Source: Arthrobacter crystallopoietes (lineage in GTDB: Bacteria > Actinomycetota > Actinomycetes > Actinomycetales > Micrococcaceae). From it: a stretch of DNA of 64,000 nucleotides. Below the pieces are notes generated by a model that was not told the origin of the DNA, ran no database searches, and was given only the letters and a program-made list of their open reading frames with translations. The stretch is from the NCBI RefSeq assembly GCF_002849715.1, contig NZ_CP018863.1, positions 620,001 through 684,000 of the forward strand. Reading direction: 5' to 3'. Positions 1-64,000 of this stretch are shown piece after piece. How positions within the stretch are numbered: position 1 is the stretch's first letter; each line of letters opens with the position of its first letter. Both the position numbers and the translations under genes were made by a program.

Positions 1-1128
1 GTACAGGATCGCCAGCAGCGGCGAGAGCTTCGCCATGCCGCCCAGCCGGTCCATGTTGGAGGTGCCGCCGCGGCGTTCGATCAGACCCGCCACCAGGAAC
101 AGGCTGGTCTGGACGGTAATGTGGTGCGCCACGTAGTACATCGTCGATCCCAGTCCGACCACTGAGCTCATCGCCAGGCCGAAAACCATGTAGCCGATGT
201 GGCTGACCAGCGTGAACGAGAGCATGCGTTTGATGTCGATCTGGGCCAGCGCTCCGAGGATGCCGACCAGCATGGTCAGCAGCGCAACGATCATCAGGAA
301 GGTGTTGATCCGGTCCCCCGGAAAGAGCAGCGTCTCGGTCCGGATCAGGGCGTAGACACCCACCTTGGTCAGCAGGCCGGCGAACACTGCGGTAACCGGG
401 GCCGGTGCGGTGGGATACGAGTCGGGCAGCCAGAAGGACAGCGGGAACACCGCGGCCTTGATGCCGAACGCCACCACCAGCATCAGGTGCAGAATCATTT
501 GCGTGGAGTCATCCAGTTCGCCCAGCTTCACGGCCAGGTCGGCCATGTTGATGGTGCCGGTCGCCGCGTAGATCATCGCAATGGAGAGCAGGAACAGCAT
601 CGACGAAATAACGCTGACCACCACGTACGTCACGCCAGCCCGGACACGTGGCCCCGTCCCGCCCATGGTCATCAGGACATAACTGGCGGTCAGCAGAATC
701 TCGAAACCTACGTAGAGGTTGAACAGGTCCCCGGTGAGGAAAGCGTTGGACACCCCCGCCACGAGGATCAGGTAAGTGGGATGGAAAATCGAGATGGGAC
801 CGTCCTCGTCCCCATCTGCCATGCCTTGGCCGGATGCGTAGACCAGCACCGCCAGGCTCACGGCCGAGGAGATCACGAGCATCAGGGATGAAAGCTCGTC
901 CACCACCAGGGAGATGCCGAACGGAGGCACCCAGCCGCCGAGGAACACGGCCTGCACGCCCTGGGTCCAGGCCGACCACAGCATGAGCAGTTCGACGGAC
1001 AGGGTCAGGGCGAGCGTGGTGATGGCCACCGTGCGTTGCGCAACCGGCCGGCGGATCAGGATGAACGCAAAAGCAGCGCCCAGGAAGGGAAGGACAACGG
1101 CCAGCGGGGCCAGGCTAGCGGCGTTCAT
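1..1128 (-). CDS. mrpD: Mrp Na+/H+ antiporter subunit D (3' end outside window)
   Basis: Membrane subunit of the multisubunit Mrp (CPA3) cation/proton antiporter, related to the proton-pumping NuoL/M/N subunits of respiratory complex I. The first 376 residues are visible. Family members are about 500 residues, so the C-terminal third lies beyond the window. The frame is a run of hydrophobic helices with family motifs such as FEILLTASYVLM and FGIKAAVFPLSFWLPDSYP, the latter carrying the helix lysine expected in the proton path. The ATG at 1128 shares bases with the mrpC stop (ATGA overlap), so the two are probably translationally coupled. Subunits E, F and G would be expected next, outside the window. 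Family assignment is very firm; calling it D rests on its place after C. Confidence 0.95.
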   Translation of the reverse strand, partial: MNAASLAPLAVVLPFLGAAFAFILIRRPVAQRTVAITTLALTLSVELLMLWSAWTQGVQAVFLGGWVPPFGISLVVDELSSLMLVISSAVSLAVLVYASGQGMADGDEDGPISIFHPTYLILVAGVSNAFLTGDLFNLYVGFEILLTASYVLMTMGGTGPRVRAGVTYVVVSVISSMLFLLSIAMIYAATGTINMADLAVKLGELDDSTQMILHLMLVVAFGIKAAVFPLSFWLPDSYPTAPAPVTAVFAGLLTKVGVYALIRTETLLFPGDRINTFLMIVALLTMLVGILGALAQIDIKRMLSFTLVSHIGYMVFGLAMSSVVGLGSTMYYVAHHITVQTSLFLVAGLIERRGGTSNMDRLGGMAKLSPLLAILY

Positions 1129-1598
1129 TCTTGTCCCCGAACTCTGGTCTTCGGTGCTGCCGGCCGTTCATCGGCGTCTGCCGGCATGACAAACTCGGTG
1201 GTCTCTACCGGGATGGCGGTATCGTCCTCGGCGTCGAAGCTGGGCTGATTGGCCACGCGGCGGTCTTCAATATCGTCCTGCACTTCGTCCTGGCGGCCCA
1301 GTACCCAGGACCGGTAGATAATGCCGAGCATGAACGCGGTCACCGCGAAGGAAATCACGATGGAGGTCAGGATGAGCGCCTGCGGCAGCGGGTCATTGTA
1401 TTCCCCCGCAGGAATATCTGCGTCGTACAGCGGCGCCAAGCCAGCGGCGCCACCGGTAGTCAGCAACAGGATGTTGGCGCCATTGGCCAGCATCATCAGT
1501 CCGAGCATGACCCGGGTCAGGCTGCGTTCGAGGATCAGATAGACGCCCACTGCCACGAGAACGCCCATGACCACGAGCAGCGTGATGTTCACCGTCAT
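1125..1598 (-). CDS. mrpC: Mrp Na+/H+ antiporter subunit C
   Basis: NuoK-like small membrane subunit of the Mrp antiporter, 157 aa. Three hydrophobic helices are evident; the first carries GVYLILERSLTRVMLGL and the second the conserved NGANILLL segment typical of MnhC/MrpC. The polar C-terminal tail of about 50 residues is longer than in Bacillus MrpC (about 113 aa) but common in actinobacteria. The start ATG overlaps the end of mrpA (ATGA at 1595-1598) and its stop overlaps the mrpD start, so A/B-C-D form one tightly coupled operon on the minus strand. The complex exports Na+ or K+ at the cost of proton entry and supports pH and salt homeostasis. Confidence 0.95.
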   Translation of the reverse strand: MTVNITLLVVMGVLVAVGVYLILERSLTRVMLGLMMLANGANILLLTTGGAAGLAPLYDADIPAGEYNDPLPQALILTSIVISFAVTAFMLGIIYRSWVLGRQDEVQDDIEDRRVANQPSFDAEDDTAIPVETTEFVMPADADERPAAPKTRVRGQE

Positions 1599-4500
1599 CG
1601 TGCTACTCCTTCCTCGATGGAGTCCGGTGCCGGCTGCGGCACACCCTCATCCGGTTTTGGTGCCTTCTCCTGGCTGCGCTCATCTACTTCCGCGCCGAAA
1701 CTGCGCAGCACGTCGAGCACCAGGCCCACCACCACCAGGTAGACCCCGATATCGAAGAGGGTCGACGTGACGAACTTGTGGTCCCCGAAGACCGGCAGGC
1801 TGAAATGGATGATGGCGCTTTGGAAGACCTCGCCGCCAAAGAGCAGCGGTGCCATGGCGGTCAAGGAAGCGATCCCCAGTCCGGCGCCGAGCAGGAAACC
1901 CGCACTGACCGGGGTGGCCTCGGCCAGTTCTACTCGTCCGCCCGCAAGGTACCTGACCGCCAGGGCGATGCCTGCCAGCAGTCCGCCGGCGAAGCCGCCG
2001 CCGGGCAAGTTGTGCCCGGTCAGCAGGAGGTAGATCGAGAAGATGATTAAGGAGTGGAACAGCAGTCGGGTAATGACCTCGAAGATGATTGAACGCCGCT
2101 CGGGGGCGAGAGTCCGTCCGGCAACCAGCCAGGCGTCCCTGGCGACGGTTGCGAAGCGCCGGGCAGTGACCAGCGCGGCGGCATCGCGGCCGGAGTGCTC
2201 GGGCAGCTCGGTGAGGCGGTCCACCGATCCCGAGGCGACGGTTGAGGCGCGCATGCGTTTGTCTCCGCGGCTGCGGACGAAGATCAGGCTGGCCACGCCC
2301 GTGGCAGCGACCGCCAGGACGGAGATTTCGCCGTAGGTATCCCACGCGCGGATATCCACCAAGGTGACGTTGACAATGTTGGCTCCGCCGCCGCCGTCGT
2401 ACGCCAGCTGTGGGTATTCCAGCGAGACCGGCAGCTGGGTGCGCGCGGCCATGGAGGTCATGGCAATGAGCACCATGGCCAGGCCGAAGGCCGCACCGAT
2501 GGCAGCCCGCAGCCATTTGAAACTGCTGGGGGTGCGCAGCCAGAGGCGGGCGGGCAGTGAGCGCAGTGCCAGCACAATCGCGACCAGCACAATAGTCTCC
2601 ACGAGCATCTGGGTCAGCGCCAGGTCCGGCGCGCCTTGCAGCGCGAAGATCAACGCGATGCCGTAACCGGAGACGGAGACCATCAGCACGGCCATGAACC
2701 TCTTGTTGGCCCTGATCGCGAGAATGGCCGCCACGATGATGCCCAGCCCCGCGATCAGCTGCGCGGGAGAGTCGAAGGCGATCCAGCTGTCAGGCCAGGG
2801 CGCATCCATGAGGAACACGGCGCTCAGCGGAGTAGCCACCGAGACGCTGAGAATGACCACGAGGTAGAAAATCAGCGAACCGCGCTGGGTACGGCCGGTG
2901 ACCCAGACGGCCACCTCATCCAGCACGCCGATGATCCCGCGGTAGGCGCGTTCGCCGGTCAGCCCACCGGAGAGACGGTCCTGGAATGCGGTGACCCGGT
3001 TCCGGAACAGGAACAGCAGTGTGCCCACGGCCAGCGTCAGCACCGTCAGTCCGAGCGCCGGGGTCACGCCATGCCACAGAGCCAGGTGCCCGTCCGGCTC
3101 GCCGTCCGAGGGGAACAGTGAAACATAGGGGGCGATAATCGAGTCGAGCGGGGCAGGCCAGAAACCGAATACCACGGTGGCGACAGTCAGCAGCATCGGG
3201 GATGCGATAAAAGCTCCGGGAATGCGCTTGAACGCCGTCTTCTTCACGTTGGGCTTGTAGGCAAACCCGCCCCAGACAAACCGAGCGCTGTAGGCAAAGG
3301 TCAGCATGGAACCGACGACGACGCCGGCCAGCAGGACCGGTCCGGTCCAGCCGCCTTCGGAGGCATAGTGGACGAAGGTTTCGTAAACCGACTCCTTGGC
3401 GACGAAGCCCAGCAGCGGCGGTACCCCCGCCATCGATGCGGCACCGATCAGCGAGACGGCAAAAAGGACCGGCGCCGTACGGTAGATTCCCGAAAGCTGG
3501 CGGATGTCGCGGGTGCCGGACTGATGGTCGATGATGCCGACGACCAGGAAGAGTGTCGCCTTGAAGAAGCCGTGGGCCAGCAGCAGTCCCAGGCCTGCCA
3601 GGGCGCCGTCACGGCTGCCCAGCCCCACCACCATGGTGAGGAAGCCCAGCTGGCTGACGGTGCCGTAGGCCAGGATGAGCTTGAGGTCGAACTGTTTGAG
3701 TGCCAGCCACCCGCCGACCAGCATGGTTGCCAGGCCCAGGACCATCACGGTCCCCTCCCAGTACCGGGTATCCGAGAAGCCCGGCGCGAACCGTGCCACC
3801 AGGTAAATGCCGGCCTTGACCATGGCTGCGGCATGGAGATAGGCGCTGACCGGAGTGGGGGCGGCCATGGCGGCGGGCAACCAGAAGTGGAACGGGACCA
3901 GCGCCGACTTGCTGATGGCGCCGACCAGGATCAGCAGGATGGCGACGTCGATCAACATGCCGTGCTGGATCAGATCCGGAGCTGCGGCCATGATTTCCGA
4001 AATTCGGTAGGTACCCGCCGTCTGCCCGACCATGATCAGGCCGACGAGCATTGTCAGGCCGCCGAATGTCGTCACAATCAGAGCCTGCAGAGCGGAACGC
4101 CGCGCCGCCAGCCGGTGCCGTGCATACCCGATCAGCAGGTAGGACAGGACGGTGGTCAGTTCCCAGAAGACATAAAGCATGAGCAGGTCATCGGTGATGA
4201 CCAAGCCGAACATGGCCCCGGCGAAGGCAAGTAGCTGTGCACCGAACGGCCCGATATTGGGATCGTCGGCCTTAAAGTAGCGTGCGCAATAAAAGAGGAC
4301 CAGCGCGCCGACACCGAGAATGAGGATGGCCAGCACCGCGGACAAAGTGTCCATCCGGAAGGCTAGCTCGAGCCTCAGCTCCGGAATCCACGGGATGATT
4401 ACCGACGGCGGCGCATTGGGCCCGCCGGAGAGTGCAGTCTGGTCCGAGCCCGTGTACCGGTCGAAAGTAGCCAGCAGCCAGATGAAGCAGCCGGCCGGCA

Positions 4501-4699
4501 CGGCGGCCAGAATGTAGAAGGTTGAACGACCGAGTTTCCTGAAGATCCAGGGCGCGATGAAGGCCACCACGAAGAGCAGGGTGAGCACAACAAGCACTAT
4601 ATTCTCCGGGGCTTCCTTCTGGGATCGGCGGTAGAAAGGCGCAAAAGCCTGCCTCCATTCTACCCATGGCATACGTCCGGCCCCGACACCGCCCGTCAC
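1595..4699 (-). CDS. mrpA: Mrp Na+/H+ antiporter subunit A with fused MrpB domain
   Basis: Largest subunit of the Mrp antiporter, 1034 aa, about 230 longer than Bacillus MrpA because the MrpB subunit is fused at the C-terminus. Order seen: NuoL-like antiporter core (roughly residues 35-540, with SALVPFHFWLPAAMAAPTPV), an MbhD/DUF4040-like segment (LALTQMLVETIVLVAIVLAL), an MbhE-like segment (GEISVLAVAATGVASLIF), and the MrpB domain containing LPGGGFAGGLLAGIALAVRY. The A/B fusion is typical of actinobacteria. The GTG start at 4699 is preferred because GGGAGGG lies about 6 bases upstream; the in-frame ATG at 4672 has no comparable ribosome site. It is the first gene of the visible operon, transcribed away from the divergent MFS gene. 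Confidence 0.95.
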   Translation of the reverse strand: MTGGVGAGRMPWVEWRQAFAPFYRRSQKEAPENIVLVVLTLLFVVAFIAPWIFRKLGRSTFYILAAVPAGCFIWLLATFDRYTGSDQTALSGGPNAPPSVIIPWIPELRLELAFRMDTLSAVLAILILGVGALVLFYCARYFKADDPNIGPFGAQLLAFAGAMFGLVITDDLLMLYVFWELTTVLSYLLIGYARHRLAARRSALQALIVTTFGGLTMLVGLIMVGQTAGTYRISEIMAAAPDLIQHGMLIDVAILLILVGAISKSALVPFHFWLPAAMAAPTPVSAYLHAAAMVKAGIYLVARFAPGFSDTRYWEGTVMVLGLATMLVGGWLALKQFDLKLILAYGTVSQLGFLTMVVGLGSRDGALAGLGLLLAHGFFKATLFLVVGIIDHQSGTRDIRQLSGIYRTAPVLFAVSLIGAASMAGVPPLLGFVAKESVYETFVHYASEGGWTGPVLLAGVVVGSMLTFAYSARFVWGGFAYKPNVKKTAFKRIPGAFIASPMLLTVATVVFGFWPAPLDSIIAPYVSLFPSDGEPDGHLALWHGVTPALGLTVLTLAVGTLLFLFRNRVTAFQDRLSGGLTGERAYRGIIGVLDEVAVWVTGRTQRGSLIFYLVVILSVSVATPLSAVFLMDAPWPDSWIAFDSPAQLIAGLGIIVAAILAIRANKRFMAVLMVSVSGYGIALIFALQGAPDLALTQMLVETIVLVAIVLALRSLPARLWLRTPSSFKWLRAAIGAAFGLAMVLIAMTSMAARTQLPVSLEYPQLAYDGGGGANIVNVTLVDIRAWDTYGEISVLAVAATGVASLIFVRSRGDKRMRASTVASGSVDRLTELPEHSGRDAAALVTARRFATVARDAWLVAGRTLAPERRSIIFEVITRLLFHSLIIFSIYLLLTGHNLPGGGFAGGLLAGIALAVRYLAGGRVELAEATPVSAGFLLGAGLGIASLTAMAPLLFGGEVFQSAIIHFSLPVFGDHKFVTSTLFDIGVYLVVVGLVLDVLRSFGAEVDERSQEKAPKPDEGVPQPAPDSIEEGVAR

Positions 4700-4803
4700 A
4701 ATCGCCCTCCCGAACGCCCCTCCATTCGTTGCTTTAGCGCGGATTCATCCACTGGTCAGCGGCTTAAGCTGTTCACGAAGGGCGAAGAAGCTAGCATTCG
4801 GTT

Positions 4804-6183
4804 ATGAGCCACTGGTCAGGAAAGCCGGCACCCTCCGCGAACGCCGGCGCTCCCATGCAAGAGAGAATCAATAAGAAGCACGTTCTCGCGTGGGCGTCTT
4901 GGGATTGGGGCTCGGCCGCCATCAACGCGATTATGACGACCTTCGTCTTCACCGTTTATCTGGTGAGCGACCCCTTTGGCGGCGAAGACTATGCCTCGCA
5001 GATCCTCGGTTACGGTTTGGCCGTGTCCGGAGTCGCCATCGCGCTGCTGGCCCCGATCACCGGCCAGCGCTCGGACTCCGGCGGACGGCGGAGGTACTGG
5101 CTGGGCGTCAACACCATGGCCGTCGTCGCACTGACGGCGCTGTGCTTCTTTGTCTATCCCTCCCCCGGATTCCTCTTCGTCGGCGTCGCGCTGATCGCGC
5201 TGGCCAACATTTTCTTCGAGTTCGCCAACGTCAACTACTACGCGATGCTCGGCCAGATCTCCACGCCGTCCACCGTCGGCAAGGTCAGCGGCTTCGGCTG
5301 GGCCATGGGTTATGTCGGCGGCATCGTGGCCCTGGCGCTGGTGCTGATGGGCTTCGTCCTCCCCGAGACCGGCTGGTTCGGAGCCACCGCCGAAAACGGG
5401 CTGAACATCCGGTTGGTCGCGGTGTTCTCGGCCGTCTGGTTCCTGATCTTTGCCCTGCCGGTACTTTTCACCGTGCCGGAAATTCCCCGTCAGCCGAAGG
5501 CCGCCCGGCTGGGCTTCTTCGCCTCCTACGGACTGTTGTTCCGCCGGATCAAGGCCATCTACCGGACCAGTCCGCACACCATCTTCTTCCTGCTGGCCAG
5601 CGCGATCTTCCGGGACGGGCTGGCAGCGGTCTTCACCTTCGGCGGTGTGATTGCCGCCGGCACCTTTGGCTTCACCCTGACCGAAGTCATCTTCTTCGCC
5701 ATCGCCGGGAACGTCGTCGCCGCCCTTGGTGCAGTGGTCGGCGGGATCCTCGATGACCGGATCGGGCCAAAGAAGATTATCGTCGGCTCCCTGATCGGAC
5801 TGATCGTCGCCGGCGCCGCTGTCCTGGTGCTCGGAGCCAACACGTACAGCATCTTCGGCGCAACCCTGACCGGAGACACCACGTTCTGGATCTTCGGGCT
5901 GATGCTGTGCCTCTTCGCAGGCCCCGCCCAGTCGTCCAGCCGCGCTTATCTGGCACGGCTGGCGCCCACCGGCGAAGAGGGCGAGTTCTTCGGTCTCTAC
6001 GCCACCACCGGCCGGGCCGTCAGCTTCCTGGCACCGACACTCTTTGGCTTGAGCATTACCATCTTCGGCACGCAGCGCTTCGGCATCCTGGGCATCCTCA
6101 TTGTGCTGCTGGCCGGGCTGCTGGCACTGCTGCCGGTCAAGGAGCCGCGCGAGGTCCCGACGGCGCAAACGCCGTCGGCCTGA
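4804..6183 (+). CDS. MFS transporter, UMF1/Atg22-like family
   Basis: Integral membrane protein of 459 aa with about 12 predicted helices. The N-terminal WASWDWGSAAINAIMTTFVF segment is characteristic of the UMF1 (vacuole effluxer Atg22-like) branch of the major facilitator superfamily; the loop QRSDSGGRRRYWLG corresponds to the MFS loop 2-3 signature. The substrate is unknown for bacterial members; amino acid or metabolite efflux is the usual guess. It is transcribed divergently from mrpA (104 bases between starts) and converges with dcd, whose stop abuts this gene's stop. The ATG at 4804 was taken as the start; an in-frame ATG at 4855 (MQERINKK) is an alternative that would remove a polar 17-residue leader. 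Confidence 0.85.
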   Translation: MSHWSGKPAPSANAGAPMQERINKKHVLAWASWDWGSAAINAIMTTFVFTVYLVSDPFGGEDYASQILGYGLAVSGVAIALLAPITGQRSDSGGRRRYWLGVNTMAVVALTALCFFVYPSPGFLFVGVALIALANIFFEFANVNYYAMLGQISTPSTVGKVSGFGWAMGYVGGIVALALVLMGFVLPETGWFGATAENGLNIRLVAVFSAVWFLIFALPVLFTVPEIPRQPKAARLGFFASYGLLFRRIKAIYRTSPHTIFFLLASAIFRDGLAAVFTFGGVIAAGTFGFTLTEVIFFAIAGNVVAALGAVVGGILDDRIGPKKIIVGSLIGLIVAGAAVLVLGANTYSIFGATLTGDTTFWIFGLMLCLFAGPAQSSSRAYLARLAPTGEEGEFFGLYATTGRAVSFLAPTLFGLSITIFGTQRFGILGILIVLLAGLLALLPVKEPREVPTAQTPSA

Positions 6184-6768
6184 TCAGCGCTCGATCGTGG
6201 TGCGGTGGAAGTTAAGGTAGCTGCGCGACGCCGTCGGACCCCGCTGGCCCTGGTACCGGTTGCCGTACTGACCCGACCCATAGGCGTGTTCAGCCGGTGA
6301 AGTCAGGCGGAAGAAGCACAGCTGGCCGATCTTCGAGCCCGGCCAGAGCTTGATCGGCAACGTGGCCATGTTGGACAGTTCCAGCGTCACGTGGCCGGAG
6401 AATCCCGGATCAATGAAGCCCGCGGTGGAGTGCGTGAGCAGACCCAGCCGGCCCAGCGACGATTTGCCTTCCAGCCGGGCGGCGATGTCCTCCGGCAGGG
6501 TCACCATTTCATAGGTGGAGCCCAGCACGAATTCGCCGGGGTGCAGGATGAACGGCTCATCGGGGTCCACTTCAACAAGGCGCGTCAGGTCCGGCTGCTC
6601 CAACTGCGGGTCGATGTGCGCATATTTGTGGTTGTCGAACAGCCGGAAGAACCGGTCAATCCGCACGTCCACGCTGGAGGGCTGGATCATTTCGGGCAGA
6701 AACGGGTCCAGGACAATACGCTCGGCATCGAGTTCGGCTCGGATATCGCGGTCTGAAATCAGCACCAT
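6184..6768 (-). CDS. dcd: dCTP deaminase
   Basis: Trimeric enzyme of the dUTPase fold, 194 aa, full length for the family. It deaminates dCTP to dUTP; many actinobacterial homologues also hydrolyse dUTP to dUMP (bifunctional Dcd/Dut). Diagnostic segments are ISDRDIRAE at the N-terminus, the QPSSVDVRI substrate motif, the [11 protein letters not shown] nucleotide-binding motif, and [16 protein letters not shown] with the catalytic Glu in the HVTLEL strand. The C-terminal [14 protein letters not shown] matches the lid that closes over the phosphates. ATG GTG CTG begins the frame, so GTG at 6765 is an equally good start. No clear Shine-Dalgarno is seen. The gene stands alone between the MFS gene and the M15 peptidase gene. 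Confidence 0.96.
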
Positions 6769-6908
6769 CTAAAAATAACGCATGGCTAGCAGGAGCCTTC
6801 AATTCCCGACGGCGGCTCTACCCGGCCGCCGCTCTGTTGCCCGCGGCGCCGCAGTGGAAACATAGAGGGTACGGCCGCGCTGGGCGCCAGTTCATTGACA
6901 GGGGGATC

Positions 6909-8315
6909 ATGGAAACCGGAAGCACTTCGCAACGCCCACGGCTCGCGCTGCTGGCAGTCATGGTCACCGCTGTGGCGCTGCTTTTCACGCTCGTGACCGC
7001 TGTTCCGGCCTCAGCCGCCGAACCTGTCCGGGACCCGGCCAACATCAAGGTTCTGGTCAACAAGGCCCACCCGTTGAGCCCGCTCAACTACACCCCGAAG
7101 CTGGCGCGGTGGAAGAGCACGGGCTACAGGATGCGGCCGGATGTCAGCACCAAACTCTCAAGCCTTTTTGCCGGTGCCGACAGCGCAGGCCATGCGATCG
7201 CCGTCGTTAGTGCCTACCGTTCCTATGCGGAACAGCGTGACCTCTACAACTACTACGTGAGAATCTACGGCAAGACCTACGCGGACCGGATTTCCGCCCG
7301 CCCAGGCTATAGCGAACACCAGACCGGACTGGCAGTGGACATCGGCCTGGCCAGCGGATCCTGCGGACTGGAAGCGTGTTTCGGCGATACCGCCGCGGGC
7401 AAGTGGGTGGCCGCCAACGCGTACAAATACGGATTCATCATCCGCTACCCGAGGGGCCACGAAGCCACCACCGGCTACACCTACGAGCCTTGGCATCTGC
7501 GCTATGTCGGCGTCGCTTTGGCGACCGACATGCGGACCAAGAAGATCCCGACCATGGAGCACTACTACGTGCTGGGCAAGCCGAGTATCCGCAGTTACTC
7601 GGATGTGATGGCGGCCGATTCCGCCGGTGACCTCTGGCGCTATCCGGGCAGCGGCGGCAGGATGCACCCCCGGGTGAAAATCGACTACGCTTACGGCGGC
7701 GTCAAGACCGGCACGTCGGTTGACTGGAACCAGGACGGGACCATCGACCTGCTGCTCCAGATGAAGGACGGCCGGCTGCTGGTGAACTTCGGCCGGCCAG
7801 GCGGCGGCTTCCAGGCGCCCCGCGAAGTCGGCCGCGGCTTCGCCAGGTACGATCTCACCGTTGGACGCTGGGCTGCCGCAGACACCTACCCGGGCATTGT
7901 GGCCAAGCGATGGTCGGACGGCGCGTTGCTCTACTACCGCAACGGCTCCGCGGCCTACCTGTCCGCCGGCCGGACAATCAGCAGCGGCTGGGGACGTTAC
8001 CGGCCCACAATGCTGGACTGGAACCAGGACGGCAAACAGGACTTGATCGCCATCCGGAATACCGGCGAGCTCTACTTCTACCCGGGAAACGGCTCCGGCG
8101 GCGTCAGCACCTCAAAACGCCAACTGATCGGCAAGAGCGGCTGGCATAAGGTCTCGACCGTGACCCCGCTCTACGGCTACACCGTGTCGGGATCCGCCGG
8201 CTTCATCGGGAAGTTCACCGACGGAACGTTGAAGTACTACCCCTACAGCAGGGGCCGTTTCGGCGCACGTACCCAGGAAGGGACAGGCTTCACCTCCTAC
8301 AACGTCTTCCGGTAG
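6909..8315 (+). CDS. Secreted M15B D-Ala-D-Ala carboxypeptidase with VCBS/FG-GAP repeats
   Basis: Predicted exported peptidoglycan peptidase of 468 aa. Residues 1-36 form a Sec signal peptide (charged start, hydrophobic core, cleavage near VPASAA). Residues about 45-205 are a VanY/M15B zinc carboxypeptidase: SAYRSYAEQ, SEHQTGLAVD (His137 and Asp144 as zinc ligands) and EPWHLRY (Glu193 catalytic, His196 zinc). Residues about 205-468 contain degenerate VCBS/FG-GAP beta-propeller blades, e.g. DWNQDGTIDLLL and DWNQDGKQDLIA, which resemble Ca2+-binding loops. ATG 6909 was chosen over an upstream in-frame codon because AGGGGG precedes it and the signal peptide then starts correctly. A 14-bp inverted repeat follows the stop. 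The propeller probably anchors the enzyme to wall polymers; that part is inference. Confidence 0.93.
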   Translation: METGSTSQRPRLALLAVMVTAVALLFTLVTAVPASAAEPVRDPANIKVLVNKAHPLSPLNYTPKLARWKSTGYRMRPDVSTKLSSLFAGADSAGHAIAVVSAYRSYAEQRDLYNYYVRIYGKTYADRISARPGYSEHQTGLAVDIGLASGSCGLEACFGDTAAGKWVAANAYKYGFIIRYPRGHEATTGYTYEPWHLRYVGVALATDMRTKKIPTMEHYYVLGKPSIRSYSDVMAADSAGDLWRYPGSGGRMHPRVKIDYAYGGVKTGTSVDWNQDGTIDLLLQMKDGRLLVNFGRPGGGFQAPREVGRGFARYDLTVGRWAAADTYPGIVAKRWSDGALLYYRNGSAAYLSAGRTISSGWGRYRPTMLDWNQDGKQDLIAIRNTGELYFYPGNGSGGVSTSKRQLIGKSGWHKVSTVTPLYGYTVSGSAGFIGKFTDGTLKYYPYSRGRFGARTQEGTGFTSYNVFR

Positions 8316-8327
8316 AGCTCCCCAGAC

Positions 8328-8365
8328 GCTGCCGGCGGTCGAGACGAACGGCGACCGCCGGCAGC
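8328..8365. terminator. Hairpin between convergent genes
   Basis: Perfect 14-bp inverted repeat (8328-8341 with 8352-8365, 10-base loop) between the stop of the M15 peptidase and the stop of kynA. No strong T-run follows on either strand, as is common for high-GC actinobacterial terminators; it could serve both directions. Confidence 0.7.
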
Positions 8366-8392
8366 CCTTCCCCCGGCCGCGCGGGGCCTGGG

Positions 8393-9250
8393 CTACGGCT
8401 GGCCGATCTCGGTGCGGACGGCGTAGAGCTCCGGGAAGAACGTCAGTTCCAGGGCCTTTTGCAGAAATCCGACGCCGGATGAACCGCCGGTGCCGCGTTT
8501 CATGCCGATCGTGCGTTCCACTGTCTTCAAATGGCGGAAACGCCAGAGCTGGAAGTTGTCCTCAAGGTCCACCAGTTCTTCACAGGCCTCGTAAACGTCC
8601 CAGTTCTCGTGGGCGTTCTCGTACACATATTTAAAGGTCTGCACCAGTTCAGGATTGAACACGTGGGCTTCGCTGACGTCCCGTTCCAGCAGTTCCCCCG
8701 GTACCGCGTAGCCCCGGCGGGACAGGAACGCCAGGAACTCGTCGTAGATGCTGGTCTTCCCCAGAAGGTCCCCAAGCAGGGCCTGGGCGCTCGGATCAGC
8801 CGCGAACACGTCGAGCATGCTGCGGTTCTTGTTGCCCAGCAGGAACTCAACCGCCCGGTACTGGTAGGACTGGAAGCCCGAGGACGAGCCCAGCTGGCCG
8901 CGGAATTCCGCGTACTCGGATGGCGTGAGGGTGGCGAGCACGGACCATTGTTCCGTCAGCGAGCGCTGGATGTGTTTGATCCGGGCAATGCCCTTCATCG
9001 CAAACCGCAGGTCATCGGCCTGCAGTTTTTCCCGCACCGTGCGCAGCTCGTGCAGGACCAGCTTGAGCCACAGCTCCGACGTCTGGTGCTGGATGATGAA
9101 GAGCAGCTCGTCGTGGTGTTCGGGCCGGCTTACCGGCCGCTGGGCGGAGAGCAGATCGTCCAGCCGAAGGTAAGAGCCGTAGCTCATCTTGTCGGAGAAA
9201 TCGGTCTCGATTCCGGTTTCAAATTTCCGGGTGTTCTTGTCCACCGTCAT
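8393..9250 (-). CDS. kynA: Tryptophan 2,3-dioxygenase
   Basis: Cytosolic haem enzyme of 285 aa that opens the indole ring of L-tryptophan to N-formylkynurenine, the first step of the kynurenine pathway. Family signatures are [19 protein letters not shown] near the N-terminus, [20 protein letters not shown] with the active-site His, and [20 protein letters not shown] with the haem-proximal His and the GTGGS substrate loop. Length equals that of typical bacterial KynA. CGGAG lies a few bases before the ATG. No kynureninase or formamidase gene is nearby, so the rest of the pathway, if present, is elsewhere. Confidence 0.97.
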
Positions 9251-9335
9251 GGCACTCCGTTGTGTTGGTTTTGATTACCTACCAGCCTACGGCCAGCACC
9301 CTCAGGGCAGGGGCTGAGAGGTCTACAGTTGTGCC

Positions 9336-9818
9336 ATGGACGTGGAAGAAACACCGTTGCCGGGAATCGGCCTTCGCCGGGAGATCGTGCTGGACAACGG
9401 CAGGCGTGTGGGCATAGTCATCCATCGCGATGGCCAGACCGAGCTGATCATCTCGCGCCTGGACGATCCCGACGCCTGCCTCGCCTCGGTTCCCATGAGC
9501 GTGGAGGAGGCTGCTACCTTGGGCGGACTGCTCGGCGGTCCAAAGCTGGTGGCCCAGTTATCCGAAGAACACAGCGAACTGCCGGGGGTGAGCACGCGGC
9601 AGTTCCCGGTGACCGAAGGTTCGCCTTTCTCCGGGCATGCCCTGGGCGAGGCCAGGATCCGCACCCGCAGTGGCGCGTCCGTGGTCGCCATTGTCCGGGA
9701 AGGCCAGGTGATGCCTTCCCCCGCACCGAGCGACACCATGAAGCCCGGAGATCTGCTCATCGTGGTGGGTACCCCTGACGGACTCGATGCTGCCGCCAAG
9801 ATCCTGCACGGGGGATAG
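9336..9818 (+). CDS. KhtT-like regulatory subunit of K+/H+ antiporter (TrkA_C domain)
   Basis: Soluble 160-aa protein. The N-terminal half (about residues 10-70) is a small alpha/beta region as in YhaT/KhtT proteins; residues about 75-158 form a TrkA_C (RCK_C) domain, including IRTRSGASVVAIVREG and MKPGDLLIVVGTPDGLD, which in relatives binds cyclic di-AMP or nucleotides and gates the partner antiporter. The partner, a CPA2 antiporter, starts 6 bases downstream, so the two are an operon equivalent to Bacillus khtT-khtU. The Shine-Dalgarno is weak. The organism's actual ligand cannot be read from sequence. Confidence 0.85.
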   Translation: MDVEETPLPGIGLRREIVLDNGRRVGIVIHRDGQTELIISRLDDPDACLASVPMSVEEAATLGGLLGGPKLVAQLSEEHSELPGVSTRQFPVTEGSPFSGHALGEARIRTRSGASVVAIVREGQVMPSPAPSDTMKPGDLLIVVGTPDGLDAAAKILHGG

Positions 9819-9824
9819 CCGGGC

Positions 9825-11006
9825 GTGGGCGGCACGACTCTTGTCCTGATCGAGCTCGGCCTGGTGTTTCTTGGGCTGGGCATCCTGGGTCGTCTTGCCG
9901 CCCGGATCGGCATGTCGCCGGTTCCGTTGTATCTGCTGGGTGGACTGGCTTTCGGCAACGGCGGATTGATCGAATTCGCCAGCATCAGCGAATTCAGCCA
10001 CATCGCCAGCGAAATCGGCGTGGTCCTGCTCCTGCTCATGCTGGGGCTCGAATATACCGCCCGTGAACTCGCGACAGGCCTGCGGCAATCCTGGCAGGCC
10101 GGCGTGGTGGACCTGTTGCTGAATTTCCTCCCCGGTGCGGTGCTGGCGCTCATCCTCGGCTGGGGCGGGATCGGTGCACTGGTACTGGGCGGCGTGACCT
10201 ATATATCCTCCTCAGGCATCGCCGCCAAAGTCCTCACGGACCTGGGCCGCTTGGGAAACCGGGAAACACCGGTGGTCCTCTCCATCCTGGTCCTGGAAGA
10301 TCTCGCCATGGCCGCCTATCTGCCGGTGCTCACGACAGTCCTCGCCGGGGCGTCGTTCCTGGGCGGCCTGCAGGCCGTTGGAGCAGCGTTGCTGGCCGTG
10401 AGCGCAGTCCTGTTCCTGGCCATCCGGTACGGCCAGCGGATCACTGCCTGGATCCACAGTCCGGAACAAGAAACGTTCCTGCTCAAACTGATCGGTGTCG
10501 CGCTGCTGGTAGCCGGCCTGGCCTCCGCCATGCAGGTTTCCGCGGCCGTCGGAGCCTTCCTCCTGGGCATCGCGATATCGGGCGCAACGGCTGAAAGCGC
10601 CGTCCGGGTCCTGGCGCCGCTGCGCGATATCTTTGCGGCCATGTTCTTCGTGGTGTTCGGGCTCAACACCGATCCGGCCTCCATCCCACCGGTACTGGTT
10701 TGGACCATCGTGCTGGGGGTGCTGACGGCGGGCACCAAAATAGCTACCGGCTGGTGGGCAGCACGCCAGGCGGGAATCGGCCGCTGGGGACGGCTTCGGG
10801 CGGGCTCTGCGCTGATTGCACGAGGGGAATTTTCCATCGTCATTGCCGGCCTCGCGGTGGCCTCGGGTGCCATAGTCGCCGAACTGGCTGCGGTGGTGAC
10901 GGCCTATGTGATGCTCATGGCGGTGACCGGGCCGATAGCCACCCGCTTTGCCGAGCCTGCCGTCCGCCGGATATCCCGACAACCCGAAGCGGAGCCGGCA
11001 AGCTGA
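9825..11006 (+). CDS. CPA2-family K+/H+ antiporter, KhtU-like
   Basis: Polytopic membrane protein of 393 aa with about 12 helices, of the monovalent cation:proton antiporter-2 (KefB/KhtU) family. Evidence includes GMSPVPLYLLGGLAFGNGG in the first helices, the helix segment LLLLMLGLEYTARELATGL, and the discontinuous-helix region LGGVTYISSSGIAAKVLTDL. There is no C-terminal RCK_N domain; regulation is supplied by the separate KhtT-like protein just upstream. Start is GTG at 9825, 6 bases after the upstream stop. The expected role is K+ efflux for turgor and pH control. It converges with the DinB-like gene at 11008. Confidence 0.88.
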   Translation: MGGTTLVLIELGLVFLGLGILGRLAARIGMSPVPLYLLGGLAFGNGGLIEFASISEFSHIASEIGVVLLLLMLGLEYTARELATGLRQSWQAGVVDLLLNFLPGAVLALILGWGGIGALVLGGVTYISSSGIAAKVLTDLGRLGNRETPVVLSILVLEDLAMAAYLPVLTTVLAGASFLGGLQAVGAALLAVSAVLFLAIRYGQRITAWIHSPEQETFLLKLIGVALLVAGLASAMQVSAAVGAFLLGIAISGATAESAVRVLAPLRDIFAAMFFVVFGLNTDPASIPPVLVWTIVLGVLTAGTKIATGWWAARQAGIGRWGRLRAGSALIARGEFSIVIAGLAVASGAIVAELAAVVTAYVMLMAVTGPIATRFAEPAVRRISRQPEAEPAS

Positions 11007-11007
11007 C

Positions 11008-11640
11008 TCAGTGGACGGAGGAATCCCAGCGCCACGCGCGGCCCCGGGTTTCAGCAGTCCGTCCGCTGGCCCGCAGCAGGTCCTGCCACGGCTCGCTGGT
11101 CCTGGCAGCGCCAGGAAACAGCCGGTCGAGTACCGTGCCGATGATTCCGCCGTCGGCCTCATAACCTATGCCGTGGGCAGCCAGGATGTCGTAAGCGTGC
11201 AGGGCCGCTTCCGTGATCCCCATGGCGGCGAAGCCCGAAGCGTCCGAGATTCCGGCCGGGTGATAGCCGCGTTTTCCCGGCGGGGCTACAGCAACCACGG
11301 CACACAGCAGTCCCGCGGTAGCGTCGAGGCAACTGATGATGCCGGCTGTCCCGGTGGCCGGGTCCGGCCAGAAGAGGATCTCCGGTGAGCCCTGCCGCCA
11401 GGGAGGCGGGTCCTGCAGCACCACATAATCGTCCTGCGGCGGGTTTCGCCCCGCCAGTTGCATGGCATAGAACCCGAAATCGTCCATTAGATGCGCCGCG
11501 GTGTCGCGGCAGTTCCACTCGAGTCCGTAGGCAGGTTGCTCCCAAGCAGGGTCGGGCAATGCGGCCAGGTGGTCCAAGGCATCATCGGCGACAGCGCGCA
11601 GATCATCCGCGGTAGGCATCATGTCTCGATCGTGCACCAC
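11008..11640 (-). CDS. Mycothiol-dependent maleylpyruvate isomerase-type DinB protein
   Basis: Protein of 210 aa resembling the actinobacterial TIGR03083/MDMPI N-terminal family, a DinB-like four-helix bundle. The N-terminal LDHLAALPDPAWEQPAYGLEWNC-like region contains the expected WNC..TAAHL helix (residues about 42-52), whose His is a metal ligand in this fold, and EAALHAYDILAAHG supplies further His positions. Members include mycothiol S-conjugate enzymes and many uncharacterised proteins, so no substrate can be named. Its presence fits a mycothiol-using organism. An ATG six codons in (residue 7 or 8) could be the true start. Confidence 0.65.
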   Translation of the reverse strand: MVHDRDMMPTADDLRAVADDALDHLAALPDPAWEQPAYGLEWNCRDTAAHLMDDFGFYAMQLAGRNPPQDDYVVLQDPPPWRQGSPEILFWPDPATGTAGIISCLDATAGLLCAVVAVAPPGKRGYHPAGISDASGFAAMGITEAALHAYDILAAHGIGYEADGGIIGTVLDRLFPGAARTSEPWQDLLRASGRTAETRGRAWRWDSSVH

Positions 11641-11777
11641 TTATACCCAATTTGTCGCCCCTTTGTAGCGCAACCCCCACTTTGGGGCTTATGGTCAAAT
11701 CGAAAGGTTGCTTAGGACCGTCTCTTCCCCCGAGGATTCAGTCTGAGCGTCTACAAGGATGTGGAGGCGCAGTACCG

Positions 11778-13093
11778 ATGCCACAGCACGAGAGGTTTGA
11801 CTCCCGGAACCGTAAGAAACCGCGCGCCCTGACCGGAGTAACACTGGCCCTGGGCGCGATGCTTTTAAGCGGCTGCAGCGAAGCGGAAAACGTGCCGACG
11901 CTGACCTGGTACATCAACCCCGACGACGGCGGCCAGGCTGCCATCGCCGAAAGATGCACCGCCGATTCCGGCGGCGCCTACCGAATAGAAACCTCCCTGC
12001 TCCCCAACGACGCGGCTTCGCAACGCGAACAGCTGGCGCGGCGGCTCGCAGCCGGAGATTCCTCCCTTGACATCATGAGCCTGGACCCGCCTTTCATCCC
12101 TGAACTCGCGGAGCCGGGCTTCCTGGCTCCAGTGCCGGAGGACGTGGCCCAACGGACCACGGAAAATGTGGTCGAGGGCGCCCTGGCCGGCGCCCAGTGG
12201 AAGGACGAGCTGGTCACCGTTCCCTTCTGGGCCAACACTCAGCTGCTGTGGTACCGCAAGTCGGTGGCGGAAGCAGCCGGACTGGACATGAGCCAGCCGG
12301 TGACCTGGCAGCAGATCATGGATGCCGCGGCAAGCCAGGACAAGTTTCTGGGCGTCCAGGGCCAGCGCGGGGAATCGATGACCGTCTGGGTCAATGCGCT
12401 GATCGAGTCCGGCGGCGGACAGATCATCCAAAACCCGGAAGCCCCTGCCGCGGAAGTCGAGCTCGGTCTGGCCTCCGAGGCCGGAACGAAGGCCGCGGAA
12501 ATCGTTTCGACCATCGGCGACGAAGGGCTCGGCGGTCCCGGCTTGGCCACTCAGGATGAGAACTTCTCGATGATCCTGTTCCAAGGCGATAACGGCTCGT
12601 TCATGGTGAACTGGCCCTTCGTCTGGCCTGCCACCAACAGCGCCGTCGAGGCAGGCTCGCTGGATGAAGAACTGATCGAGGACATCGGCTGGACGACCTA
12701 TCCCCGGGTCGATGAAAACGAACCGGCTGCGCCTCCGCTGGGGGGCATAAATCTCGGCGTCGGTGCGGCGAGCCAGCATCCGGACTTGGCCTACCAGGCT
12801 ATCGAATGCATCGTCTCCCCGGAGAACCAGGCCGAATACTTCATCACCAACGGCAACCCGCCATCGAACACGGCAGCCTACGAAGATCCCCGGATCGAAG
12901 AGGCCTTCCCTATGGCTGACACCATCCGGGAATCCCTTGAACTTTCCGCGCCGCGGCCGCAGACTCCCTATTACAACGAGGTCTCCATCGGCCTGCAGCA
13001 GAACTGGGCACCGCCCGGATCCGTCGTTCCGGCAACCACGCCGGAGCAGACTGCCGAATTCATCCTTGCAGTACTCAGAGGGGAGAGCCTGCT

Positions 13094-13097
<4 letters not shown>
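11778..13097 (+). CDS. lpqY: Trehalose-type ABC transporter substrate-binding lipoprotein, LpqY-like
   Basis: Exported solute-binding protein of 439 aa (family 1 extracellular SBP). The N-terminus has a basic region, a hydrophobic core and the lipobox LLSGC, so the mature protein is lipid-anchored at Cys. ATG 11778 fits this signal peptide and follows GGAGG; an upstream in-frame ATG at 11652 would add 42 polar residues. The operon order SBP-permease-permease-ATPase and the close resemblance of the next gene to mycobacterial SugA identify a LpqY-SugABC system, which in Mycobacterium recycles trehalose. The stop overlaps the sugA start (GTGA). Trehalose specificity is inferred from context, not from binding-site residues. 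Confidence 0.85.
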
Positions 13098-14055
<958 letters not shown>

Positions 14056-14056
<1 letters not shown>

Positions 14057-14898
14057 TGAAGAATTCATCGACCAAGGAAAAGGTGACGTGGGCGGTCATT
14101 TCCGTGCTCGTGCTGCTGTACGCGCTGTTCCCGGTGGCTTCCATCCTCGCGACCTCCTTCAAGCAGCCCAGCGACCTGACCACTGGCAAGTTCCTGCCCA
14201 CCGAATGGAGCACGGTCAACTACGAACAGATCCTGGTCGGCGAAGCCCAGGGTCTCTTCCTCAGTTCGCTGCGCAATTCGATCGGCATCGCCCTGATCGC
14301 CACCTTCATCGCCGTCGTACTGGCCACCTTGTGTGCCTATGCGATTGCCCGCCTGGACTTTCCCGGCAAGAAGATGATCCTCACCACCGCGCTGGCGGTC
14401 TCCATCTTCCCGGTCATCTCGATCGTGACCCCGCTGTTCAACCTCTGGCGGACCATCGGCCTCTATGACACCTGGCCCGGCCTGATCATCCCCTACCTGT
14501 CGCTGACGCTGCCGATCTCCATCTGGACACTGGCGGCATTCTTCCGGCAGATTCCGTGGGAGCTGGAGCAGGCTGCCCAAGTCGACGGCGCCACCACCTG
14601 GCAGGCGTTCCGCAAGGCGATCGTCCCGCTGGCCGCCCCGGGTGTCTTTACGACGGCGATCATTGCCTTTTTCATCGCCTGGAACGATTTCGTTTACGGC
14701 ATTTCCCTGACCTCGACGGAGGCCGCTCGGCCGGTACCGGCGGCGCTGGCCTTCTTCACCGGCGCCTCCCAGTTCGAGGAACCCACCGGAGCCATCTCGG
14801 CGGCGGCCATCATTGTGACCATTCCGATTGTCCTGCTGGTGCTGCTCTTCCAGCGCCAGATTGTCTCAGGCCTGACCCAGGGCGCCGTCAAGGGCTGA
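14056..14898 (+). CDS. sugB: ABC transporter permease, SugB-like
   Basis: Second permease of the importer, 280 aa, MalG-type with six helices. The EAA loop EQAAQVDGATTWQAF is present near residue 175, together with the C-terminal helices around IISAAAIIVTIPIVLLVLLF-like sequence. It overlaps the sugA stop by one base, indicating translational coupling, and is followed 27 bases later by sugC. Membrane position and partners follow from the operon. Nothing unusual is seen. Confidence 0.9.
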
Positions 14899-14925
14899 CC
14901 CGCCGCGCATAGAAAAGGATTCGAC

Positions 14926-16194
14926 ATGGCCTCGATTACTTTGAACAACCTCGTCAAGCAGTACGGGGACGGCTTCCCCGCCGTGAACGACGTCAGCATC
15001 GATATAGCGGACGGTGAATTCATCATCCTCGTTGGCCCTTCCGGCTGCGGCAAGTCCACGCTGCTCAGGATGATCGTGGGTCTGGAGGACATTACCTCCG
15101 GGGACCTGCTGATCGATGGCAAGCGCGTGAACGAGAAGGCGCCGCGCGACCGCAATCTGGCCATGGTGTTCCAGAACTATGCCCTGTACCCGCATCTGAC
15201 GGTGTTCGAAAATATCGCCTTTCCGCTCCGGCTTGCCAAGGGACGGCACAGCGAGGCCGAGGTCCAGCGGCTGGTGACCGAGGCAGCCAAGACACTGGAG
15301 TTGACGGACCATCTGCAGCGCAAGCCGGGGAACCTTTCCGGCGGCCAGCGGCAGCGGGTGGCCATGGGCCGGGCCATCGTGCGGCAGGCCGACGCCTTCC
15401 TGTTCGATGAGCCGCTCTCCAACCTGGATGCGAAACTCCGCGGCCAGATGCGTTCCGAAATCTCCCAGATGCAGCGCCGGCTCGGGGTTACCTCCGTCTA
15501 CGTCACCCACGACCAGACCGAGGCCATGACCCTGGGCGACCGGGTTGCCGTGCTGAAGAAGGGTGAACTGCAGCAGATTGCCTCGCCGCGCGAGCTGTAC
15601 GAGCAGCCGGTCAACCTGTTTGTCGCCGGCTTCATCGGCTCGCCGTCGATGAACTTCCTGCCCGCAACACTGGAAGGCAACAAGCTCAAGACTCCCGTCG
15701 GGGACATCGAAGTCTCGGAGGAGAAAGTCCGGGTAGCAGAGGGCAAGCGCGTGGTTCTGGTGGGCATCCGGCCGGAATACTTCGAAGACGCCAGCATGGT
15801 GGACGAGAGCAAGCGCCAGCAAGGCTCCACCTTCACCGCGGAACTGACGCACACGGAGTGGCTGGGCAACGAACAGTACGGTTACATCAAATTCGATCCT
15901 GATCCCGAGGTCCGCGACCTTCTGGACAACCTCGCCCGGGAGATGGACGCCGATGAGCTCAGGCCGCAGATCGTGGTCACCCTCGACGCTGCCAGCCGGA
16001 TCCGGGGTGGCCGACCGGCCGAATTGTGGCTGGATACCCGCAAGATCCACCTGTTCGATCCGGGAACCGGCGAAAACCTGACCCGGGACGCCGCGGCGGG
16101 AGCCGCGCTGACCGAAGAAGCGAACGCTGCGCGGGCCGAGGAGATCGCGGACGCCCGGGAGCGGGAGGAGGCGACTAAGCTGCGGGCGTCCTGA
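14926..16194 (+). CDS. sugC: Sugar ABC transporter ATPase, SugC/MsmK-like
   Basis: Cytoplasmic ATPase of 422 aa. Walker A GPSGCGKST, Q-loop FQNYALYPH, signature LSGGQRQR, Walker B FLFDEPLSNLD and switch VTHDQTEA are intact. The C-terminal half is a MalK-type regulatory domain with TOBE/OB folds (IGSPSMNFLPATLEG onward), ending in a charged tail of about 30 residues rich in Glu, Ala and Arg that is not part of the standard domain. AAAGGA precedes the ATG. ATPases of this type often serve several sugar importers, which matters because the second sugar system at 58-61 kb has no ATPase gene. Confidence 0.93.
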   Translation: MASITLNNLVKQYGDGFPAVNDVSIDIADGEFIILVGPSGCGKSTLLRMIVGLEDITSGDLLIDGKRVNEKAPRDRNLAMVFQNYALYPHLTVFENIAFPLRLAKGRHSEAEVQRLVTEAAKTLELTDHLQRKPGNLSGGQRQRVAMGRAIVRQADAFLFDEPLSNLDAKLRGQMRSEISQMQRRLGVTSVYVTHDQTEAMTLGDRVAVLKKGELQQIASPRELYEQPVNLFVAGFIGSPSMNFLPATLEGNKLKTPVGDIEVSEEKVRVAEGKRVVLVGIRPEYFEDASMVDESKRQQGSTFTAELTHTEWLGNEQYGYIKFDPDPEVRDLLDNLAREMDADELRPQIVVTLDAASRIRGGRPAELWLDTRKIHLFDPGTGENLTRDAAAGAALTEEANAARAEEIADAREREEATKLRAS

Positions 16195-16303
16195 ACCGCT
16201 GCGCCGCCCGCATGTCGCAGTTCCGCAGTTGGCCAAGGCTGGGGTAAGCTGAATCTCGTTGTTTTCAACCGGGATCATCGTCCAGTTCGTGGACTTTCCC
16301 CGT

Positions 16304-16374
16304 GCGGGCGTAGCTCAATGGTAGAGCGCTAGCTTCCCAAGCTTGATACGCGGGTTCGATTCCCGTCGCCCGCT
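16304..16374 (+). tRNA. tRNA-Gly(CCC)
   Basis: The cloverleaf folds from sequence: acceptor GCGGGCG/CGCCCGC (7 bp), D arm GCTC...GAGC, anticodon loop TTCCCAA giving anticodon CCC (codon GGG), and a T arm with the loop TTCGATT. The anticodon stem has one T-T mismatch at its second pair. The discriminator base is T, as in bacterial tRNA-Gly. A complete CCA is not encoded (the gene is followed by CCG). A short hairpin follows. Confidence 0.96.
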
Positions 16375-16387
16375 CCGATTTTCCTCA

Positions 16388-16408
16388 CCATGCCCCTTTG
16401 GGGCATGG
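16388..16408 (+). terminator. Hairpin downstream of tRNA-Gly
   Basis: Perfect 9-bp inverted repeat (16388-16396 with 16400-16408) with a TTT loop, 13 bases after the tRNA. No T-run follows, so its strength as an intrinsic terminator is uncertain. Confidence 0.6.
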
Positions 16409-16452
16409 CATCGCGGCCGGGACCACGGTTATAGCCCCGGCGACCTGACTGC

Positions 16453-17556
16453 TCAGTACTCCTTGTCCGGACCGAAGCCGGCCCGGTCCACCCTGCGGTG
16501 GAAGCGCATTCCGGCCATCCCGCCCAGCAAAGCCCCGCCCAGCGTCAGCACCAGCACGATGCCCAAGGCGATCAGCCCCGGCACCGTCAGGTCCTGGATC
16601 GCAGCAGACACGGCGGAATTGCCGGTAAACGAATTGATCACGTCCATGCCTCCCGTTGCCAGGCCCACGACGCTGGCCACAACGGCCATCACAATTCCCC
16701 AGAGCCATACCGCCAGGCCCTGACGGACGCCATCAAAGCGCGCCATCCGCCCGGCAACGTAACCGCCGGCGAAGTAGGACAACAGCAGAATGACACCCAG
16801 GACAATGGCGGCAGGGATGGCCGCGGCACCACCGCCGGAAGCAATCGCCTCCGGATTCTGGACATCGTTGAGGGCAGAGATTCCAAAGGCAACGGCAATG
16901 CCTGTGGCGATGGACAGCAGCAGGACGATCATGCCGGTGGCACTGAGCCATCCGAAGAACGCGGAGCCCAGCTTCACTCCCCCGAATGCGTCGCGCTGTC
17001 GCACGAACACGGCCTCGCGGTCCAGCGGGGTCACGGGCCGGTAGGCGTTGGTATCCCGCGCCGGGTATTCATCACCGGACTGCTCGTCGACGCCGGCCTG
17101 GTCACCGGTATAAGCCCTTTCGGCGCTGATGCGCCGGCGAGTCGGAGCGGCTGCCGCGCCGGAGGTGTTCAGGACAGCCGTGTCGTTGCTACTGGGTGTG
17201 CCGGAGGTACCGGAGGTACCGAGGACAGCCGTGTCGTTGCTACTGGGTGTGCCGGAGGTACCGGAGGTACCGAGGACAGTCGTGTCGTTGCTACTGGGTG
17301 TGCCGGAGGTGCCGGAGCTGGCCGCCGGCGCTGCTGGCCGGTCAATCGGCCTGGTTTCCGTGCTCTCGGTCCCGGCGGCCCCGGCAGCCGTCCGGTTACT
17401 TTCACCGGCGGTCTTCAACACGGTGGTGTTTGCGGCCGTGTCCGCCTCGTTCACGGGCGGCCGGCCGGATTCCGCTACTTGCTCCTGCCACAGGGGGTTT
17501 TCGCTCCCCCGGGGAGTACCGTCGTCGTTCTTGTCCCGGGCCTTGTCTTCGCTCAT
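16453..17556 (-). CDS. Membrane protein with low-complexity repeat-bearing cytoplasmic domain
   Basis: Protein of 367 aa, not assigned to a named function. Residues 1-165 are hydrophilic and rich in Gly, Thr, Ser and Asn, containing three copies of a 17-residue unit (TAVLGTSGTSGTPSSND). Residues about 205-345 hold four hydrophobic helices with Gly-rich cores (FAGGYVAGRMARFDGVRQG), resembling YrzE/TIGR04086-like membrane proteins. The C-terminus is short and basic (RFHRRVDRAGFGPDKEY). It is transcribed divergently from panD. Repeat number may vary between strains because the DNA units are nearly identical. Confidence 0.75.
   Translation of the reverse strand: MSEDKARDKNDDGTPRGSENPLWQEQVAESGRPPVNEADTAANTTVLKTAGESNRTAAGAAGTESTETRPIDRPAAPAASSGTSGTPSSNDTTVLGTSGTSGTPSSNDTAVLGTSGTSGTPSSNDTAVLNTSGAAAAPTRRRISAERAYTGDQAGVDEQSGDEYPARDTNAYRPVTPLDREAVFVRQRDAFGGVKLGSAFFGWLSATGMIVLLLSIATGIAVAFGISALNDVQNPEAIASGGGAAAIPAAIVLGVILLLSYFAGGYVAGRMARFDGVRQGLAVWLWGIVMAVVASVVGLATGGMDVINSFTGNSAVSAAIQDLTVPGLIALGIVLVLTLGGALLGGMAGMRFHRRVDRAGFGPDKEY
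17171..17317 (-). repeat. Three tandem 51-bp coding repeats
   Basis: Units begin at 17171, 17222 and 17273. The first two are nearly identical over all 51 bases; the third diverges after about 40. Each encodes 17 residues and preserves the reading frame of the membrane-protein gene. The unit itself contains the shorter duplication GGAGGTACC. Confidence 0.9.
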
Positions 17557-17732
17557 CTTGCGGGCCTCCTGCTTCGATGGCCACCATCGCCGCTTGGCTA
17601 CGGCAGGCTTGTGCTCCTGTTGCGTCTACCCTAGTCCGGGCCCCGGACGCAGACCAGCAAGTGCGGCCGGTGTGCCGTACCGGCCGCAACGCAACGTAGG
17701 TTTTCGCCCCGCTACCGCTAAACTTAAAAGCG

Positions 17733-18146
17733 ATGAACCGCAAAATGTTTAAGTCCAAGGTCCACCGCGCCACGGTCACGCATGCCGATCTGCACTACGT
17801 CGGCTCCGTCACCGTTGACCTCGACCTGCTCGATGCCGCGGACATTCTCCCGGGCGAGCTGGTTTCCATTGTGGACGTCACCAACGGCGCCCGGCTGGAG
17901 ACCTATACCATTGCCGGCGAACGCGGCTCCGGGGTCATGGGCATCAACGGTCCCGCCGCCCACCTGGTGCATGAGGGCGATACCGTCATCCTTATCACCT
18001 ATGCGGACATGACCACCGATGAAGCCAAGGCCTACGTGCCCACCGTGGTCCATGTCGATGCCTCCAACAAGATCCTCGAGCTGGGCACGGATCCGGCCGA
18101 GGCTCTCACCGAAGGCCTGATGCGCCCGCCGTTCGCCATTAAGTAA
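17733..18146 (+). CDS. panD: Aspartate 1-decarboxylase precursor
   Basis: Pyruvoyl enzyme of 137 aa that converts L-aspartate to beta-alanine for pantothenate and coenzyme A synthesis. The proenzyme self-cleaves between Gly24 and Ser25 in HYVGSVTVD to create the pyruvoyl group; Lys9 and the [12 protein letters not shown] segment are conserved. The C-terminal region is intact. ATG 17733 gives the [13 protein letters not shown] start usual in Arthrobacter-like PanD; ATG 17745 is possible. TAAACT, a fair -10 element, lies close upstream and there is no Shine-Dalgarno, so the transcript may have a very short leader. The other pantothenate genes are not in the window. Confidence 0.97.
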
Positions 18147-18164
18147 GGGCGCGGAACCGCCGCC

Positions 18165-19091
18165 GTGCTGGGGGTCATCGCCGGCTTTTCCGTTGTCTGG
18201 GTGGTGATCCTGACCGGCTTCGCGGTCGGGCGTGCCAACGTGCTCGGCCCCGAAGGCAGCCGCGCGCTGAGCCGGCTGGCCTTCTTTGTGGCCAGCCCAT
18301 GCCTGCTGCTGGAGACCCTGAGCCGCTCCGATCTGGCAGTCATTTTTTCCGACACCCTGATCGTCGCAGCAGTCAGCGCCGTCGTCACGGCCATCGTATT
18401 CCTGCTGATCGCCAGGCTATGGCTGAAACGGGACCTCTCCGATGCGCTGATCGGCTCCATGTCTTCCTCGCTGGTCAATTCGGCCAATCTTGGCCTGCCC
18501 GTTGCCGCCTATGTCCTCGGTGATGCCACCCTGGTGGCGCCGGTCCTGATCTTCCAGCTGGCTTTCTTCTCGCCGGTTTACCTGATGCTGCTGGATTCGA
18601 ATACCAGCCGGCACCGGACCACTGTTTTCAGCTTCCTGTTCCAGATTGTCCGCAACCCGATGATCATCGGCACAGGAATCGGCCTGCTGCTCGCCGTCAC
18701 CGGTTGGCAGCCGCCCGAACTGGTCATGGAACCCATCCGGCTGATCGGCGGAGCGGCGGTGCCGGCGATGCTGATCGCCTTCGGCATTTCGCTCAACGGA
18801 TCCAAACCTCTGCAGGCCGGCGGCGGGCGCAGGGTCGATGTGCTGCTCGGATCGGCTTTCAAGCTGGTGCTGCAACCGGCCGTCGCGTATCTGGTGGCGC
18901 GTTTCGCCTTAGGGATGGAGGGGCACCTGCTGTTTTCCGCCGTCGTGCTTGCCGCTTTGCCCACCGCCCAGAACGTCTTTGTTACGGCGCAACGCTATGA
19001 GCGCGGCATCATCATTGCCAAGGACACCGTCCTGCTGACCACGATCGTCGCGGTGCCGGCCATGATGGGACTGGCGGCGCTTCTGGCCTGA
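18165..19091 (+). CDS. AEC-family (auxin efflux carrier-like) transporter
   Basis: Integral membrane protein of 308 aa with about ten helices in two repeats, each repeat carrying a broken helix: SSSLVNSANLGLPVAAYVLG in the first and ALPTAQNVFVTAQRYERG in the second. These are the hallmark segments of the AEC family, which moves organic acids or amino acids. Substrate is unknown; placement 18 bases after panD hints at aspartate, beta-alanine or dicarboxylate transport, but that is inference. Start is GTG at 18165. Confidence 0.88.
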   Translation: MLGVIAGFSVVWVVILTGFAVGRANVLGPEGSRALSRLAFFVASPCLLLETLSRSDLAVIFSDTLIVAAVSAVVTAIVFLLIARLWLKRDLSDALIGSMSSSLVNSANLGLPVAAYVLGDATLVAPVLIFQLAFFSPVYLMLLDSNTSRHRTTVFSFLFQIVRNPMIIGTGIGLLLAVTGWQPPELVMEPIRLIGGAAVPAMLIAFGISLNGSKPLQAGGGRRVDVLLGSAFKLVLQPAVAYLVARFALGMEGHLLFSAVVLAALPTAQNVFVTAQRYERGIIIAKDTVLLTTIVAVPAMMGLAALLA

Positions 19092-19171
19092 CCGGCTGCG
19101 GTGCCGTGCGTTGCAAGGAGCTGCTAGGGGATGCCGTTTTTGGAGGGCGCCGACTGTGTAGGCTGACGTTC

Positions 19172-20953
19172 ATGGTGACGATTCCCGCTGACGGACATTT
19201 GGACAAGATCCGCAAGGGCTACTCCTCCGACGGCCCGGCCGTGCATCTGGGCGCCGCAATGCTCGACGGCGAAAGCCACCCGGACGCGCCTGTGCGGCTG
19301 CCGATCGCGATGATGAACCGGCATGGGCTCGTCTCGGGCGCCACTGGAACCGGCAAGACCGTGACCCTGCAGGTCATGGCCGAGCAGCTGTCTGCCCAGG
19401 GCGTGCCGGTTTTCCTGGCCGATATCAAAGGGGACCTGACCGGGCTCTCCAGTCCGGCCGCCGGCAGCGACAGACTGCGCCAGCGCACGCAAAGCGTCGG
19501 CCAGCGCTGGAGCGCCAAGGCCTTTCCGGTGGAGTACTTCTCCCTGGGCGGCGATGGCAAGGGGGTGCCAGTGCGGGCCCGGATTTCCGACTTCGGGCCG
19601 CTGCTGCTGGCCCGGGTGATGGGCCTGAACGAAACGCAGGAGTCCAGCCTCCAGCTCGTCTTCTACTACGCGGACAAGAACGACCTGGAACTCTACAATT
19701 TGGCGGATCTGCGCGCCGTGATCTCGTTCCTCACCTCGGACAAGGGCAAGGACGCGCTGGAGTCCCTGGGCGGCCTGTCCCGGTCCACCGCCGGCGTCAT
19801 CCTGCGCGAACTGGTCACACTCGAAGCGCAGGGCATGGACAAGTTCTTCGGCGAAACCGAGTTTGATACCGCGGAGTTCCTGCGGCTGGCCGAGGACGGC
19901 CGCGGCATCATTTCCTGCCTGGAACTGCCGACCCTGCTGGCGCGGCCCGCGCTTTTCTCTACGTTCCTGATGTGGCTGATCGCGGACCTCTTCGCGGAGC
20001 TGCCCGAGGTCGGCGACATCGAGAAGCCCAAGCTCGTGTTCTTCCTTGACGAGGCGCACCTGCTGTTCCGCAATGCCTCGGACGCGTTCCTCGAGTCCAT
20101 CATGACCACCGTTCGGTTGATCCGGTCCAAGGGCATAGGCATCTTCTTCGTCACCCAGACGCCCAAGGATGTGCCGTCCGAGGTGCTCGGCCAGCTGGCA
20201 AACCGGATCCAGCATGCCCTGCGCGCGTTTACGCCCGACGATGCCAAAGCCCTCAGGGCCACGGTGTCCACGTTCCCGACCAGTGCATACGACTTGGAGG
20301 AAGTGCTGACCATTGCCGGGACCGGAGAGGCGGTGGTCACGGTGATGACTGAACGAGGCGCTCCGTCGCCCGTCGCCTGGACCAGGATCTGTGCGCCGGA
20401 ATCCACCATCGGCCCCTCCCCTGCCGCCACAGTGGAGCGGATCGTGCAGGAATCACCGTTGCTTCCCGTCTACGCGCCGGTGGTGGACAGCCACTCCGCC
20501 TTCGAAAAGCTCAGCGCAATTCCTGCTCCTACCCACGACGGCGGACCCGGCACCAACGGCGGCACGCGCACCGATACCAGCGGCTCCTCCGTCCCGCGGA
20601 CACAGGCGGATATCGATGCCGAAGCACGCAGGATCGAGGAGTCCATCCTCGGCCGGCCGTCCAGCCGTCCGGCAACCAGGACACCGGCCCCGCTGCCGGA
20701 TTGGCGGCCCATGCCTCCATCCGGACAACAGCAGCAGCGTGAGCCCGCCGGTTCCCGCGCGTCCGCACCCGGGCAGCCCGCTCCTGAGCGGCGCGCTCCC
20801 AAGCGGCAGGCTCCGGGGCAGTCAGGCAAGCCGGGCAAGAAGGACGACACGGCGGATCTGATCAAGGACGTGGCCGTCCAGGCGGCTACGGTTCTGGGAC
20901 GCGAACTGGTCCGCGGGCTCTTCGGCACGCGGCGCCGTCGTCGTCGTTGGTAG
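19172..20953 (+). CDS. HerA-like ATPase, DUF853 family
   Basis: Cytosolic P-loop ATPase of 593 aa from ATG 19172 (an upstream in-frame ATG at 19106 would add 22 residues). Walker A is GATGTGKTVTLQVMAEQ and Walker B LVFFLDEAHLLFRN; the arginine-finger region FFVTQTPKDVPSEVLGQL is also typical of HerA/FtsK-type helicases of the YjgR/DUF853 family. After about residue 440 the chain becomes low complexity (Pro, Gly, Gln, Arg), ending in a very basic tail RRRRRW. The biological role of DUF853 proteins is unsettled; DNA translocation is assumed from the fold. Confidence 0.88.
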   Translation: MVTIPADGHLDKIRKGYSSDGPAVHLGAAMLDGESHPDAPVRLPIAMMNRHGLVSGATGTGKTVTLQVMAEQLSAQGVPVFLADIKGDLTGLSSPAAGSDRLRQRTQSVGQRWSAKAFPVEYFSLGGDGKGVPVRARISDFGPLLLARVMGLNETQESSLQLVFYYADKNDLELYNLADLRAVISFLTSDKGKDALESLGGLSRSTAGVILRELVTLEAQGMDKFFGETEFDTAEFLRLAEDGRGIISCLELPTLLARPALFSTFLMWLIADLFAELPEVGDIEKPKLVFFLDEAHLLFRNASDAFLESIMTTVRLIRSKGIGIFFVTQTPKDVPSEVLGQLANRIQHALRAFTPDDAKALRATVSTFPTSAYDLEEVLTIAGTGEAVVTVMTERGAPSPVAWTRICAPESTIGPSPAATVERIVQESPLLPVYAPVVDSHSAFEKLSAIPAPTHDGGPGTNGGTRTDTSGSSVPRTQADIDAEARRIEESILGRPSSRPATRTPAPLPDWRPMPPSGQQQQREPAGSRASAPGQPAPERRAPKRQAPGQSGKPGKKDDTADLIKDVAVQAATVLGRELVRGLFGTRRRRRRW

Positions 20954-21029
20954 TTGCCTTGCCTTGACGGGACGTAACGTAGCTAACAGCGGTCAAGGTT
21001 CCTGCCCCGGCAACAGGTAACGTAAGAGC

Positions 21030-22016
21030 GTGGGAAATTCGACGGTGCTCAAGACGGTGGCTGCATGGCTGCTCTGTTTAATGCTTGCCATTGCCGCCGC
21101 CGTGCTGACCGTGGTCCTGGTTAACGCCAACGTCTACAGTCCTCAGCATCAGGTCCGCGCTTACATCGACGCCCTAAAGGACGGCGACGGGTCAAAGGCG
21201 CTGGGGCTGCTGCACGCCACCGTTCCGGATGCCAACGCGGCATTGCTGGATGGTCCGGCGCTCAAGCAATCCGTGGCTGAGTTGGAGAATCTCGAAATGG
21301 GCGAGCCTGTGGAGATCGACAGCAACCGGGTGGAGCTGCCCGTCCACTACACAATCGACGGAACCGAGCAGACCACCACCTTCGAGCTGGAGAAGTCCGG
21401 CACCAGCTGGCTGTTCTTCAACCAGTGGGCCTTCGTTCCCACCACGCTGCCCACGCTCGACATCAGCGTGGTCAACGAGGACGAAGCCTCGCTCAACGGC
21501 ACCCGCGTTGCCCTGCCGGAAGGCAAAGGCGAGTTCTCGGTCTTTGTGCCCGGCACATTCGAGGCGCACTACACCAGCCAGTTTTTTGCCGCTCCCGCCG
21601 TGGAATCCGTGGTGACCGAACCGGCCGAGGCAGCCGAGGCCCGGCTGTCCTTGTCCACACAGGCGACGCCCAAGCTGGTGGAAGAGGTCACCGCGCAGGT
21701 CCGCGGCTTCCTTGACGGCTGCGCCGAGCAGAAGGTGCTGCAGCCGGCCGGCTGCCCCTTCAGCCAGGCCATGAACCGGGTCCAGGACGACAGCATCAAC
21801 TGGGACATTGTGGACTATCCCGAGGTGACGATCGAGCCCAGCAACGGCACCTGGATTATGAAGCCGCTGACCGGGACGGCGAAGCTCAACGTGGTGGAGA
21901 TCGATCTCTTCACCGGCCAGGCCGTCCCCCGCGAGCTGGAGCAGGACTTCACCTTCACCGGCAGCCTCGCCGTCAATGACGGCAATGTCACGCTCACCCC
22001 CGTTGTGGAGTACTGA
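21030..22016 (+). CDS. Membrane-anchored extracytoplasmic protein of unknown function
   Basis: Protein of 328 aa starting with GTG. Residues about 8-32 form a signal-anchor helix (AAWLLCLMLAIAAAVLTVVL); the rest is predicted outside the membrane and rich in beta-strands. The pattern of two cystatin-like or NTF2-like repeats (VRAYIDALKDGDGSKALGLL, then a beta-rich domain) recalls actinobacterial DUF4878-type secreted proteins, but I cannot assign a family firmly. Two Cys residues (LDGCAEQ and PAGCPFS) lie 14 apart and could form a disulfide. It follows the HerA-like gene by 76 bases, probably in its own transcription unit. Confidence 0.7.
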   Translation: MGNSTVLKTVAAWLLCLMLAIAAAVLTVVLVNANVYSPQHQVRAYIDALKDGDGSKALGLLHATVPDANAALLDGPALKQSVAELENLEMGEPVEIDSNRVELPVHYTIDGTEQTTTFELEKSGTSWLFFNQWAFVPTTLPTLDISVVNEDEASLNGTRVALPEGKGEFSVFVPGTFEAHYTSQFFAAPAVESVVTEPAEAAEARLSLSTQATPKLVEEVTAQVRGFLDGCAEQKVLQPAGCPFSQAMNRVQDDSINWDIVDYPEVTIEPSNGTWIMKPLTGTAKLNVVEIDLFTGQAVPRELEQDFTFTGSLAVNDGNVTLTPVVEY

Positions 22017-22097
22017 GCCGCCAGTCGCAGCCGGCCCCTTCCTGGAGGCGTAGGCCAGCGTTGGACCATCTGACTGCTGCAACCTGCTAACGACGAC

Positions 22098-22134
22098 GGC
22101 GCCCGGGTACCGCCGTTGGCAGTCCCCGGGCGCC
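22098..22134. terminator. Hairpin between convergent genes
   Basis: Perfect 10-bp inverted repeat GGCGCCCGGG (22098-22107) with CCCGGGCGCC (22125-22134), 17-base loop, between the anchored-protein gene and the end of the thioredoxin/NHL gene. Bidirectional terminator by position; no strong T-run. Confidence 0.65.
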
Positions 22135-22151
22135 GCTCGGCACCGTTCTCT

Positions 22152-24194
22152 TTAGTCCAGTCCGCGCAGGTCCAGCGTCAGTTCGCCGCTGCCGCTGCCC
22201 AGCACTACCGGGATGCCCCAGTCCTGCTGGTACAGGTGGCAGGCCGCGTGGTCGGGGATCTCGCCCCCGGGCTCGCCGTCGCAAGCCGCCGCGCGGGCGG
22301 TGATGTGCAGGACGCCTTCGGGAACGTCCTCGGCCAGTACCAGTTCGCGGACCAGGCCTACGGAGGTGCCGCCGCCGGACACCAGCAGGTTCTCCGGCGA
22401 AGAGGAGATCTTCAGCTGGGTGGGATCGCCCCACCGGTCATCGAGCTTCTGTCCCTTGGGTGCGGCGAACCGCACGGTCAGCGCCAGCGGGCCGGCCGAG
22501 ACCTCGGTCTTCGGGCGCTGCGTCTGCGAGGCACCCTCGTCCACGGTCAGCGCTTCCTTGGGGAGCGGGATGCGGACCAGTTGGTGCTTGTTCGCCTCGA
22601 CCACAATGAGCAGCGGCTCTCCCCCGTCCGCCACCGCGGAGGTGTCCATCAGCACGTCGGAGGGCTCGGCGAACCCGCGGGCCAGCGTGGAAACGGTCCC
22701 GGTGGCAGGATCGTAGCGGCGGACCGCGCCGTTGTAGGTGTCGGCCACGGCCACGGACCCGTCCGGCAGCACGGTCACGCCCAGCGGATGCTGCAGCCGT
22801 GCCTCCTCGGCGTCGCCGTCGCGGAAACCGAAGTCGAACAGGCCGGTACCGATGGCGGTCTGCACCTGCACCCGCTCGCTGCCCTTGACCTCCGGGAAGG
22901 AAATGACGCGCAGCGCAGACGTTTCGGAGTCTGCGACCCAGATGCTGCCGTTGGCGTCCTGGGCGAGGCCGGAGGACTGCGCGAACCAGGCCGCGGTAGC
23001 CTCGCCGTCCTGCAGGCCCTCCAGTCCCGTGCCGGCCAGTACGGCGACCTGCCCGTTGGCCGGATCGAAGGAGAAGATCTGGTGCACGCCGGCCATGGCC
23101 ACCACCACCTTGTTCAGCGCGGTGGACCACAATACGTCCCAGGGCGAACTGAGCGAGACGGCCAGCGGGTCATCCCCCAGTGAGGAGGAAGCTGTTGCAA
23201 GTACTTCCGCGAGCTCCTCGCCGAGGTCTTCGCCGGAGGCGGCCTCGTCCGCCACGGAGCCCGGGCCTGCCTCGGCCTGGGATGCGGCGGCACGCTGGTT
23301 TTCCGCATCCAGCAGGCGCTGGACCCCGTTGCCGGCAATAGTGGCCACGGCGCCGGTCGCCAGGGTGAGCCCCCGCAAACGATGGTTAACAGAGTCGGCG
23401 ATAACGACGTCGTACCCGGCCTTTGCGCGTACGTCCTCGGGCAGCAACGCCAGGCCTTGGGGCTCGTTGAAGCGCGCAGCATCCGCTGAGCCGTCCTGCC
23501 AGCCCTTCTCCCCCGAGCCGTAGACATTCAGCACGGTGTCCAGGTCCGCCGCCAGTTCCACCAGCCGGTGGTGCCCGGTATCCGAAACCAGGAACGTTTC
23601 GCCGGCGGAGCCGACACCGTCCGGCAGCGGAACAAGCTTGCCCGGGAAGCGCAGGACACCAGCTGTGGTTTCGGCCGGCACGTAGGGGCCGTCGCCGCGG
23701 TGCAGGGTTCCCTTGGCCTCGTGTTCGGCGATCAGCTCTTCCACCAGGGACTCCAGCCCGCCGGCATGGCCTTCTCCGGACAGGTGGGCCACAATGTAGC
23801 CTTCCGGGTCGACGACCACGAGCGTGGGCCAGGCGCGGGCTGAATAGGCCTGCCAGGTGTCCAGTTCCGGATCGTCCAGGACCGGGTGGTGGATCTCGTA
23901 GCGTTCGACGGCGGCGGCCAGTGCCACCGGGTCCGCCTCGTGTTCGAATTTGGGCGAGTGCACGCCCACGGTGACCAGGACGTCCCGGTACTTCTCCTCC
24001 AGCGGCCGCAGTTCATCCAGCACGTGCAGGCAGTTGATGCAGCAGAAGGTCCAGAAGTCGAGCAGCACAATCTTGCCGCGCAGATCCTCCAGCCCCAGCT
24101 GCTTGCCTCCGGTGTTAAGCCAGTTGCGGCCCACCAGTTCGGACGCCCGCACACGGTAATTGGTGCGGATGGACGTCTCGGCTGCCTCGGTCAT
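22152..24194 (-). CDS. Thioredoxin-like/NHL-repeat protein (NHLRC2-like)
   Basis: Protein of 680 aa without signal peptide. Residues about 25-160 form a TlpA/thioredoxin-like domain: the redox motif is CCINC in FWTFCCINCLHVLDEL, followed by VTVGVHSPKFEHE and a cis-Pro region. Residues about 180-530 hold NHL beta-propeller blades (e.g. FLVSDTGHHRLVELAAD, VAVADTYNGAVRRYDP, IWVADSETSALRVISF). The last 120 residues form a separate beta domain with two Cys (AACDGEPGGEIPDHAACHLY). The architecture matches animal NHLRC2 and its bacterial relatives; the biochemical role is unsettled. Its ATG overlaps the stop of the upstream CopD-CtaG gene (ATGA at 24191-24194), implying coupled expression. Confidence 0.9.
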   Translation of the reverse strand: MTEAAETSIRTNYRVRASELVGRNWLNTGGKQLGLEDLRGKIVLLDFWTFCCINCLHVLDELRPLEEKYRDVLVTVGVHSPKFEHEADPVALAAAVERYEIHHPVLDDPELDTWQAYSARAWPTLVVVDPEGYIVAHLSGEGHAGGLESLVEELIAEHEAKGTLHRGDGPYVPAETTAGVLRFPGKLVPLPDGVGSAGETFLVSDTGHHRLVELAADLDTVLNVYGSGEKGWQDGSADAARFNEPQGLALLPEDVRAKAGYDVVIADSVNHRLRGLTLATGAVATIAGNGVQRLLDAENQRAAASQAEAGPGSVADEAASGEDLGEELAEVLATASSSLGDDPLAVSLSSPWDVLWSTALNKVVVAMAGVHQIFSFDPANGQVAVLAGTGLEGLQDGEATAAWFAQSSGLAQDANGSIWVADSETSALRVISFPEVKGSERVQVQTAIGTGLFDFGFRDGDAEEARLQHPLGVTVLPDGSVAVADTYNGAVRRYDPATGTVSTLARGFAEPSDVLMDTSAVADGGEPLLIVVEANKHQLVRIPLPKEALTVDEGASQTQRPKTEVSAGPLALTVRFAAPKGQKLDDRWGDPTQLKISSSPENLLVSGGGTSVGLVRELVLAEDVPEGVLHITARAAACDGEPGGEIPDHAACHLYQQDWGIPVVLGSGSGELTLDLRGLD

Positions 24195-26347
24195 GGGGTA
24201 TCTCCTTGGTTCCGGCTGGAATCTGTGGGGGCCTGGGACGGGGTACGTGTTACCTGCTCGTCCCGCTGTGCCAGTCTGGCAAACATATCGTTATAAGCGG
24301 CCAGCTCCGCATCCTTATTCCTGTCAGCCGCCCGATCTTTACGCTTTGTTTCCCGTGCGTCCGTTCGTGACCACATCAGGGCCACGCCGATGGCCACGCA
24401 GAGCGTCGGAATTTCGCCGACTCCCCACATGATGGCGCCGCCGAGGCGCTGGTCGTCCATGGCCGAAAGTCCCCAGTCCCGGCCCATGCTGCCGAACCAC
24501 GAGGCCTGCAGCAGCGACGTCGAGCTCGTCAGGGCAACACCGAAGAACGCGTGGAAGGCCATGGTCGCGAACAGCAGGACCAGCCGCAGCGGGAACGGCG
24601 CGCGGTACGGCACCGGATCCTGGCCGATCATCGACAGCACAAACAGGTAGCCGGTGAGCAGGAAGTGGACGTTCATCAGCTCGTGCCCCACATGCTCGCG
24701 CAGGGCGAAGCCGAAGGCCGGCGAGTAGTAGAAGATGATGATGGAGCCGGCGAAGTTGGCGGCGGCAAAGAGCGGGTGCGTGATGATCTTGGAGTAGGTG
24801 GAATGGACCAGCCACAGGATCCATTCGCGCGGTCCCCGGCTGCCGTCCTGGCGCGGCGGCAGGGCCTTGAGCGCCAGCGTCACCGGCGCGCCCAGCACCA
24901 GGAACAGCGGCACCACCATGGTCAGCGCCATGTGGTCCAGCATGTGGGCGCTGAAAAGCACCATGCCGTAGACCGCAGGCGCACCGGAGGTGACGTAGGT
25001 CAGCGCCAGCAGTCCCACAATCCAGCTGGCCGCACGCGCGATCGGCCAGGAGTCCCCGCGGCGGCGGATGCGCACCACGCCGATCAGGTAGGCGATGCCC
25101 ACAATCAACGTGAAAGCTACCCAGAGCCAGTCCCAGCGCCAGGTGGTGATCCATGCGGAACCGGCGAGCTCCGGCGGCAATTCGTAGCCGGTCAGGATGC
25201 GGGCCGGCGATGCGTCCGGCGGCAGTTCCTCCGGTGTCGGCGGCGCGGTCCGCGCCAGCGCCACGGCCACGCCCGAGATCGCGGCCATGATCAGCAGCTC
25301 GACGGCGATCAGCTGCCACAGCACCCTGGCCGCTGATTTGGTGCCCAGCTGCGGCACGATCCACTGCCGGTGCATAAAACCGATGGCACCCAGCAGCAGC
25401 GTTGCCAGCGTCTTGAAGACCACCAGGGCCCCGTATTCGCTGGCGATCTGGTCCAGCGAGGTGATCCGGATACCCGCATTGATCAGGCCGGAGAAAAAGA
25501 CCAGGAAGAAACTGATCAGTGCCAGCGCCGAATAGCGTTTGAGCACCTGCTTGGCGATGTCTTTCGAGCCGAGCGTGCCGGACAGGAAGGCAAGGGCAAT
25601 CAGCCCGCCCACCCAGAGGCAGACGCCCAGCAGGTGCAGGCCGATGGAGTTGACCGCGCCGTAGTGGTCGTCGCCGCCGGCGGAGTGTCCGGTCAGTGCC
25701 ATCGGCAGCAGACCGCCCACGGTCGCCAGCACCAGTGTGAAGGCCAGTGCGGTCAGCGAGCGGACGCCGAAGATCAGGGTGGCCACGATCGCCGCGACGA
25801 TGGTAATGGCGAGCCAGGCCTGCCCGGTGGCGATGTCCGTCATATAGCCGACCAGCGCCGAGGTGTACCCGGCATCGCCGCTTAACGGCAGACCCGATAT
25901 GTCGGAAAAGGACAGCACCAGGACAGCGACGGCGGCAAGCGTCCACGCAATTGCGGCTCCGGCGGCAAGCGCGAGCACGCGGGTGAATGCCGGGTGTTCG
26001 GGGCTGTCGTCCTGCTGATCGGATTTACGCGAGCGGTGCAGGCGCTTGGGCACGATGGCCACGGCGAACACCAGGGAGCCGATCACGGCCGCCAGCGCGA
26101 GGTTGTGGACGGCTTTCGCCGCAGGCAGGCCCCATCGCGTGAGCGCTCCAGGGTCCGAGAGCTGGCGGGTAGCCGCGGCCCCGGAGTAGATCAGGGCGGC
26201 TACCAGGGCAAGCACGACGACGGCGGCTGCGGCCAGGAGCCACAGCTTGCCGATACCCTCGGCCGTAATCGCGGCAGGACGCAGCGGCTCCCCGGCCGCG
26301 GGCTGCTGGGAAGACTGCTTTGCTGATGGTGCTGACACGGTATCCAT
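24191..26347 (-). CDS. CopD-CtaG fusion: copper resistance / cytochrome c oxidase assembly membrane protein
   Basis: Polytopic protein of 718 aa with about 15-16 predicted helices. The N-terminal half (to about residue 390) is a CopD-type domain with the helix GLHLLGVCLWVGGLIALAFL; the C-terminal half is a caa3-type CtaG domain with HMLDHMALTMVVPLFLVLGA, FHAFFGVALTSSTSLL and GEIPTLCVAIGVALMWSR. Histidines on the membrane face suggest copper handling for oxidase maturation. The fusion is known in actinobacteria. The gene is followed without a gap by the thioredoxin/NHL gene, whose redox activity could assist copper-site assembly (inference). Confidence 0.9.
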   Translation of the reverse strand: MDTVSAPSAKQSSQQPAAGEPLRPAAITAEGIGKLWLLAAAAVVVLALVAALIYSGAAATRQLSDPGALTRWGLPAAKAVHNLALAAVIGSLVFAVAIVPKRLHRSRKSDQQDDSPEHPAFTRVLALAAGAAIAWTLAAVAVLVLSFSDISGLPLSGDAGYTSALVGYMTDIATGQAWLAITIVAAIVATLIFGVRSLTALAFTLVLATVGGLLPMALTGHSAGGDDHYGAVNSIGLHLLGVCLWVGGLIALAFLSGTLGSKDIAKQVLKRYSALALISFFLVFFSGLINAGIRITSLDQIASEYGALVVFKTLATLLLGAIGFMHRQWIVPQLGTKSAARVLWQLIAVELLIMAAISGVAVALARTAPPTPEELPPDASPARILTGYELPPELAGSAWITTWRWDWLWVAFTLIVGIAYLIGVVRIRRRGDSWPIARAASWIVGLLALTYVTSGAPAVYGMVLFSAHMLDHMALTMVVPLFLVLGAPVTLALKALPPRQDGSRGPREWILWLVHSTYSKIITHPLFAAANFAGSIIIFYYSPAFGFALREHVGHELMNVHFLLTGYLFVLSMIGQDPVPYRAPFPLRLVLLFATMAFHAFFGVALTSSTSLLQASWFGSMGRDWGLSAMDDQRLGGAIMWGVGEIPTLCVAIGVALMWSRTDARETKRKDRAADRNKDAELAAYNDMFARLAQRDEQVTRTPSQAPTDSSRNQGDTP

Positions 26348-26421
26348 TCTCTACCCCCAGTAGAATTTCGGCCAATCTGCGCGCAGCAGCACCCTACTCT
26401 CCGGTCCTTGGGTTTAAATGA

Positions 26422-26454
26422 CAAGGCCGCCGCCGGGAACCGGCAGCGGCCTTG
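26422..26454 (-). terminator. Intrinsic terminator of the HU gene
   Basis: Perfect 9-bp stem CAAGGCCGC/GCGGCCTTG (26422-26430 with 26446-26454) with a 15-base GC-rich loop, 17 bases past the HU stop on the minus strand, followed by TCATTTAAA. It can also stop transcription entering from the right. Confidence 0.75.
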
Positions 26455-26471
26455 TAAGAAGCCTGTTTGGT

Positions 26472-26759
26472 CTACTTCTTGTTGGAGACAGCAGCCTTCA
26501 GCTTGGAACCTGCGGTCAGCTTGACGCTGTGGCCTGCGGCGATCTGGATGGTTTCGCCGGTCTGCGGGTTGCGGCCGGTGCGGGCTGCACGGTCGGTGCG
26601 CTCAACTGCGAGCCAGCCGGGGATGGTGATCTTCTCACCCTTGGCAACGGAGGTTGCGAAAATGTCGAAGACAGCGTCCAGAACGCCGTTCACTGCAGTC
26701 TGGCTGGTGCCAGCCTTCTCTGCTACTGCTGCGACCAGTTCACTACGGTTGATAGCCAA
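26472..26759 (-). CDS. hup: HU-family nucleoid protein
   Basis: Small basic DNA-bending protein, 95 aa, acting as a dimer on the nucleoid. The start is TTG at 26759, because GGAGG sits 8 bases upstream and this gives the family N-terminus (M)AINRSELVAAVAEKAG; the only upstream in-frame ATG (26801) would add 14 unrelated residues. The DNA-binding beta arm is recognisable as GRNPQTGETIQIAAG, and KLTAGSKLKAAV closes the domain. It lacks the long Lys/Ala-rich tail of mycobacterial HupB. A short AT-richer stretch (CTAATAACC on the minus strand) about 40 bases upstream may hold the -10 element. Confidence 0.95.
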   Translation of the reverse strand: MAINRSELVAAVAEKAGTSQTAVNGVLDAVFDIFATSVAKGEKITIPGWLAVERTDRAARTGRNPQTGETIQIAAGHSVKLTAGSKLKAAVSNKK

Positions 26760-26970
26760 TTTATGTCCTCCTGGACTACTTCGGTTATTAGAGCCTTGCA
26801 CGGTCGTGAAAAGCTTCTGTCCGAAAACTTACCAGTTACGCCGCCAAGTTCCGGCAAATTCCGCGTGATCTGGCGTTTTTTCCCCGAAATTGTGGGGAAT
26901 CTGCCAGTTTTGGGGACGTTTACCCCGTTCGGCCCGATAATCGCCCGCCGAAACCGGCCGGAATGCACGA

Positions 26971-27002
26971 AAAAGGCGGCGGTCCGAAGACCGCCGCCTT
27001 TT
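26971..27002 (-). terminator. Intrinsic terminator after rpsN
   Basis: Perfect 14-bp inverted repeat (26971-26984 with 26989-27002) with a 4-base loop and, on the minus strand, a TTTTT run: a textbook terminator 25 bases after the rpsN stop. The symmetric A/T flanks make it bidirectional, but no gene approaches from the left. Confidence 0.95.
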
Positions 27003-27026
27003 CATGAGGCTATTGCCTGCCGGTTT

Positions 27027-27332
27027 TTACCAGCTGGACTTCTTGATGCCCGGCAGTTCGCCGGCATGCGCCATGTTGCGGAAGCGAACACGGGAGATGC
27101 CGAACTTCTGGAGGGTGCCGCGGGGACGACCGTCGATCTGGTCGCGGTTGCGCAGGCGGACCGGAGAAGCATTGCGGGGCAGCTTCTGCAGGCCCAGGCG
27201 GGCTGCTTCGCGTGCCTCGTCGGTTGCGTTTTCGTCAACCAGAGTCTTCTTCAGTTCGAGGCGCTTTTCGGCGTAGCGCTCGACGATGACCTTGCGCTGC
27301 TCGTTACGAGCAATCTTGGACTTCTTTGCCAT
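27027..27332 (-). CDS. rpsN: 30S ribosomal protein S14, zinc-independent form
   Basis: S14 of the long type, 101 aa. It ends in the canonical [24 protein letters not shown] region and contains no cysteine, so it lacks the CxxC...CxxC zinc ribbon of the short S14 form. It lies 3 bases after rpmG and is the last gene of rpmB-rpmG-rpsN, closed by a strong terminator. In several actinobacteria such Cys-free paralogues replace zinc-binding forms under zinc limitation; whether a zinc-binding S14 exists elsewhere in this genome cannot be seen here. Confidence 0.98.
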
Positions 27333-27335
27333 GTC

Positions 27336-27503
27336 TTAGCGCTCCTCTCGGAATTCGACGTGCTTGCGGATCTTCGGGTCGTACTTCTTCAGGACCAGAC
27401 GGTCCGGGTCATTACGACGGTTCTTACGCGTGACGTAAGTGAAGCCGGTGCCCGCAGTGGACTTCAGCTTGATGATCGGACGTACGTCCTTGTCCTTTGC
27501 CAC
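27336..27503 (-). CDS. rpmG: 50S ribosomal protein L33, zinc-independent form
   Basis: L33 of 55 aa, read as [20 protein letters not shown] followed by [20 protein letters not shown] and a basic end EFREER. Cysteines of the zinc-binding form are absent. The GTG start at 27503 shares its first base with the TAG stop of rpmB, so the genes are translationally coupled, and the stop lies 3 bases before rpsN. Confidence 0.97.
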
Positions 27504-27739
27504 TAGAGCTTCACACCCTTCGCGATCAGTTCGCCGACGACGGCGTCAATACCGCGGACGTCGATGGTCTTGATGCCGCGGGCAGAAAGCTGCAGCGTGA
27601 CGTTGCGGCGCAGGGACGGAACCCAGTAGCGCTTCTTCTGGATATTCGGATCGAACCGGCGCTTGTTGCGGCGGTGCGAGTGCGAAATGCTGTGGCCAAA
27701 GCCGGGTACGGCTCCGGTCACCTGGCAATGAGCTGCCAT
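27503..27739 (-). CDS. rpmB: 50S ribosomal protein L28, zinc-independent form
   Basis: L28 of 78 aa starting [20 protein letters not shown] and continuing with [15 protein letters not shown]. Only one Cys is present, so the four-Cys zinc site of the C+ form is missing. ATG 27739 follows GGAGGAGA; the open frame continues upstream for 108 codons without resemblance to L28 and is not taken as coding. First gene of the rpmB-rpmG-rpsN operon, preceded by an unusually long 425-base gap. Confidence 0.97.
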
Positions 27740-28164
27740 GATCTCTCCTCCAAGTTTTAGTAAATATTGACGGACCTGCACAGATACAGCGGTGTAGCTG
27801 CCTCTGAATCTGCGTGTAAGAGCGCCCGTCACCAGTTTTGACACCGTTATTACTGCGACTTTCCGGAGGTGAACCAGGCGGGGTGAGATCCAGCCGAAGT
27901 GCCTCGCCGCGGGGAAGACGGTGAAGTCCAGGCGCTGCCTACCGCTGATCCCCGAAGGGACCGGCTCAGCAACAGCCTTAAATTCTAGGTTGACACGGGA
28001 ATTCACGCAACTTACCGACTGACCTGGGCTAACTGCGCATTTCTGCCCAGCTAACACGGACAACCCGCAGGTTGCGTGACTTAACGCCTCTCCATCTTAG
28101 GGCCCGGCGGCGTTTCAGCCAAACCGGGAACTATTCCGGTGATACGGACCCGGCGGGTGAGGGC
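27740..28164. other. 425-base intergenic region upstream of rpmB
   Basis: No credible gene. It must hold the rpmB promoter (minus strand) and the end of the MarR transcript. The part near rpmB is AT-richer (AAATATT at 27761-27768). I find no clear Zur palindrome. Bases about 27850-27985 are GC-rich with several short inverted repeats and may form a structured leader on the minus strand. Confidence 0.5.
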
Positions 28165-28674
28165 TCAGCTGTTGATGCGGGGCTCGCGCAGCACCCAGCT
28201 GCTCGGTTCCAGCCGCTGGACGATCTTCTTACCCAACCGCTCCAGATCGGCAATATCCTTGTGGTCCAGCCCATCGAAAACCGCGTCGCGCACGGACTCG
28301 ACGTGGGCCGGGGCAAGCTGCTCGATGGCGGAGTAGCCGTCTTCGGTCAGGGTGGCCATGGTCACCCGGGCGTCCTCGGCGCAAGGGCTGCGCTTGACCC
28401 AGCCGCGCAGTTCCAGCTTCTTGACCACATGGGAGAGCCGGGACAGCGAGGAGTAGGTGCGTGAGGCCAACTCACTCATCGGCAATGAGCGGTCCTCCGC
28501 TTCGGAGAGCATGGCCAGGACGTTGTAGTCGAAGAGCGTGACTTTGGCCTCACGTTGCAGAGCACCGTCCAGGTTGCCGGGCAGCAGGGTAGTTACAGCC
28601 AGCAAGGCAAGCCAGGCCTGGCGTTCTTCGGGATCAAGCCAACGTGCAGAAGTCATACCTCTATTCTGCCACAT
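28165..28674 (-). CDS. MarR-family transcriptional regulator
   Basis: Winged-helix regulator of 169 aa. Helices and wing are evident: FDYNVLAMLSEAEDRSLPMS, the recognition-helix segment RTYSSLSRLSHVVKKLELRG, and the wing WVKRSPCAEDARVTMATLTE. The winged domain usually binds small phenolic or other lipophilic ligands; here the ligand is unknown. ATG 28674 is taken as the start; ATG 28656 (MTSARW) is possible. A palindrome with arms TTGA/TCAA lies directly upstream and is a plausible autoregulatory operator. Gene order gives no obvious target next door; a similar palindrome precedes the LLM oxidoreductase gene at 41 kb. Confidence 0.93.
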   Translation of the reverse strand: MWQNRGMTSARWLDPEERQAWLALLAVTTLLPGNLDGALQREAKVTLFDYNVLAMLSEAEDRSLPMSELASRTYSSLSRLSHVVKKLELRGWVKRSPCAEDARVTMATLTEDGYSAIEQLAPAHVESVRDAVFDGLDHKDIADLERLGKKIVQRLEPSSWVLREPRINS

Positions 28675-28690
28675 ACTTGATGATTCAACT
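28675..28690. promoter_or_regulatory. Candidate MarR operator upstream of the marR gene
   Basis: ACTTGATGATTCAACT, a near-palindrome with arms TTGA and TCAA, adjacent to the 5' end of the MarR gene. It shares 13 of 16 bases with the element at 41368-41383. Operator function is inference. Confidence 0.4.
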
Positions 28691-28695
28691 TTCGA

Positions 28696-29469
28696 CTACA
28701 CCCGCACATCCAGGGTGGTCAGTTGCGGGTACTTCGGCCCCAGGCTGTCCCCGGAGGAAACACCTCGCAGCCGGCGGGCGATCCACGGCCCGACATACTC
28801 CCGGGCCCAGCGGGCGTTGGCGACCAGCGATTCACGCCGCGTCAGCGTGCTCAGGGCCGGCAGTTCGGGAAGCTCGATAAGGTCATCGGCCTGCAATGTC
28901 TCCAGCACCCGCTTGGCCATGAGGGTGTGTCCGGCGGCGGACATATGGAGCCGGTCTTCGTCCCAATACCGCCAGTCCTGGAACTCCCGCATCCGCCAGT
29001 AGTCCACAATCCGCGCCCCGTGCTTTTCGGCGATTTCGCGCACCCACTCGTTGTAGATCGCCGTGCGGCCCCGGGTCTTGCCGAAAACGGCCGATCCGGC
29101 CGAATCAAAACCGGTGAACATCACGACGTCGGCGCCGGACTGCGTAAGTCTGGCGATGCCGCCGTCGTACGCTTTCATCAGTTCATCGATGTCCACACTC
29201 GGCCGCAGGATGTCGTTGCCGCCTGCGTAAATGGTCACGAGCGTGGGCTCCAGCGCCAAGGCTGGTTCGATCTGTTCGGCGAGCACCTGCCGGATCTTCT
29301 TCCCGCGGATCGCCAGGTTGGCATAACCCCAGCCCTGGTCCGCCAGCATCAGCTGCTCGGCCACCCTGTCTGCCCAGCCGCGCACCCCGTTGGGCAGTTG
29401 CGGATCCTTGTCGCCGACGCCCTCCGTGAAGGAGTCCCCGAGCGCCACAAACCGTTGAGTAAAAGTCAC
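28696..29469 (-). CDS. SGNH/GDSL-family hydrolase
   Basis: Cytosolic esterase/lipase-like protein of 257 aa. Block I is VALGDSFTEGVG with the nucleophilic Ser, block III is YAGGNDIL, and block V is DRLHMSAAGHTLMA, whose Asp and His complete the catalytic triad. No signal peptide is present. Substrate unknown. It lies 22 bases upstream of the MarR gene in the same direction, and downstream of ppsR by 85 bases. Confidence 0.92.
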   Translation of the reverse strand: MTFTQRFVALGDSFTEGVGDKDPQLPNGVRGWADRVAEQLMLADQGWGYANLAIRGKKIRQVLAEQIEPALALEPTLVTIYAGGNDILRPSVDIDELMKAYDGGIARLTQSGADVVMFTGFDSAGSAVFGKTRGRTAIYNEWVREIAEKHGARIVDYWRMREFQDWRYWDEDRLHMSAAGHTLMAKRVLETLQADDLIELPELPALSTLTRRESLVANARWAREYVGPWIARRLRGVSSGDSLGPKYPQLTTLDVRV

Positions 29470-29554
29470 CCTGACAGATTAACAAACGTTTCGGTGTGAC
29501 GGTTGGGGGTCAGCTTCAGACGGGCTGATGCGCGAGGTGCCGACGTTTGGATAG

Positions 29555-30406
29555 TCAGTGGCTCAGCTGCATCCGCTGGAGGATCGTGGCGGAAATTTCC
29601 TCGACCGACATGGAAGCGGAGTTCATGTAGGGCACCCCGTTGGACCTGTACATCTCCTCGGCGTTACGCAGTTCGTAGCTGCATTGGGCCAGCGAGGCGT
29701 AGGTGGTGCCGGGGCGGCGTTCCTGGCGTATCTGGTTGAGCCTGACCGGCAGGGAGGTCAGCCCAAAGCATTTGTGGATATGGGGCAGCAGCGGATCCGG
29801 GAGCGACTGCCGGGAAAAATCCTCCTCGATCAGCGGGAAGTTCGCAGCCAAAATCCCGTGCTGCAGCGCCAGGTACATTGCTGTTGGAGTTTTGCCGCAG
29901 CGCGACGGAGCGATGAGGATAAGTGCTGCGCGCGAGAGTGCGCGGATGGACTGGCCGTCGTCATGTTCCATGGCGTACTCGACGGCGGTCATGCGGGACT
30001 GATAACGGATGGCGTCGCCAACGCCGTGGGCCTTGCCAGCTTCCCCGCTAGCTGTTGCCTGCAGGGCGCTCTCCAACTGTGCAATGTGGGCATCGTACAG
30101 GTCCACGAAGTGCCCCTTGCTCTGCGAGAGGATCGCGCGGATGTCCCGATTGACCGCCGTCGAGAAGACGATCGGCCGCGGGCCCGTCGCCGCGAGGCCG
30201 TCAATCGTGTGGACGATACGCCTTGCCTCCTCGGCGGTGGTGATAAAGGGAATGGTCCGGCGTTCGAACCGATGGCCGGGAAACTGTGTCAGCAAAGTGT
30301 TTCCCAGAGTCTCGGCGGTGATGCCGGTGCTGTTCGAAAGGAAGAAAACCACGGGAGCGGGTGAGCGCTCCGCTCCCGTGGTTTTGAGTCCGCTGGTGTT
30401 GGTCAA
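29555..30406 (-). CDS. ppsR: PEP synthase regulatory kinase/phosphatase (DUF299)
   Basis: Bifunctional ADP-dependent kinase and Pi-dependent pyrophosphorylase that switches PEP synthase off and on by phosphorylating a Thr next to the catalytic His. The family start [16 protein letters not shown], the P-loop-like [19 protein letters not shown] and [20 protein letters not shown] are present. It directly follows its target gene ppsA. The start is uncertain: TTG 30406 overlaps the ppsA stop (TTGA) after GGGAAAG and gives 283 aa; GTG 30352 gives 265 aa and begins at the family-conserved part. A 16-bp terminator-like hairpin (30345-30385) lies between these two starts, inside the coding frame if TTG is used. 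Confidence 0.9.
30345..30385 (-). terminator. Strong hairpin at the ppsA/ppsR junction
   Basis: Perfect 16-bp inverted repeat (30345-30360 with 30370-30385), 9-base loop. On the minus strand it begins with AAAACCACGG, ends with CCGTGGTTTT and continues TTTTCTTCC, i.e. it has the shape of an intrinsic terminator 18 bases after the ppsA stop. It overlaps the beginning of the ppsR frame, so it may act as an attenuator limiting ppsR expression relative to ppsA. Confidence 0.8.
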
Positions 30407-32838
30407 CGGGTCTTTCCCGGAACTGCGCTCGAGACCGTGGAGCCGTTGCCGGTCCGGGCCAGGCGCAGCCAGGTGTCCGTCACGGCGTCGGGGTTGAGCG
30501 AGATCGAGCTGATGCCTTGCTCCAGCAGCCATTCGGCAAAGTCCGCATGGTCGCTGGGGCCCTGGCCGCAGATGCCGACGTACTTCCCGCGGGCACGGCA
30601 GGCGGCGATCGCCATCTCCAGGAGCTTCTTCACCGCGGGGTTGCGTTCATCGAAGCCGTCGGCGACGAGCGCCGAGTCCCGGTCCAGGCCGAGCGTGAGC
30701 TGGGTCAGGTCATTGGAGCCGATGGAAAAGCCGTCGAAGTAATCCAGGAACTCATCGGCCAGCAGGGCGTTGGCCGGCAGTTCGCACATCATCACGATCT
30801 GAAGCCCGTCCTCGCCGCGGCGCAGGCCGTTGGCGGCGAGCAGCTCGGTCACCCCCTGCGCTTCCTCAAGGGTGCGCACGAACGGGACCATGAGCTTGAT
30901 GTTGGACAGGCCCATCTCGTTGCGCGCGAACTTCAGGGCCTCGCACTCGAGCTCGAACGCCTTGCGGAACGACGGCGAGAGGTACCGGGAGGCACCGCGG
31001 TAGCCGATCATCGGGTTCTCTTCGACCGGCTCGAAGGCAGGGCCACCGAGCAGGTTGGCGTACTCGTTGGACTTGAAGTCCGAGAGCCGGATGATCACCG
31101 GTTCCGGCGCGAAGGCGGCGGCGATGGTGGCGATGCCCTCGGCCAGCCGGCGGACGTAGTAGTCCCGGGGCCCGTCGTAGGCGGCAGTCTTTTCCCGGAT
31201 CTGCTGCACCGTGTAGTCGGACAGCGCGGCGGGGCGCTCGATCTCGCCTTCCAAGGCCAGCAGGGCGTTGGGGTGGATGCCGATCTGCCGGTTAATTATG
31301 AACTCCAGGCGGGCCAGGCCGACGCCGCTGTGCGGGAGCCGGGAGAAGCTAAAGGCCTGTTCGGGGGTGCCTACGTTCATCATGATCTGAACCGGCGCCG
31401 GCGGCATCGTGTCCACAGTGGTTTCGTGCAGCGTGTAATCGAGCAGTCCCTCGTAGACCAGTCCGGCCTCGCCCTCCGCGCAGGAGACGGTCACCGGTGC
31501 GCCGTCGGCCAGGACCCGGGACGCGTTTCCGGTGCCGACCACAGCCGGGATGCCCAGTTCGCGGGCGATGATCGCCGCGTGGCAGGTGCGGCCGCCGCGG
31601 TCGGTCACGATCGCCGCGGCCTTCTTCATGATCGGTTCCCAGTCCGGGTCGGTCATGTTCGCGACCAGGACGTCGCCGGGCTGGAACGAGGCCATCTGGT
31701 CGATCGACGTCAGCACGCGCACCTGGCCAGCGCCGATCCGCTGACCGATGGCCCGGCCTTCGGCCAGGATCTTGGAGTGCTCGTTGAGCTGGTAGCGCGA
31801 AATGGTGCCGCTGGCCTGGCGGGACTGGACGGTCTCGGGGCGGGCCTGCAGGATGTACAGTTCACCGTCCACGCCGTCCTTGCCCCACTCAATGTCCATG
31901 GGACGGCCATAATGGGCTTCGATCGCCACCGCATGCCGGGCGAGCTGTTCGACTTCGGCGTCACTGAGGCTGAACCTGCCGCGCTGCTCGCGGGGCACGG
32001 GTACGAAATCGACCGTCCGGCCGACCTCGCGGGACTCGGTGTAGGTCATCTGGACGGCTTTTTCGCCGAGTCCGCGCTTGAGGACCGCCGGACGGCCCGC
32101 GGCCAGGGCAGGCTTGTACACGTAGAACTCGTCAGGGTTCACCGCTCCCTGGACCACGGCTTCGCCCAGACCGTAGGAGGAGGTGATGAACACGGCGTCG
32201 TTGAAGCCGGACTCGGTATCCATCGTGAACATCACGCCGGAGGTGCCGATGTCGGAGCGGACCATGCGCTGGATACCGGCCGAGAGGGCAACCTCCGAAT
32301 GGGTGAAGCCGTGATGGACGCGGTAGGCAATGGCCCGGTCGTTGTAGAGCGAAGCAAAGACGTCCTTGATCGCATGGAGGATGTTCTCCACGCCCCGGAT
32401 GTTCAGGAAGGTCTCCTGCTGGCCGGCAAAGGAAGCATCCGGCAGGTCCTCGGCCGTGGCGCTGGAGCGGACCGCCCAGGACACCTCCGCATCCCCGCTG
32501 TGGCTTTCAACCAGCTCGCCGTACGCGGCCCGGATCTGCTCCTCGAAACCTGCCGGGAACGGGGTATGGCGGATCAGGTCCCGGATCTGCGTGCCGGCCT
32601 CGGCCAGGGCGGTCACGTCGTCGCTGTCCAAGTCGTGGAGGATCGCGGCGATCCGATCGTCAAGGCCGGACTCGCGCAGGAAACGCCGGTAGGCGTCCGC
32701 CGTCGTGGCGAAACCGTCAGGAACCCTGACCCCGGCCGTGGCCAGGCCTCGGATCATCTCGCCGAGGGAGGCGTTTTTGCCTCCGACCCTCTCGAGGTCG
32801 GACAGGCCAAGTTCGGAAAACCAAAGAACGTCGGTCAT
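30403..32838 (-). CDS. ppsA: Phosphoenolpyruvate synthase (pyruvate, water dikinase)
   Basis: Enzyme of 811 aa making PEP from pyruvate and ATP, used for gluconeogenesis from C3 compounds. Domains in order: ATP-grasp nucleotide-binding domain (residues about 15-340; [36 protein letters not shown]), the phosphohistidine domain with [20 protein letters not shown] and the catalytic His (preceded by the regulatory Thr), and the TIM-barrel PEP/pyruvate domain ([45 protein letters not shown]). Full length for the family. It is preceded by a small ORF and a tandem glycine riboswitch and followed by its regulator ppsR. The AGGAG before the ATG is clear. Confidence 0.97.
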
Positions 32839-32917
32839 GGCGTTGTGCTCCTATGCGTGAACGCGCTGATCAGCGCTGTGAACGAAATCGGTAATGCCCA
32901 GGGCTGTCCGGGCAGGA

Positions 32918-33019
32918 CTATCTGGCTTCCACCGTGGTGGAGTTCTCGCTGGCTTCGGCGTTGTGGCGATCAAGGTGAGGGGCTTCGCCCATCGCGGTGG
33001 AGGCAGGTGAAATGGTCAT
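32918..33019 (-). CDS. Small ORF between glycine riboswitch and ppsA
   Basis: Thirty-three codons beginning MTISPASTAMGEAPHLDRHN, acidic-polar, with no hydrophobic segment and no family I recognise. GGAG lies about 6 bases before the ATG at 33019; an in-frame ATG at 33031 would add four residues. It lies 79 bases upstream of ppsA and is the first translatable frame after the riboswitch, so it could be a leader peptide, a small protein, or the remnant of a former riboswitch-controlled gene. Coding status is uncertain. Confidence 0.4.
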   Translation of the reverse strand: MTISPASTAMGEAPHLDRHNAEASENSTTVEAR

Positions 33020-33084
33020 GAGGAACTCCATCGTTCAAGTGCCACTGCTGTGACACTTTGATTCGGGCTCCTCCCCGCTCTGTC

Positions 33085-33270
33085 ATGGACCTGAGAGATT
33101 CCGCGTCCCCTGCTCTCGCAGGCGCCGCTTGCACCGTCGGTGAGCCAGACTGCTGCCTGACTGCTTTCCAGAGTTGCCTATCCGCGGCGGTACTTGGGCC
33201 TGAGAGATTCCCGGGGAGGGTTTGCTCCTACGGCGCCTGCTGAATGTACCGGCAGGACTCTCCCGCCGCA
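33085..33270 (-). promoter_or_regulatory. Tandem glycine riboswitch (gcvT motif)
   Basis: Two consecutive glycine aptamers on the minus strand. Aptamer 1 starts with GGCGGGAGAGTCC (near 33268), contains GGCGCCGTAGGAGCAA and ends with ATCTCTCAGG (about 33198). Aptamer 2 has AGGCAACTCTGG, GGCTCACCGACGGTGCAAGC and ends with ATCTCTCAGG (about 33089). A good -10 hexamer TATGAT (plus-strand 33272-33277) places the transcription start at the riboswitch 5' end. A 9-bp stem (AAGTGTCAC/GTGGCACTT) lies between aptamer 2 and the small ORF and may belong to the expression platform. The downstream gene is ppsA, not a glycine cleavage gene. Confidence 0.96.
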
Positions 33271-33532
33271 GATCATAAGCACTGCCCACCGCTAGGTGAG
33301 CAGGCTCACACGGTAGCGTGCAGAGGTGGCATCGTGCAAGCAAAATGCGTGAATCGCTTTATTTTTCGCAATGCAGGGCAATTGTGACGGGACCGAAGCA
33401 ATATCCGGCCTCGACCAAGCGTCGGCACGTTCTGTGCCCGTTCCCCGCGGAGCAGGCGCGGCGTACGCTGGAGAGTACTTCTGAAAGGTCCGGGCGGGGC
33501 GGATCCGGACAGCCTCCTTCGGGGAAACAGAG

Positions 33533-34708
33533 ATGGCGCATGCCCAGGCCCGCGGCGGCCAGCATCGGCTGGCCGGAATTGTCTGCGTCCTATGCCTGTT
33601 TGTTCCGCAGCCGGCTTTGGAAGCCGGCAAGCTGCCCTCACACTCGACCAGTACCCCCGCCGCAGTGCCCGCCGTCGGGCTGGTGCCGCGGGACATCGAA
33701 ATTGTCTCGCCGCCGGTGATTGCGGGCGAGCCGGTGGTGGGCGGGCAGCTGTCTTTGGAAGGCTTCGAATTCTCCGCGCCGGGCTCCGTCCTCACCTACG
33801 ACTACAGTTGGCGGGACGCATTGGACGGGCACCCCGACGGCTACCACCGGGTCTTGTCCTTGACGCCGGACTGGCGCGGCGTGACCCTCAGCGGCAATGT
33901 GGAGGCTTCGGCAGACGACTATGAAACGACGCCGGCGCAGGCACCGCCGGTCCGGGTCTATTCGCGCACCTTCTCCCCGGAGAACCGGAGCGAGTTCTTT
34001 GCCCGCATGCGGGACGGATCCCTCTGGTTTGTTCCGTCGTCCCCGGCCGGCCGCCTGGGAACGGCGAGTACCGGCGCCGGGAAGTGGCCCGCGGCCAGGG
34101 CGATGGACTCGGCCGGTGATTTCGACGGCGATGGCCGCCATGACATCCTCACCCTGCACCGGAACGGCGTGCTGTTGCTCCACCCCGGCGACGGCTATGG
34201 CGGGACCACGCATCCCCGGGTACTCGGCTCGGGCTGGACCGGCGTGCGCGATTTCTTCCTGCCCGGCGACTTCGACGGCGATTCCCGGCCCGACGTCATC
34301 ACCCGCGACAACGGCGGGGCGCTCTGGCTGCATCGGGGAGGCGCGTCCGGCCTGCGGCCGCGGACGCTGATCCTGCACGGCAGCCGCCCGCCCGCCCGCG
34401 TATTCTCCCCCGGCGACTTCGACGGCGATGGAACGGCCGACATTATATCTCAGGACGCAGCCGGCAGATTCTGGCTGCTGGCCGGAACCGGCAGCGGGCA
34501 GGTTGAGGACCCGGTGCCGGCTGGAAGAGTGCGGTTCAGAGTGATGTCCGTTGCCACGCCCGGCGACTTCAATGCCGACGGAAGGTCCGACCTGATTGTC
34601 CTCAACGCGGCCGGGATGCTCCTGCTTCTGCCGGGCACGGGCGACGGCACAACTGGTTTCCCGGTACCGCTGGGCCTTGCCGGGCGGGGTGTGGTGGAGC
34701 TGTTCTGA
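33533..34708 (+). CDS. Secreted VCBS/FG-GAP repeat protein
   Basis: Predicted exported protein of 391 aa. A hydrophobic stretch at residues 12-30 (RLAGIVCVLCLFVPQPALEA) acts as signal peptide. Four Ca-loop-like VCBS repeats are clear: DFDGDGRHD, DFDGDSRPD, DFDGDGTAD and DFNADGRSD, spaced about 45-50 residues, suggesting a partial beta-propeller. Residues about 50-150 contain an Ig-like region seen in surface proteins of Arthrobacter. No catalytic motif was found, unlike the M15 peptidase with similar repeats at 6.9-8.3 kb. GGGGAAACAGAG precedes the ATG. It is divergent from the riboswitch transcript. Confidence 0.85.
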   Translation: MAHAQARGGQHRLAGIVCVLCLFVPQPALEAGKLPSHSTSTPAAVPAVGLVPRDIEIVSPPVIAGEPVVGGQLSLEGFEFSAPGSVLTYDYSWRDALDGHPDGYHRVLSLTPDWRGVTLSGNVEASADDYETTPAQAPPVRVYSRTFSPENRSEFFARMRDGSLWFVPSSPAGRLGTASTGAGKWPAARAMDSAGDFDGDGRHDILTLHRNGVLLLHPGDGYGGTTHPRVLGSGWTGVRDFFLPGDFDGDSRPDVITRDNGGALWLHRGGASGLRPRTLILHGSRPPARVFSPGDFDGDGTADIISQDAAGRFWLLAGTGSGQVEDPVPAGRVRFRVMSVATPGDFNADGRSDLIVLNAAGMLLLLPGTGDGTTGFPVPLGLAGRGVVELF

Positions 34709-34729
34709 ACAGGCGGGGTCCGGCCGGGG

Positions 34730-35068
34730 TCAGGCGCCGTCGCGCGGGGCGTACATGAGCACGGCCACGCCGACCAGGGCAATCGCGGCCCCGACATAGT
34801 CCCAGCGGTCCGGCCGGAAACCGTCCATCACCATGCCCCAGGCCAGCGAGCCGGCAATAAAGATCCCGCCGTAGCCGGCCAGCACTCGGCCGAAGTTGGC
34901 ATCAGGCTGGAGCGCGGCGATGAAGCCGTAGGCACCTAAGGCCATGACTCCCAGCCCGGCAAACCACCAGGCCCGGTCTTCGCGCACCGCCTGCCAGATC
35001 AGCCAGGCGCCGCCGATCTCGGCGAGGGCGGCCAGGGCGAAGAGCAGGACGGACTTGGCGATGGTCAT
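34730..35068 (-). CDS. UPF0060 (YnfA-family) membrane protein
   Basis: Four-helix membrane protein of 112 aa. Diagnostic segments: [16 protein letters not shown] in helix 1, [20 protein letters not shown] and [20 protein letters not shown]. It belongs to the YnfA/UPF0060 family, related to small multidrug resistance proteins; function is not established. A single gene that ends close to the VCBS gene's stop (convergent). Confidence 0.95.
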
Positions 35069-35118
35069 ACTTCAATTCTCGCCGACGCCGGGCAGCGGAA
35101 GGCCAATCCGCATGGACC

Positions 35119-36117
35119 TCAGGCTTCGGCCTTGCCCTGCCGCCAGTAACCCATGAACGCCACCTGCTTGCGGTCGATCCCGACGTCCCGCACCAGGTAA
35201 CGGCGCAGCTCCCGGATGACCGCGGCCTCGCCGGCGATCCAGGCGTAGAACGGCCGGGTGGATTCCACTGTGGTTTCCCACAGGATGACCTTGTCGATGT
35301 CGACGTCCTCGGGTTCGTCGCCCTCGCCTTGGCGCAGGCCAGCCCCGGGAACAAGGACGGCGTCCCGCACCGCGGCATCGAGCAGCTCGCCATGCGGGCG
35401 GCCACCGCGCGCCAGCCAGCTGATTTCCATGTTGGCCGCCGTCATCAGCTCCTGGAAGTCCGCGGCGTCGGGCACTTCGAGGATGGCGTTGCCGGTCATG
35501 TCCGCTGGCAGCGCTGCCAGGATGGCGGCGATCGCCGGGACTGCGGTTTCATCGCCGGCCAGCAGCACGTGCGACGCCAGACCGGGACGCCACTCGATGC
35601 CGCCGTAGTTCTTGGCCGTGGTGCAGTTAACGGCGCCGGCATTGGGCCCGATGATCGTGACCCGGTCCCCGGCCACCGCGCGGTCCGCCCACAGCGAAGC
35701 CGGCCCGCCGTTGCCGTCGGCGTCGAAATGCATCACGAAGTCGACGTCGAGCTCCGGGATTTCGCCATGGCGGAAGTCGCGGACCGTGTAGGTGCGCATG
35801 GAACCGCGCGTGCGCTCGTCGAGGGACAGCCAGTGCTGGTACCAGCCTCCAGTCAGCGCGGTGGCGCCCGGGCCGGATTCCGGCGCGCGGGGGTCACCGA
35901 AAGGCGGCAGCGGGATCTCGCGACCGTCAGCATCCAGGTCGGGAACCACCACCTTGATGCGCAGGTCCAGTGTGGGGCCGTCGACGCCGAAGAGCCTGAG
36001 GCCTTCTCCGGTGAAGGTGATCCGGCGGAAGTTCGGGGACAGTTCCCGCACGGCTGCGACAGCGACGTCGAAAGCCAGGACGGGGGTGACTGCTGTTTCG
36101 GTGGCGAGTGCCGTCAT
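35119..36117 (-). CDS. Siderophore-interacting protein (FAD/NAD(P)H ferric-siderophore reductase)
   Basis: Cytosolic flavoprotein of 332 aa of the SIP/ViuB family, expected to reduce imported ferric siderophore and release iron. The FAD-binding motif RTYTVRDF (residues about 107-114) is present, then HFDADGNGGPASLWADRAVA, and the C-terminal SIP domain (HVLLAGDETAVPAIAAILA, AWIAGEAAVIRELRRYLV). It is the last gene of the iron uptake operon, 37 bases after the ATPase gene, and shares its DtxR-type control. Confidence 0.94.
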   Translation of the reverse strand: MTALATETAVTPVLAFDVAVAAVRELSPNFRRITFTGEGLRLFGVDGPTLDLRIKVVVPDLDADGREIPLPPFGDPRAPESGPGATALTGGWYQHWLSLDERTRGSMRTYTVRDFRHGEIPELDVDFVMHFDADGNGGPASLWADRAVAGDRVTIIGPNAGAVNCTTAKNYGGIEWRPGLASHVLLAGDETAVPAIAAILAALPADMTGNAILEVPDAADFQELMTAANMEISWLARGGRPHGELLDAAVRDAVLVPGAGLRQGEGDEPEDVDIDKVILWETTVESTRPFYAWIAGEAAVIRELRRYLVRDVGIDRKQVAFMGYWRQGKAEA

Positions 36118-36154
36118 CGTGATTCTCCGTTCGAAGGGGCGTGCTTGGCGGCGG

Positions 36155-36970
36155 TCATGCTGCGGACGGCATGCTGCCGCCGTTGCTGTGGTGGCGTCCT
36201 ACCGGGACGACCATCGGCGTGCCGGACACCGGATCGGGAATCACGCGGGATTCGAGCCCGAAGACGTCGGATACCAGTTGCTCGGTCACGACCTCCGACG
36301 GCGCTCCCTCGGCCACCACTTCGCCGGCCTTCATGGCGATCAGATGGTCCGCGTAGCGCGCGGCCAGGTTCAGGTCATGCAGCACAATGGCCACGGTGGT
36401 TCCCTTGCGCCGGTTCAGATCCGTGACCAGGTCCAGCACCTCGATCTGGTGGGTGACGTCTAGGAAGGTGGTGGGCTCGTCCAGCAGCAGGATGTCCGTT
36501 TCCTGGGCCAGGGCCATCGCGATCCAGACCCGCTGGCGCTGGCCGCCGGAGAGCTCGTCCACGTCCCGTGCGGCCAACTCTTCGGTGTCCGTTGCCGCCA
36601 TGGCCGTGTTGACGGCGTCGTCGTCCTTGGCGGTCCATTGCCGGAACCAGCCCTGATGCGGATAGCGGCCGCGCCCCACGAGTTCGGCGACGCTGATCCC
36701 GTCCGGTGCCGTGGGCGTCTGCGGGAGCAGGCCGAGGATCCGGGCCACCTCGCGCGTGGAGCGGGCGTGGATGTCCTTGCCGTCCAGCATCACCGTGCCG
36801 GCGGTGGGCTTGAGCAGCCGGGCGAGCCCGCGCAGCAGGGTGGACTTCCCGCAGGCGTTGGCGCCCACAATGATGGACACCTGCCCCGCCGGCAGTTCCA
36901 CCGTGAGGTCCTGCACCACCGTGCGCTGGTCATAGCCCAGCGTCAGGTTCCGGGACTGGAGAGTGCGCAT
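36155..36970 (-). CDS. Iron-siderophore ABC transporter ATPase (FepC-like)
   Basis: ATPase of 271 aa. Walker A GANACGKSTLL, signature LSGGQRQRVWIAMAL, Walker B ILLLDEPTTFLDVTHQ and switch His in VLHDLNLAARYADH are intact; the last is typical of FepC/FecE-type iron importers. It begins at the base next to the stop of the upstream permease (TAAATG junction). Energises uptake through the two FecCD permeases. Confidence 0.95.
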   Translation of the reverse strand: MRTLQSRNLTLGYDQRTVVQDLTVELPAGQVSIIVGANACGKSTLLRGLARLLKPTAGTVMLDGKDIHARSTREVARILGLLPQTPTAPDGISVAELVGRGRYPHQGWFRQWTAKDDDAVNTAMAATDTEELAARDVDELSGGQRQRVWIAMALAQETDILLLDEPTTFLDVTHQIEVLDLVTDLNRRKGTTVAIVLHDLNLAARYADHLIAMKAGEVVAEGAPSEVVTEQLVSDVFGLESRVIPDPVSGTPMVVPVGRHHSNGGSMPSAA

Positions 36971-38218
36971 TTAGCCTCCTCGGCCGACGCGGTTGGTAGT
37001 GACCAGCAGCCAGAGCAGGAACGGGGCGCCGAGGGCGCCGGTCACCACTCCCACCGGCAAAGCCGTGCCGTTGGTCAGGAACATTGGAATCAGGTTGGCG
37101 GCGGCGAAATCCGCGGCGAGCACGATCACGGCGCCGACACCGGCCGCGGCAACCAGCGAACCGGCGCCGCCCAGCAGCCGGCGGGCAATCGGCCCGGCGA
37201 GGAACGCCACGAAAGCCACCGGTCCGGCTGCCGCAGTAGCGACGGCGGCCAGCAGCACCGCGGTGACCACCAGTCCCAGCCGCGCTGGCCCCACGCGAAC
37301 GCCCAGGCCGGCTGCGGCGTCGTCGCCCATTTCCAGGCCGCGGAGGCTGCGCGAGAGCATCGCCACGGCCGGAAGCAGCAGCACCAGGCTGGCGGCGAGG
37401 ACGGCCGCACGGTCCCAGTTGCTGGAGTTCAGCGAGCCGTTGAGCCAGACCAGCGCCCCCTGCGCGGTACGGATGTCTGTGCGCGTCATCAGGTAGCCGA
37501 CCACGGCCTGCATGATCGCGGCGAACCCGATGCCGATCAGGATCAGCCGCGCGCTGGCCCCGCCGGACACGCCGGAGCGGTGCGACACCAGGTAGATCAG
37601 CAGGGCGATCACCAGCGCGCCAATCATCGCGGCGGCCGAGACGGCCACGCCGGTCAGCCCGAAGATCACCATGGCGGCCACAGCCGAGGCGCTGGCACCG
37701 TAGCTGATCCCGATGATGTCCGGACTGGCCAGTGGGTTGCGCAGCATTGTCTGGAAGATCGCGCCCGCCAGACCGAACGCCACGCCGATCAGCGTGCCGG
37801 TCACCGCCCGCGGCAGCTTGTTCTCCATCACGATGAAGCTCGCGCCCGGAATGTCCGCGCCGCCGAGCAGCCGGAAAAAGTCGGGAATGGTCACGGTGTA
37901 GCTGCCCAGCAGGACATTGACAAAGAAGAGAACGACGACGGCGGCGCCCAATCCGGCGACCACCGCGCGGCGGCGGCGCTGGCGGTGGCGGCTGGCATAG
38001 CGCTGACGGCCCGGACGTGCCGGCTTGCCGGTGGAACCGGAGCCAGCCCCGCCTCTGGAACTGGCACCGGCGGCCTTCCCCGCGCTACCGGAGCCAGCCT
38101 CAACTTCGCGAGATCGGTGCTGGCCTGCGGGAACGGTGCTGGTCCGCACCGTTTCCGCAGCCGGGAACCGTTTTGCACTGTCCGGTACCGCCCCTGCGCC
38201 CTGCAGAACCTTGCTCAC
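36971..38218 (-). CDS. Iron-siderophore ABC permease (FecCD family) with long N-terminal extension
   Basis: Membrane permease of 415 aa. Start GTG at 38218 overlaps the preceding permease stop (GTGA). Residues 1-85 are a disordered Ser/Gly/Ala/Arg-rich extension absent from most homologues; the FecCD core begins near VVAGLGAAVVVLFFVNVLLG and includes LPRAVTGTLIGVAFGLAGAI, NPLASPDIIGISYGASASAV and GPVAFVAFLAGPIARRLLGG. The reading frame continues open upstream through the neighbouring gene, but that extension is not protein-like. Partner of the next permease in a heterodimer. Confidence 0.93.
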   Translation of the reverse strand: MSKVLQGAGAVPDSAKRFPAAETVRTSTVPAGQHRSREVEAGSGSAGKAAGASSRGGAGSGSTGKPARPGRQRYASRHRQRRRRAVVAGLGAAVVVLFFVNVLLGSYTVTIPDFFRLLGGADIPGASFIVMENKLPRAVTGTLIGVAFGLAGAIFQTMLRNPLASPDIIGISYGASASAVAAMVIFGLTGVAVSAAAMIGALVIALLIYLVSHRSGVSGGASARLILIGIGFAAIMQAVVGYLMTRTDIRTAQGALVWLNGSLNSSNWDRAAVLAASLVLLLPAVAMLSRSLRGLEMGDDAAAGLGVRVGPARLGLVVTAVLLAAVATAAAGPVAFVAFLAGPIARRLLGGAGSLVAAAGVGAVIVLAADFAAANLIPMFLTNGTALPVGVVTGALGAPFLLWLLVTTNRVGRGG

Positions 38219-39330
38219 AGTCCCGCCGCCTTCCGCCGCCGGACCAGCCAGATGAAGACGGGTGCGCCGATGATGGCGGTCATGATCCCGGCCTGGACCT
38301 CGCCAGGCAGCGCGATCAGCCGGCCCACAATGTCCGCGCCCAGCAGCAGCACCGGCGCCAGCACCAGCGAGAACGGCAGGATCCAGCGGTAGTCCGGCCC
38401 GGTGAACGCGCGGACCATGTGCGGAATGACCAGCCCCACGAAGGCAATCGGCCCGGCCAGCGCCGTCGCCGCGCCGCACAAGATGACCACCCCGAGGGCG
38501 GTGATGGCGCGGGAGAGGCCCACTTTCTGCCCGAGGCCGCGCGCCACATCGTCGCCCAGCGAAAGGTTGTTCAGGATCCGGCCGGTGAGCAGCGTTATCA
38601 GCAGGCCGACGGCAATAAACGGAACGACCGGCAGGATGACGTCCCAGCCGCGCCCGCTGACATTGCCGACCTGCCAGAACCGGAAGGCGTCCAGAGTGTC
38701 CTGGCTGCTGACCAGAAAGGCGTTCATGAGCGAGCTGAGGCCGGCGGTGAGCGCCGCGCCGGCGAGCGCCAGTTTGATCGGCGTCGCGCCCTCGCGGCCC
38801 AGGCTGGCAATGCCATAAACAACGACGGCGGCAACAGCCGCGCCGACGAAGGCGAACCAGATGTAGCCGGTCAGGTTGCTGATGCCGAAGACGTAGATGC
38901 CCGTCACCACTGCGAGCGCAGCGCCGGCGTTCACGCCGAGGATGCCCGGGTCGGCCAGCGGGTTCCGGGCCACGCCCTGCATTGCGGCGCCGGCAACGCC
39001 GAGAGCCGCGCCGACCAGCAGGGCCGCCACGGTTCGCGGAATCCGCGAGTGCACCACGGCATGGTCGCCGTTGGCCGGATCGAAATCCGTCAGGGCCGCG
39101 ATGAGCGTTTCGAAGCTGATGGGCCGGGCGCCGAACGCCAGCGAGGCGAAGCAGACCACGGCGAGTACTGCCAGCACCACGGGGATGCCCGCGAGCGCGC
39201 GGCGGTTTCCGGGCTTCGCCGAGGGCCGGGGCACTGCGGCGAGATGCTCGGAACCAGCGGAAGCGCCCTCGGGCACGGGGCCGCGGGGGCGCTGATCGAT
39301 GCGGGCTGGCACGGACACCTCTGCTCCCAC
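38215..39330 (-). CDS. Iron-siderophore ABC permease (FecCD family)
   Basis: First gene of the siderophore uptake operon, 371 aa. After a polar 45-residue N-terminus the FecCD core shows RIPRTVAALLVGAALGVAGA, NPLADPGILGVNAGAALAVV and GPIAFVGLVIPHMVRAFTG. A DtxR-type iron box lies 30 bases before the ATG. No substrate-binding gene is in this operon; the probable partner is the siderophore-binding lipoprotein at 51.5-52.6 kb, which has its own iron box. Confidence 0.95.
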   Translation of the reverse strand: MGAEVSVPARIDQRPRGPVPEGASAGSEHLAAVPRPSAKPGNRRALAGIPVVLAVLAVVCFASLAFGARPISFETLIAALTDFDPANGDHAVVHSRIPRTVAALLVGAALGVAGAAMQGVARNPLADPGILGVNAGAALAVVTGIYVFGISNLTGYIWFAFVGAAVAAVVVYGIASLGREGATPIKLALAGAALTAGLSSLMNAFLVSSQDTLDAFRFWQVGNVSGRGWDVILPVVPFIAVGLLITLLTGRILNNLSLGDDVARGLGQKVGLSRAITALGVVILCGAATALAGPIAFVGLVIPHMVRAFTGPDYRWILPFSLVLAPVLLLGADIVGRLIALPGEVQAGIMTAIIGAPVFIWLVRRRKAAGL

Positions 39331-39359
39331 AGTCCACCTCCTGACCTACCGAAAAAGAC

Positions 39360-39378
39360 TTAAGTAAGGCTAGCCTAC
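39360..39378. promoter_or_regulatory. DtxR/IdeR-type iron box
   Basis: TTAAGTAAGGCTAGCCTAC matches the 19-base DtxR consensus (TTAGGTAAGSCTAACCTAA) at 16 positions. It lies just upstream of the fepD-like permease gene, so iron-loaded DtxR should repress the uptake operon. Confidence 0.85.
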
Positions 39379-39527
39379 TGTGGCGCACATTAAGAAACGA
39401 TTTACTGCCCTAATTGGCGGCCAGTGTTTGCCTGGCCGGGGTTCCCTACCCCACGGCATGCCGCCACTCCCCCGGAAACAGCCACCGGACATCCGCCTCG
39501 GACACCAGCCTCGGGCATACTCGAAGC

Positions 39528-40259
39528 ATGTCCGCACCGATCGTCCTGCTGCACGGCTGGGCCTGCCCCGCCAGCTACTGGAATCCGCTCGCCGGCTACC
39601 TGCGCGAGGCCGGGCACGAGGTGCTGAACCTGGACCTGCCCGGCTACCGCGGACCGCTGGAACCGGATTTCGAGTGGACGGTGGAAAACGTCGCCGCGGA
39701 CTTCGCGCTCAGATTCGCCGCCGCCGGACCGGTGCACTGGGTGGGCCACTCGCTCGGCGGCAGCATCGCGGCCACCATCGCCGCCCGTTTTCCGCGTACG
39801 ACGGCGTCACTCACCTTGGCAGGGATGGTCCCGGTCAAACCGTCGCAGGCAACCGTGGAGCGCCTCACCCGCCTGTTCGGCGGACCGGAACAGCCGGGCG
39901 AGGAAGCCGCCGAAGAAATGATCGCCGCCTGGTTCCGCGGCGGCAACGTGCCGCAAGGTGCGGACCTCGAAAGGTTCCTGGCCCCCTTCCGGCTGCCCGC
40001 CGCCGTCGTACGTTCGAGCATGCTGGCCGGCCTCACCGGCGCGGCGGAGGATGTGCCGGACACAATCACGGCCCCCACGCTCGTGGTCACCGGAGTCCGG
40101 GATGCCACGCGGCCGCCGGACACCGTGCAGGATTTCCTTGCCTCGCACCCCACGTGGCGCCACGCACTGATTCCGGACGCCGGCCATCTGGTGCATTGGG
40201 AGCAGCCCGAAGCCTGCGCCGCCGCCATCCTGGACCTGCTGGCAACGGCAGAGGGCTGA
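39528..40259 (+). CDS. Alpha/beta hydrolase
   Basis: Cytosolic hydrolase of 243 aa from ATG 39528; an upstream in-frame start at 39414 would add 38 residues with no homology. The oxyanion motif LLHGWACP, nucleophile elbow VGHSLGGS (Ser), acidic residue in TGVRDATRPP and catalytic His in DAGHLVHWEQPEACAA are all present. The overall pattern resembles BioH and related carboxylesterases, but no biotin genes are adjacent. Start lies 150 bases from the divergent iron box. Confidence 0.92.
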   Translation: MSAPIVLLHGWACPASYWNPLAGYLREAGHEVLNLDLPGYRGPLEPDFEWTVENVAADFALRFAAAGPVHWVGHSLGGSIAATIAARFPRTTASLTLAGMVPVKPSQATVERLTRLFGGPEQPGEEAAEEMIAAWFRGGNVPQGADLERFLAPFRLPAAVVRSSMLAGLTGAAEDVPDTITAPTLVVTGVRDATRPPDTVQDFLASHPTWRHALIPDAGHLVHWEQPEACAAAILDLLATAEG

Positions 40260-40292
40260 GCGGCTGGGGCTGAATGCCGGCCCGGCCAGCGG

Positions 40293-41333
40293 TTACGGCT
40301 GCTTGGCGGGGTGGGTTTCCTTTTGCACCACCGGCATCACTTCGGTGGCGAGCAGCTCAATGGACCGGGCCGTGTCGGCGAACGGCAGGCCGCCCAGGCC
40401 CACCTGCGCCATGTAGCGGTCGTGGCCGAAGATCTCGTACTGTTCCATGATCTTATCGATGACCTCCTGCGGGCTGCCGGCGAGCAGGCCGCCGCCGGGC
40501 CCGGCCCAGGCCTCGAAGGTTTCACGCGGAAAGTGCCCCATCTTCCGCGGCATATTCTGCTCGAAGTACGCGCGGTAGTACGGGTAGAACGTGTCGCGCG
40601 CCTGCTGCGAGCTGGGCGCCACGAAGAAGTGGCCGCCGGTCCCGACGGGCAGAGCGGCGGCATCATGGCCGTGGGCTGCGGCTGATTCGCGGTAGTACTC
40701 CACCAGCCGCGCGAAGTGCTGCGGCCCGGACAGCAGTGCCACATACAGCGGCAACCCCAGCCGGCCGGCGCGTTCAAAGGACGCGGGCGTGCCGCCGACG
40801 CCAACCCAGACCGACAGCTTCTCCTGCAGTGGGCGCGGAGCGACCTCCATTCCGTGGATGCTGTGGTGGACGTTGCCCCGCCACGTCAGGTTTTCCTGTT
40901 CGCGGGCGGCCAGCAGCAGCTGCAGCTTCTCCTCGAACAAGGCATCGTAGTCCGCCATGTCGTAGCCGAACAGCGGATAGGACTCGGTGAAGGCGCCGCG
41001 GCCGGCGATGATTTCCGCGCGGCCGTCCGAGATCAAGTCCAGCGTCGCGAACTGCTCGAACAGCCGGACCGGGTCCTGGGTGGACAGGACAGTGACGGCG
41101 GTGGCCAGCCGGAGGTTCTTGGTCTCCCGCGCAATGGCAGCGAGCACGACCTCCGGCGCGGAAATGGCGAAATCATGGCGGTGGTGCTCGCCAAGGCCCA
41201 GGAACTTGATGCCGGCCTGGTCCGCGATCTTGGCCAGCTCGATCAGCTCGGTCAGCCGCTGGCGGGGCGAGAGGGATTTGCCGCTGTCGATATTGCGGGT
41301 GAGTTCGCCGAAGGTAAAAATGCCGAAATCCAT
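40293..41333 (-). CDS. LLM-class flavin-dependent oxidoreductase
   Basis: Bacterial luciferase-like TIM-barrel monooxygenase of 346 aa from ATG 41333 (MDFGIFTFGEL), preceded by GGGAG. Typical parts are FLGLGEHHRHDFAISAPEVV, TAVTVLSTQDPVRLFEQFAT, and ISDGRAEIIAGRGAFTESYP. It would use reduced FMN supplied by a separate reductase. Substrate unknown. A 16-base palindromic element 35 bases upstream resembles the one at the MarR gene (28.7 kb), suggesting MarR control. Confidence 0.93.
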   Translation of the reverse strand: MDFGIFTFGELTRNIDSGKSLSPRQRLTELIELAKIADQAGIKFLGLGEHHRHDFAISAPEVVLAAIARETKNLRLATAVTVLSTQDPVRLFEQFATLDLISDGRAEIIAGRGAFTESYPLFGYDMADYDALFEEKLQLLLAAREQENLTWRGNVHHSIHGMEVAPRPLQEKLSVWVGVGGTPASFERAGRLGLPLYVALLSGPQHFARLVEYYRESAAAHGHDAAALPVGTGGHFFVAPSSQQARDTFYPYYRAYFEQNMPRKMGHFPRETFEAWAGPGGGLLAGSPQEVIDKIMEQYEIFGHDRYMAQVGLGGLPFADTARSIELLATEVMPVVQKETHPAKQP

Positions 41334-41367
41334 GCTGCTCCCGGGTCGGGGTTCCAATTGTCTAATT

Positions 41368-41383
41368 ACTTGAAGCTTCAGCT
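41368..41383. promoter_or_regulatory. Candidate MarR-type operator upstream of the LLM oxidoreductase gene
   Basis: ACTTGAAGCTTCAGCT, with a perfect 10-base palindrome TGAAGCTTCA. It shares 13 of 16 bases with the element upstream of the window's MarR gene. AT-rich flanks (TAATTA, AATAAGTATTATT) fit a promoter region. Confidence 0.4.
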
Positions 41384-41549
41384 AATAAGTATTATTCCCC
41401 CGCACCTGAACCACGCCGTGTCCGCCACACCTGCCGCACTACCCACAGCCTCGTACCAGGCAGTAACAAAAACGCCTACCCGGGAGTAACATTGAAGGAC
41501 AGCTAAAGGGTCTCCGGCCTGCCGCAGGCCCTGGTCAAAGGGGACTGCC

Positions 41550-43502
41550 ATGAGCACCGGAACTGAACAGCACCTGCCCACCGGCCAGAGCGCCGACGTC
41601 ACGGAACGCGACGCACGCGCTGTCGCCGAAGCCGCCCGCGAGGCGGAATGGACGCGGCCGAGTTTTGCCAAGAGCCTCTATCTGGGCCGCTTCGAAATGG
41701 ACCTCATCCACCCGCACCCGGTGCCCGCACCCGAAGACGCGGCAGCCGGCGACGCGTTCCTGGCACGGCTGGAAAAGTATGCGCGGACGATGGACGGCGC
41801 CCGGATCGAACGAGACGCGAAGATCCCGGACGAGTATCTGGCGGAGCTGGCGGAACTCGGCGCGTTCGGCATGAAAATCCCGGTGAAGTACGGCGGTCTG
41901 GGCCTGTCCCTGACCTACTACGGCCGCGCACTGATGCTGCTGGGATCCGTGCATCCAAGCCTCGGCGCCCTGTTCTCGGCGCACCTGTCCATCGGCGTGC
42001 CGGAGCCCGTCAAGGTCTTCGGCAGCGAGGACCAGAAACAGCGGTTCCTGCCCCGGTGTGCCGCGGGAGCGGTCTCGGCGTTCCTGCTCACCGAGCCCGA
42101 CGTCGGCTCGGACCCGGCCCGGCTCGGTACCACGGCAACCCCCACCGACGACGGCGAATCGTACGTGATCAACGGCAGCAAGCTCTGGACCACCAACGGG
42201 GTCATCGCCGAACTCGTGGTGGTCATGGCCAAGGTTCCGGCGCACGACGGCGGACCGGGCGGCATTTCCGCTTTCGTCGTCGAGGCCGACGCGGCTGGCA
42301 TCACGGTGGAAAACCGCAATGCCTTCATGGGGCTGCGGGGCATCGAAAACGGGCTAACCCGCTTCGACAATGTCACAGTGCCGGCGGCCAACCGGCTGGG
42401 CGGCGAAGGCAAGGGCCTGAAGATCGCGCTGACCACGCTGAACACCGGGCGGCTGGCCCTGCCGGCCCTCTGCGCGGCGTCCGGAAAGTGGTCGCTGAAG
42501 ATCGCCCGCGAGTGGTCCAACGTGAGGGTCCAGTGGGGCCGACCGGTGGGCCGCCACGAGGCCGTGGGGAAGAAGATCGCCTTTATCGCCGCCACCGCAT
42601 TTGCCTTGGAGTCGGTTTTCGAGCTGTCTGCGGCGCTGGCCGACGCCGGCATGAAAGACGTGCGGATCGAGGCGGCGCTTGCCAAGCTCTGGTCCAGCGA
42701 AATGGCCTACAAAGTTGCGGACGAGCTGGTGCAGATCCGCGGCGGACGCGGCTTCGAGACTGCCGATTCCCTGGCTGCCCGCGGCGAACGGGCCGTGCCG
42801 GCCGAGCAGCAACTGCGGGACATGCGGATCAACCGCATCTTCGAGGGCTCCACCGAAATCATGCACCTGCTCATTGCGCGGGAGGCCGTGGACGCCCACC
42901 TGGCCGCCGCCGGAGACCTTGCCTCGGCGGACGCCGACCTGGCCGCCAAGGCCCGGGCTGCCATCGGCGCCAGCGGCTTCTACGCCCGCTGGCTGCCGCA
43001 GTTGCTGGCCGGGCAGGGAATGAACCCCAAGTCGTACGGCGGATTCGGACGGTTGGCCGGGCACCTGCGGTTCGTCGAGCGGTCCTCGCGGAAGCTCGCC
43101 CGGCACACCTTCGCCGGCATGGGCCGCTGGCAGGCCAAGCTGGAACACCGGCAGGTTTTCCTGGGCCGGATCGTGGATATCGGCGCAGAACTCTTTGCCA
43201 TGGCCGCAGTCTGCAGCAGGGCCGAACTGCTGCGGAGCCAGAATCCTGCCGAAGGAAAGAGCGCCTACGAACTGGCGGATGCCTTCTGCCTGCAGTCCCG
43301 CGAGCGCGTCCGGCAGCTGTTCACCGAGCTCTGGCGGAACTCGGACGCCCCGGACCGGCGGCTGGCCGGCAAGGTGCTGGATGGAGACTACGTCTGGCTC
43401 GAGCGCGGCGTCATCGATCCCTCCGAAGGAACCGGACCGTGGATCTCCGAGCCGGCTGAAGGCCCCTCCACGAAGGAGGACCAGCACCGAAAGTACCGGT
43501 AG
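41550..43502 (+). CDS. Acyl-CoA dehydrogenase
   Basis: FAD enzyme of 650 aa, introducing the trans-2 double bond in acyl-CoA beta-oxidation. It is of the long (VLCAD-like) type: standard N-terminal, beta and C-terminal ACAD domains to about residue 460 plus a 190-residue C-terminal helical domain. Signatures: FLLTEPDVGSDPARLGTTAT, IRGGRGFETADSLAARGE and RINRIFEGSTEIMHLLIARE, the last close to the expected catalytic base region. It precedes the RelA/SpoT-domain gene by 75 bases. Chain-length preference is not predictable here. Confidence 0.93.
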   Translation: MSTGTEQHLPTGQSADVTERDARAVAEAAREAEWTRPSFAKSLYLGRFEMDLIHPHPVPAPEDAAAGDAFLARLEKYARTMDGARIERDAKIPDEYLAELAELGAFGMKIPVKYGGLGLSLTYYGRALMLLGSVHPSLGALFSAHLSIGVPEPVKVFGSEDQKQRFLPRCAAGAVSAFLLTEPDVGSDPARLGTTATPTDDGESYVINGSKLWTTNGVIAELVVVMAKVPAHDGGPGGISAFVVEADAAGITVENRNAFMGLRGIENGLTRFDNVTVPAANRLGGEGKGLKIALTTLNTGRLALPALCAASGKWSLKIAREWSNVRVQWGRPVGRHEAVGKKIAFIAATAFALESVFELSAALADAGMKDVRIEAALAKLWSSEMAYKVADELVQIRGGRGFETADSLAARGERAVPAEQQLRDMRINRIFEGSTEIMHLLIAREAVDAHLAAAGDLASADADLAAKARAAIGASGFYARWLPQLLAGQGMNPKSYGGFGRLAGHLRFVERSSRKLARHTFAGMGRWQAKLEHRQVFLGRIVDIGAELFAMAAVCSRAELLRSQNPAEGKSAYELADAFCLQSRERVRQLFTELWRNSDAPDRRLAGKVLDGDYVWLERGVIDPSEGTGPWISEPAEGPSTKEDQHRKYR

Positions 43503-43577
43503 GCACCGGAGGACTTGGTAGGTTGTTCGTGGTGCAGCACCCTGCACTGCACTGACGCACGCCCGAGGGAGCCGATC

Positions 43578-44669
43578 ATGGGTACGCATTGGGACCGGCT
43601 GGATGATCAGCTGCGCCCGGCCGTCGAAGCCAGCACCAAACAGTTCGAACGTGTGCGCCCCGAGCTCGAAGCAGTCACCCGCGAGATGCGGACGACCATC
43701 CGGGATATCTTCCAGGAGACGGAGCTGAAGCCGCTGTTCGTCACGGCACGGACCAAGACCGTCGCCTCGTTCCGGGAAAAGGCTTCCCGCACCCTGCAAC
43801 CTGCCGTCGCAGGTGATGCGCCGACCCTCGAATACCCCGATCCGCTGCGCGATATGCACGACATGGTCGGTGTCCGGGTGATCGTCAGCCTGCCGCACGA
43901 GATCCGCGAGGCGGCCAGCCTGATCAAACGCCAGCGCAGCGAATTCGACATCCGGGCAGACCGGGAGAAGGACATCGGCTCCATCGAGTCCGGCACGTAC
44001 GGCTACTCCAGCAGGCACCTGCTCATCCGCACCATCCAGAACTCCGCTGTCAAGCGTTTCCAGGAGGCGCTCGGCGAACCGACCAGACCCAACGGCAGCC
44101 ATGTGTTCGAGGTCCAGATCCGCACCATCCTGGCCCACGCCTGGTCCGAGATCGAGCACGACATCCGGTTCAAAGCCTCCAACCCGCGGGCGTGGAGTCC
44201 CTATTTCGACCGGCAGTTCACCGCCACGGCCGCGATGCTCGAGACAGTGGAGTCCACCTTCTCGGAACTGCACGAGCGCTACGAGACAGTCACCGGTTAC
44301 TGGGACGAGGAGGGGGAAGGCGCAGCGCCGCTGACACCGCGGCGGATCCGCGAAGTGTGGCAGACGCTGCTGCCCCATGTGGACCGCAAGTCCGACGACG
44401 ACTGGGGCTGGGCCGCCGAGCTCCTGGCCGCACACGGGCTGAAGACCACCACGGATCTCGTCGACCTGCTCCAGGCGGAGGTGATTACCAGGGTCCGCGA
44501 GGCGCTGGAGCACCGCTACTCCCCCGGCCCGGACCGGCTGCTCGACGACGTGCTGCTGTGGCGGTTCGGTAAACGCCACATTGAGCTGACCGCCGGCGAC
44601 GACAACCACCGGCGTGAGAGCCTGCTGCGCCGCTACCGGCAGATGGAAACTTTCCGCTCTACGAGCTAA
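43578..44669 (+). CDS. RelA/SpoT-domain protein (stand-alone (p)ppGpp synthetase-like)
   Basis: Protein of 363 aa from ATG 43578, preceded by GAGGGA. Residues about 40-225 form a RelA/SpoT nucleotidyltransferase domain: RTKTVASFREKASR (ATP-binding basic motif), LRDMHDMVGVRVIV (acidic metal motif), YGYSSRHLLI (GTP-stacking Tyr) and FEVQIRTILAHAWSEIEHD (catalytic Glu). There is no HD hydrolase domain and no TGS/ACT domain. The last 130 residues are helical and unassigned. It is longer than typical SAS enzymes (about 200-250 aa); alarmone synthesis is likely, tRNA pyrophosphorylation as in some toxic relatives cannot be excluded. Confidence 0.88.
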   Translation: MGTHWDRLDDQLRPAVEASTKQFERVRPELEAVTREMRTTIRDIFQETELKPLFVTARTKTVASFREKASRTLQPAVAGDAPTLEYPDPLRDMHDMVGVRVIVSLPHEIREAASLIKRQRSEFDIRADREKDIGSIESGTYGYSSRHLLIRTIQNSAVKRFQEALGEPTRPNGSHVFEVQIRTILAHAWSEIEHDIRFKASNPRAWSPYFDRQFTATAAMLETVESTFSELHERYETVTGYWDEEGEGAAPLTPRRIREVWQTLLPHVDRKSDDDWGWAAELLAAHGLKTTTDLVDLLQAEVITRVREALEHRYSPGPDRLLDDVLLWRFGKRHIELTAGDDNHRRESLLRRYRQMETFRSTS

Positions 44670-44699
44670 CCAGCCGGGTCGCTGGGCGGAACCGCTCCG

Positions 44700-45773
44700 C
44701 TATCGGCGTGCCCACCCTTTCCCTCGCCACGGCCGGGAGGCGATGACCAGCGCCAGCGAGGTCAGCACGATGCCGGCAACGGTCGCCGCGCCGACGAGGC
44801 TTCCGGCCGTGGGCCAGAGGATGTCCAGGACCAGCGAACCCACCAACTGGCCGCCGATCATGCCCAGGCTGGTGAGCAGAACGCCGGTGTTCGCCACGCT
44901 AAGCGTCGCAGCGCCCAGCACCAACGTTCCCAGCGGACCGCCTGTGTACAGCCACCACTGCGGGGTGAGGAGTCCGGCCTGCCCGCTGATCGCAGCCTGG
45001 ACTGTCCAGACCGCCAGCAGCGCCAACGTACCGGCGCCGAAGTTGAACAAGGTGGAGATGACCGGGCTTCCATGCACCGTTGCAATCTGCCCCAGCATGC
45101 CCTGCTGCACGCTCTGCATCAGTCCGGCCGCCAGCGGCAGCAGCATGAGCAGGACCAGCAGCCCGGTGTTAAGGGAGTTCCCGAAATGCGGCAGCGCCGC
45201 CGTCACCGCGGCCGCCAGGGCCAGCGCAGCCCCGGCGATACGGACACCGTTGACCGGGATCTTCTTCCCCGAGCCAAGCCCCAGCCGGTCGACAACCAGG
45301 CCGGAGGCCAGCTGGCCGGTAACCACGGCGATCGTGAACAGCGACAGGCCGATGGGACCAACGGCGACGGTCTGTGTGAAAACGTAAAACGCCCCGATCA
45401 GTCCGGCCAGCAAGTACCACGGCGGATACCTCCGTTGCCGGAACAGGCTCGGCATCCGGCCCAGGCGGGCTCGCGCGGATGGAAGAACCGTAGCGAACAC
45501 CAGCACGGCGATGAAGCCGGTGCCGAAGCTGATCAATGCGGCACCGATCCGGTCCTGCAACTGCACGCCCAGCTCGCTGTTGAGCCGTCCTTGTACCGCC
45601 AGTCCGATGCCGCCGAACACAGCCAGCACCAAGGCCAGCGCCGCAGGCACCCGGATGTCTGCGCGGGAGGGGCCTGGACCATGAGGCGCCGCGGCATCAG
45701 CTGCTGCACTGCTATCACGGCGTCTGGTCACGCTGTCGATCGTAGCCCCATGCCTCTCCGCCGGAGCCTGCAC
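44700..45773 (-). CDS. DMT-superfamily transporter, two DUF606 (YdcZ) repeats
   Basis: Membrane protein of 357 aa with about ten helices, built of two DUF606/YdcZ repeats: GGIGLAVQGRLNSELGVQL starts the first, and AGLMQSVQQGMLGQIATVHG the second. Such fused YdcZ proteins are drug/metabolite-exporter relatives of unknown substrate. Start GTG 45773 has a weak ribosome site; GTG 45731 (VTRRRDSS) is an alternative. Divergent from the TipA-like regulator (114 bases), which probably controls it. Confidence 0.85.
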   Translation of the reverse strand: MQAPAERHGATIDSVTRRRDSSAAADAAAPHGPGPSRADIRVPAALALVLAVFGGIGLAVQGRLNSELGVQLQDRIGAALISFGTGFIAVLVFATVLPSARARLGRMPSLFRQRRYPPWYLLAGLIGAFYVFTQTVAVGPIGLSLFTIAVVTGQLASGLVVDRLGLGSGKKIPVNGVRIAGAALALAAAVTAALPHFGNSLNTGLLVLLMLLPLAAGLMQSVQQGMLGQIATVHGSPVISTLFNFGAGTLALLAVWTVQAAISGQAGLLTPQWWLYTGGPLGTLVLGAATLSVANTGVLLTSLGMIGGQLVGSLVLDILWPTAGSLVGAATVAGIVLTSLALVIASRPWRGKGWARR

Positions 45774-45821
45774 GAGGGAATTCGGCTGAATTTCCGGCGG
45801 GCGGTTGAGCTACCGGAGGGC

Positions 45822-45852
45822 TTGACCTTGACGTTGCGTCAACACGGATAGT
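45822..45852 (+). promoter_or_regulatory. MerR-type promoter/operator
   Basis: A -35 element TTGACC (45822-45827) is separated by 19 bases from GATAGT (45847-45852), the overlong spacer typical of MerR-family promoters. In the spacer lies the perfect palindrome TTGACGTTGCGTCAA (45828-45842). It points toward the TipA-like gene 36 bases downstream. Confidence 0.8.
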
Positions 45853-45887
45853 GAAGGATATGGAAAAGGCAGAAGGGAGCCCGCCAC

Positions 45888-46636
45888 ATGGAATGGTCCA
45901 TTCAAGAGGTCGCCAGGGCCGCCGGCACCACCAGCAGGACGCTGCGCCACTATCAGGAGATCGGTCTGCTGGAACCCAGCCGTGTTGGCCACAACGGGTA
46001 CCGCTATTACGACGACGGCTCCTTGCTGACGCTGCAGCGTATCCTGCTGCTGCGCCAGTTGGGTCTGGGTCTGCCGGAGATTGCCAAAGTAGTGCACGGC
46101 CGCACCGAAACGACTGCCGCACTGCGCGGACACCGGAAATCCTGCTGCAGGAACGGGACCGGATCGAACGCCAGATCGCGTCGGTCCGGTCAACAATCAA
46201 CAAGACGGAAAGAGGCGAGCAGCTGATGGCTGACGAAATGTTCGATGGTTTCGACCACACGAAGTACAAAGAGGAGGTCGAAGAACGCTGGGGTGCGGAG
46301 GCCTACGCCGCGGGCGACCAGTGGTGGCGCAATCTAAGTTCGAGCGAACGCACGGCCTGGATGGACCGGACGAAAGACCTCATGGCGTCCTGGACCGCCG
46401 CGGCAGCATCGGGCATCCCGGCGGACAGCGATGAAGCCCAGGACCTGGCCCAGCGGCAGTTCGACTGGCTCGCCAGCGCGAACGGCGGCCAGGAAATCCC
46501 GTACGGGTACTTCACCGGACTGGGCGACATGTATGTCGCGGACACGCGTTTCGGCGCGAACTACGGCGGCGAGGCCGGTGCTGGATTCGTGCGGGACGCG
46601 ATGAAAATCTACGCGGACCACCACCTGGCCACGTAG
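45888..46636 (+). pseudogene. TipA-like MerR-family regulator, frameshifted
   Basis: The first 80 codons encode a MerR winged-helix domain (IQEVARAAGTTSRTLRHYQE, NGYRYYDDGSLLTLQRILLL). The frame then breaks near 46131-46136: reading on gives a nonsense tail ending at 46226, whereas the neighbouring frame continues with EILLQERDRIERQIASVRS and a complete TipAS-type drug-binding domain (MADEMFDGFDHTKYKEEVEE onward) to 46636. One missing base, for example CACC(T)GGAAATC, explains the break; the restored protein would be 250 aa, the usual TipA length. A recent mutation or a sequencing error are both possible. A MerR promoter precedes it, and the exporter at 44.7 kb is the likely target. Confidence 0.88.
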
Positions 46637-46661
46637 GCCGGGCACACTCCCAGCACCCAGT

Positions 46662-47438
46662 TCAGGCGAGTCCGGGCGGTTCGGTCCGTTCCCGGCAAGC
46701 GGTGACGAAGGCCCCCAGCAGAGCCTCAAGCTGCCCGTCTGGAGTGCCCTCGGCCTCGGGATGCCACTGCACGGCAAGCAGCCACCCCTCGTCACGGCGT
46801 GCCAGCTCCACCGCTTCCACCACACCGTCTGGGGCGGCCGCCACTACGCGAAGCCGATCGCCGAGCCGGCGGACGGCCTGGTGGTGCCCGGACCGCACCA
46901 TCGTTTCGCCCGGGCCGAGCGCTCCGGCCAGCAAGGTTCCGCGGCCGATCGCCACCGGATGGGTGGCCATCGGCGGCCGTTCCTGGTGGATCTTGTGGCG
47001 GGACTCCGGCCCCAGGTCTTCGGTCAGGGAACCGGCGAAGGCCACGTTGACGAGCTGCAGTCCGCGGCAGATTCCCAGAACCGGCCGGCCGTTCTCCACG
47101 GCGCCGATGACCAGATCGATCTCGGTCTCGTCCGCGGCCGTGTCGACGCAATGCACCGTGGGCTCATCGGTATTGCCGCCGTACCGCGCCGGATCCACGT
47201 CTCCCCCGCCGAGGATGAGTACGCCGTCGTAATCCTTGGCGGTGAACACGTGCCCGGAGGCGGAATTGATAACGACGGCGTTGGCCCCGGCAGCGTCCAG
47301 GCCTGCGACGGCGCGGCGGGCCAGATCCGCCAGCGTTTCGGAGAACCACGCGGGATGGGAGGCCGAGTCCTGCGCATAGCTGACCGCAATCCTCGGCCGC
47401 AGCTGCGTCTGTGCGGAGGCCCCGCCATCGTTGTTCAT
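46662..47438 (-). CDS. Gamma-glutamyl-gamma-aminobutyrate hydrolase family protein (class I GATase-like)
   Basis: Peptidase C26/PuuD-like enzyme of 258 aa. The nucleophile is Cys124 in PVLGICRGLQLVNV, with His226 and Glu228 of AVQWHPEAEGTPD completing the triad; LILGGGDVDPARYGG is the family's substrate loop. It hydrolyses gamma-glutamyl amides in characterised relatives. Its ATG overlaps the stop of the upstream gene (ATGA at 47435-47438). Neighbourhood with a glutathionyl-hydroquinone reductase suggests thiol-conjugate or gamma-glutamyl metabolism, but this is inference. Confidence 0.92.
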   Translation of the reverse strand: MNNDGGASAQTQLRPRIAVSYAQDSASHPAWFSETLADLARRAVAGLDAAGANAVVINSASGHVFTAKDYDGVLILGGGDVDPARYGGNTDEPTVHCVDTAADETEIDLVIGAVENGRPVLGICRGLQLVNVAFAGSLTEDLGPESRHKIHQERPPMATHPVAIGRGTLLAGALGPGETMVRSGHHQAVRRLGDRLRVVAAAPDGVVEAVELARRDEGWLLAVQWHPEAEGTPDGQLEALLGAFVTACRERTEPPGLA

Positions 47439-48520
47439 GCCGGGTAGAGCGGATTGTGGCCGGTACTCACCCGCTCCGAGTCGCGGACCGGTCCGGGTGC
47501 GGTGCCGTTGCCGAAGGGGCTGCCGCCGAGCGCCTCGCGGCCGTGGTCGCTCAGCCAGTTGGCCAGGTCCGGGCCCTGCGGGACGATCTGCGTGGGGTTA
47601 ATGTCCTCGTGCACGATGTAGTAGTGCTGCTTGATCTGCTCGAAGTCGATGGTGTCGCCGAAGCCGGGGGTCTGGAACAGGTCGCGGGCGTAGCCCCAGA
47701 GCGCAGGCATCTCCGTGAGCTTGTTCCGGTTGCATTTGAAGTGGCCGTGGTAGACGGGATCGAAGCGCACCAGCGTGGTGAAGAGGCGCACGTCCGCTTC
47801 GGTGATGGTCTCTCCCATCAGGTAGCGGCGGGTGGTGAGGCGCTCCTCGAGCCAGTCCATCGCCGTCCAGAGCCGCTCGTAGGCCTTGTTGTACGCCTCC
47901 TGCGATCCGGCGAAACCGCAGCGGTAGACGCCGTTGTTGACCTCGGTGAATACCCGCTTGTTCACCTCTGCCATCTCGTCGCGCAGGTGCTCCGGGTACA
48001 GCTCCGGCGCGCCGTCGCGGTGGAACTCGGTCCATTCGGTGGAGAAGTCCAGGGTGATCTGCGGGTAGTTGTTGGTCACCACGGCGCCGGAGGCAACATC
48101 GACGACGGCGGGAACCGTAATGCCGCGCGGGTAGTCCGGGAAGCGCTTGAAGTAGGCCTGCTGCAGGCGCTCGATGCCCAAGACCGGGTCCTTGCCGCCG
48201 TCGTCCAGGTCGAAGGTCCAGCTGCGCGCGTCATGGGTAGGGCCGGGCATACCGATGGACAGCACGTCCTCAAGCCCAAGCAGGCGGCGGACAATGATGG
48301 TCCGGTTGGCCCAGGGGCAGGCGCGCGCGGCGACCAGGCGGTAGCGGCCGGGCTCCACCGGCCAGCGGCCTTCGTTGGGGTTGTCGCCGCCGCGGACAAT
48401 CCTGTCCTCGATGTAATGGGTGTCCCGGGTGAACTCTTCGCCGGTGTGGACGTAGGCCCCCTTGGTGCTGTACTCGGTGGCGGGGGCTGAGTTTTCGGTG
48501 CGCGCGCTCGTCTGGCTCAT
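47435..48520 (-). CDS. Glutathionyl-hydroquinone reductase-type GST (Xi class/ECM4)
   Basis: Enzyme of 361 aa, full length for the Xi-class. The active-site motif is ACPWANR with Cys68 as nucleophile; NNYPQITLDFSTEW and GGFAGSQEAYNKAYERLW-like helices plus FKCNRNKLTEMPALWGYARD are hallmarks. Family enzymes reductively remove glutathione from hydroquinone adducts. Actinobacteria normally use mycothiol, so the physiological thiol may differ. It is the first gene of a two-gene unit with the C26 hydrolase. Confidence 0.93.
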   Translation of the reverse strand: MSQTSARTENSAPATEYSTKGAYVHTGEEFTRDTHYIEDRIVRGGDNPNEGRWPVEPGRYRLVAARACPWANRTIIVRRLLGLEDVLSIGMPGPTHDARSWTFDLDDGGKDPVLGIERLQQAYFKRFPDYPRGITVPAVVDVASGAVVTNNYPQITLDFSTEWTEFHRDGAPELYPEHLRDEMAEVNKRVFTEVNNGVYRCGFAGSQEAYNKAYERLWTAMDWLEERLTTRRYLMGETITEADVRLFTTLVRFDPVYHGHFKCNRNKLTEMPALWGYARDLFQTPGFGDTIDFEQIKQHYYIVHEDINPTQIVPQGPDLANWLSDHGREALGGSPFGNGTAPGPVRDSERVSTGHNPLYPA

Positions 48521-48711
48521 GGTTTCAGCCTATCCCGCAACCGGCGGCAGCTTCCATGGAGGCGGGAATTTGCGGCGTGCGGACGGCCGTATCGCAACCG
48601 GGCAGCTCCCGAGATCCCGCGCAAATGTGATACTCGTCGCTAGGGTAAGGGTCTAAGGCAACTAATTGGCGCCCTACGCGCCGACAACGACGTCGCTACG
48701 CAGGAGGTTCC

Positions 48712-50079
48712 ATGTCATCTGTAAGCAGCAAGGGAAGAAATCCGGTCTCCGCTTTCATGCGCCCGGTCAATTCGCTGGTGGAGCGGTACATCCCCAGTGC
48801 GCTGGTCTTCGCGATCGTGCTGAGCGTGGTCGTGGCCATCATGGCCTTGATCCTCACCGACGCCGGACCGGTCGAGGTCATCAAGGGCTGGGGCGACGGG
48901 TTGTCCGGCCTGCTCGCCTTCATGACGCAGATGGCGCTGATCCTGCTGCTGGGCCACACGCTGGCCAATACGCGGCCGGTCAGGAAACTGCTCTCGTTCC
49001 TGGGCGGCCTGCCGCGGGGGCCCATCCAGGCCTACGTTTTCGTTTTCGTCATCGCGGCGGTCGCCTCCCTGATCACTTGGGGACTGGGCCTGGTGGTCGG
49101 CGCCCTGCTGGCCAAGGAGGTTGCCGCCCAGCTGCGGGCCAAGGGCGTGCGGCTGCACTTCCCGATGCTGGTCGCCGCCGCCTTCTCCGGCTTCGTGGTC
49201 TGGCACATGGGCTACTCCGGCTCCGGACCGCTGACCGCTGCCACCGAGGGGTCCTTCCTGGCCGAGCAAATCGGCCGCACCATCCCGGTCAGCGAAACCA
49301 CGTTCTCGCTCTGGAACATCCTCGCCGCCGTGGCCACCGTCATTGTGGTCGGGGGCGCGCTGGCCCTGGTGGCGCCGCGCGGCGATGACAAAATCGTGGA
49401 GCTCGCGGTGGATGCCCGCGAGGGCGAGGCGGATCTGGACGACGAGGTGGTCACGCCCGCCGACCGCGTGGACGCCAGCCGCATCCTGACGCTGGTGGTC
49501 GGACTGGCGCTGGTGGCCTACTTGGTGATCCACTTCAGCCAGGGCGGCACGCTGACCCTGGACATTGTGAACTGGTCCTTCCTGACGCTGATCTTCCTGC
49601 TGGTGCGCAACCCGTTCGAACTGATCGCGTTGATCAAGAATGCCGCGTCCAACGTCGGTGACATCCTGCTCCAGTTCCCGCTCTACGCCGGCATCATGGG
49701 CATCATGACCGCCACCGGGCTGATCACCGTGCTGTCCGATTTCTTCGTGAACGTTTCCACCCCGCAGACCTTCGGCTTCCTCGCCCTGCTCTCCGCCGGG
49801 CTGGTGAACTTCTTCGTCCCCTCCGGCGGCGGCCAGTTCGCGGTCCAGGGACCCATCATGCTCGACGCCGCTGCCCGGCTCGACGTGGATCCGGCGGTAG
49901 CCATCATGGCCGTGTCCTACGGCGACCAGTGGACCAACATGATCCAGCCGTTCTGGGCGCTGCCGCTGCTTGCCATAGCCGGGCTGAAAATGCGGGACAT
50001 CCTCGGTTACACCGTTATCACGCTGATCGCTTCCGGACTGGTGTTCTCCGCGACCCTGCTGATTATCGGGGCCGGCTGA
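48712..50079 (+). CDS. atoE: Short-chain fatty acid transporter, AtoE family
   Basis: Membrane protein of 455 aa with about 11-12 helices, TIGR00366/AtoE family. Diagnostic segments: SLITWGLGLVVGALLAKEVA, HMGYSGSGPLTAATEGSFLA, NFFVPSGGGQFAVQGPIM and SYGDQWTNMIQPFWALPLLA. The family imports short-chain fatty acids such as acetoacetate or butyrate. AGGAGG lies 6 bases before the ATG. No CoA-transferase gene is adjacent. Confidence 0.93.
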   Translation: MSSVSSKGRNPVSAFMRPVNSLVERYIPSALVFAIVLSVVVAIMALILTDAGPVEVIKGWGDGLSGLLAFMTQMALILLLGHTLANTRPVRKLLSFLGGLPRGPIQAYVFVFVIAAVASLITWGLGLVVGALLAKEVAAQLRAKGVRLHFPMLVAAAFSGFVVWHMGYSGSGPLTAATEGSFLAEQIGRTIPVSETTFSLWNILAAVATVIVVGGALALVAPRGDDKIVELAVDAREGEADLDDEVVTPADRVDASRILTLVVGLALVAYLVIHFSQGGTLTLDIVNWSFLTLIFLLVRNPFELIALIKNAASNVGDILLQFPLYAGIMGIMTATGLITVLSDFFVNVSTPQTFGFLALLSAGLVNFFVPSGGGQFAVQGPIMLDAAARLDVDPAVAIMAVSYGDQWTNMIQPFWALPLLAIAGLKMRDILGYTVITLIASGLVFSATLLIIGAG

Positions 50080-50145
50080 GCAAGCCGCGCCGGGTCCCGG
50101 TAGCCTGACCGGCCGCCGGGGCCCCAGCGGATCCCGGAGCCCGGT

Positions 50146-51369
50146 TCAGCCGGCGAAAGCGAACCTGTCCCTGCCGGCGAACAGGCCGGTCACTGCCTGC
50201 GCGGCGGAAACCACGCACAGCAGGATCAGCGAAGCCTCCCACCGGCCGGTGGCTGCGAACAGTCCGCCGAAGAGCGGAGGCCCGGCGGCCGCCAGCAGGT
50301 AGCCGATCGACTGGGCCATCCCGGAGAGTGCGCTGGCTTCCCGGTGCGTGCGGGTGCGCAGGCCGAACAGCGCCAAGGCCGTCACCAGCGAGCTGCCGCA
50401 GCCGAACCCGGCCACCAGCACCCACAGCAGCATGGCGCCGGGCAGGAGCAGGATGCCCAGCACGCCGGCAACAATCAGCAGCGGGGGCAACGCGGCCGGG
50501 AACCGCTGGTCCTTCCCCTTCAGGATCAGCGGGGTCAGCAGGCTGGAGACGATGCCGATCAGCTGGAACATCATCAGGTCCCATCCGGAGGCGACGTCCC
50601 CGCGTCCGTGCGAGCGTTCCAGCGTGGGCAGCCAGGTGATCAGAATGTAGAACGCCATGGATTGCAGCCCCATATACAACGTGACCTGCCAGGCGACGCC
50701 GGATTTCCACACGGACCCGCGGACGGGTGCCGGCACTGCGGCATTGAGTTGGGCCTGGGCCGAGCTGGCGCGGACCCGCAGCCGTGGCAGCCAGGCCAGC
50801 ACGGCAGGAACAGACAGCACCACGTAGATGGCGAGCGCAAAGCGCCAGCCGGCCGGTTCGCCGTCGTTAATTGGAAGCAGTGAGAGCGGCACCGAGAGCC
50901 CCGCGCCGAGCGAGGCAATGCCGCCGAGCACAGCGGAATAGGCGCCGGTGAGCGTGGCCATCTTGTCCGGGAAGTCCCGCTTGAGGATCGCAGGCAGCAG
51001 CACATTGCCGACGGCGATGGCCGCGCCGATAATGAACGTTCCCAGCCAGAGATTGACGATACTGCCGGGGGCCGGCCGCAGGAAGGTACCCGCGATGAGC
51101 AGCAGGAGCGCGGTGAAAACGGTACGCTCCACCCCGAACTTCTCGCTTATCCCGTGGGCCAGCGGGGAGATGACGCCGAAGGCCAGCAGCGGGACGGCAG
51201 CCAGCAGGCCCAGCGCCGCAGCGCCCAGGCCGGTGTCCGCCCCGATCTGGTCCAGCAGCGGTCCGACGCTGGTGAGGACCGGCCGCAGATTGGCAGCGAC
51301 CAGCAGCACGCCGGTGATGAGCATGCCGCCCGACAACGCCCGCCGCGCTCCGCTGACCGTATCCACCAC
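50146..51369 (-). CDS. MFS transporter, CynX/NimT family
   Basis: Transporter of 407 aa with 12 helices. The N-terminal GVLLVAANLRPVLTSVGPLL is the CynX (cyanate/nitroimidazole) family fingerprint; PLLAFGVISPLAHGISEKFG is the loop 2-3 motif. GTG 51369 (followed by a second GTG) is preferred over the longer frame, because GGGGTGGGG precedes it and the upstream 65 residues are not protein-like. Substrate unknown. Confidence 0.88.
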   Translation of the reverse strand: MVDTVSGARRALSGGMLITGVLLVAANLRPVLTSVGPLLDQIGADTGLGAAALGLLAAVPLLAFGVISPLAHGISEKFGVERTVFTALLLLIAGTFLRPAPGSIVNLWLGTFIIGAAIAVGNVLLPAILKRDFPDKMATLTGAYSAVLGGIASLGAGLSVPLSLLPINDGEPAGWRFALAIYVVLSVPAVLAWLPRLRVRASSAQAQLNAAVPAPVRGSVWKSGVAWQVTLYMGLQSMAFYILITWLPTLERSHGRGDVASGWDLMMFQLIGIVSSLLTPLILKGKDQRFPAALPPLLIVAGVLGILLLPGAMLLWVLVAGFGCGSSLVTALALFGLRTRTHREASALSGMAQSIGYLLAAAGPPLFGGLFAATGRWEASLILLCVVSAAQAVTGLFAGRDRFAFAG

Positions 51370-51448
51370 TGCCCCACCCCGCTGGTCGTGCCTATGCCTA
51401 CAGATACCTCCGCCCGCATCCGGGCACAACAAGACTATGTGATGGACA

Positions 51449-51485
51449 GCATAAGGGCGCCCGGTCAGACCGGGCGCCCTTATGC
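51449..51485 (-). terminator. Strong hairpin after the siderophore-binding protein gene
   Basis: Perfect 17-bp inverted repeat (51449-51465 with 51469-51485) with a 3-base loop, 18 bases past the lipoprotein gene's stop. The outer GCATAAGG/CCTTATGC part provides only a short TTATGC run. It separates the iron-regulated gene from the MFS gene. Confidence 0.9.
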
Positions 51486-51502
51486 TGCTATGTGTAGCGG
51501 GA

Positions 51503-52567
51503 TTATTTGGCGTTCGCGGCTTCCGCTGCGTCGGCAGCTTCGCCGAGCATCGGCAGGAACTCATCCAGTGCCCACGGCAGGCTCAGCGGAGAGGCGGCGG
51601 AGATGGACAGCGTCAGGGTGTTGTCCGAATCGGCAACCAACGCGTCATTTTCGACGGCGGGAATCTGGCTCAGCAGCGGATCCTCGATGACCTGCTGCTT
51701 GGTCTTGGCATCGGGTACCCAAGTGACGAAAATGTCCGATTCGAGCTCGTTGGCCTTTTCTGCGGACCACGGGATGAAGAACTCACCGGAGTCGCTGGTG
51801 CCTTCGGTGACGACGTCAGCCTGCTTCATGCCGATGCTGGTGAGGAACTTCGGACGGTTGTCGTTCATCGTGTAGACGTTGACGCCGTCGCCCTTGGCAG
51901 GCTCCAGATTGCCGTAGATAAACGACTTGCCGGCCAACTGCGGGTACTCGGACGCCTTGGCATCGATCGTCTGCTCGGTCTCGGCGACCAGCTTCTTGGC
52001 TTCCTCGGTCTTGCCCAGCGCCTCGCCGATCATCATCGTCGAATCCTGCCAGTCCGTGCCGTAGGCCAGTTCCGGGTAGGCCACCACCGGAGCGATCTTG
52101 CTCAGGGTGTCATAGTCTTCCTGGGTCAGGCCGGAGTACGCGGCCAGAATGACATCCGGGGTCAGCGCGGCAATCTCGTCAAAGGCGATGCCGTCGGCCT
52201 CGGAGTACAGCTTCGGGGCCTTCTCGGAACCAAGGGGAGCCCCGAGCTCCTCCAGCTTGGCATCCTTCCACGGCGTGGACTTGTTATCGTTACCGCCCCA
52301 CTCGACTGCAGGCATTCCGACGGGGACGACGCCGAGCGACAGTGCCACGTCGTCGTTCACCCAGGAAACCGTGGCCACGCGTTCGGGCTGCTCTTCGATG
52401 ACGGTCTCGCCGAAGGCATGCTCAATGGTCACCGGGAAGGCGTCCGAAGACCCTGCGGCGGTTTCACCCCCTGTGGAACCATCGGCGGGACCGGTGGAAC
52501 AGGCGGATACGGACAGAAGAACGACGGCGGCTGCGGCAAGCATGCCGCGGACACGGGAAAGGGCCAC
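51503..52567 (-). CDS. Iron-siderophore ABC transporter substrate-binding lipoprotein
   Basis: Exported binding protein of 354 aa of the FepB/FecB/PeriBP_2 class. Start GTG 52567 follows GAGGAG at good spacing; the signal peptide ends in the lipobox VSAC. The mature protein carries FPVTIEHAFGETVIEEQPER, the usual family opening, and PDVILAAYSGLTQEDYDTLS. A DtxR box lies 32 bases upstream. Together with the permease/ATPase operon at 36-39 kb it would complete an iron-siderophore importer. Part of the longer open frame upstream is not coding. Confidence 0.94.
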   Translation of the reverse strand: MALSRVRGMLAAAAVVLLSVSACSTGPADGSTGGETAAGSSDAFPVTIEHAFGETVIEEQPERVATVSWVNDDVALSLGVVPVGMPAVEWGGNDNKSTPWKDAKLEELGAPLGSEKAPKLYSEADGIAFDEIAALTPDVILAAYSGLTQEDYDTLSKIAPVVAYPELAYGTDWQDSTMMIGEALGKTEEAKKLVAETEQTIDAKASEYPQLAGKSFIYGNLEPAKGDGVNVYTMNDNRPKFLTSIGMKQADVVTEGTSDSGEFFIPWSAEKANELESDIFVTWVPDAKTKQQVIEDPLLSQIPAVENDALVADSDNTLTLSISAASPLSLPWALDEFLPMLGEAADAAEAANAK

Positions 52568-52598
52568 GATGGGACTCCTCGGCTCAGAGGTAACGAAC

Positions 52599-52617
52599 AA
52601 AAGTAAGGGTAGCCTAT
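52599..52617. promoter_or_regulatory. DtxR/IdeR-type iron box (weaker)
   Basis: AAAAGTAAGGGTAGCCTAT, 13 of 19 matches to the DtxR consensus, with both half-site cores retained (GTAAGG and AGCCTA). Directly upstream of the siderophore-binding lipoprotein gene. Confidence 0.65.
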
Positions 52618-52670
52618 GCTTCGATTGAATAAGAAACAATCGCGTTACGTATTTATCGCAGTCGTTCCTG

Positions 52671-52700
52671 ACCTCACACAAACGTCGGGCCGCACGTTTG
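52671..52700 (+). promoter_or_regulatory. Candidate ECF-sigma promoter of ogt1
   Basis: ACCTCACA (52671-52678), 15 bases, then ACGTTTG (52694-52700), 38 bases before the ogt1 ATG. The same two blocks with identical spacing occur before the ECF sigma gene (53246-53275). CGT at the -10 side is typical of ECF promoters. A 7-bp inverted repeat CAAACGT/ACGTTTG overlaps the right block. Confidence 0.55.
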
Positions 52701-52738
52701 CGTATCGGAGATAATGGCGTTGTGGAAGGAGCGATCCC

Positions 52739-53239
52739 ATGCCCGCAGTGCATTCCGTCATCGATACACCCATCGGCGAGCTCACCCTCGTGGCAGTCGA
52801 CGGGTCCCTGACCGGCGCATATTTTCCCGCCCACAAGCGGATGCCGGATGCCGAAGCCTTCGGTCCCCGCGTGGACGCGGAGTTTGTCGAAGCCAAACGC
52901 CAGCTGTCGGAATATTTTGCCTGCAAGCGCACCGAGTTCGACCTGCCGCTGAATCCCAAGGGCGACGCGTTCCAGCAGAAAGTGTGGGATTTGCTCCGGC
53001 GGATTCCTTACGGCCAGACCCGCTCGTACGGCCAGCTCGCCCGGGAACTCGGTGACGCTCATCTTGCCCAGGCCGTCGGCAACGCCAATGGCCGCAACCC
53101 GATCTCGATTATTGTGCCGTGCCACCGGGTTGTGGGAGCAGACGGTCGGCTGGTGGGTTATGCCGGCGGACTTGAGCGCAAAAGGTTCCTGCTTGAGCTG
53201 GAGGAGCCTGTGGAAATCAAAACCGCCAAACTTTTCTAG
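52739..53239 (+). CDS. ogt: Methylated-DNA--protein-cysteine methyltransferase (ogt1)
   Basis: Suicide repair protein of 166 aa that takes alkyl groups from O6-alkylguanine. Acceptor Cys128 lies in VPCHRVVGADG; the DNA-binding helix QQKVWDLLRRIPYGQTRSYG and asparagine hinge NANGRNP are intact. GGAAGGAG precedes the ATG. It is the first gene of the alkylation repair island and is followed after 42 bases by the ECF sigma gene. Its own promoter appears to carry the motif shared with the sigma gene. Confidence 0.97.
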   Translation: MPAVHSVIDTPIGELTLVAVDGSLTGAYFPAHKRMPDAEAFGPRVDAEFVEAKRQLSEYFACKRTEFDLPLNPKGDAFQQKVWDLLRRIPYGQTRSYGQLARELGDAHLAQAVGNANGRNPISIIVPCHRVVGADGRLVGYAGGLERKRFLLELEEPVEIKTAKLF

Positions 53240-53245
53240 GACGTA

Positions 53246-53275
53246 ACCTCACATCATGAACTCCGGCAGCGTTTA
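53246..53275 (+). promoter_or_regulatory. Candidate autoregulated ECF-sigma promoter
   Basis: ACCTCACA (53246-53253), 15 bases, GCGTTTA (53269-53275). A start site 6-7 bases after the right block would fall at or beside the ATG at 53282, predicting a leaderless mRNA; this fits the lack of a Shine-Dalgarno before the sigma gene. Confidence 0.55.
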
Positions 53276-53281
53276 CACAGC

Positions 53282-53830
53282 ATGAAACCCTTCGAGCAGC
53301 TCGTCACCGAGCACGGCGCGATGGTCCTGCGGGTCTGCCGCGCCGTACTGGGACCGGACGAGGCCGAGGATGCCTGGTCCGAAACGTTCCTGTCCGCCCT
53401 CAAGGCCTACCCGGAGCTGCCCGAAGCGGCCAATACGGAGGCATGGCTGGTGACCATCGCGCACCGCAAAGCCATTGATGTCACCCGGAAACGGGCGCGC
53501 AATCCGGTGCCGGTGGAAGAGCTGCCCGAACGTCCTTCCGCCGACCCGCCGGAAGCAGACCAAGATCTGTGGGATGCGGTCAAGTCGCTTCCGGACCGGC
53601 AGCGGGAGGCCATCGCGTACCACTATCTGGCCGGCCTGCCCCACCGGGAGGTTGCCGCCATCACCGGTTCAACTCCGGAAGCAGTCCGGCGTGCGGCCTC
53701 GGACGGTATCAAGAACCTGCGGCGGATCTATTTGGCCCCGGACGCAGCGTCCGTGGCTCCGGTTCCCGTTCCGGTCGGTTCAGTGCCGGCTTCCACCTGC
53801 ATTTCCGTTCCGAAAGGAGGGGCCCGATGA
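53282..53830 (+). CDS. ECF-type RNA polymerase sigma factor
   Basis: Sigma-70 family factor of 182 aa. Region 2 spans residues about 10-75 (VLRVCRAVLGPDEAEDAWSE, NTEAWLVTIAHRKAIDVTRK) for -10 recognition; region 4 spans about 98-150 (SLPDRQREAIAYHYLAGLPH, STPEAVRRAASDGIKNLRRI) with the helix-turn-helix. A Pro/Val/Ala-rich tail with one Cys (residue 173) follows. The stop overlaps the start of ogt2 (ATGA), and no classical anti-sigma gene is nearby. Context (ogt1, ogt2, alkB, tag) points to control of alkylation repair; this is inference supported by a shared upstream motif. Confidence 0.93.
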   Translation: MKPFEQLVTEHGAMVLRVCRAVLGPDEAEDAWSETFLSALKAYPELPEAANTEAWLVTIAHRKAIDVTRKRARNPVPVEELPERPSADPPEADQDLWDAVKSLPDRQREAIAYHYLAGLPHREVAAITGSTPEAVRRAASDGIKNLRRIYLAPDAASVAPVPVPVGSVPASTCISVPKGGAR

Positions 53831-54444
53831 ACACCGTTGAACCGGAGTCCGCCGCCCTGCCGGCCCCGTTGCGGGCCGTTGATCCTGCCACGCTCCTCGC
53901 ACTGCGGACGCGGCTGGCGGCCGCTGCCGCCGAAGCCGGTTTGCTGGACTTGTCCTACACAACCCTGGACACTCCCATCGGCAAACTGCTGCTTGCCGCC
54001 ACCGACCAGGGCCTGGTCCGTGTCGCCTTCGACCGGGAAAACCACGACACCGTGCTGGAGCAGCTAGCGGACAGAATCAGCCCCCGCATCCTGTACTCCC
54101 CCGCCCGGCTGGAGGCCGCGGTGCGCCAACTGGACGAGTACTTCGCGGGGCACCGCCGAGCGTTCGAACTGCCGCTGGACTGGCGGCTGGCCAAAGGGTT
54201 CCGCCGCGAGGTGCTCGCCCACCTGCCGCAGATCGCCTATGGCCAGACCGAAAGCTACGCCCAGGTCGCCGCAGCCGCCGGCAACCCCAAGGCCGTGCGC
54301 GCGGTCGGCACCGCCTGCGGCACCAATCCCTTACCTGTCGTAGTTCCCTGCCATCGGGTGGTCCGCTCCGACGGCAGCTTCGGCGGCTATTTGGGCGGCA
54401 CCGAAGCCAAACAGATCCTGCTCACGCTGGAGGCAGCCGCTTGA
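53827..54444 (+). CDS. Methylated-DNA--protein-cysteine methyltransferase paralogue with N-terminal extension (ogt2)
   Basis: O6-alkylguanine methyltransferase of 205 aa. The acceptor Cys175 is present in VPCHRVVRSDG, with the helix FRREVLAHLPQIAYGQTESY. Residues 1-41 form an Ala/Leu-rich helical extension absent from ogt1, in which the common part starts at TTLDTPIG. It overlaps the sigma gene (ATGA) and is overlapped by alkB (TTGA), so the three are coupled. Its position matches that of an anti-sigma gene, raising the possibility of a sensor role in addition to repair. Confidence 0.94.
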   Translation: MNTVEPESAALPAPLRAVDPATLLALRTRLAAAAAEAGLLDLSYTTLDTPIGKLLLAATDQGLVRVAFDRENHDTVLEQLADRISPRILYSPARLEAAVRQLDEYFAGHRRAFELPLDWRLAKGFRREVLAHLPQIAYGQTESYAQVAAAAGNPKAVRAVGTACGTNPLPVVVPCHRVVRSDGSFGGYLGGTEAKQILLTLEAAA

Positions 54445-55115
54445 ACGCCCTCTTCGATCCTGTTCCGGCCGAACCAGTGGAGGTCGCTCCCGGCGCCGTC
54501 CATGTGCCCGGCTGGCTCAGCCTGGAACAGCAGGCCGAACTGGTGGATGCCTGCCGCACGTGGGGACGCGGTCCGGTGCCCTTCCGGGCCGCCAAGCTGC
54601 CAGGCGGGCATGAGATGAGCGTTCAAACCGTGTGCCTGGGGTGGCACTGGCAGCCCTACAAGTATTCCCGCGTGGCCGAGGATGCCGGTGGCGGCCGGGT
54701 GCTTGAGTTTCCCGAGTGGCTGGCCGGGTGGGGACGCAGGGCACTGATCGACGCCTACGGTCCTGAGGTGGCGGAGTCCGCGGCGGCGGCCTACAAACCC
54801 GACACGGCGCTCATCAACTTCTACGCTGATACCGCCAAAATGGGCATGCACCAGGACAAGGACGAGAAAACGGACCTGCCCGTGGTCTCCCTCAGCGTCG
54901 GAGACGACTGTCTCTTCCGCTTCGGCAACACGCAGACCCGCACCAAACCGTACACCGATCTCAGGCTCCGCTCCGGAGACCTGTTTGTCTTCGGCGGCCC
55001 CAGCCGCTTCGCCTACCACGGTGTACCCAAGATTTACCCCGGCACCGCCGATCCGGCCTGCGGACTGGCGTCGGGCCGGCTGAACCTCACAATGCGCGTC
55101 ACCGGCTTGGCCTGA
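54441..55115 (+). CDS. alkB: Alkylated DNA repair dioxygenase AlkB
   Basis: Fe(II)/2-oxoglutarate dioxygenase of 224 aa that oxidatively removes methyl groups from 1-methyladenine and 3-methylcytosine. Iron ligands His137 and Asp139 in MGMHQDKDE and His193 in RFAYHGVPK are present, as is RLNLTMR with the 2-oxoglutarate-binding Arg, and NFYADTAK of the substrate lid. Start is TTG overlapping the ogt2 stop. Located between ogt2 and tag. Confidence 0.96.
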   Translation: MNALFDPVPAEPVEVAPGAVHVPGWLSLEQQAELVDACRTWGRGPVPFRAAKLPGGHEMSVQTVCLGWHWQPYKYSRVAEDAGGGRVLEFPEWLAGWGRRALIDAYGPEVAESAAAAYKPDTALINFYADTAKMGMHQDKDEKTDLPVVSLSVGDDCLFRFGNTQTRTKPYTDLRLRSGDLFVFGGPSRFAYHGVPKIYPGTADPACGLASGRLNLTMRVTGLA

Positions 55116-55149
55116 CGGGCACCCGGACCGGCAGGAGACAATCGAACCC

Positions 55150-55752
55150 ATGGAAAAACTAACTTCCGGCGTCGTGCTTTGCGAAGACGGTCTGGCTCGG
55201 CCGGCGTGGGCCGCCGTGGACCCGATGCTGCGCGAGTATTACGACACCGAATGGGGCATGCCTGTCCACGGCGAGCAGGCCATCTACGAACGGATCAGTC
55301 TGGAAGGATTCCAGGCCGGGCTGTCCTGGGCCACCATCCTGCGCAAGCGTCCCGCCTTCCGCGAGGCCTTCAAAGACTTCCAGCCGGACACGGTTGCCGC
55401 TTTCACCGACGCCGATGTCGAGCGCCTGATGCAGAACGCCGGGATTGTGCGCAACCGCGCGAAGATCACCGCCGCGATCACCAATGCCAAGGCGACCATC
55501 GCCCTGCGCGAGGACGGCGGGCTGGACGAGTTCGTCTGGTCTTTCAAACCGGACGCCACTCCGGCACCCCAAAGCCTGGAGCAGGTCCCGACCACGTCCA
55601 CGGAGTCCATCGCCTTGTCCAAGGCCTTGCGCAAGCGCGGGTTCGTCTTTGTCGGCCCCACCACCATGTTCGCGCTGATGGAAGCCATCGGCATGATCGA
55701 CACCCACCTGGTGGACAGCCACCGGCGCGGCAGTTCCGGAATATGGGGCTGA
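55150..55752 (+). CDS. tag: DNA-3-methyladenine glycosylase I (Tag family)
   Basis: Base-excision glycosylase of 200 aa for 3-methyladenine. Signature segments: YYDTEWGMPVHGEQAIYERI, GFQAGLSWATILRKRPAFRE and NAGIVRNRAKI, with the catalytic region intact. In the E. coli enzyme zinc is held by two Cys and two His; here the corresponding positions appear as RPAW (no Cys), YYD (Tyr for His) and VDS (Ser for Cys), leaving only the His of DTHLVD, so a zinc-free variant is likely. AGGAG lies 12 bases upstream. Last gene of the sigma-led cluster, 34 bases after alkB. Confidence 0.93.
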   Translation: MEKLTSGVVLCEDGLARPAWAAVDPMLREYYDTEWGMPVHGEQAIYERISLEGFQAGLSWATILRKRPAFREAFKDFQPDTVAAFTDADVERLMQNAGIVRNRAKITAAITNAKATIALREDGGLDEFVWSFKPDATPAPQSLEQVPTTSTESIALSKALRKRGFVFVGPTTMFALMEAIGMIDTHLVDSHRRGSSGIWG

Positions 55753-55963
55753 AAAGCCGCCTTCCACGCAAACGGAAGGACCGCACCGAGCTTCCGCACC
55801 TACGGCTCCGGATTGCGGAACTGTCACAATTTTCCGCCGAATCACGGACCTGACAGCCCCGTGCCACAATGATTGCAGATGCCGGTGTCCGCGCCTGCAT
55901 CTGCCGGCCGGCAACGATGCCGCCCGGGCAAGACGTTGACACGTGCTGTTCGAAGGAGAAGTC

Positions 55964-56356
55964 GTGACCATACTTGTCGCCTACGCGCCGCGTCCGGAAG
56001 GCCGTGCCGCTCTATCCAAAGGTATCCAGATGGCCACCGCCCAGAACGAGAAGCTGGTCGTTGTTAATGCCAGCCCCGGGGGCCCGCATAAAGATTCCTC
56101 GCTGGCAGATACGCACGACGCCGAATGGGTCACCCGCGAGCTGAACAATTCCGGCCTGGACGCCGAATTCAAGCAGTTTGTCCGTGGCAAAGACGCCGTC
56201 GAGGAGATCCAGGAACTCGCCGAGAGCCTGCCGGCATCGTTGCTGGTCATCGGCCTGCGCAAGCGCACCCCGGTCGGCAAACTCATCATGGGCAGTACCG
56301 CCCAGGAAATCCTGCTCACCGTCGACTGCCCCGTGCTGGCGGTCAAAGCCCGCTAG
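55964..56356 (+). CDS. Universal stress protein (UspA family)
   Basis: Cytosolic protein of 130 aa with the UspA fold. GTG 55964 is chosen since GGAG lies just upstream and MTILVAYAPRPEGRAALSKG is the usual family start. The nucleotide-binding loop is GLRKRTPVGKLIMGSTAQEI and the last strand CPVLAVKAR, so ATP binding is likely. It directly abuts the alkA-like gene, whose GTG follows its stop without a gap. The 211 bases upstream contain no gene and presumably its promoter. Confidence 0.93.
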   Translation: MTILVAYAPRPEGRAALSKGIQMATAQNEKLVVVNASPGGPHKDSSLADTHDAEWVTRELNNSGLDAEFKQFVRGKDAVEEIQELAESLPASLLVIGLRKRTPVGKLIMGSTAQEILLTVDCPVLAVKAR

Positions 56357-57211
56357 GTGGAGGTCGCGCTGGAGGTCCTGCCTCCGTACGACGCCGGTGC
56401 GGCGCTGGCGGCCCTGGCCGCCCATGCCGTGCCGGGCCTCGAAACAACGGACCTCGCCGCCGGCACCCACACGCGGCTCTTCGCCACATCGTCCGGCCCG
56501 GTCGTCGGCACTGTGCGCTTGGGCCCCGGCGCTCCGTCGCTGGTGCTGGAATCAGTTGATCCCGCCACGAATGCCGAAATAACGACGGCGGTGCGGCGCT
56601 GGCTTGATCTGGACACGGACCCGGAAACGGTCCGCGGCGTACTGGGGCAAGATCCGCTGGTCGGTCCGCTCCTCGCAGCACGTCCGGGCCTTCGGATTCC
56701 CGGTTACCTGGACGGCTTCGAAGGAGCCGCCTGCACCGTCCTCGGCCAGCAGGTCTCGCTTGCGGCCGCACGGACCTTTGCGGGCAGGCTCGTCAGCGCT
56801 TTCGGCAGTCCCGGACCCGCCGGCCTGTACCTCTTCCCGACCCCATCCACCTTGGCAGGTGCCGGAGCCGAACGAATCCAGCAGGCAGTCGGACTCACCG
56901 GAGCCCGCTCGCGCACAATCCACGCCCTGGCAGTAGCCTGTGCCGACGGCCTGGCCATTGATCCGGAAGGCGACCATGCCGGGATCCGCCGGCGCCTGCT
57001 CGCGCTGCCCGGCATCGGCCCCTGGACCGTGGACTATCTGGCCATGCGTGCGCTCAGAGACCGAAATGCCTATCCGGAGGGCGATCTGGTACTCAAACGT
57101 GCCCTCGGTGCCAGCTCAGTCCAAGAGGTCCGCGCCCACGGCGAAGCCTGGCGTCCCTTGCGTGCCTACGCTGTCTTCCAGCTCTGGACTGCCGCCGCCT
57201 ATATTGCCTGA
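56357..57211 (+). CDS. alkA: DNA-3-methyladenine glycosylase II (AlkA-like)
   Basis: Base-excision glycosylase of 284 aa. An N-terminal AlkA_N-like domain (to about residue 115) is followed by the HhH-GPD domain: LGQQVSLAAARTFAGRLV, the helix-hairpin-helix LPGIGPWTVDYLAMRAL, and YPEGDLVLKRAL with the catalytic Asp. It is not fused to an AdaA domain, unlike many actinobacterial AdaA-AlkA proteins. Start GTG at the base after the usp stop. It completes a set of ogt, alkB, tag and alkA activities. Confidence 0.94.
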   Translation: MEVALEVLPPYDAGAALAALAAHAVPGLETTDLAAGTHTRLFATSSGPVVGTVRLGPGAPSLVLESVDPATNAEITTAVRRWLDLDTDPETVRGVLGQDPLVGPLLAARPGLRIPGYLDGFEGAACTVLGQQVSLAAARTFAGRLVSAFGSPGPAGLYLFPTPSTLAGAGAERIQQAVGLTGARSRTIHALAVACADGLAIDPEGDHAGIRRRLLALPGIGPWTVDYLAMRALRDRNAYPEGDLVLKRALGASSVQEVRAHGEAWRPLRAYAVFQLWTAAAYIA

Positions 57212-57223
57212 CGGCGTCCACTT

Positions 57224-58150
57224 TTAGGCGCCGGTGGAGCCAGCACGAACTCCTCGGGATCCGGCCTCCTCGATCCGCGGCAGCAGTTGCTCCGGGAGCT
57301 CGAGTTCCGCCGCTCCGAGATTGGTCTTCAGGTGCTCAGGCCTGACGGTGCCCACGACGGCGCTGGTAACGTTCTTGTTGTTGAGCACGAAGGCCAGGGC
57401 TATCTCACTGGCTTCGAGCCCTTCGACGTCGTTGATAAACCGGAACTTCCTACCATGGATGAACTTCGGCCGGTGGTTCTTCAGGGCACGGGCCAGATAC
57501 CACACGTCGCTGGGCGTCGTCAGCTTGAAGATGCTCCGCGAGTACAAAGTCTGGGCCAGCGGGGACTTGACCATAATCCCTACGCCCGCCTCCCCCGCCC
57601 TGGCCATGAGCGGCTCCATAGAACGGTCAAGGAGGTTGTATTCGAGCATCAAGGCCTCGAAGATGCCAAGCTTCAGCGCCCGTTTCGCGCCACCCGCTCC
57701 CGTAGACAGGCCCAGCGCTCCGATCATGCCCTTGTCCTTGAGCTTGAGGACCGTTTCGATGGCGGGATCGGCAGGGTGGGGATAGCCGTGGAAGTGCAGC
57801 AGGGGCAGGTGCTCCAGTTGCAGCCGCCTGAGACTCTCCTGCAGGCTCTGGTCAAGGGCGCGCGGCGAGAAGTCCTTCACGTTCCGGCCGCCGGCCCACA
57901 GGGAGCCGACCTTGGTGGAAATGACGAGGTCCCGCCCCCGGCCCTTGAGAATGCGGCCGAGGCGCACCTCGGCGTTGCCGCGGCTGTAGTTGGGGCCGGT
58001 ATCGAAAAGGTTGACGCCGCCGTCGAGGGCTTGCTCCACCAGACGTGCGGCCTGCCGTTCGTCAAAAGCCTTCATGCCCCAGTAGCCGCCGGCACCAAAA
58101 CTGATTTCGGACACTGACAGTCCGGATTTCCCAAGCCCCCGTCGTTTCAT
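57224..58150 (-). CDS. Aldo/keto reductase
   Basis: NADPH-dependent oxidoreductase of 308 aa with a TIM-barrel fold. The tetrad is visible: Asp and Tyr in NLFDTGPNYSRGNAEVRLG, Lys in VISTKVGSLW, and His in LLHFHGYPHP. AGGGGAG precedes the ATG. It lies 32 bases downstream of a sugar ABC permease in the same direction, so it may act on the imported carbohydrate or its derivative. Confidence 0.93.
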   Translation of the reverse strand: MKRRGLGKSGLSVSEISFGAGGYWGMKAFDERQAARLVEQALDGGVNLFDTGPNYSRGNAEVRLGRILKGRGRDLVISTKVGSLWAGGRNVKDFSPRALDQSLQESLRRLQLEHLPLLHFHGYPHPADPAIETVLKLKDKGMIGALGLSTGAGGAKRALKLGIFEALMLEYNLLDRSMEPLMARAGEAGVGIMVKSPLAQTLYSRSIFKLTTPSDVWYLARALKNHRPKFIHGRKFRFINDVEGLEASEIALAFVLNNKNVTSAVVGTVRPEHLKTNLGAAELELPEQLLPRIEEAGSRGVRAGSTGA

Positions 58151-58182
58151 AGCTCCCCTTCATGTGCGCCGGTGTGGCAACA

Positions 58183-59115
58183 TCAGCCCTTGTTACCGGT
58201 GGTGGCGATGCCTTTGACGAAGTGCTTCTGGCCGAGGAAGAACAGAATGATCATCGGCACCGTGGTGATCACGCTGGCGGTCACCACGATCTCCCAGTGC
58301 CAGTTGCCGCCAAATCCGAATTGATCCAGCAGCGCCTTCAGGCCGCGCGGCACTGTGAACGTGGACGAGTCGCGCAGATAGATGAGCGGCCGCATCAGGT
58401 CGGTCCAGGCCGCCTGGAACTCGAACAACAGTGTCACGATCAACGCCGGCTTGCACAGCGGCAGCGCGATCCTGCTGAACATATGCCAGTTGTTGGCGCC
58501 GTCCACGCGGGCCGCTTCGAACAATTCCCGCGGCAGGCCCAGGAAGAACTGCCGCAGCAGGAAGATGTAGAAGGCGCTGCCGAACAGGTTGCCGGCCCAC
58601 AGCGGAGTCAGCGTCCCCACCTGCCCCAGCCCGTTCCAGATCAGGAAGGTGGGGATCATGGTCACGGCGCCGGGCAGCATCATGGTGGCCAGCACGAGGC
58701 CGAACAGTGCATTGCGTCCACGGAACCGGAAGTAGGCGAAGCCCCAGGCCACCATGGCGCTGGAAAGGGTCACCAGCACGGCGGAGAGCACCGTGACAAT
58801 GGCGGTATTGGCCAGCCACAGGGCCAGCGGCGCCTCCTGCCAGACCGTCAGGTAGTTTTCGAAAGTGAAGGTTTCCGGAATGAGCTTGTTATCGAAGACG
58901 TCCGAACGTGGCTTGAAGGACGCGCTGATTAGCCACAGCAGCGGATAGGTGAAGAGCACGGTCGCAATGCCCAGCGCCGCCCAGGTCAGGATCCGGGCCA
59001 GCGGGTTACCGCGGCGGCGCGGCCTCCGCTGGCGTGTGTGTTCCCCGGCTTCCTCGTCCCTGTCAATTGCCGGCGGCGGGACAGGCTGGAGCCGTTCCAG
59101 CCGGGTCCGGGCCAT
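58183..59115 (-). CDS. Carbohydrate ABC transporter permease (MalG type)
   Basis: Permease of 310 aa with six helices. ATG 59115 overlaps the stop of the upstream permease by one base (TGATG). The EAA loop FEAARVDGANNWHMFSRIAL and the start region YPLLWLISASFKPRSDVFDN are typical. A charged, Arg-rich N-terminal 45 residues precede helix 1. Works with the MalF-type permease and lipoprotein encoded upstream; the operon has no ATPase gene. Confidence 0.93.
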   Translation of the reverse strand: MARTRLERLQPVPPPAIDRDEEAGEHTRQRRPRRRGNPLARILTWAALGIATVLFTYPLLWLISASFKPRSDVFDNKLIPETFTFENYLTVWQEAPLALWLANTAIVTVLSAVLVTLSSAMVAWGFAYFRFRGRNALFGLVLATMMLPGAVTMIPTFLIWNGLGQVGTLTPLWAGNLFGSAFYIFLLRQFFLGLPRELFEAARVDGANNWHMFSRIALPLCKPALIVTLLFEFQAAWTDLMRPLIYLRDSSTFTVPRGLKALLDQFGFGGNWHWEIVVTASVITTVPMIILFFLGQKHFVKGIATTGNKG

Positions 59116-60074
59116 CACTGGCCCCCTTCGTAGTACACCATGCGTTTGCCCACCACCATCTGGACAACCGTTACCGCCAGCACGATAACAAAGAGCACCC
59201 AGGCCATCGCGGAGGCGTAGCCCATGTGCAGGAATTCGAAGCCTTGCTGGAAGAGATAGATGGCGTAGAACAGTGCAGCGTCGTTGGAATACGTGGAATT
59301 GCCCGAACCGAAGTACGCCGTATAGGCCTCGGTAAACGTCTGGAACGCGGCAATGGTGTTGACGATGGTCAGGAAAAAGAGGCTCCCGCTGATCATCGGC
59401 AGGGTAATCTTCCACGTGGTTTGCCAGCTGTTGGCGCCGTCCACCCGGGCCGAATCGTAGAGTTCCTGCGGGACGTTCTGCAGTGCGGCCAGCAGGATGA
59501 TGGTGGATGCCCCGAGCGTCCACAGGCTCATGATGATCAGGCCGGGCTGGATCCAGGCCGGATCAGTGGTCCAGGCCGGTCCGTTGATGCCGAACCAGCC
59601 CAGTACGGTATTCACCAGTCCGTTCTGCCCGTTGAAGAGCAGCAGCAGGAGGATGCCGATGGCCACCGGCGGCGTCATCTTGGGCAGGTAGAACACCGTG
59701 CGGAAGAATCCCGAAGCCCGGCCGGAGATCCGGTTCAGCAGCATGGCCAGCAGCAGCGACACGATGATGTGGACCGGCACGGAAAACACCGTGTAAATGA
59801 AGGTGTTCCACAACGAGAGGCTGATCTTCGGGTCCGCCAGGAGCTGGCGGAAGTTGTCCAGCCCCACGTAGTTCGGGTCGTTAATGACGTCATAGTCGGT
59901 CAGCGACAAATAGCCGCTGTAGAGCACCGGCCACAGGGTGAAGACCAGAAACCCGATGATCCACGGGCTGATGAACAGCAGGGCCGACCGGAGGTTCCGA
60001 CGGCGGTTGCGCCGCTGTGCCGGCCGCAACCGCTGCTTGGCCCGGGTGGCGGGCCGAAGCGGAGTGGCTGTCAT
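59115..60074 (-). CDS. Carbohydrate ABC transporter permease (MalF type)
   Basis: Permease of 319 aa with six helices; ALLFISPWIIGFLVFTLWPV is the first helix and YDSARVDGANSWQTTWKITL the EAA loop. A strongly basic N-terminus (RPATRAKQRLRPAQRRNRRR) lies in the cytoplasm. It follows the binding-protein gene by 13 bases and overlaps the next permease. Substrate is unknown. Confidence 0.93.
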   Translation of the reverse strand: MTATPLRPATRAKQRLRPAQRRNRRRNLRSALLFISPWIIGFLVFTLWPVLYSGYLSLTDYDVINDPNYVGLDNFRQLLADPKISLSLWNTFIYTVFSVPVHIIVSLLLAMLLNRISGRASGFFRTVFYLPKMTPPVAIGILLLLLFNGQNGLVNTVLGWFGINGPAWTTDPAWIQPGLIIMSLWTLGASTIILLAALQNVPQELYDSARVDGANSWQTTWKITLPMISGSLFFLTIVNTIAAFQTFTEAYTAYFGSGNSTYSNDAALFYAIYLFQQGFEFLHMGYASAMAWVLFVIVLAVTVVQMVVGKRMVYYEGGQ

Positions 60075-60087
60075 TTAGATATTCCCG

Positions 60088-61482
60088 CTACTCTTTCTGG
60101 TCCCATTGCTCCCATGCGGCGTCGAGGGCAGTCTGTGCTTCTTCCTGCGCCTGCTGCAGGGATTCGGCCGGTTCCGCCTGCCCGTTAAGCACGCGGTTCA
60201 CTGCATCCAGCCACGCGGTCTTGAACTCGGCGTCCGCCGGGTTGGCCGGCAGCGAGAAAGAATTCTCGTTGGCCTCATAGGAGGCGTTGATGGCGTCATC
60301 CCACTTGGCTTCGTCCGCGGGCTTGACGAACTCCGCCTTGATTTTCTCGTCGGCGGCGGCATTGCCCGTGAACAGTCCGGTGAAGGGCTTGCCTTCTTCC
60401 GCGCGTGCGTCGGAGCGGGCCTGGGCAGCCTTCATCCAGATGTCCGTAGCGGTCATCGTCTTGATGAAGCGGCAGGCCGCTTCGGGATTGGCGCTGCCGG
60501 CCGGAATGGCCCAGGCAGAACCGCTGGCGAAGCTGATCGGCTGCCCTTCCTTGGATTTGACCGTAGTGAAGGCGAGGGAAGCGTCCGGGGAAACGTCATT
60601 GAGGATGTTGACGTACCACTGCTCCATCGGCATTGCGCCGAGGCTATCGCTGGCGAACTGGTTCCCGGCGCCGAAGAAGTCCGCTGAATCACGGAAGGAC
60701 TTGACGGCGCTGAACCCGCCCTGGTCATCGTAAATACCGACGGCGAACTCCAGCGCCTGAACCACCTTCGGGTCATCCAGCTGGGCAGTACGGCCGTCTT
60801 CCGAGATCAGATCCGCGCCGTTGGCTTTGGCCCATAGGGGCAGGAATTCCGGCAGTTTGCTGTCAAACCCGATGACCGAGAGCTTGCCGCCGTCGTTCTT
60901 GGAAAGTTTGGCGGAGGCCTCGGTGACCTTGTTCCAGTCCGAACCATCGACGTCGGATAGCGAGACCCCGGCGTCGCTGAGCAGTCCGGCATTGGCCATG
61001 ATGATCTGGACCTGATTGAACTCCGGAACGCCGTAGATCCGGTCCTCGAAGGTCACCTGCCCGATGGCCGGCTCACGGAAGTCCTCAATGGCGATTGCCT
61101 CGCCGTCAATGCAGCTGTTCAGCGGGATGATCGCGCCGCGGGAAGCAAACGTGCCCAGCTGGTCCCTGTTCGCGTAGATCAGTTCGGGCGGCTGCCCGGA
61201 AGCCACCGCCGAGAGGAATTGCTGAATGTCCAGATCGCCTTCGACCAAGCCCACCTCGACCTCCGGCATCGCTTCCTTGGTTGCCTCCAGACGGGTTTCG
61301 GCGACGTCGTCGCTGGCGCCAAAGCCCATGACGCTCAGCTCGCCGGCGACCTCCGTGTCCGCGCCGAAGTCCGCGTCGGTCTCCGTTTCTGCGCCGCCGG
61401 TGCCGGTGGCACAGGCGCTCAGCGTGAGCACCGCTGCGGCCGCGGCGGCGAAGGGGGCAGTGGTACGTAATGTTTTTTTCAT
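60088..61482 (-). CDS. Sugar ABC transporter substrate-binding lipoprotein
   Basis: Family 1 solute-binding protein of 464 aa. The signal peptide ends in the lipobox LSAC; the mature N-terminus is Gly/Thr/Glu/Asp-rich. ELIYANRDQLGTFASRGAII and SFASGSAWAIPAGSANPEAA are typical of family 1 binding proteins. AAAGGAGAG precedes the ATG. First gene of the SBP-MalF-MalG-aldo/keto reductase unit. No LacI or ROK regulator is adjacent, so its control cannot be inferred. Confidence 0.93.
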   Translation of the reverse strand: MKKTLRTTAPFAAAAAAVLTLSACATGTGGAETETDADFGADTEVAGELSVMGFGASDDVAETRLEATKEAMPEVEVGLVEGDLDIQQFLSAVASGQPPELIYANRDQLGTFASRGAIIPLNSCIDGEAIAIEDFREPAIGQVTFEDRIYGVPEFNQVQIIMANAGLLSDAGVSLSDVDGSDWNKVTEASAKLSKNDGGKLSVIGFDSKLPEFLPLWAKANGADLISEDGRTAQLDDPKVVQALEFAVGIYDDQGGFSAVKSFRDSADFFGAGNQFASDSLGAMPMEQWYVNILNDVSPDASLAFTTVKSKEGQPISFASGSAWAIPAGSANPEAACRFIKTMTATDIWMKAAQARSDARAEEGKPFTGLFTGNAAADEKIKAEFVKPADEAKWDDAINASYEANENSFSLPANPADAEFKTAWLDAVNRVLNGQAEPAESLQQAQEEAQTALDAAWEQWDQKE

Positions 61483-61530
61483 ACGCCTCTCTCCTTTGAG
61501 AAGACCTGCTGGAAGCCCTGCACTGCGGTG

Positions 61531-61845
61531 TTAGAGGCCGTAGTAGCGGCTCAGCTTCGCCTCGTCGTCGGGAGAGAGACCCATTTCCGGTTCGATGTCG
61601 ATGTGCGGCGAGTCCTTAATGGTGTCGTGGTCGTAGGCCACGTGGACATTTGTGCCTTCAACTCTCGCCCCCGCGAGCGGGATGAAGTGTTCGCGCGTTT
61701 CCAGCAGCCCCAGCGACACCGTGATCCATGCCAGCCGGCCCGTGTCCTTGTCGCGGTGGACCTGTCCCACCAAACCCAGCTTGTGGTCCTTGCTGTCCCA
61801 CGCCGTAGCGTCCTGCAGCTCATGGATATCCTGCCGTTGCGTCAT
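61531..61845 (-). CDS. PRC-barrel domain protein
   Basis: Small soluble protein of 104 aa from ATG 61845, preceded by AAGGAG. It has a PRC-barrel-like fold region: ATAWDSKDHKLGLVGQVHRD, VSLGLLETREHFIPLAGARV and VHVAYDHDTIKDSPHI, ending with the DUF2382-leader-like MGLSPDDEAKLSRYYGL. Such proteins are common in Arthrobacter under stress but their role is unclear. The upstream in-frame ATG at 61932 would add a hydrophobic leader with no family support. Confidence 0.85.
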   Translation of the reverse strand: MTQRQDIHELQDATAWDSKDHKLGLVGQVHRDKDTGRLAWITVSLGLLETREHFIPLAGARVEGTNVHVAYDHDTIKDSPHIDIEPEMGLSPDDEAKLSRYYGL

Positions 61846-61982
61846 CGGATGCTCCTTCATGATGGACAGCATGCTTTCCAATTCAGAAAGTAAACTTACC
61901 CAAGAACTTAGCAGTGACGTTTGACTTGTCAATTACCGTCCGACCGGCTGCCCGACGGAACCGCGGGAGTGTTACCTGGCCG

Positions 61983-63191
61983 TTACTTCGGGACGCCGTG
62001 GCGGTTGCCGTGGCGCCGCAGCACCAGGGCCAGCAGGACGCAGAGCAGGTAACCGGCACCGACCAGAATCCAGCCCGGTCGGAAGGTGCCGCTGCCCTCC
62101 AGCAGCAGTCCCATCAGCAGCGGGCCCGCCGCAAACCCGGCATACATTCCCATCGAGACCACGCCGGAAGCAGAGCCTACGCGTGCCGCCGGCACCACCT
62201 TCATAACGCCGGCCATCACCACCACGTTGGTCCCCAGCACGGTGGCTCCGTGCAGCGCGACTCCAAGCCAGAGCAACAGCGGACTGCCCAATTCGCCGGC
62301 CCCCAGCAGCGCCGCCGCACCGAGCAGCGCGCCAAGCCCCAGCAGGATCAGGAGGGTTGATGCCCGTCTGCCCTTGGCCATCTCGCGCCCCCACAGAATG
62401 CGCGATGTCACGCCGACCACGCCGGAGACACCTGCGGCAAGCCCACCAAGGAGCAGCGAGAAGTCCAGCTCGCGGACGGTGAACAGCGGCAGGTACACAT
62501 TGGTGGCCTGCATGCCGAGCCCGGTCAGCAGTGCGTAACCGGCAAACAGCCAGACGGCCAGCGGATATCCCTTGGCTTCTACCGCAGCCGGCGGGGCAGC
62601 TGCGCGGCCGGGAGCCGCCGTCGTTATTGGTTTTTCCTCGGGCAGGTGCCGCAGGCCGTACAGCAACAGCCCGACGGCGACGACTGCGGCAAGTGCGGTG
62701 GCTCCTTGCCACCCCAGCCAGAGCGCGACCGGCGGGAAGAACAGGCCGGCGAAAAGCTGGCTGCCCTGCACGCCGGACTGTTTCACGCCGATCCAGCCGG
62801 GACGTTTGGTCGCCGCCACGTGGTGGATGATGATGCGGTTGGTGGTCGGGTTCGAGATGGCCTGGGCGGGACCGGCGAGCAGCGCGGCAACGAGCAGAAC
62901 GAAGTAGTGGTGCGCCAGCGAGGCTATCACTAGGGCTACCGCGGTACCGGCGAAGATCAGGATCAGCTGCGCGCGGTTGGAAATGCGGTCGCTGAGCCGG
63001 CCCAGCCACATGCTGCAGACGGCGGCGCTGGCGAAGATTGCCGTTGCCAGCAGACCGAACTGTGACTCGCTGATGCCCAGATCAGTGATAATCAGCGGGC
63101 TCGTGGCGCTCAGCCCGTAATTCAGCAACGGGCCCACGCCCATGGCGCAACTGAGGACAAACAGTAAGGCGCCGGTGGGCTGCTTGGTCAT
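61983..63191 (-). CDS. MFS transporter
   Basis: Major facilitator of 402 aa with 12 helices. The loop SMWLGRLSDRISNRAQLILI is the MFS signature between helices 2 and 3; GVIGVTSRILWGREMAKGRR-like sequence repeats it in the second half. AGGAG lies 12 bases before the ATG. Resembles the CynX/aromatic-acid exporters only generally, so no substrate is proposed. Confidence 0.88.
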   Translation of the reverse strand: MTKQPTGALLFVLSCAMGVGPLLNYGLSATSPLIITDLGISESQFGLLATAIFASAAVCSMWLGRLSDRISNRAQLILIFAGTAVALVIASLAHHYFVLLVAALLAGPAQAISNPTTNRIIIHHVAATKRPGWIGVKQSGVQGSQLFAGLFFPPVALWLGWQGATALAAVVAVGLLLYGLRHLPEEKPITTAAPGRAAAPPAAVEAKGYPLAVWLFAGYALLTGLGMQATNVYLPLFTVRELDFSLLLGGLAAGVSGVVGVTSRILWGREMAKGRRASTLLILLGLGALLGAAALLGAGELGSPLLLWLGVALHGATVLGTNVVVMAGVMKVVPAARVGSASGVVSMGMYAGFAAGPLLMGLLLEGSGTFRPGWILVGAGYLLCVLLALVLRRHGNRHGVPK

Positions 63192-63296
63192 AGGTACTTG
63201 GTCTCCTGCTCGACTGGAGCCTTATCTGCTCCTTTGCAGGTTATCGCGCCCGCGGCCCCGCTCCGACCCGCAGCGGACTGCTTCCGGCGCTCAGGA

Positions 63297-63938
63297 TCAG
63301 CTGGCGGGAGCCGTGGCCTCTTGCCCGGCCGCGAGGGCAGGCCCGCAGATCGCCTCGATCTGGCGGTGGATGTCCCGCACCGGCCCGTCGGCCTGCACGA
63401 GGCGGAAGCTGCCGAAGTCCGCCAAGCTGCGGTAGGCCGTGTCCAGGTCGCGCAGGTCTTCCAGCGTTTCGGTATCGGTGCCGCGGACCTGGATGCGCTC
63501 CAGTGCGCGGGCGGGAGAAATCTCGAAGTACAGCACGAAGTCCGGCTGGGGCACGAACTTCCGGAGCAGGCGCAGCAAGAGTCCGGGCTCCACCCCGCGT
63601 TTCGCGTTCGCTGCCAACTGGCAGTACAGGTACCGGTCGTGGATTTCGACGTCGGCAGGAGCTTTTGAGGCGAGGCTGCCAAGCAAAGCGAAGGCCCGGA
63701 CCACCGTTTCATAGTGGCTGAGCAACCGGGCGCCGAGCAGCTTTTCCGCGCTGCTACCAAACCGGCGGGCAACAGTGTCCAGTGTCCTGCGCCCGCCCGG
63801 GTTCCGGCACAGCCGAACCTGCGCCCCACCCAAGGTGAGCTGGTCCGCCAGGTAACGCGCCGCCGTCGTTTTTCCGGCGCCGTCAATACCAATCAACGCG
63901 ATTCTCAACGGCGCGGATTGGTGATGGCGTGCGGGCAT
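63297..63938 (-). CDS. Thymidylate kinase-like P-loop protein
   Basis: Protein of 213 aa of the dTMP kinase superfamily. P-loop ALIGIDGAGKTTAARYLADQ at the N-terminus, DRYLYCQLAANAKRGVEPGL in the position of the DR[YH] motif, and PDFVLYFEISPARALERIQV of the Walker-like beta-strand/lid region are clear. ATG 63938 is preferred; ATG 63968 would add ten residues. Divergence from canonical Tmk suggests a paralogue rather than the housekeeping enzyme. It lies 105 bases upstream of the MFS gene in the same direction. Confidence 0.8.
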   Translation of the reverse strand: MPARHHQSAPLRIALIGIDGAGKTTAARYLADQLTLGGAQVRLCRNPGGRRTLDTVARRFGSSAEKLLGARLLSHYETVVRAFALLGSLASKAPADVEIHDRYLYCQLAANAKRGVEPGLLLRLLRKFVPQPDFVLYFEISPARALERIQVRGTDTETLEDLRDLDTAYRSLADFGSFRLVQADGPVRDIHRQIEAICGPALAAGQEATAPAS

Positions 63939-64000
63939 GGGCGGTGACTCCTTTCCTGGGCGGAGCATCTACTTTAGCTGGTTCCCATAGGCAGAGTCTG

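Follow-up and report, generated by a model that had tools for sequence, protein, structure and literature searches.

A conserved two-block motif in an actinobacterial alkylation-repair island is the probable autoregulated promoter of an ECF sigma factor

Between ogt1 and ogt2, the alkylation-repair island of Arthrobacter crystallopoietes encodes an ECF sigma factor. The island carries two copies of a two-block motif that is very probably the -35/-10 promoter of this sigma factor, which would itself recognise the motif. We analyzed a window of 64 kb, by which we mean the whole stretch of DNA under study. The island genes all lie on the plus strand. The first, ogt1 (52739..53239), encodes a methylated-DNA--protein-cysteine methyltransferase (Pfam PF01035 and PF02870; NCBIfam TIGR00589). 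It is followed by the ECF sigma factor gene (53282..53830; Pfam PF04542 and PF08281), which is predicted to be leaderless, and by ogt2 (53827..54444), which encodes an Ada-C-like alkyltransferase and overlaps the sigma stop codon (ATGA). The next gene (54441..55115) encodes an alkB-like 2OG-Fe(II) dioxygenase (Pfam PF13532; NCBIfam matches below cut-offs), and its TTG start overlaps the ogt2 stop, a layout which suggests that both genes are on the same transcript. The 3-methyladenine glycosylase gene tag (55150..55752; Pfam PF03352) lies 34 nt past alkB, without an exact motif copy of its own, and downstream of it Pfam identifies a Usp protein and then an AlkA-type glycosylase. The sigma factor scores 87.4 bits against TIGR02983 (SigE-fam_strep), below the curated cut-off of 141.55 bits. 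A Pfam scan of the 7 island proteins (52739-57208), sigma included, detected no anti-sigma factor. Ahead of the island, the stretch at 52601-52621 contains a DtxR/IdeR-like box. This stretch is conserved in three congeners and precedes a minus-strand gene (approximately 51503-52571) whose product resembles, on inspection, a siderophore-binding lipoprotein.

The motif pair had been reported in the first-pass annotation at 52671-52700 and 53246-53275. Rescanning the plus strand of the 64-kb window with ACCTCACA-N15-RCGTTTR returned both copies as exact matches and as the sole exact pair. When up to 2 mismatches were permitted, these were still the only 2 matches, compared to a mean of 0.17 in 100 shuffles, 1 of which reached 2. 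A 13-base core pattern with up to 3 mismatches gave 6 matches in the window vs 9.6 expected, and the exact ones were only the motif pair. The pair is real and far from chance. Upstream of ogt1, the -35 block is at 52671..52678 (ACCTCACA) and the -10 block at 52694..52700 (ACGTTTG), both supported by an alignment of 6 congener sequences in which CTCAC is conserved. Upstream of sigma, the -35 block is at 53246..53253 (ACCTCACA), as given by the motif scan and by relatives, and the -10 block, conserved in relatives, is at 53269..53275 (GCGTTTA). A standard sigma-70 promoter scan of 52400-57300 returned no promoter.

The genome-wide search that the annotation had suggested was run with CTCACR-N16-CGTYTRC and gave 3 exact matches in the home genome, namely the two window copies and one at contig position 391394. 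This third copy (3001-3029 of L136, contig 1 of the home genome) is intergenic, shortly past the stop of a lipoprotein-like gene and ahead of a short frame. DNA similarity to the three matching congeners (G003, G004, and G007) stops before it, and we set it aside as chance or private. The short frame behind it may encode a small membrane protein. A looser match at 550011 (CGTTTCC) recurs in the same three congeners; it falls within long open reading frames of either strand and was also set aside. The home genome has only two well-supported motif copies, both in the repair island, and a wider regulon was observed in relatives only, not in the home genome.

We then compared the upstream regions of sigma relatives collected from 59 related genomes (30 best loci kept) and from a genome collection (75 loci). 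The 105 loci, whose calls rely on tblastn starts, include 7 duplicates; 1 of the 98 distinct loci is too near a contig end, leaving 97 assessable. In 95 of these 97 loci, sigma or the ogt1-sigma operon stands behind CTCAC-N17-CGTY or a form one step away from it. The exact motif lies at most 130 nt upstream of sigma in 76 loci, 3 have CGA instead of CGT, and 1 has N18. Fifteen others have no copy for sigma itself, yet carry the motif ahead of the upstream ogt1, with an ogt1-sigma gap of less than 70 nt in 14 of them. Of the two remaining loci, 1 has a truncated ogt1 upstream and 1 (L091) is without the motif. When 104 loci were judged with spacers of 15-19 nt allowed and without deduplication, the spacer was 17 nt in 82 of the 83 matching loci. 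In 62 non-redundant sequences, information is found in an A/G at -2, in CTCACR, in the TT right after it and in CGTCTAC, while the 30 upstream columns and most of the spacer differ little from background; it rises again at the start codon.

A motif copy of its own is present before ogt1 in 31 of the 35 distinct loci with ogt1 upstream of sigma, and one more locus is truncated. No strict copy was found before ogt1 in the tested stretch of L042, L051, L054, and L060. Both L042 and L060 retain a CGTCTAC, and L054 has a shortened ogt1 frame with a motif copy ahead of that frame. At L103, where ogt1 and sigma are divergent, each has one motif copy, and the divergent ogt1 of L095 bears a copy as well. 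One contig labelled Melainabacteria (L071) carries an actinobacterial sigma locus, likely a binning error. This comparison was the one that the first-pass annotation had named as able to refute it, and both blocks and their spacing proved to be kept across Actinomycetota before sigma and before ogt1. The -10 block as first described is present in the window but is not the family form: the consensus is CGTCTAC, and the CGTTTA of the window is a minority form.

In the window, the C of the -10 CGT (53270) stands 12 nt before the sigma ATG (53282), and no Shine-Dalgarno sequence was seen before this ATG by inspection. The transcription start is predicted at or near 53282, the A of this ATG. In 69 of 76 loci, 10-13 nt separate the -10 C from the first in-frame sigma start (12 nt in 41, 10 nt in 24, 13 nt in 2, and 11 nt in 2), a choice of start that is biased towards short distances. 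The distance is 6-7 nt in three loci and more than 20 nt in four. In many loci the next start is found at 18-19 nt, which would leave a leader of just about 6-8 nt. Because of this narrow range of distances and of the very short leader left by the next choice, the sigma mRNA is most simply read as leaderless. In the related actinobacterium M. tuberculosis, extensive leaderless transcription has been reported (PMC3898074). For ogt1 of the window, 44 nt separate the C of the -10 from the ATG, and a ribosome site, GGAAGGAG, is found 7 nt ahead of this ATG. With a start predicted around 52705-52708, its mRNA would have a leader of approximately 31-34 nt including the ribosome site. The leaderless layout that the initial annotation predicted for sigma is retained for sigma only, ogt1 being predicted to be leadered. 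The likeness to ECF promoters that it had pointed out is borne out by the spacer length, the CGTC-type -10 and the near-fixed distance to the start codon.

According to our model, sigma would direct RNA polymerase both to its own gene and to ogt1. The mRNA from the sigma gene would be leaderless and would run on into ogt2, alkB, and probably tag, and that from ogt1 would be leadered. Direct recognition of the motif by sigma would make it autoregulated, and this positive loop would raise alkylation repair. Methylating agents would presumably induce the system, and the signal may enter via Ogt2, whose methylated form would signal damage. Ogt2 appears to be the likeliest sensor or partner of sigma because of its conserved PCHR cysteine and its translational coupling to sigma. 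A contact between the two proteins is plausible, since C-Ada19 provides the interaction site of Ada with RNA polymerase (PMC4437013). One form that this could take is a two-gene methylation switch in which Ogt2 binds sigma, and suicide methylation of the PCHR cysteine releases or activates it. We propose this switch tentatively and regard it as rather doubtful. If true, it would give Actinomycetota an adaptive response equivalent to that of Ada, with sigma in place of the Ada DNA-binding domain; in some lineages, its trans regulon would include Oxygenase-NA, RecO, an SDR enzyme, and an Ada_Zn-like protein.

It is a serious possibility, if short of probable, that Ogt2 is a mere repair target, with sigma active at all times and its transcription as the limiting factor. 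This alternative bears on the input step and does not conflict with the reading of the promoter by sigma. It is consistent with the conserved neighbours of some ECF groups, such as ECF41, which are targets and not regulators (PMC3426412). The tight pairing of the two genes argues against it. At 89 of 100 called loci, the ogt2 start and the sigma stop overlap (ATGA or GTGA, overlap -1), and all 100 retain PCHR, duplicates included in both counts. Counting duplicates, ogt2 follows sigma in 102 of the 103 loci that could be judged, L095 and L102 being cut off inside sigma. The one departure is L014 (G051), whose ogt2 is located elsewhere with its own motif (L140). Conversely, an ogt2 match of at least 200 bits was found in 77 of 297 genomes, of which 74 have sigma, adjacent by our rule in 72; the rule missed G154, where the sigma match is in two pieces, and G051 is unlinked. 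Furthermore, Ogt2 scores higher with the Ada model (104.0 bits) than with the Ogt model (81.6 bits) of NCBIfam, and the reverse is seen for ogt1 (99.2 and 109.9 bits, respectively), all four scores being below the curated equivalog cut-offs. Among 105 loci, we found no sigma-ogt2 gene fusion.

The N-terminal extension of Ogt2 could also bear on this question. A confident structure prediction (mean pLDDT 93.4) places a helix at residues 20-36, and its pattern (L26, L30, and A34) is present at 96-98% of the aligned rows, and in 61-63 of 63 rows by column counts. No such pattern could be made out in the divergent L029 and L030, which weakens the idea of a universal sigma contact and favours Ogt2 as a mere target.

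The three genomes with a strong ogt2 match but without sigma are G290, G065 (88% complete), and G069, where the sole sigma-like match is weak and located elsewhere (E 5.5e-13). No motif copy was found before ogt2 in any of the three. In G290 (L192), one loose CGA-type match lies about 400 nt upstream. In G069 (L194), ogt1, ogt2, and tag are kept while sigma has been lost between ogt1 and ogt2, leaving an apparent short remnant; the coding strand of this 4.5 kb contains no motif.

We considered it highly improbable that the blocks are the site of another regulator co-controlling ogt1 and sigma, and not a promoter read by sigma. An inverted repeat, CAAACGT-N8-ACGTTTG (52679-52700), overlaps the ogt1 promoter copy and would suit such a regulator. 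However, this repeat is not kept in congeners, where the two blocks are, and it was rejected as an operator. The near-constant spacer, the CGTC-type -10 and the distance to the start codon described above are promoter geometry, and the layout equals that of the ECF41 promoter, TGTCACA-n16-CGTC (PMC3426412).

Reading of the motif by sigma is further supported by copies located away from the sigma gene. G036 has such a copy (L138) ahead of an ogt1 homologue with 61% identity to ogt1, while its sigma gene is on another contig. The copies of G094 (L171) and G051 (L140) stand before a further ogt1 homologue and an ogt2 homologue (68%), respectively. We scanned 297 genomes of the order with a strict pattern, CTCACRTTY-N13-CGTYTWC, and obtained 36 matches in 27 genomes, compared to 0 for the reversed-pattern control. 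With a presence threshold of E <= 1e-18, sigma is borne by 24 of these 27 genomes vs 98 of the 297 overall (Fisher 4e-10, a test whose values overstate independence here, as sigma loci share ancestry). The strict pattern was found in 24 of the 98 sigma-bearing genomes and is absent from the home genome; requiring RTTY after CTCAC makes it specific yet insensitive. Its 33 matches in sigma-bearing genomes lie before sigma (13), ogt1 (5), SDR oxidoreductases (2), RecO (2; L175 by Pfam and L186 by likeness), and an Ada_Zn_binding protein (1), and 10 are at genes or stretches that could not be tied to repair. No recognised gene was found behind the 3 matches in genomes without sigma. The looser CTCACR-N16-CGTYTNC gave many matches in 58 relatives, only moderately above the reversed control, which was of similar order in many of these genomes; the matches look like chance, and this pattern is not specific genome-wide.

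With a near-identical pattern, 396 genomes from across the phylum, most of them distant, yielded 7 matches. Two are at sigma with a divergent ogt1 also bearing a copy (L150 and L152), L156 is at ogt1 and L151 at Oxygenase-NA, and three have no assigned gene (L153-L155). Oxygenase-NA (PF09859), which acts on damaged DNA according to its Pfam description, likewise stands behind the motif at two loci of Amycolatopsis, L033 (identified by Pfam) and L048 (by likeness). Related SDR oxidoreductases stand behind the motif at L137, L162, and L167, in three genomes of two families, and may be an unexpected regulon member; identity is 58% between the L137 and L167 proteins, which come from different families. 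In G209, a small protein with an Ada_Zn_binding-like domain (2475-2738 of L187) lies behind a strict motif copy, and similar weak PF02805 matches occur in several further genomes, mostly sigma-bearing. Oxygenase-NA, SDR, RecO, and the Ada_Zn-like protein are candidate members of the regulon. The sigma-specific regulon suggested by the first reading of the window gains support from the unlinked copies at ogt1 and ogt2, from the co-occurrence of motif and sigma, and from the lack of a copy before ogt2 in the three genomes without sigma. The home genome has 9 matches to sigma at E <= 0.001, sigma itself included, so other ECF factors are present, but the tracking of sigma by the strict motif and the same lack of a copy make it extremely unlikely that a different ECF sigma factor of the cell reads this promoter.

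The sigma factor described here is probably a member of ECF122. For this group (Casas-Pastor et al. 2021, as cited in PMC8999054), 6-O-methylguanine DNA methyltransferases are conserved neighbours, in line with the alkyltransferase that follows sigma here at all judgeable loci except one. ECF122 is listed among the groups without a cognate anti-sigma factor (PMC8999054), and the Pfam scan of the 7 proteins of the home island agrees with this. It is also listed among the groups whose regulation awaits characterisation, and the passage concerned gives no mechanism, promoter, or targets (PMC8999054). No other paper of the literature set searched mentions ECF122. Among the listed titles and first lines of abstracts on sigma factors with alkylation or methyltransferase, none describes this promoter or regulon; the ECF122 classification paper may already show the promoter logo.

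The promoter of ECF41, tied to ECF41 sigma factors by 5'RACE and reporter data, shares the TCAC...CGTC frame and spacing with the promoter described here, and ECF41 has few targets, mostly neighbouring genes (PMC3426412). In contrast to its TGTCACA, the -35 is ACCTCACA or ACCTCACR in the window and CTCACR in relatives, and our sigma factor (182 aa) has only Sigma70_r2 and r4 by Pfam, without the SnoaL-like C-terminal extension. Because the -35 and the domain layout differ, this sigma is not an ECF41 member.

The proposed system also resembles the Ada response of E. coli Ada and Caulobacter Cada2 in being an auto-amplified alkylation-repair regulon (PMC4437013, PMC10957082), and Ogt2 resembles the C-terminal domain of Ada, which is said to contact RNA polymerase (PMC4437013). 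Here the switch would be a sigma factor, and the home genome (G000) has no match to Ada_Zn_binding (PF02805). Sigma and a full Ada occur together in 15 genomes vs 37.9 expected of 297 (p 3e-9), a count that left out 8 of 106 sigma genomes with weak matches (E above 1e-18) and 7 of 122 genomes with weak PF02805 matches. Among 58 close relatives, 3 of the 13 Ada genomes have sigma (p 0.027). At the genus level the effect is not significant (13 of 95 genera with both, p 0.20), and we rejected sigma as a mutually exclusive replacement of Ada; avoidance between the two is weak and suggestive only. Taken together, the promoter, the leaderless design, the tight sigma-ogt2 pairing and the candidate regulon turn ECF122 into a testable hypothesis: a sigma-run adaptive alkylation response in bacteria, many of which are without Ada.
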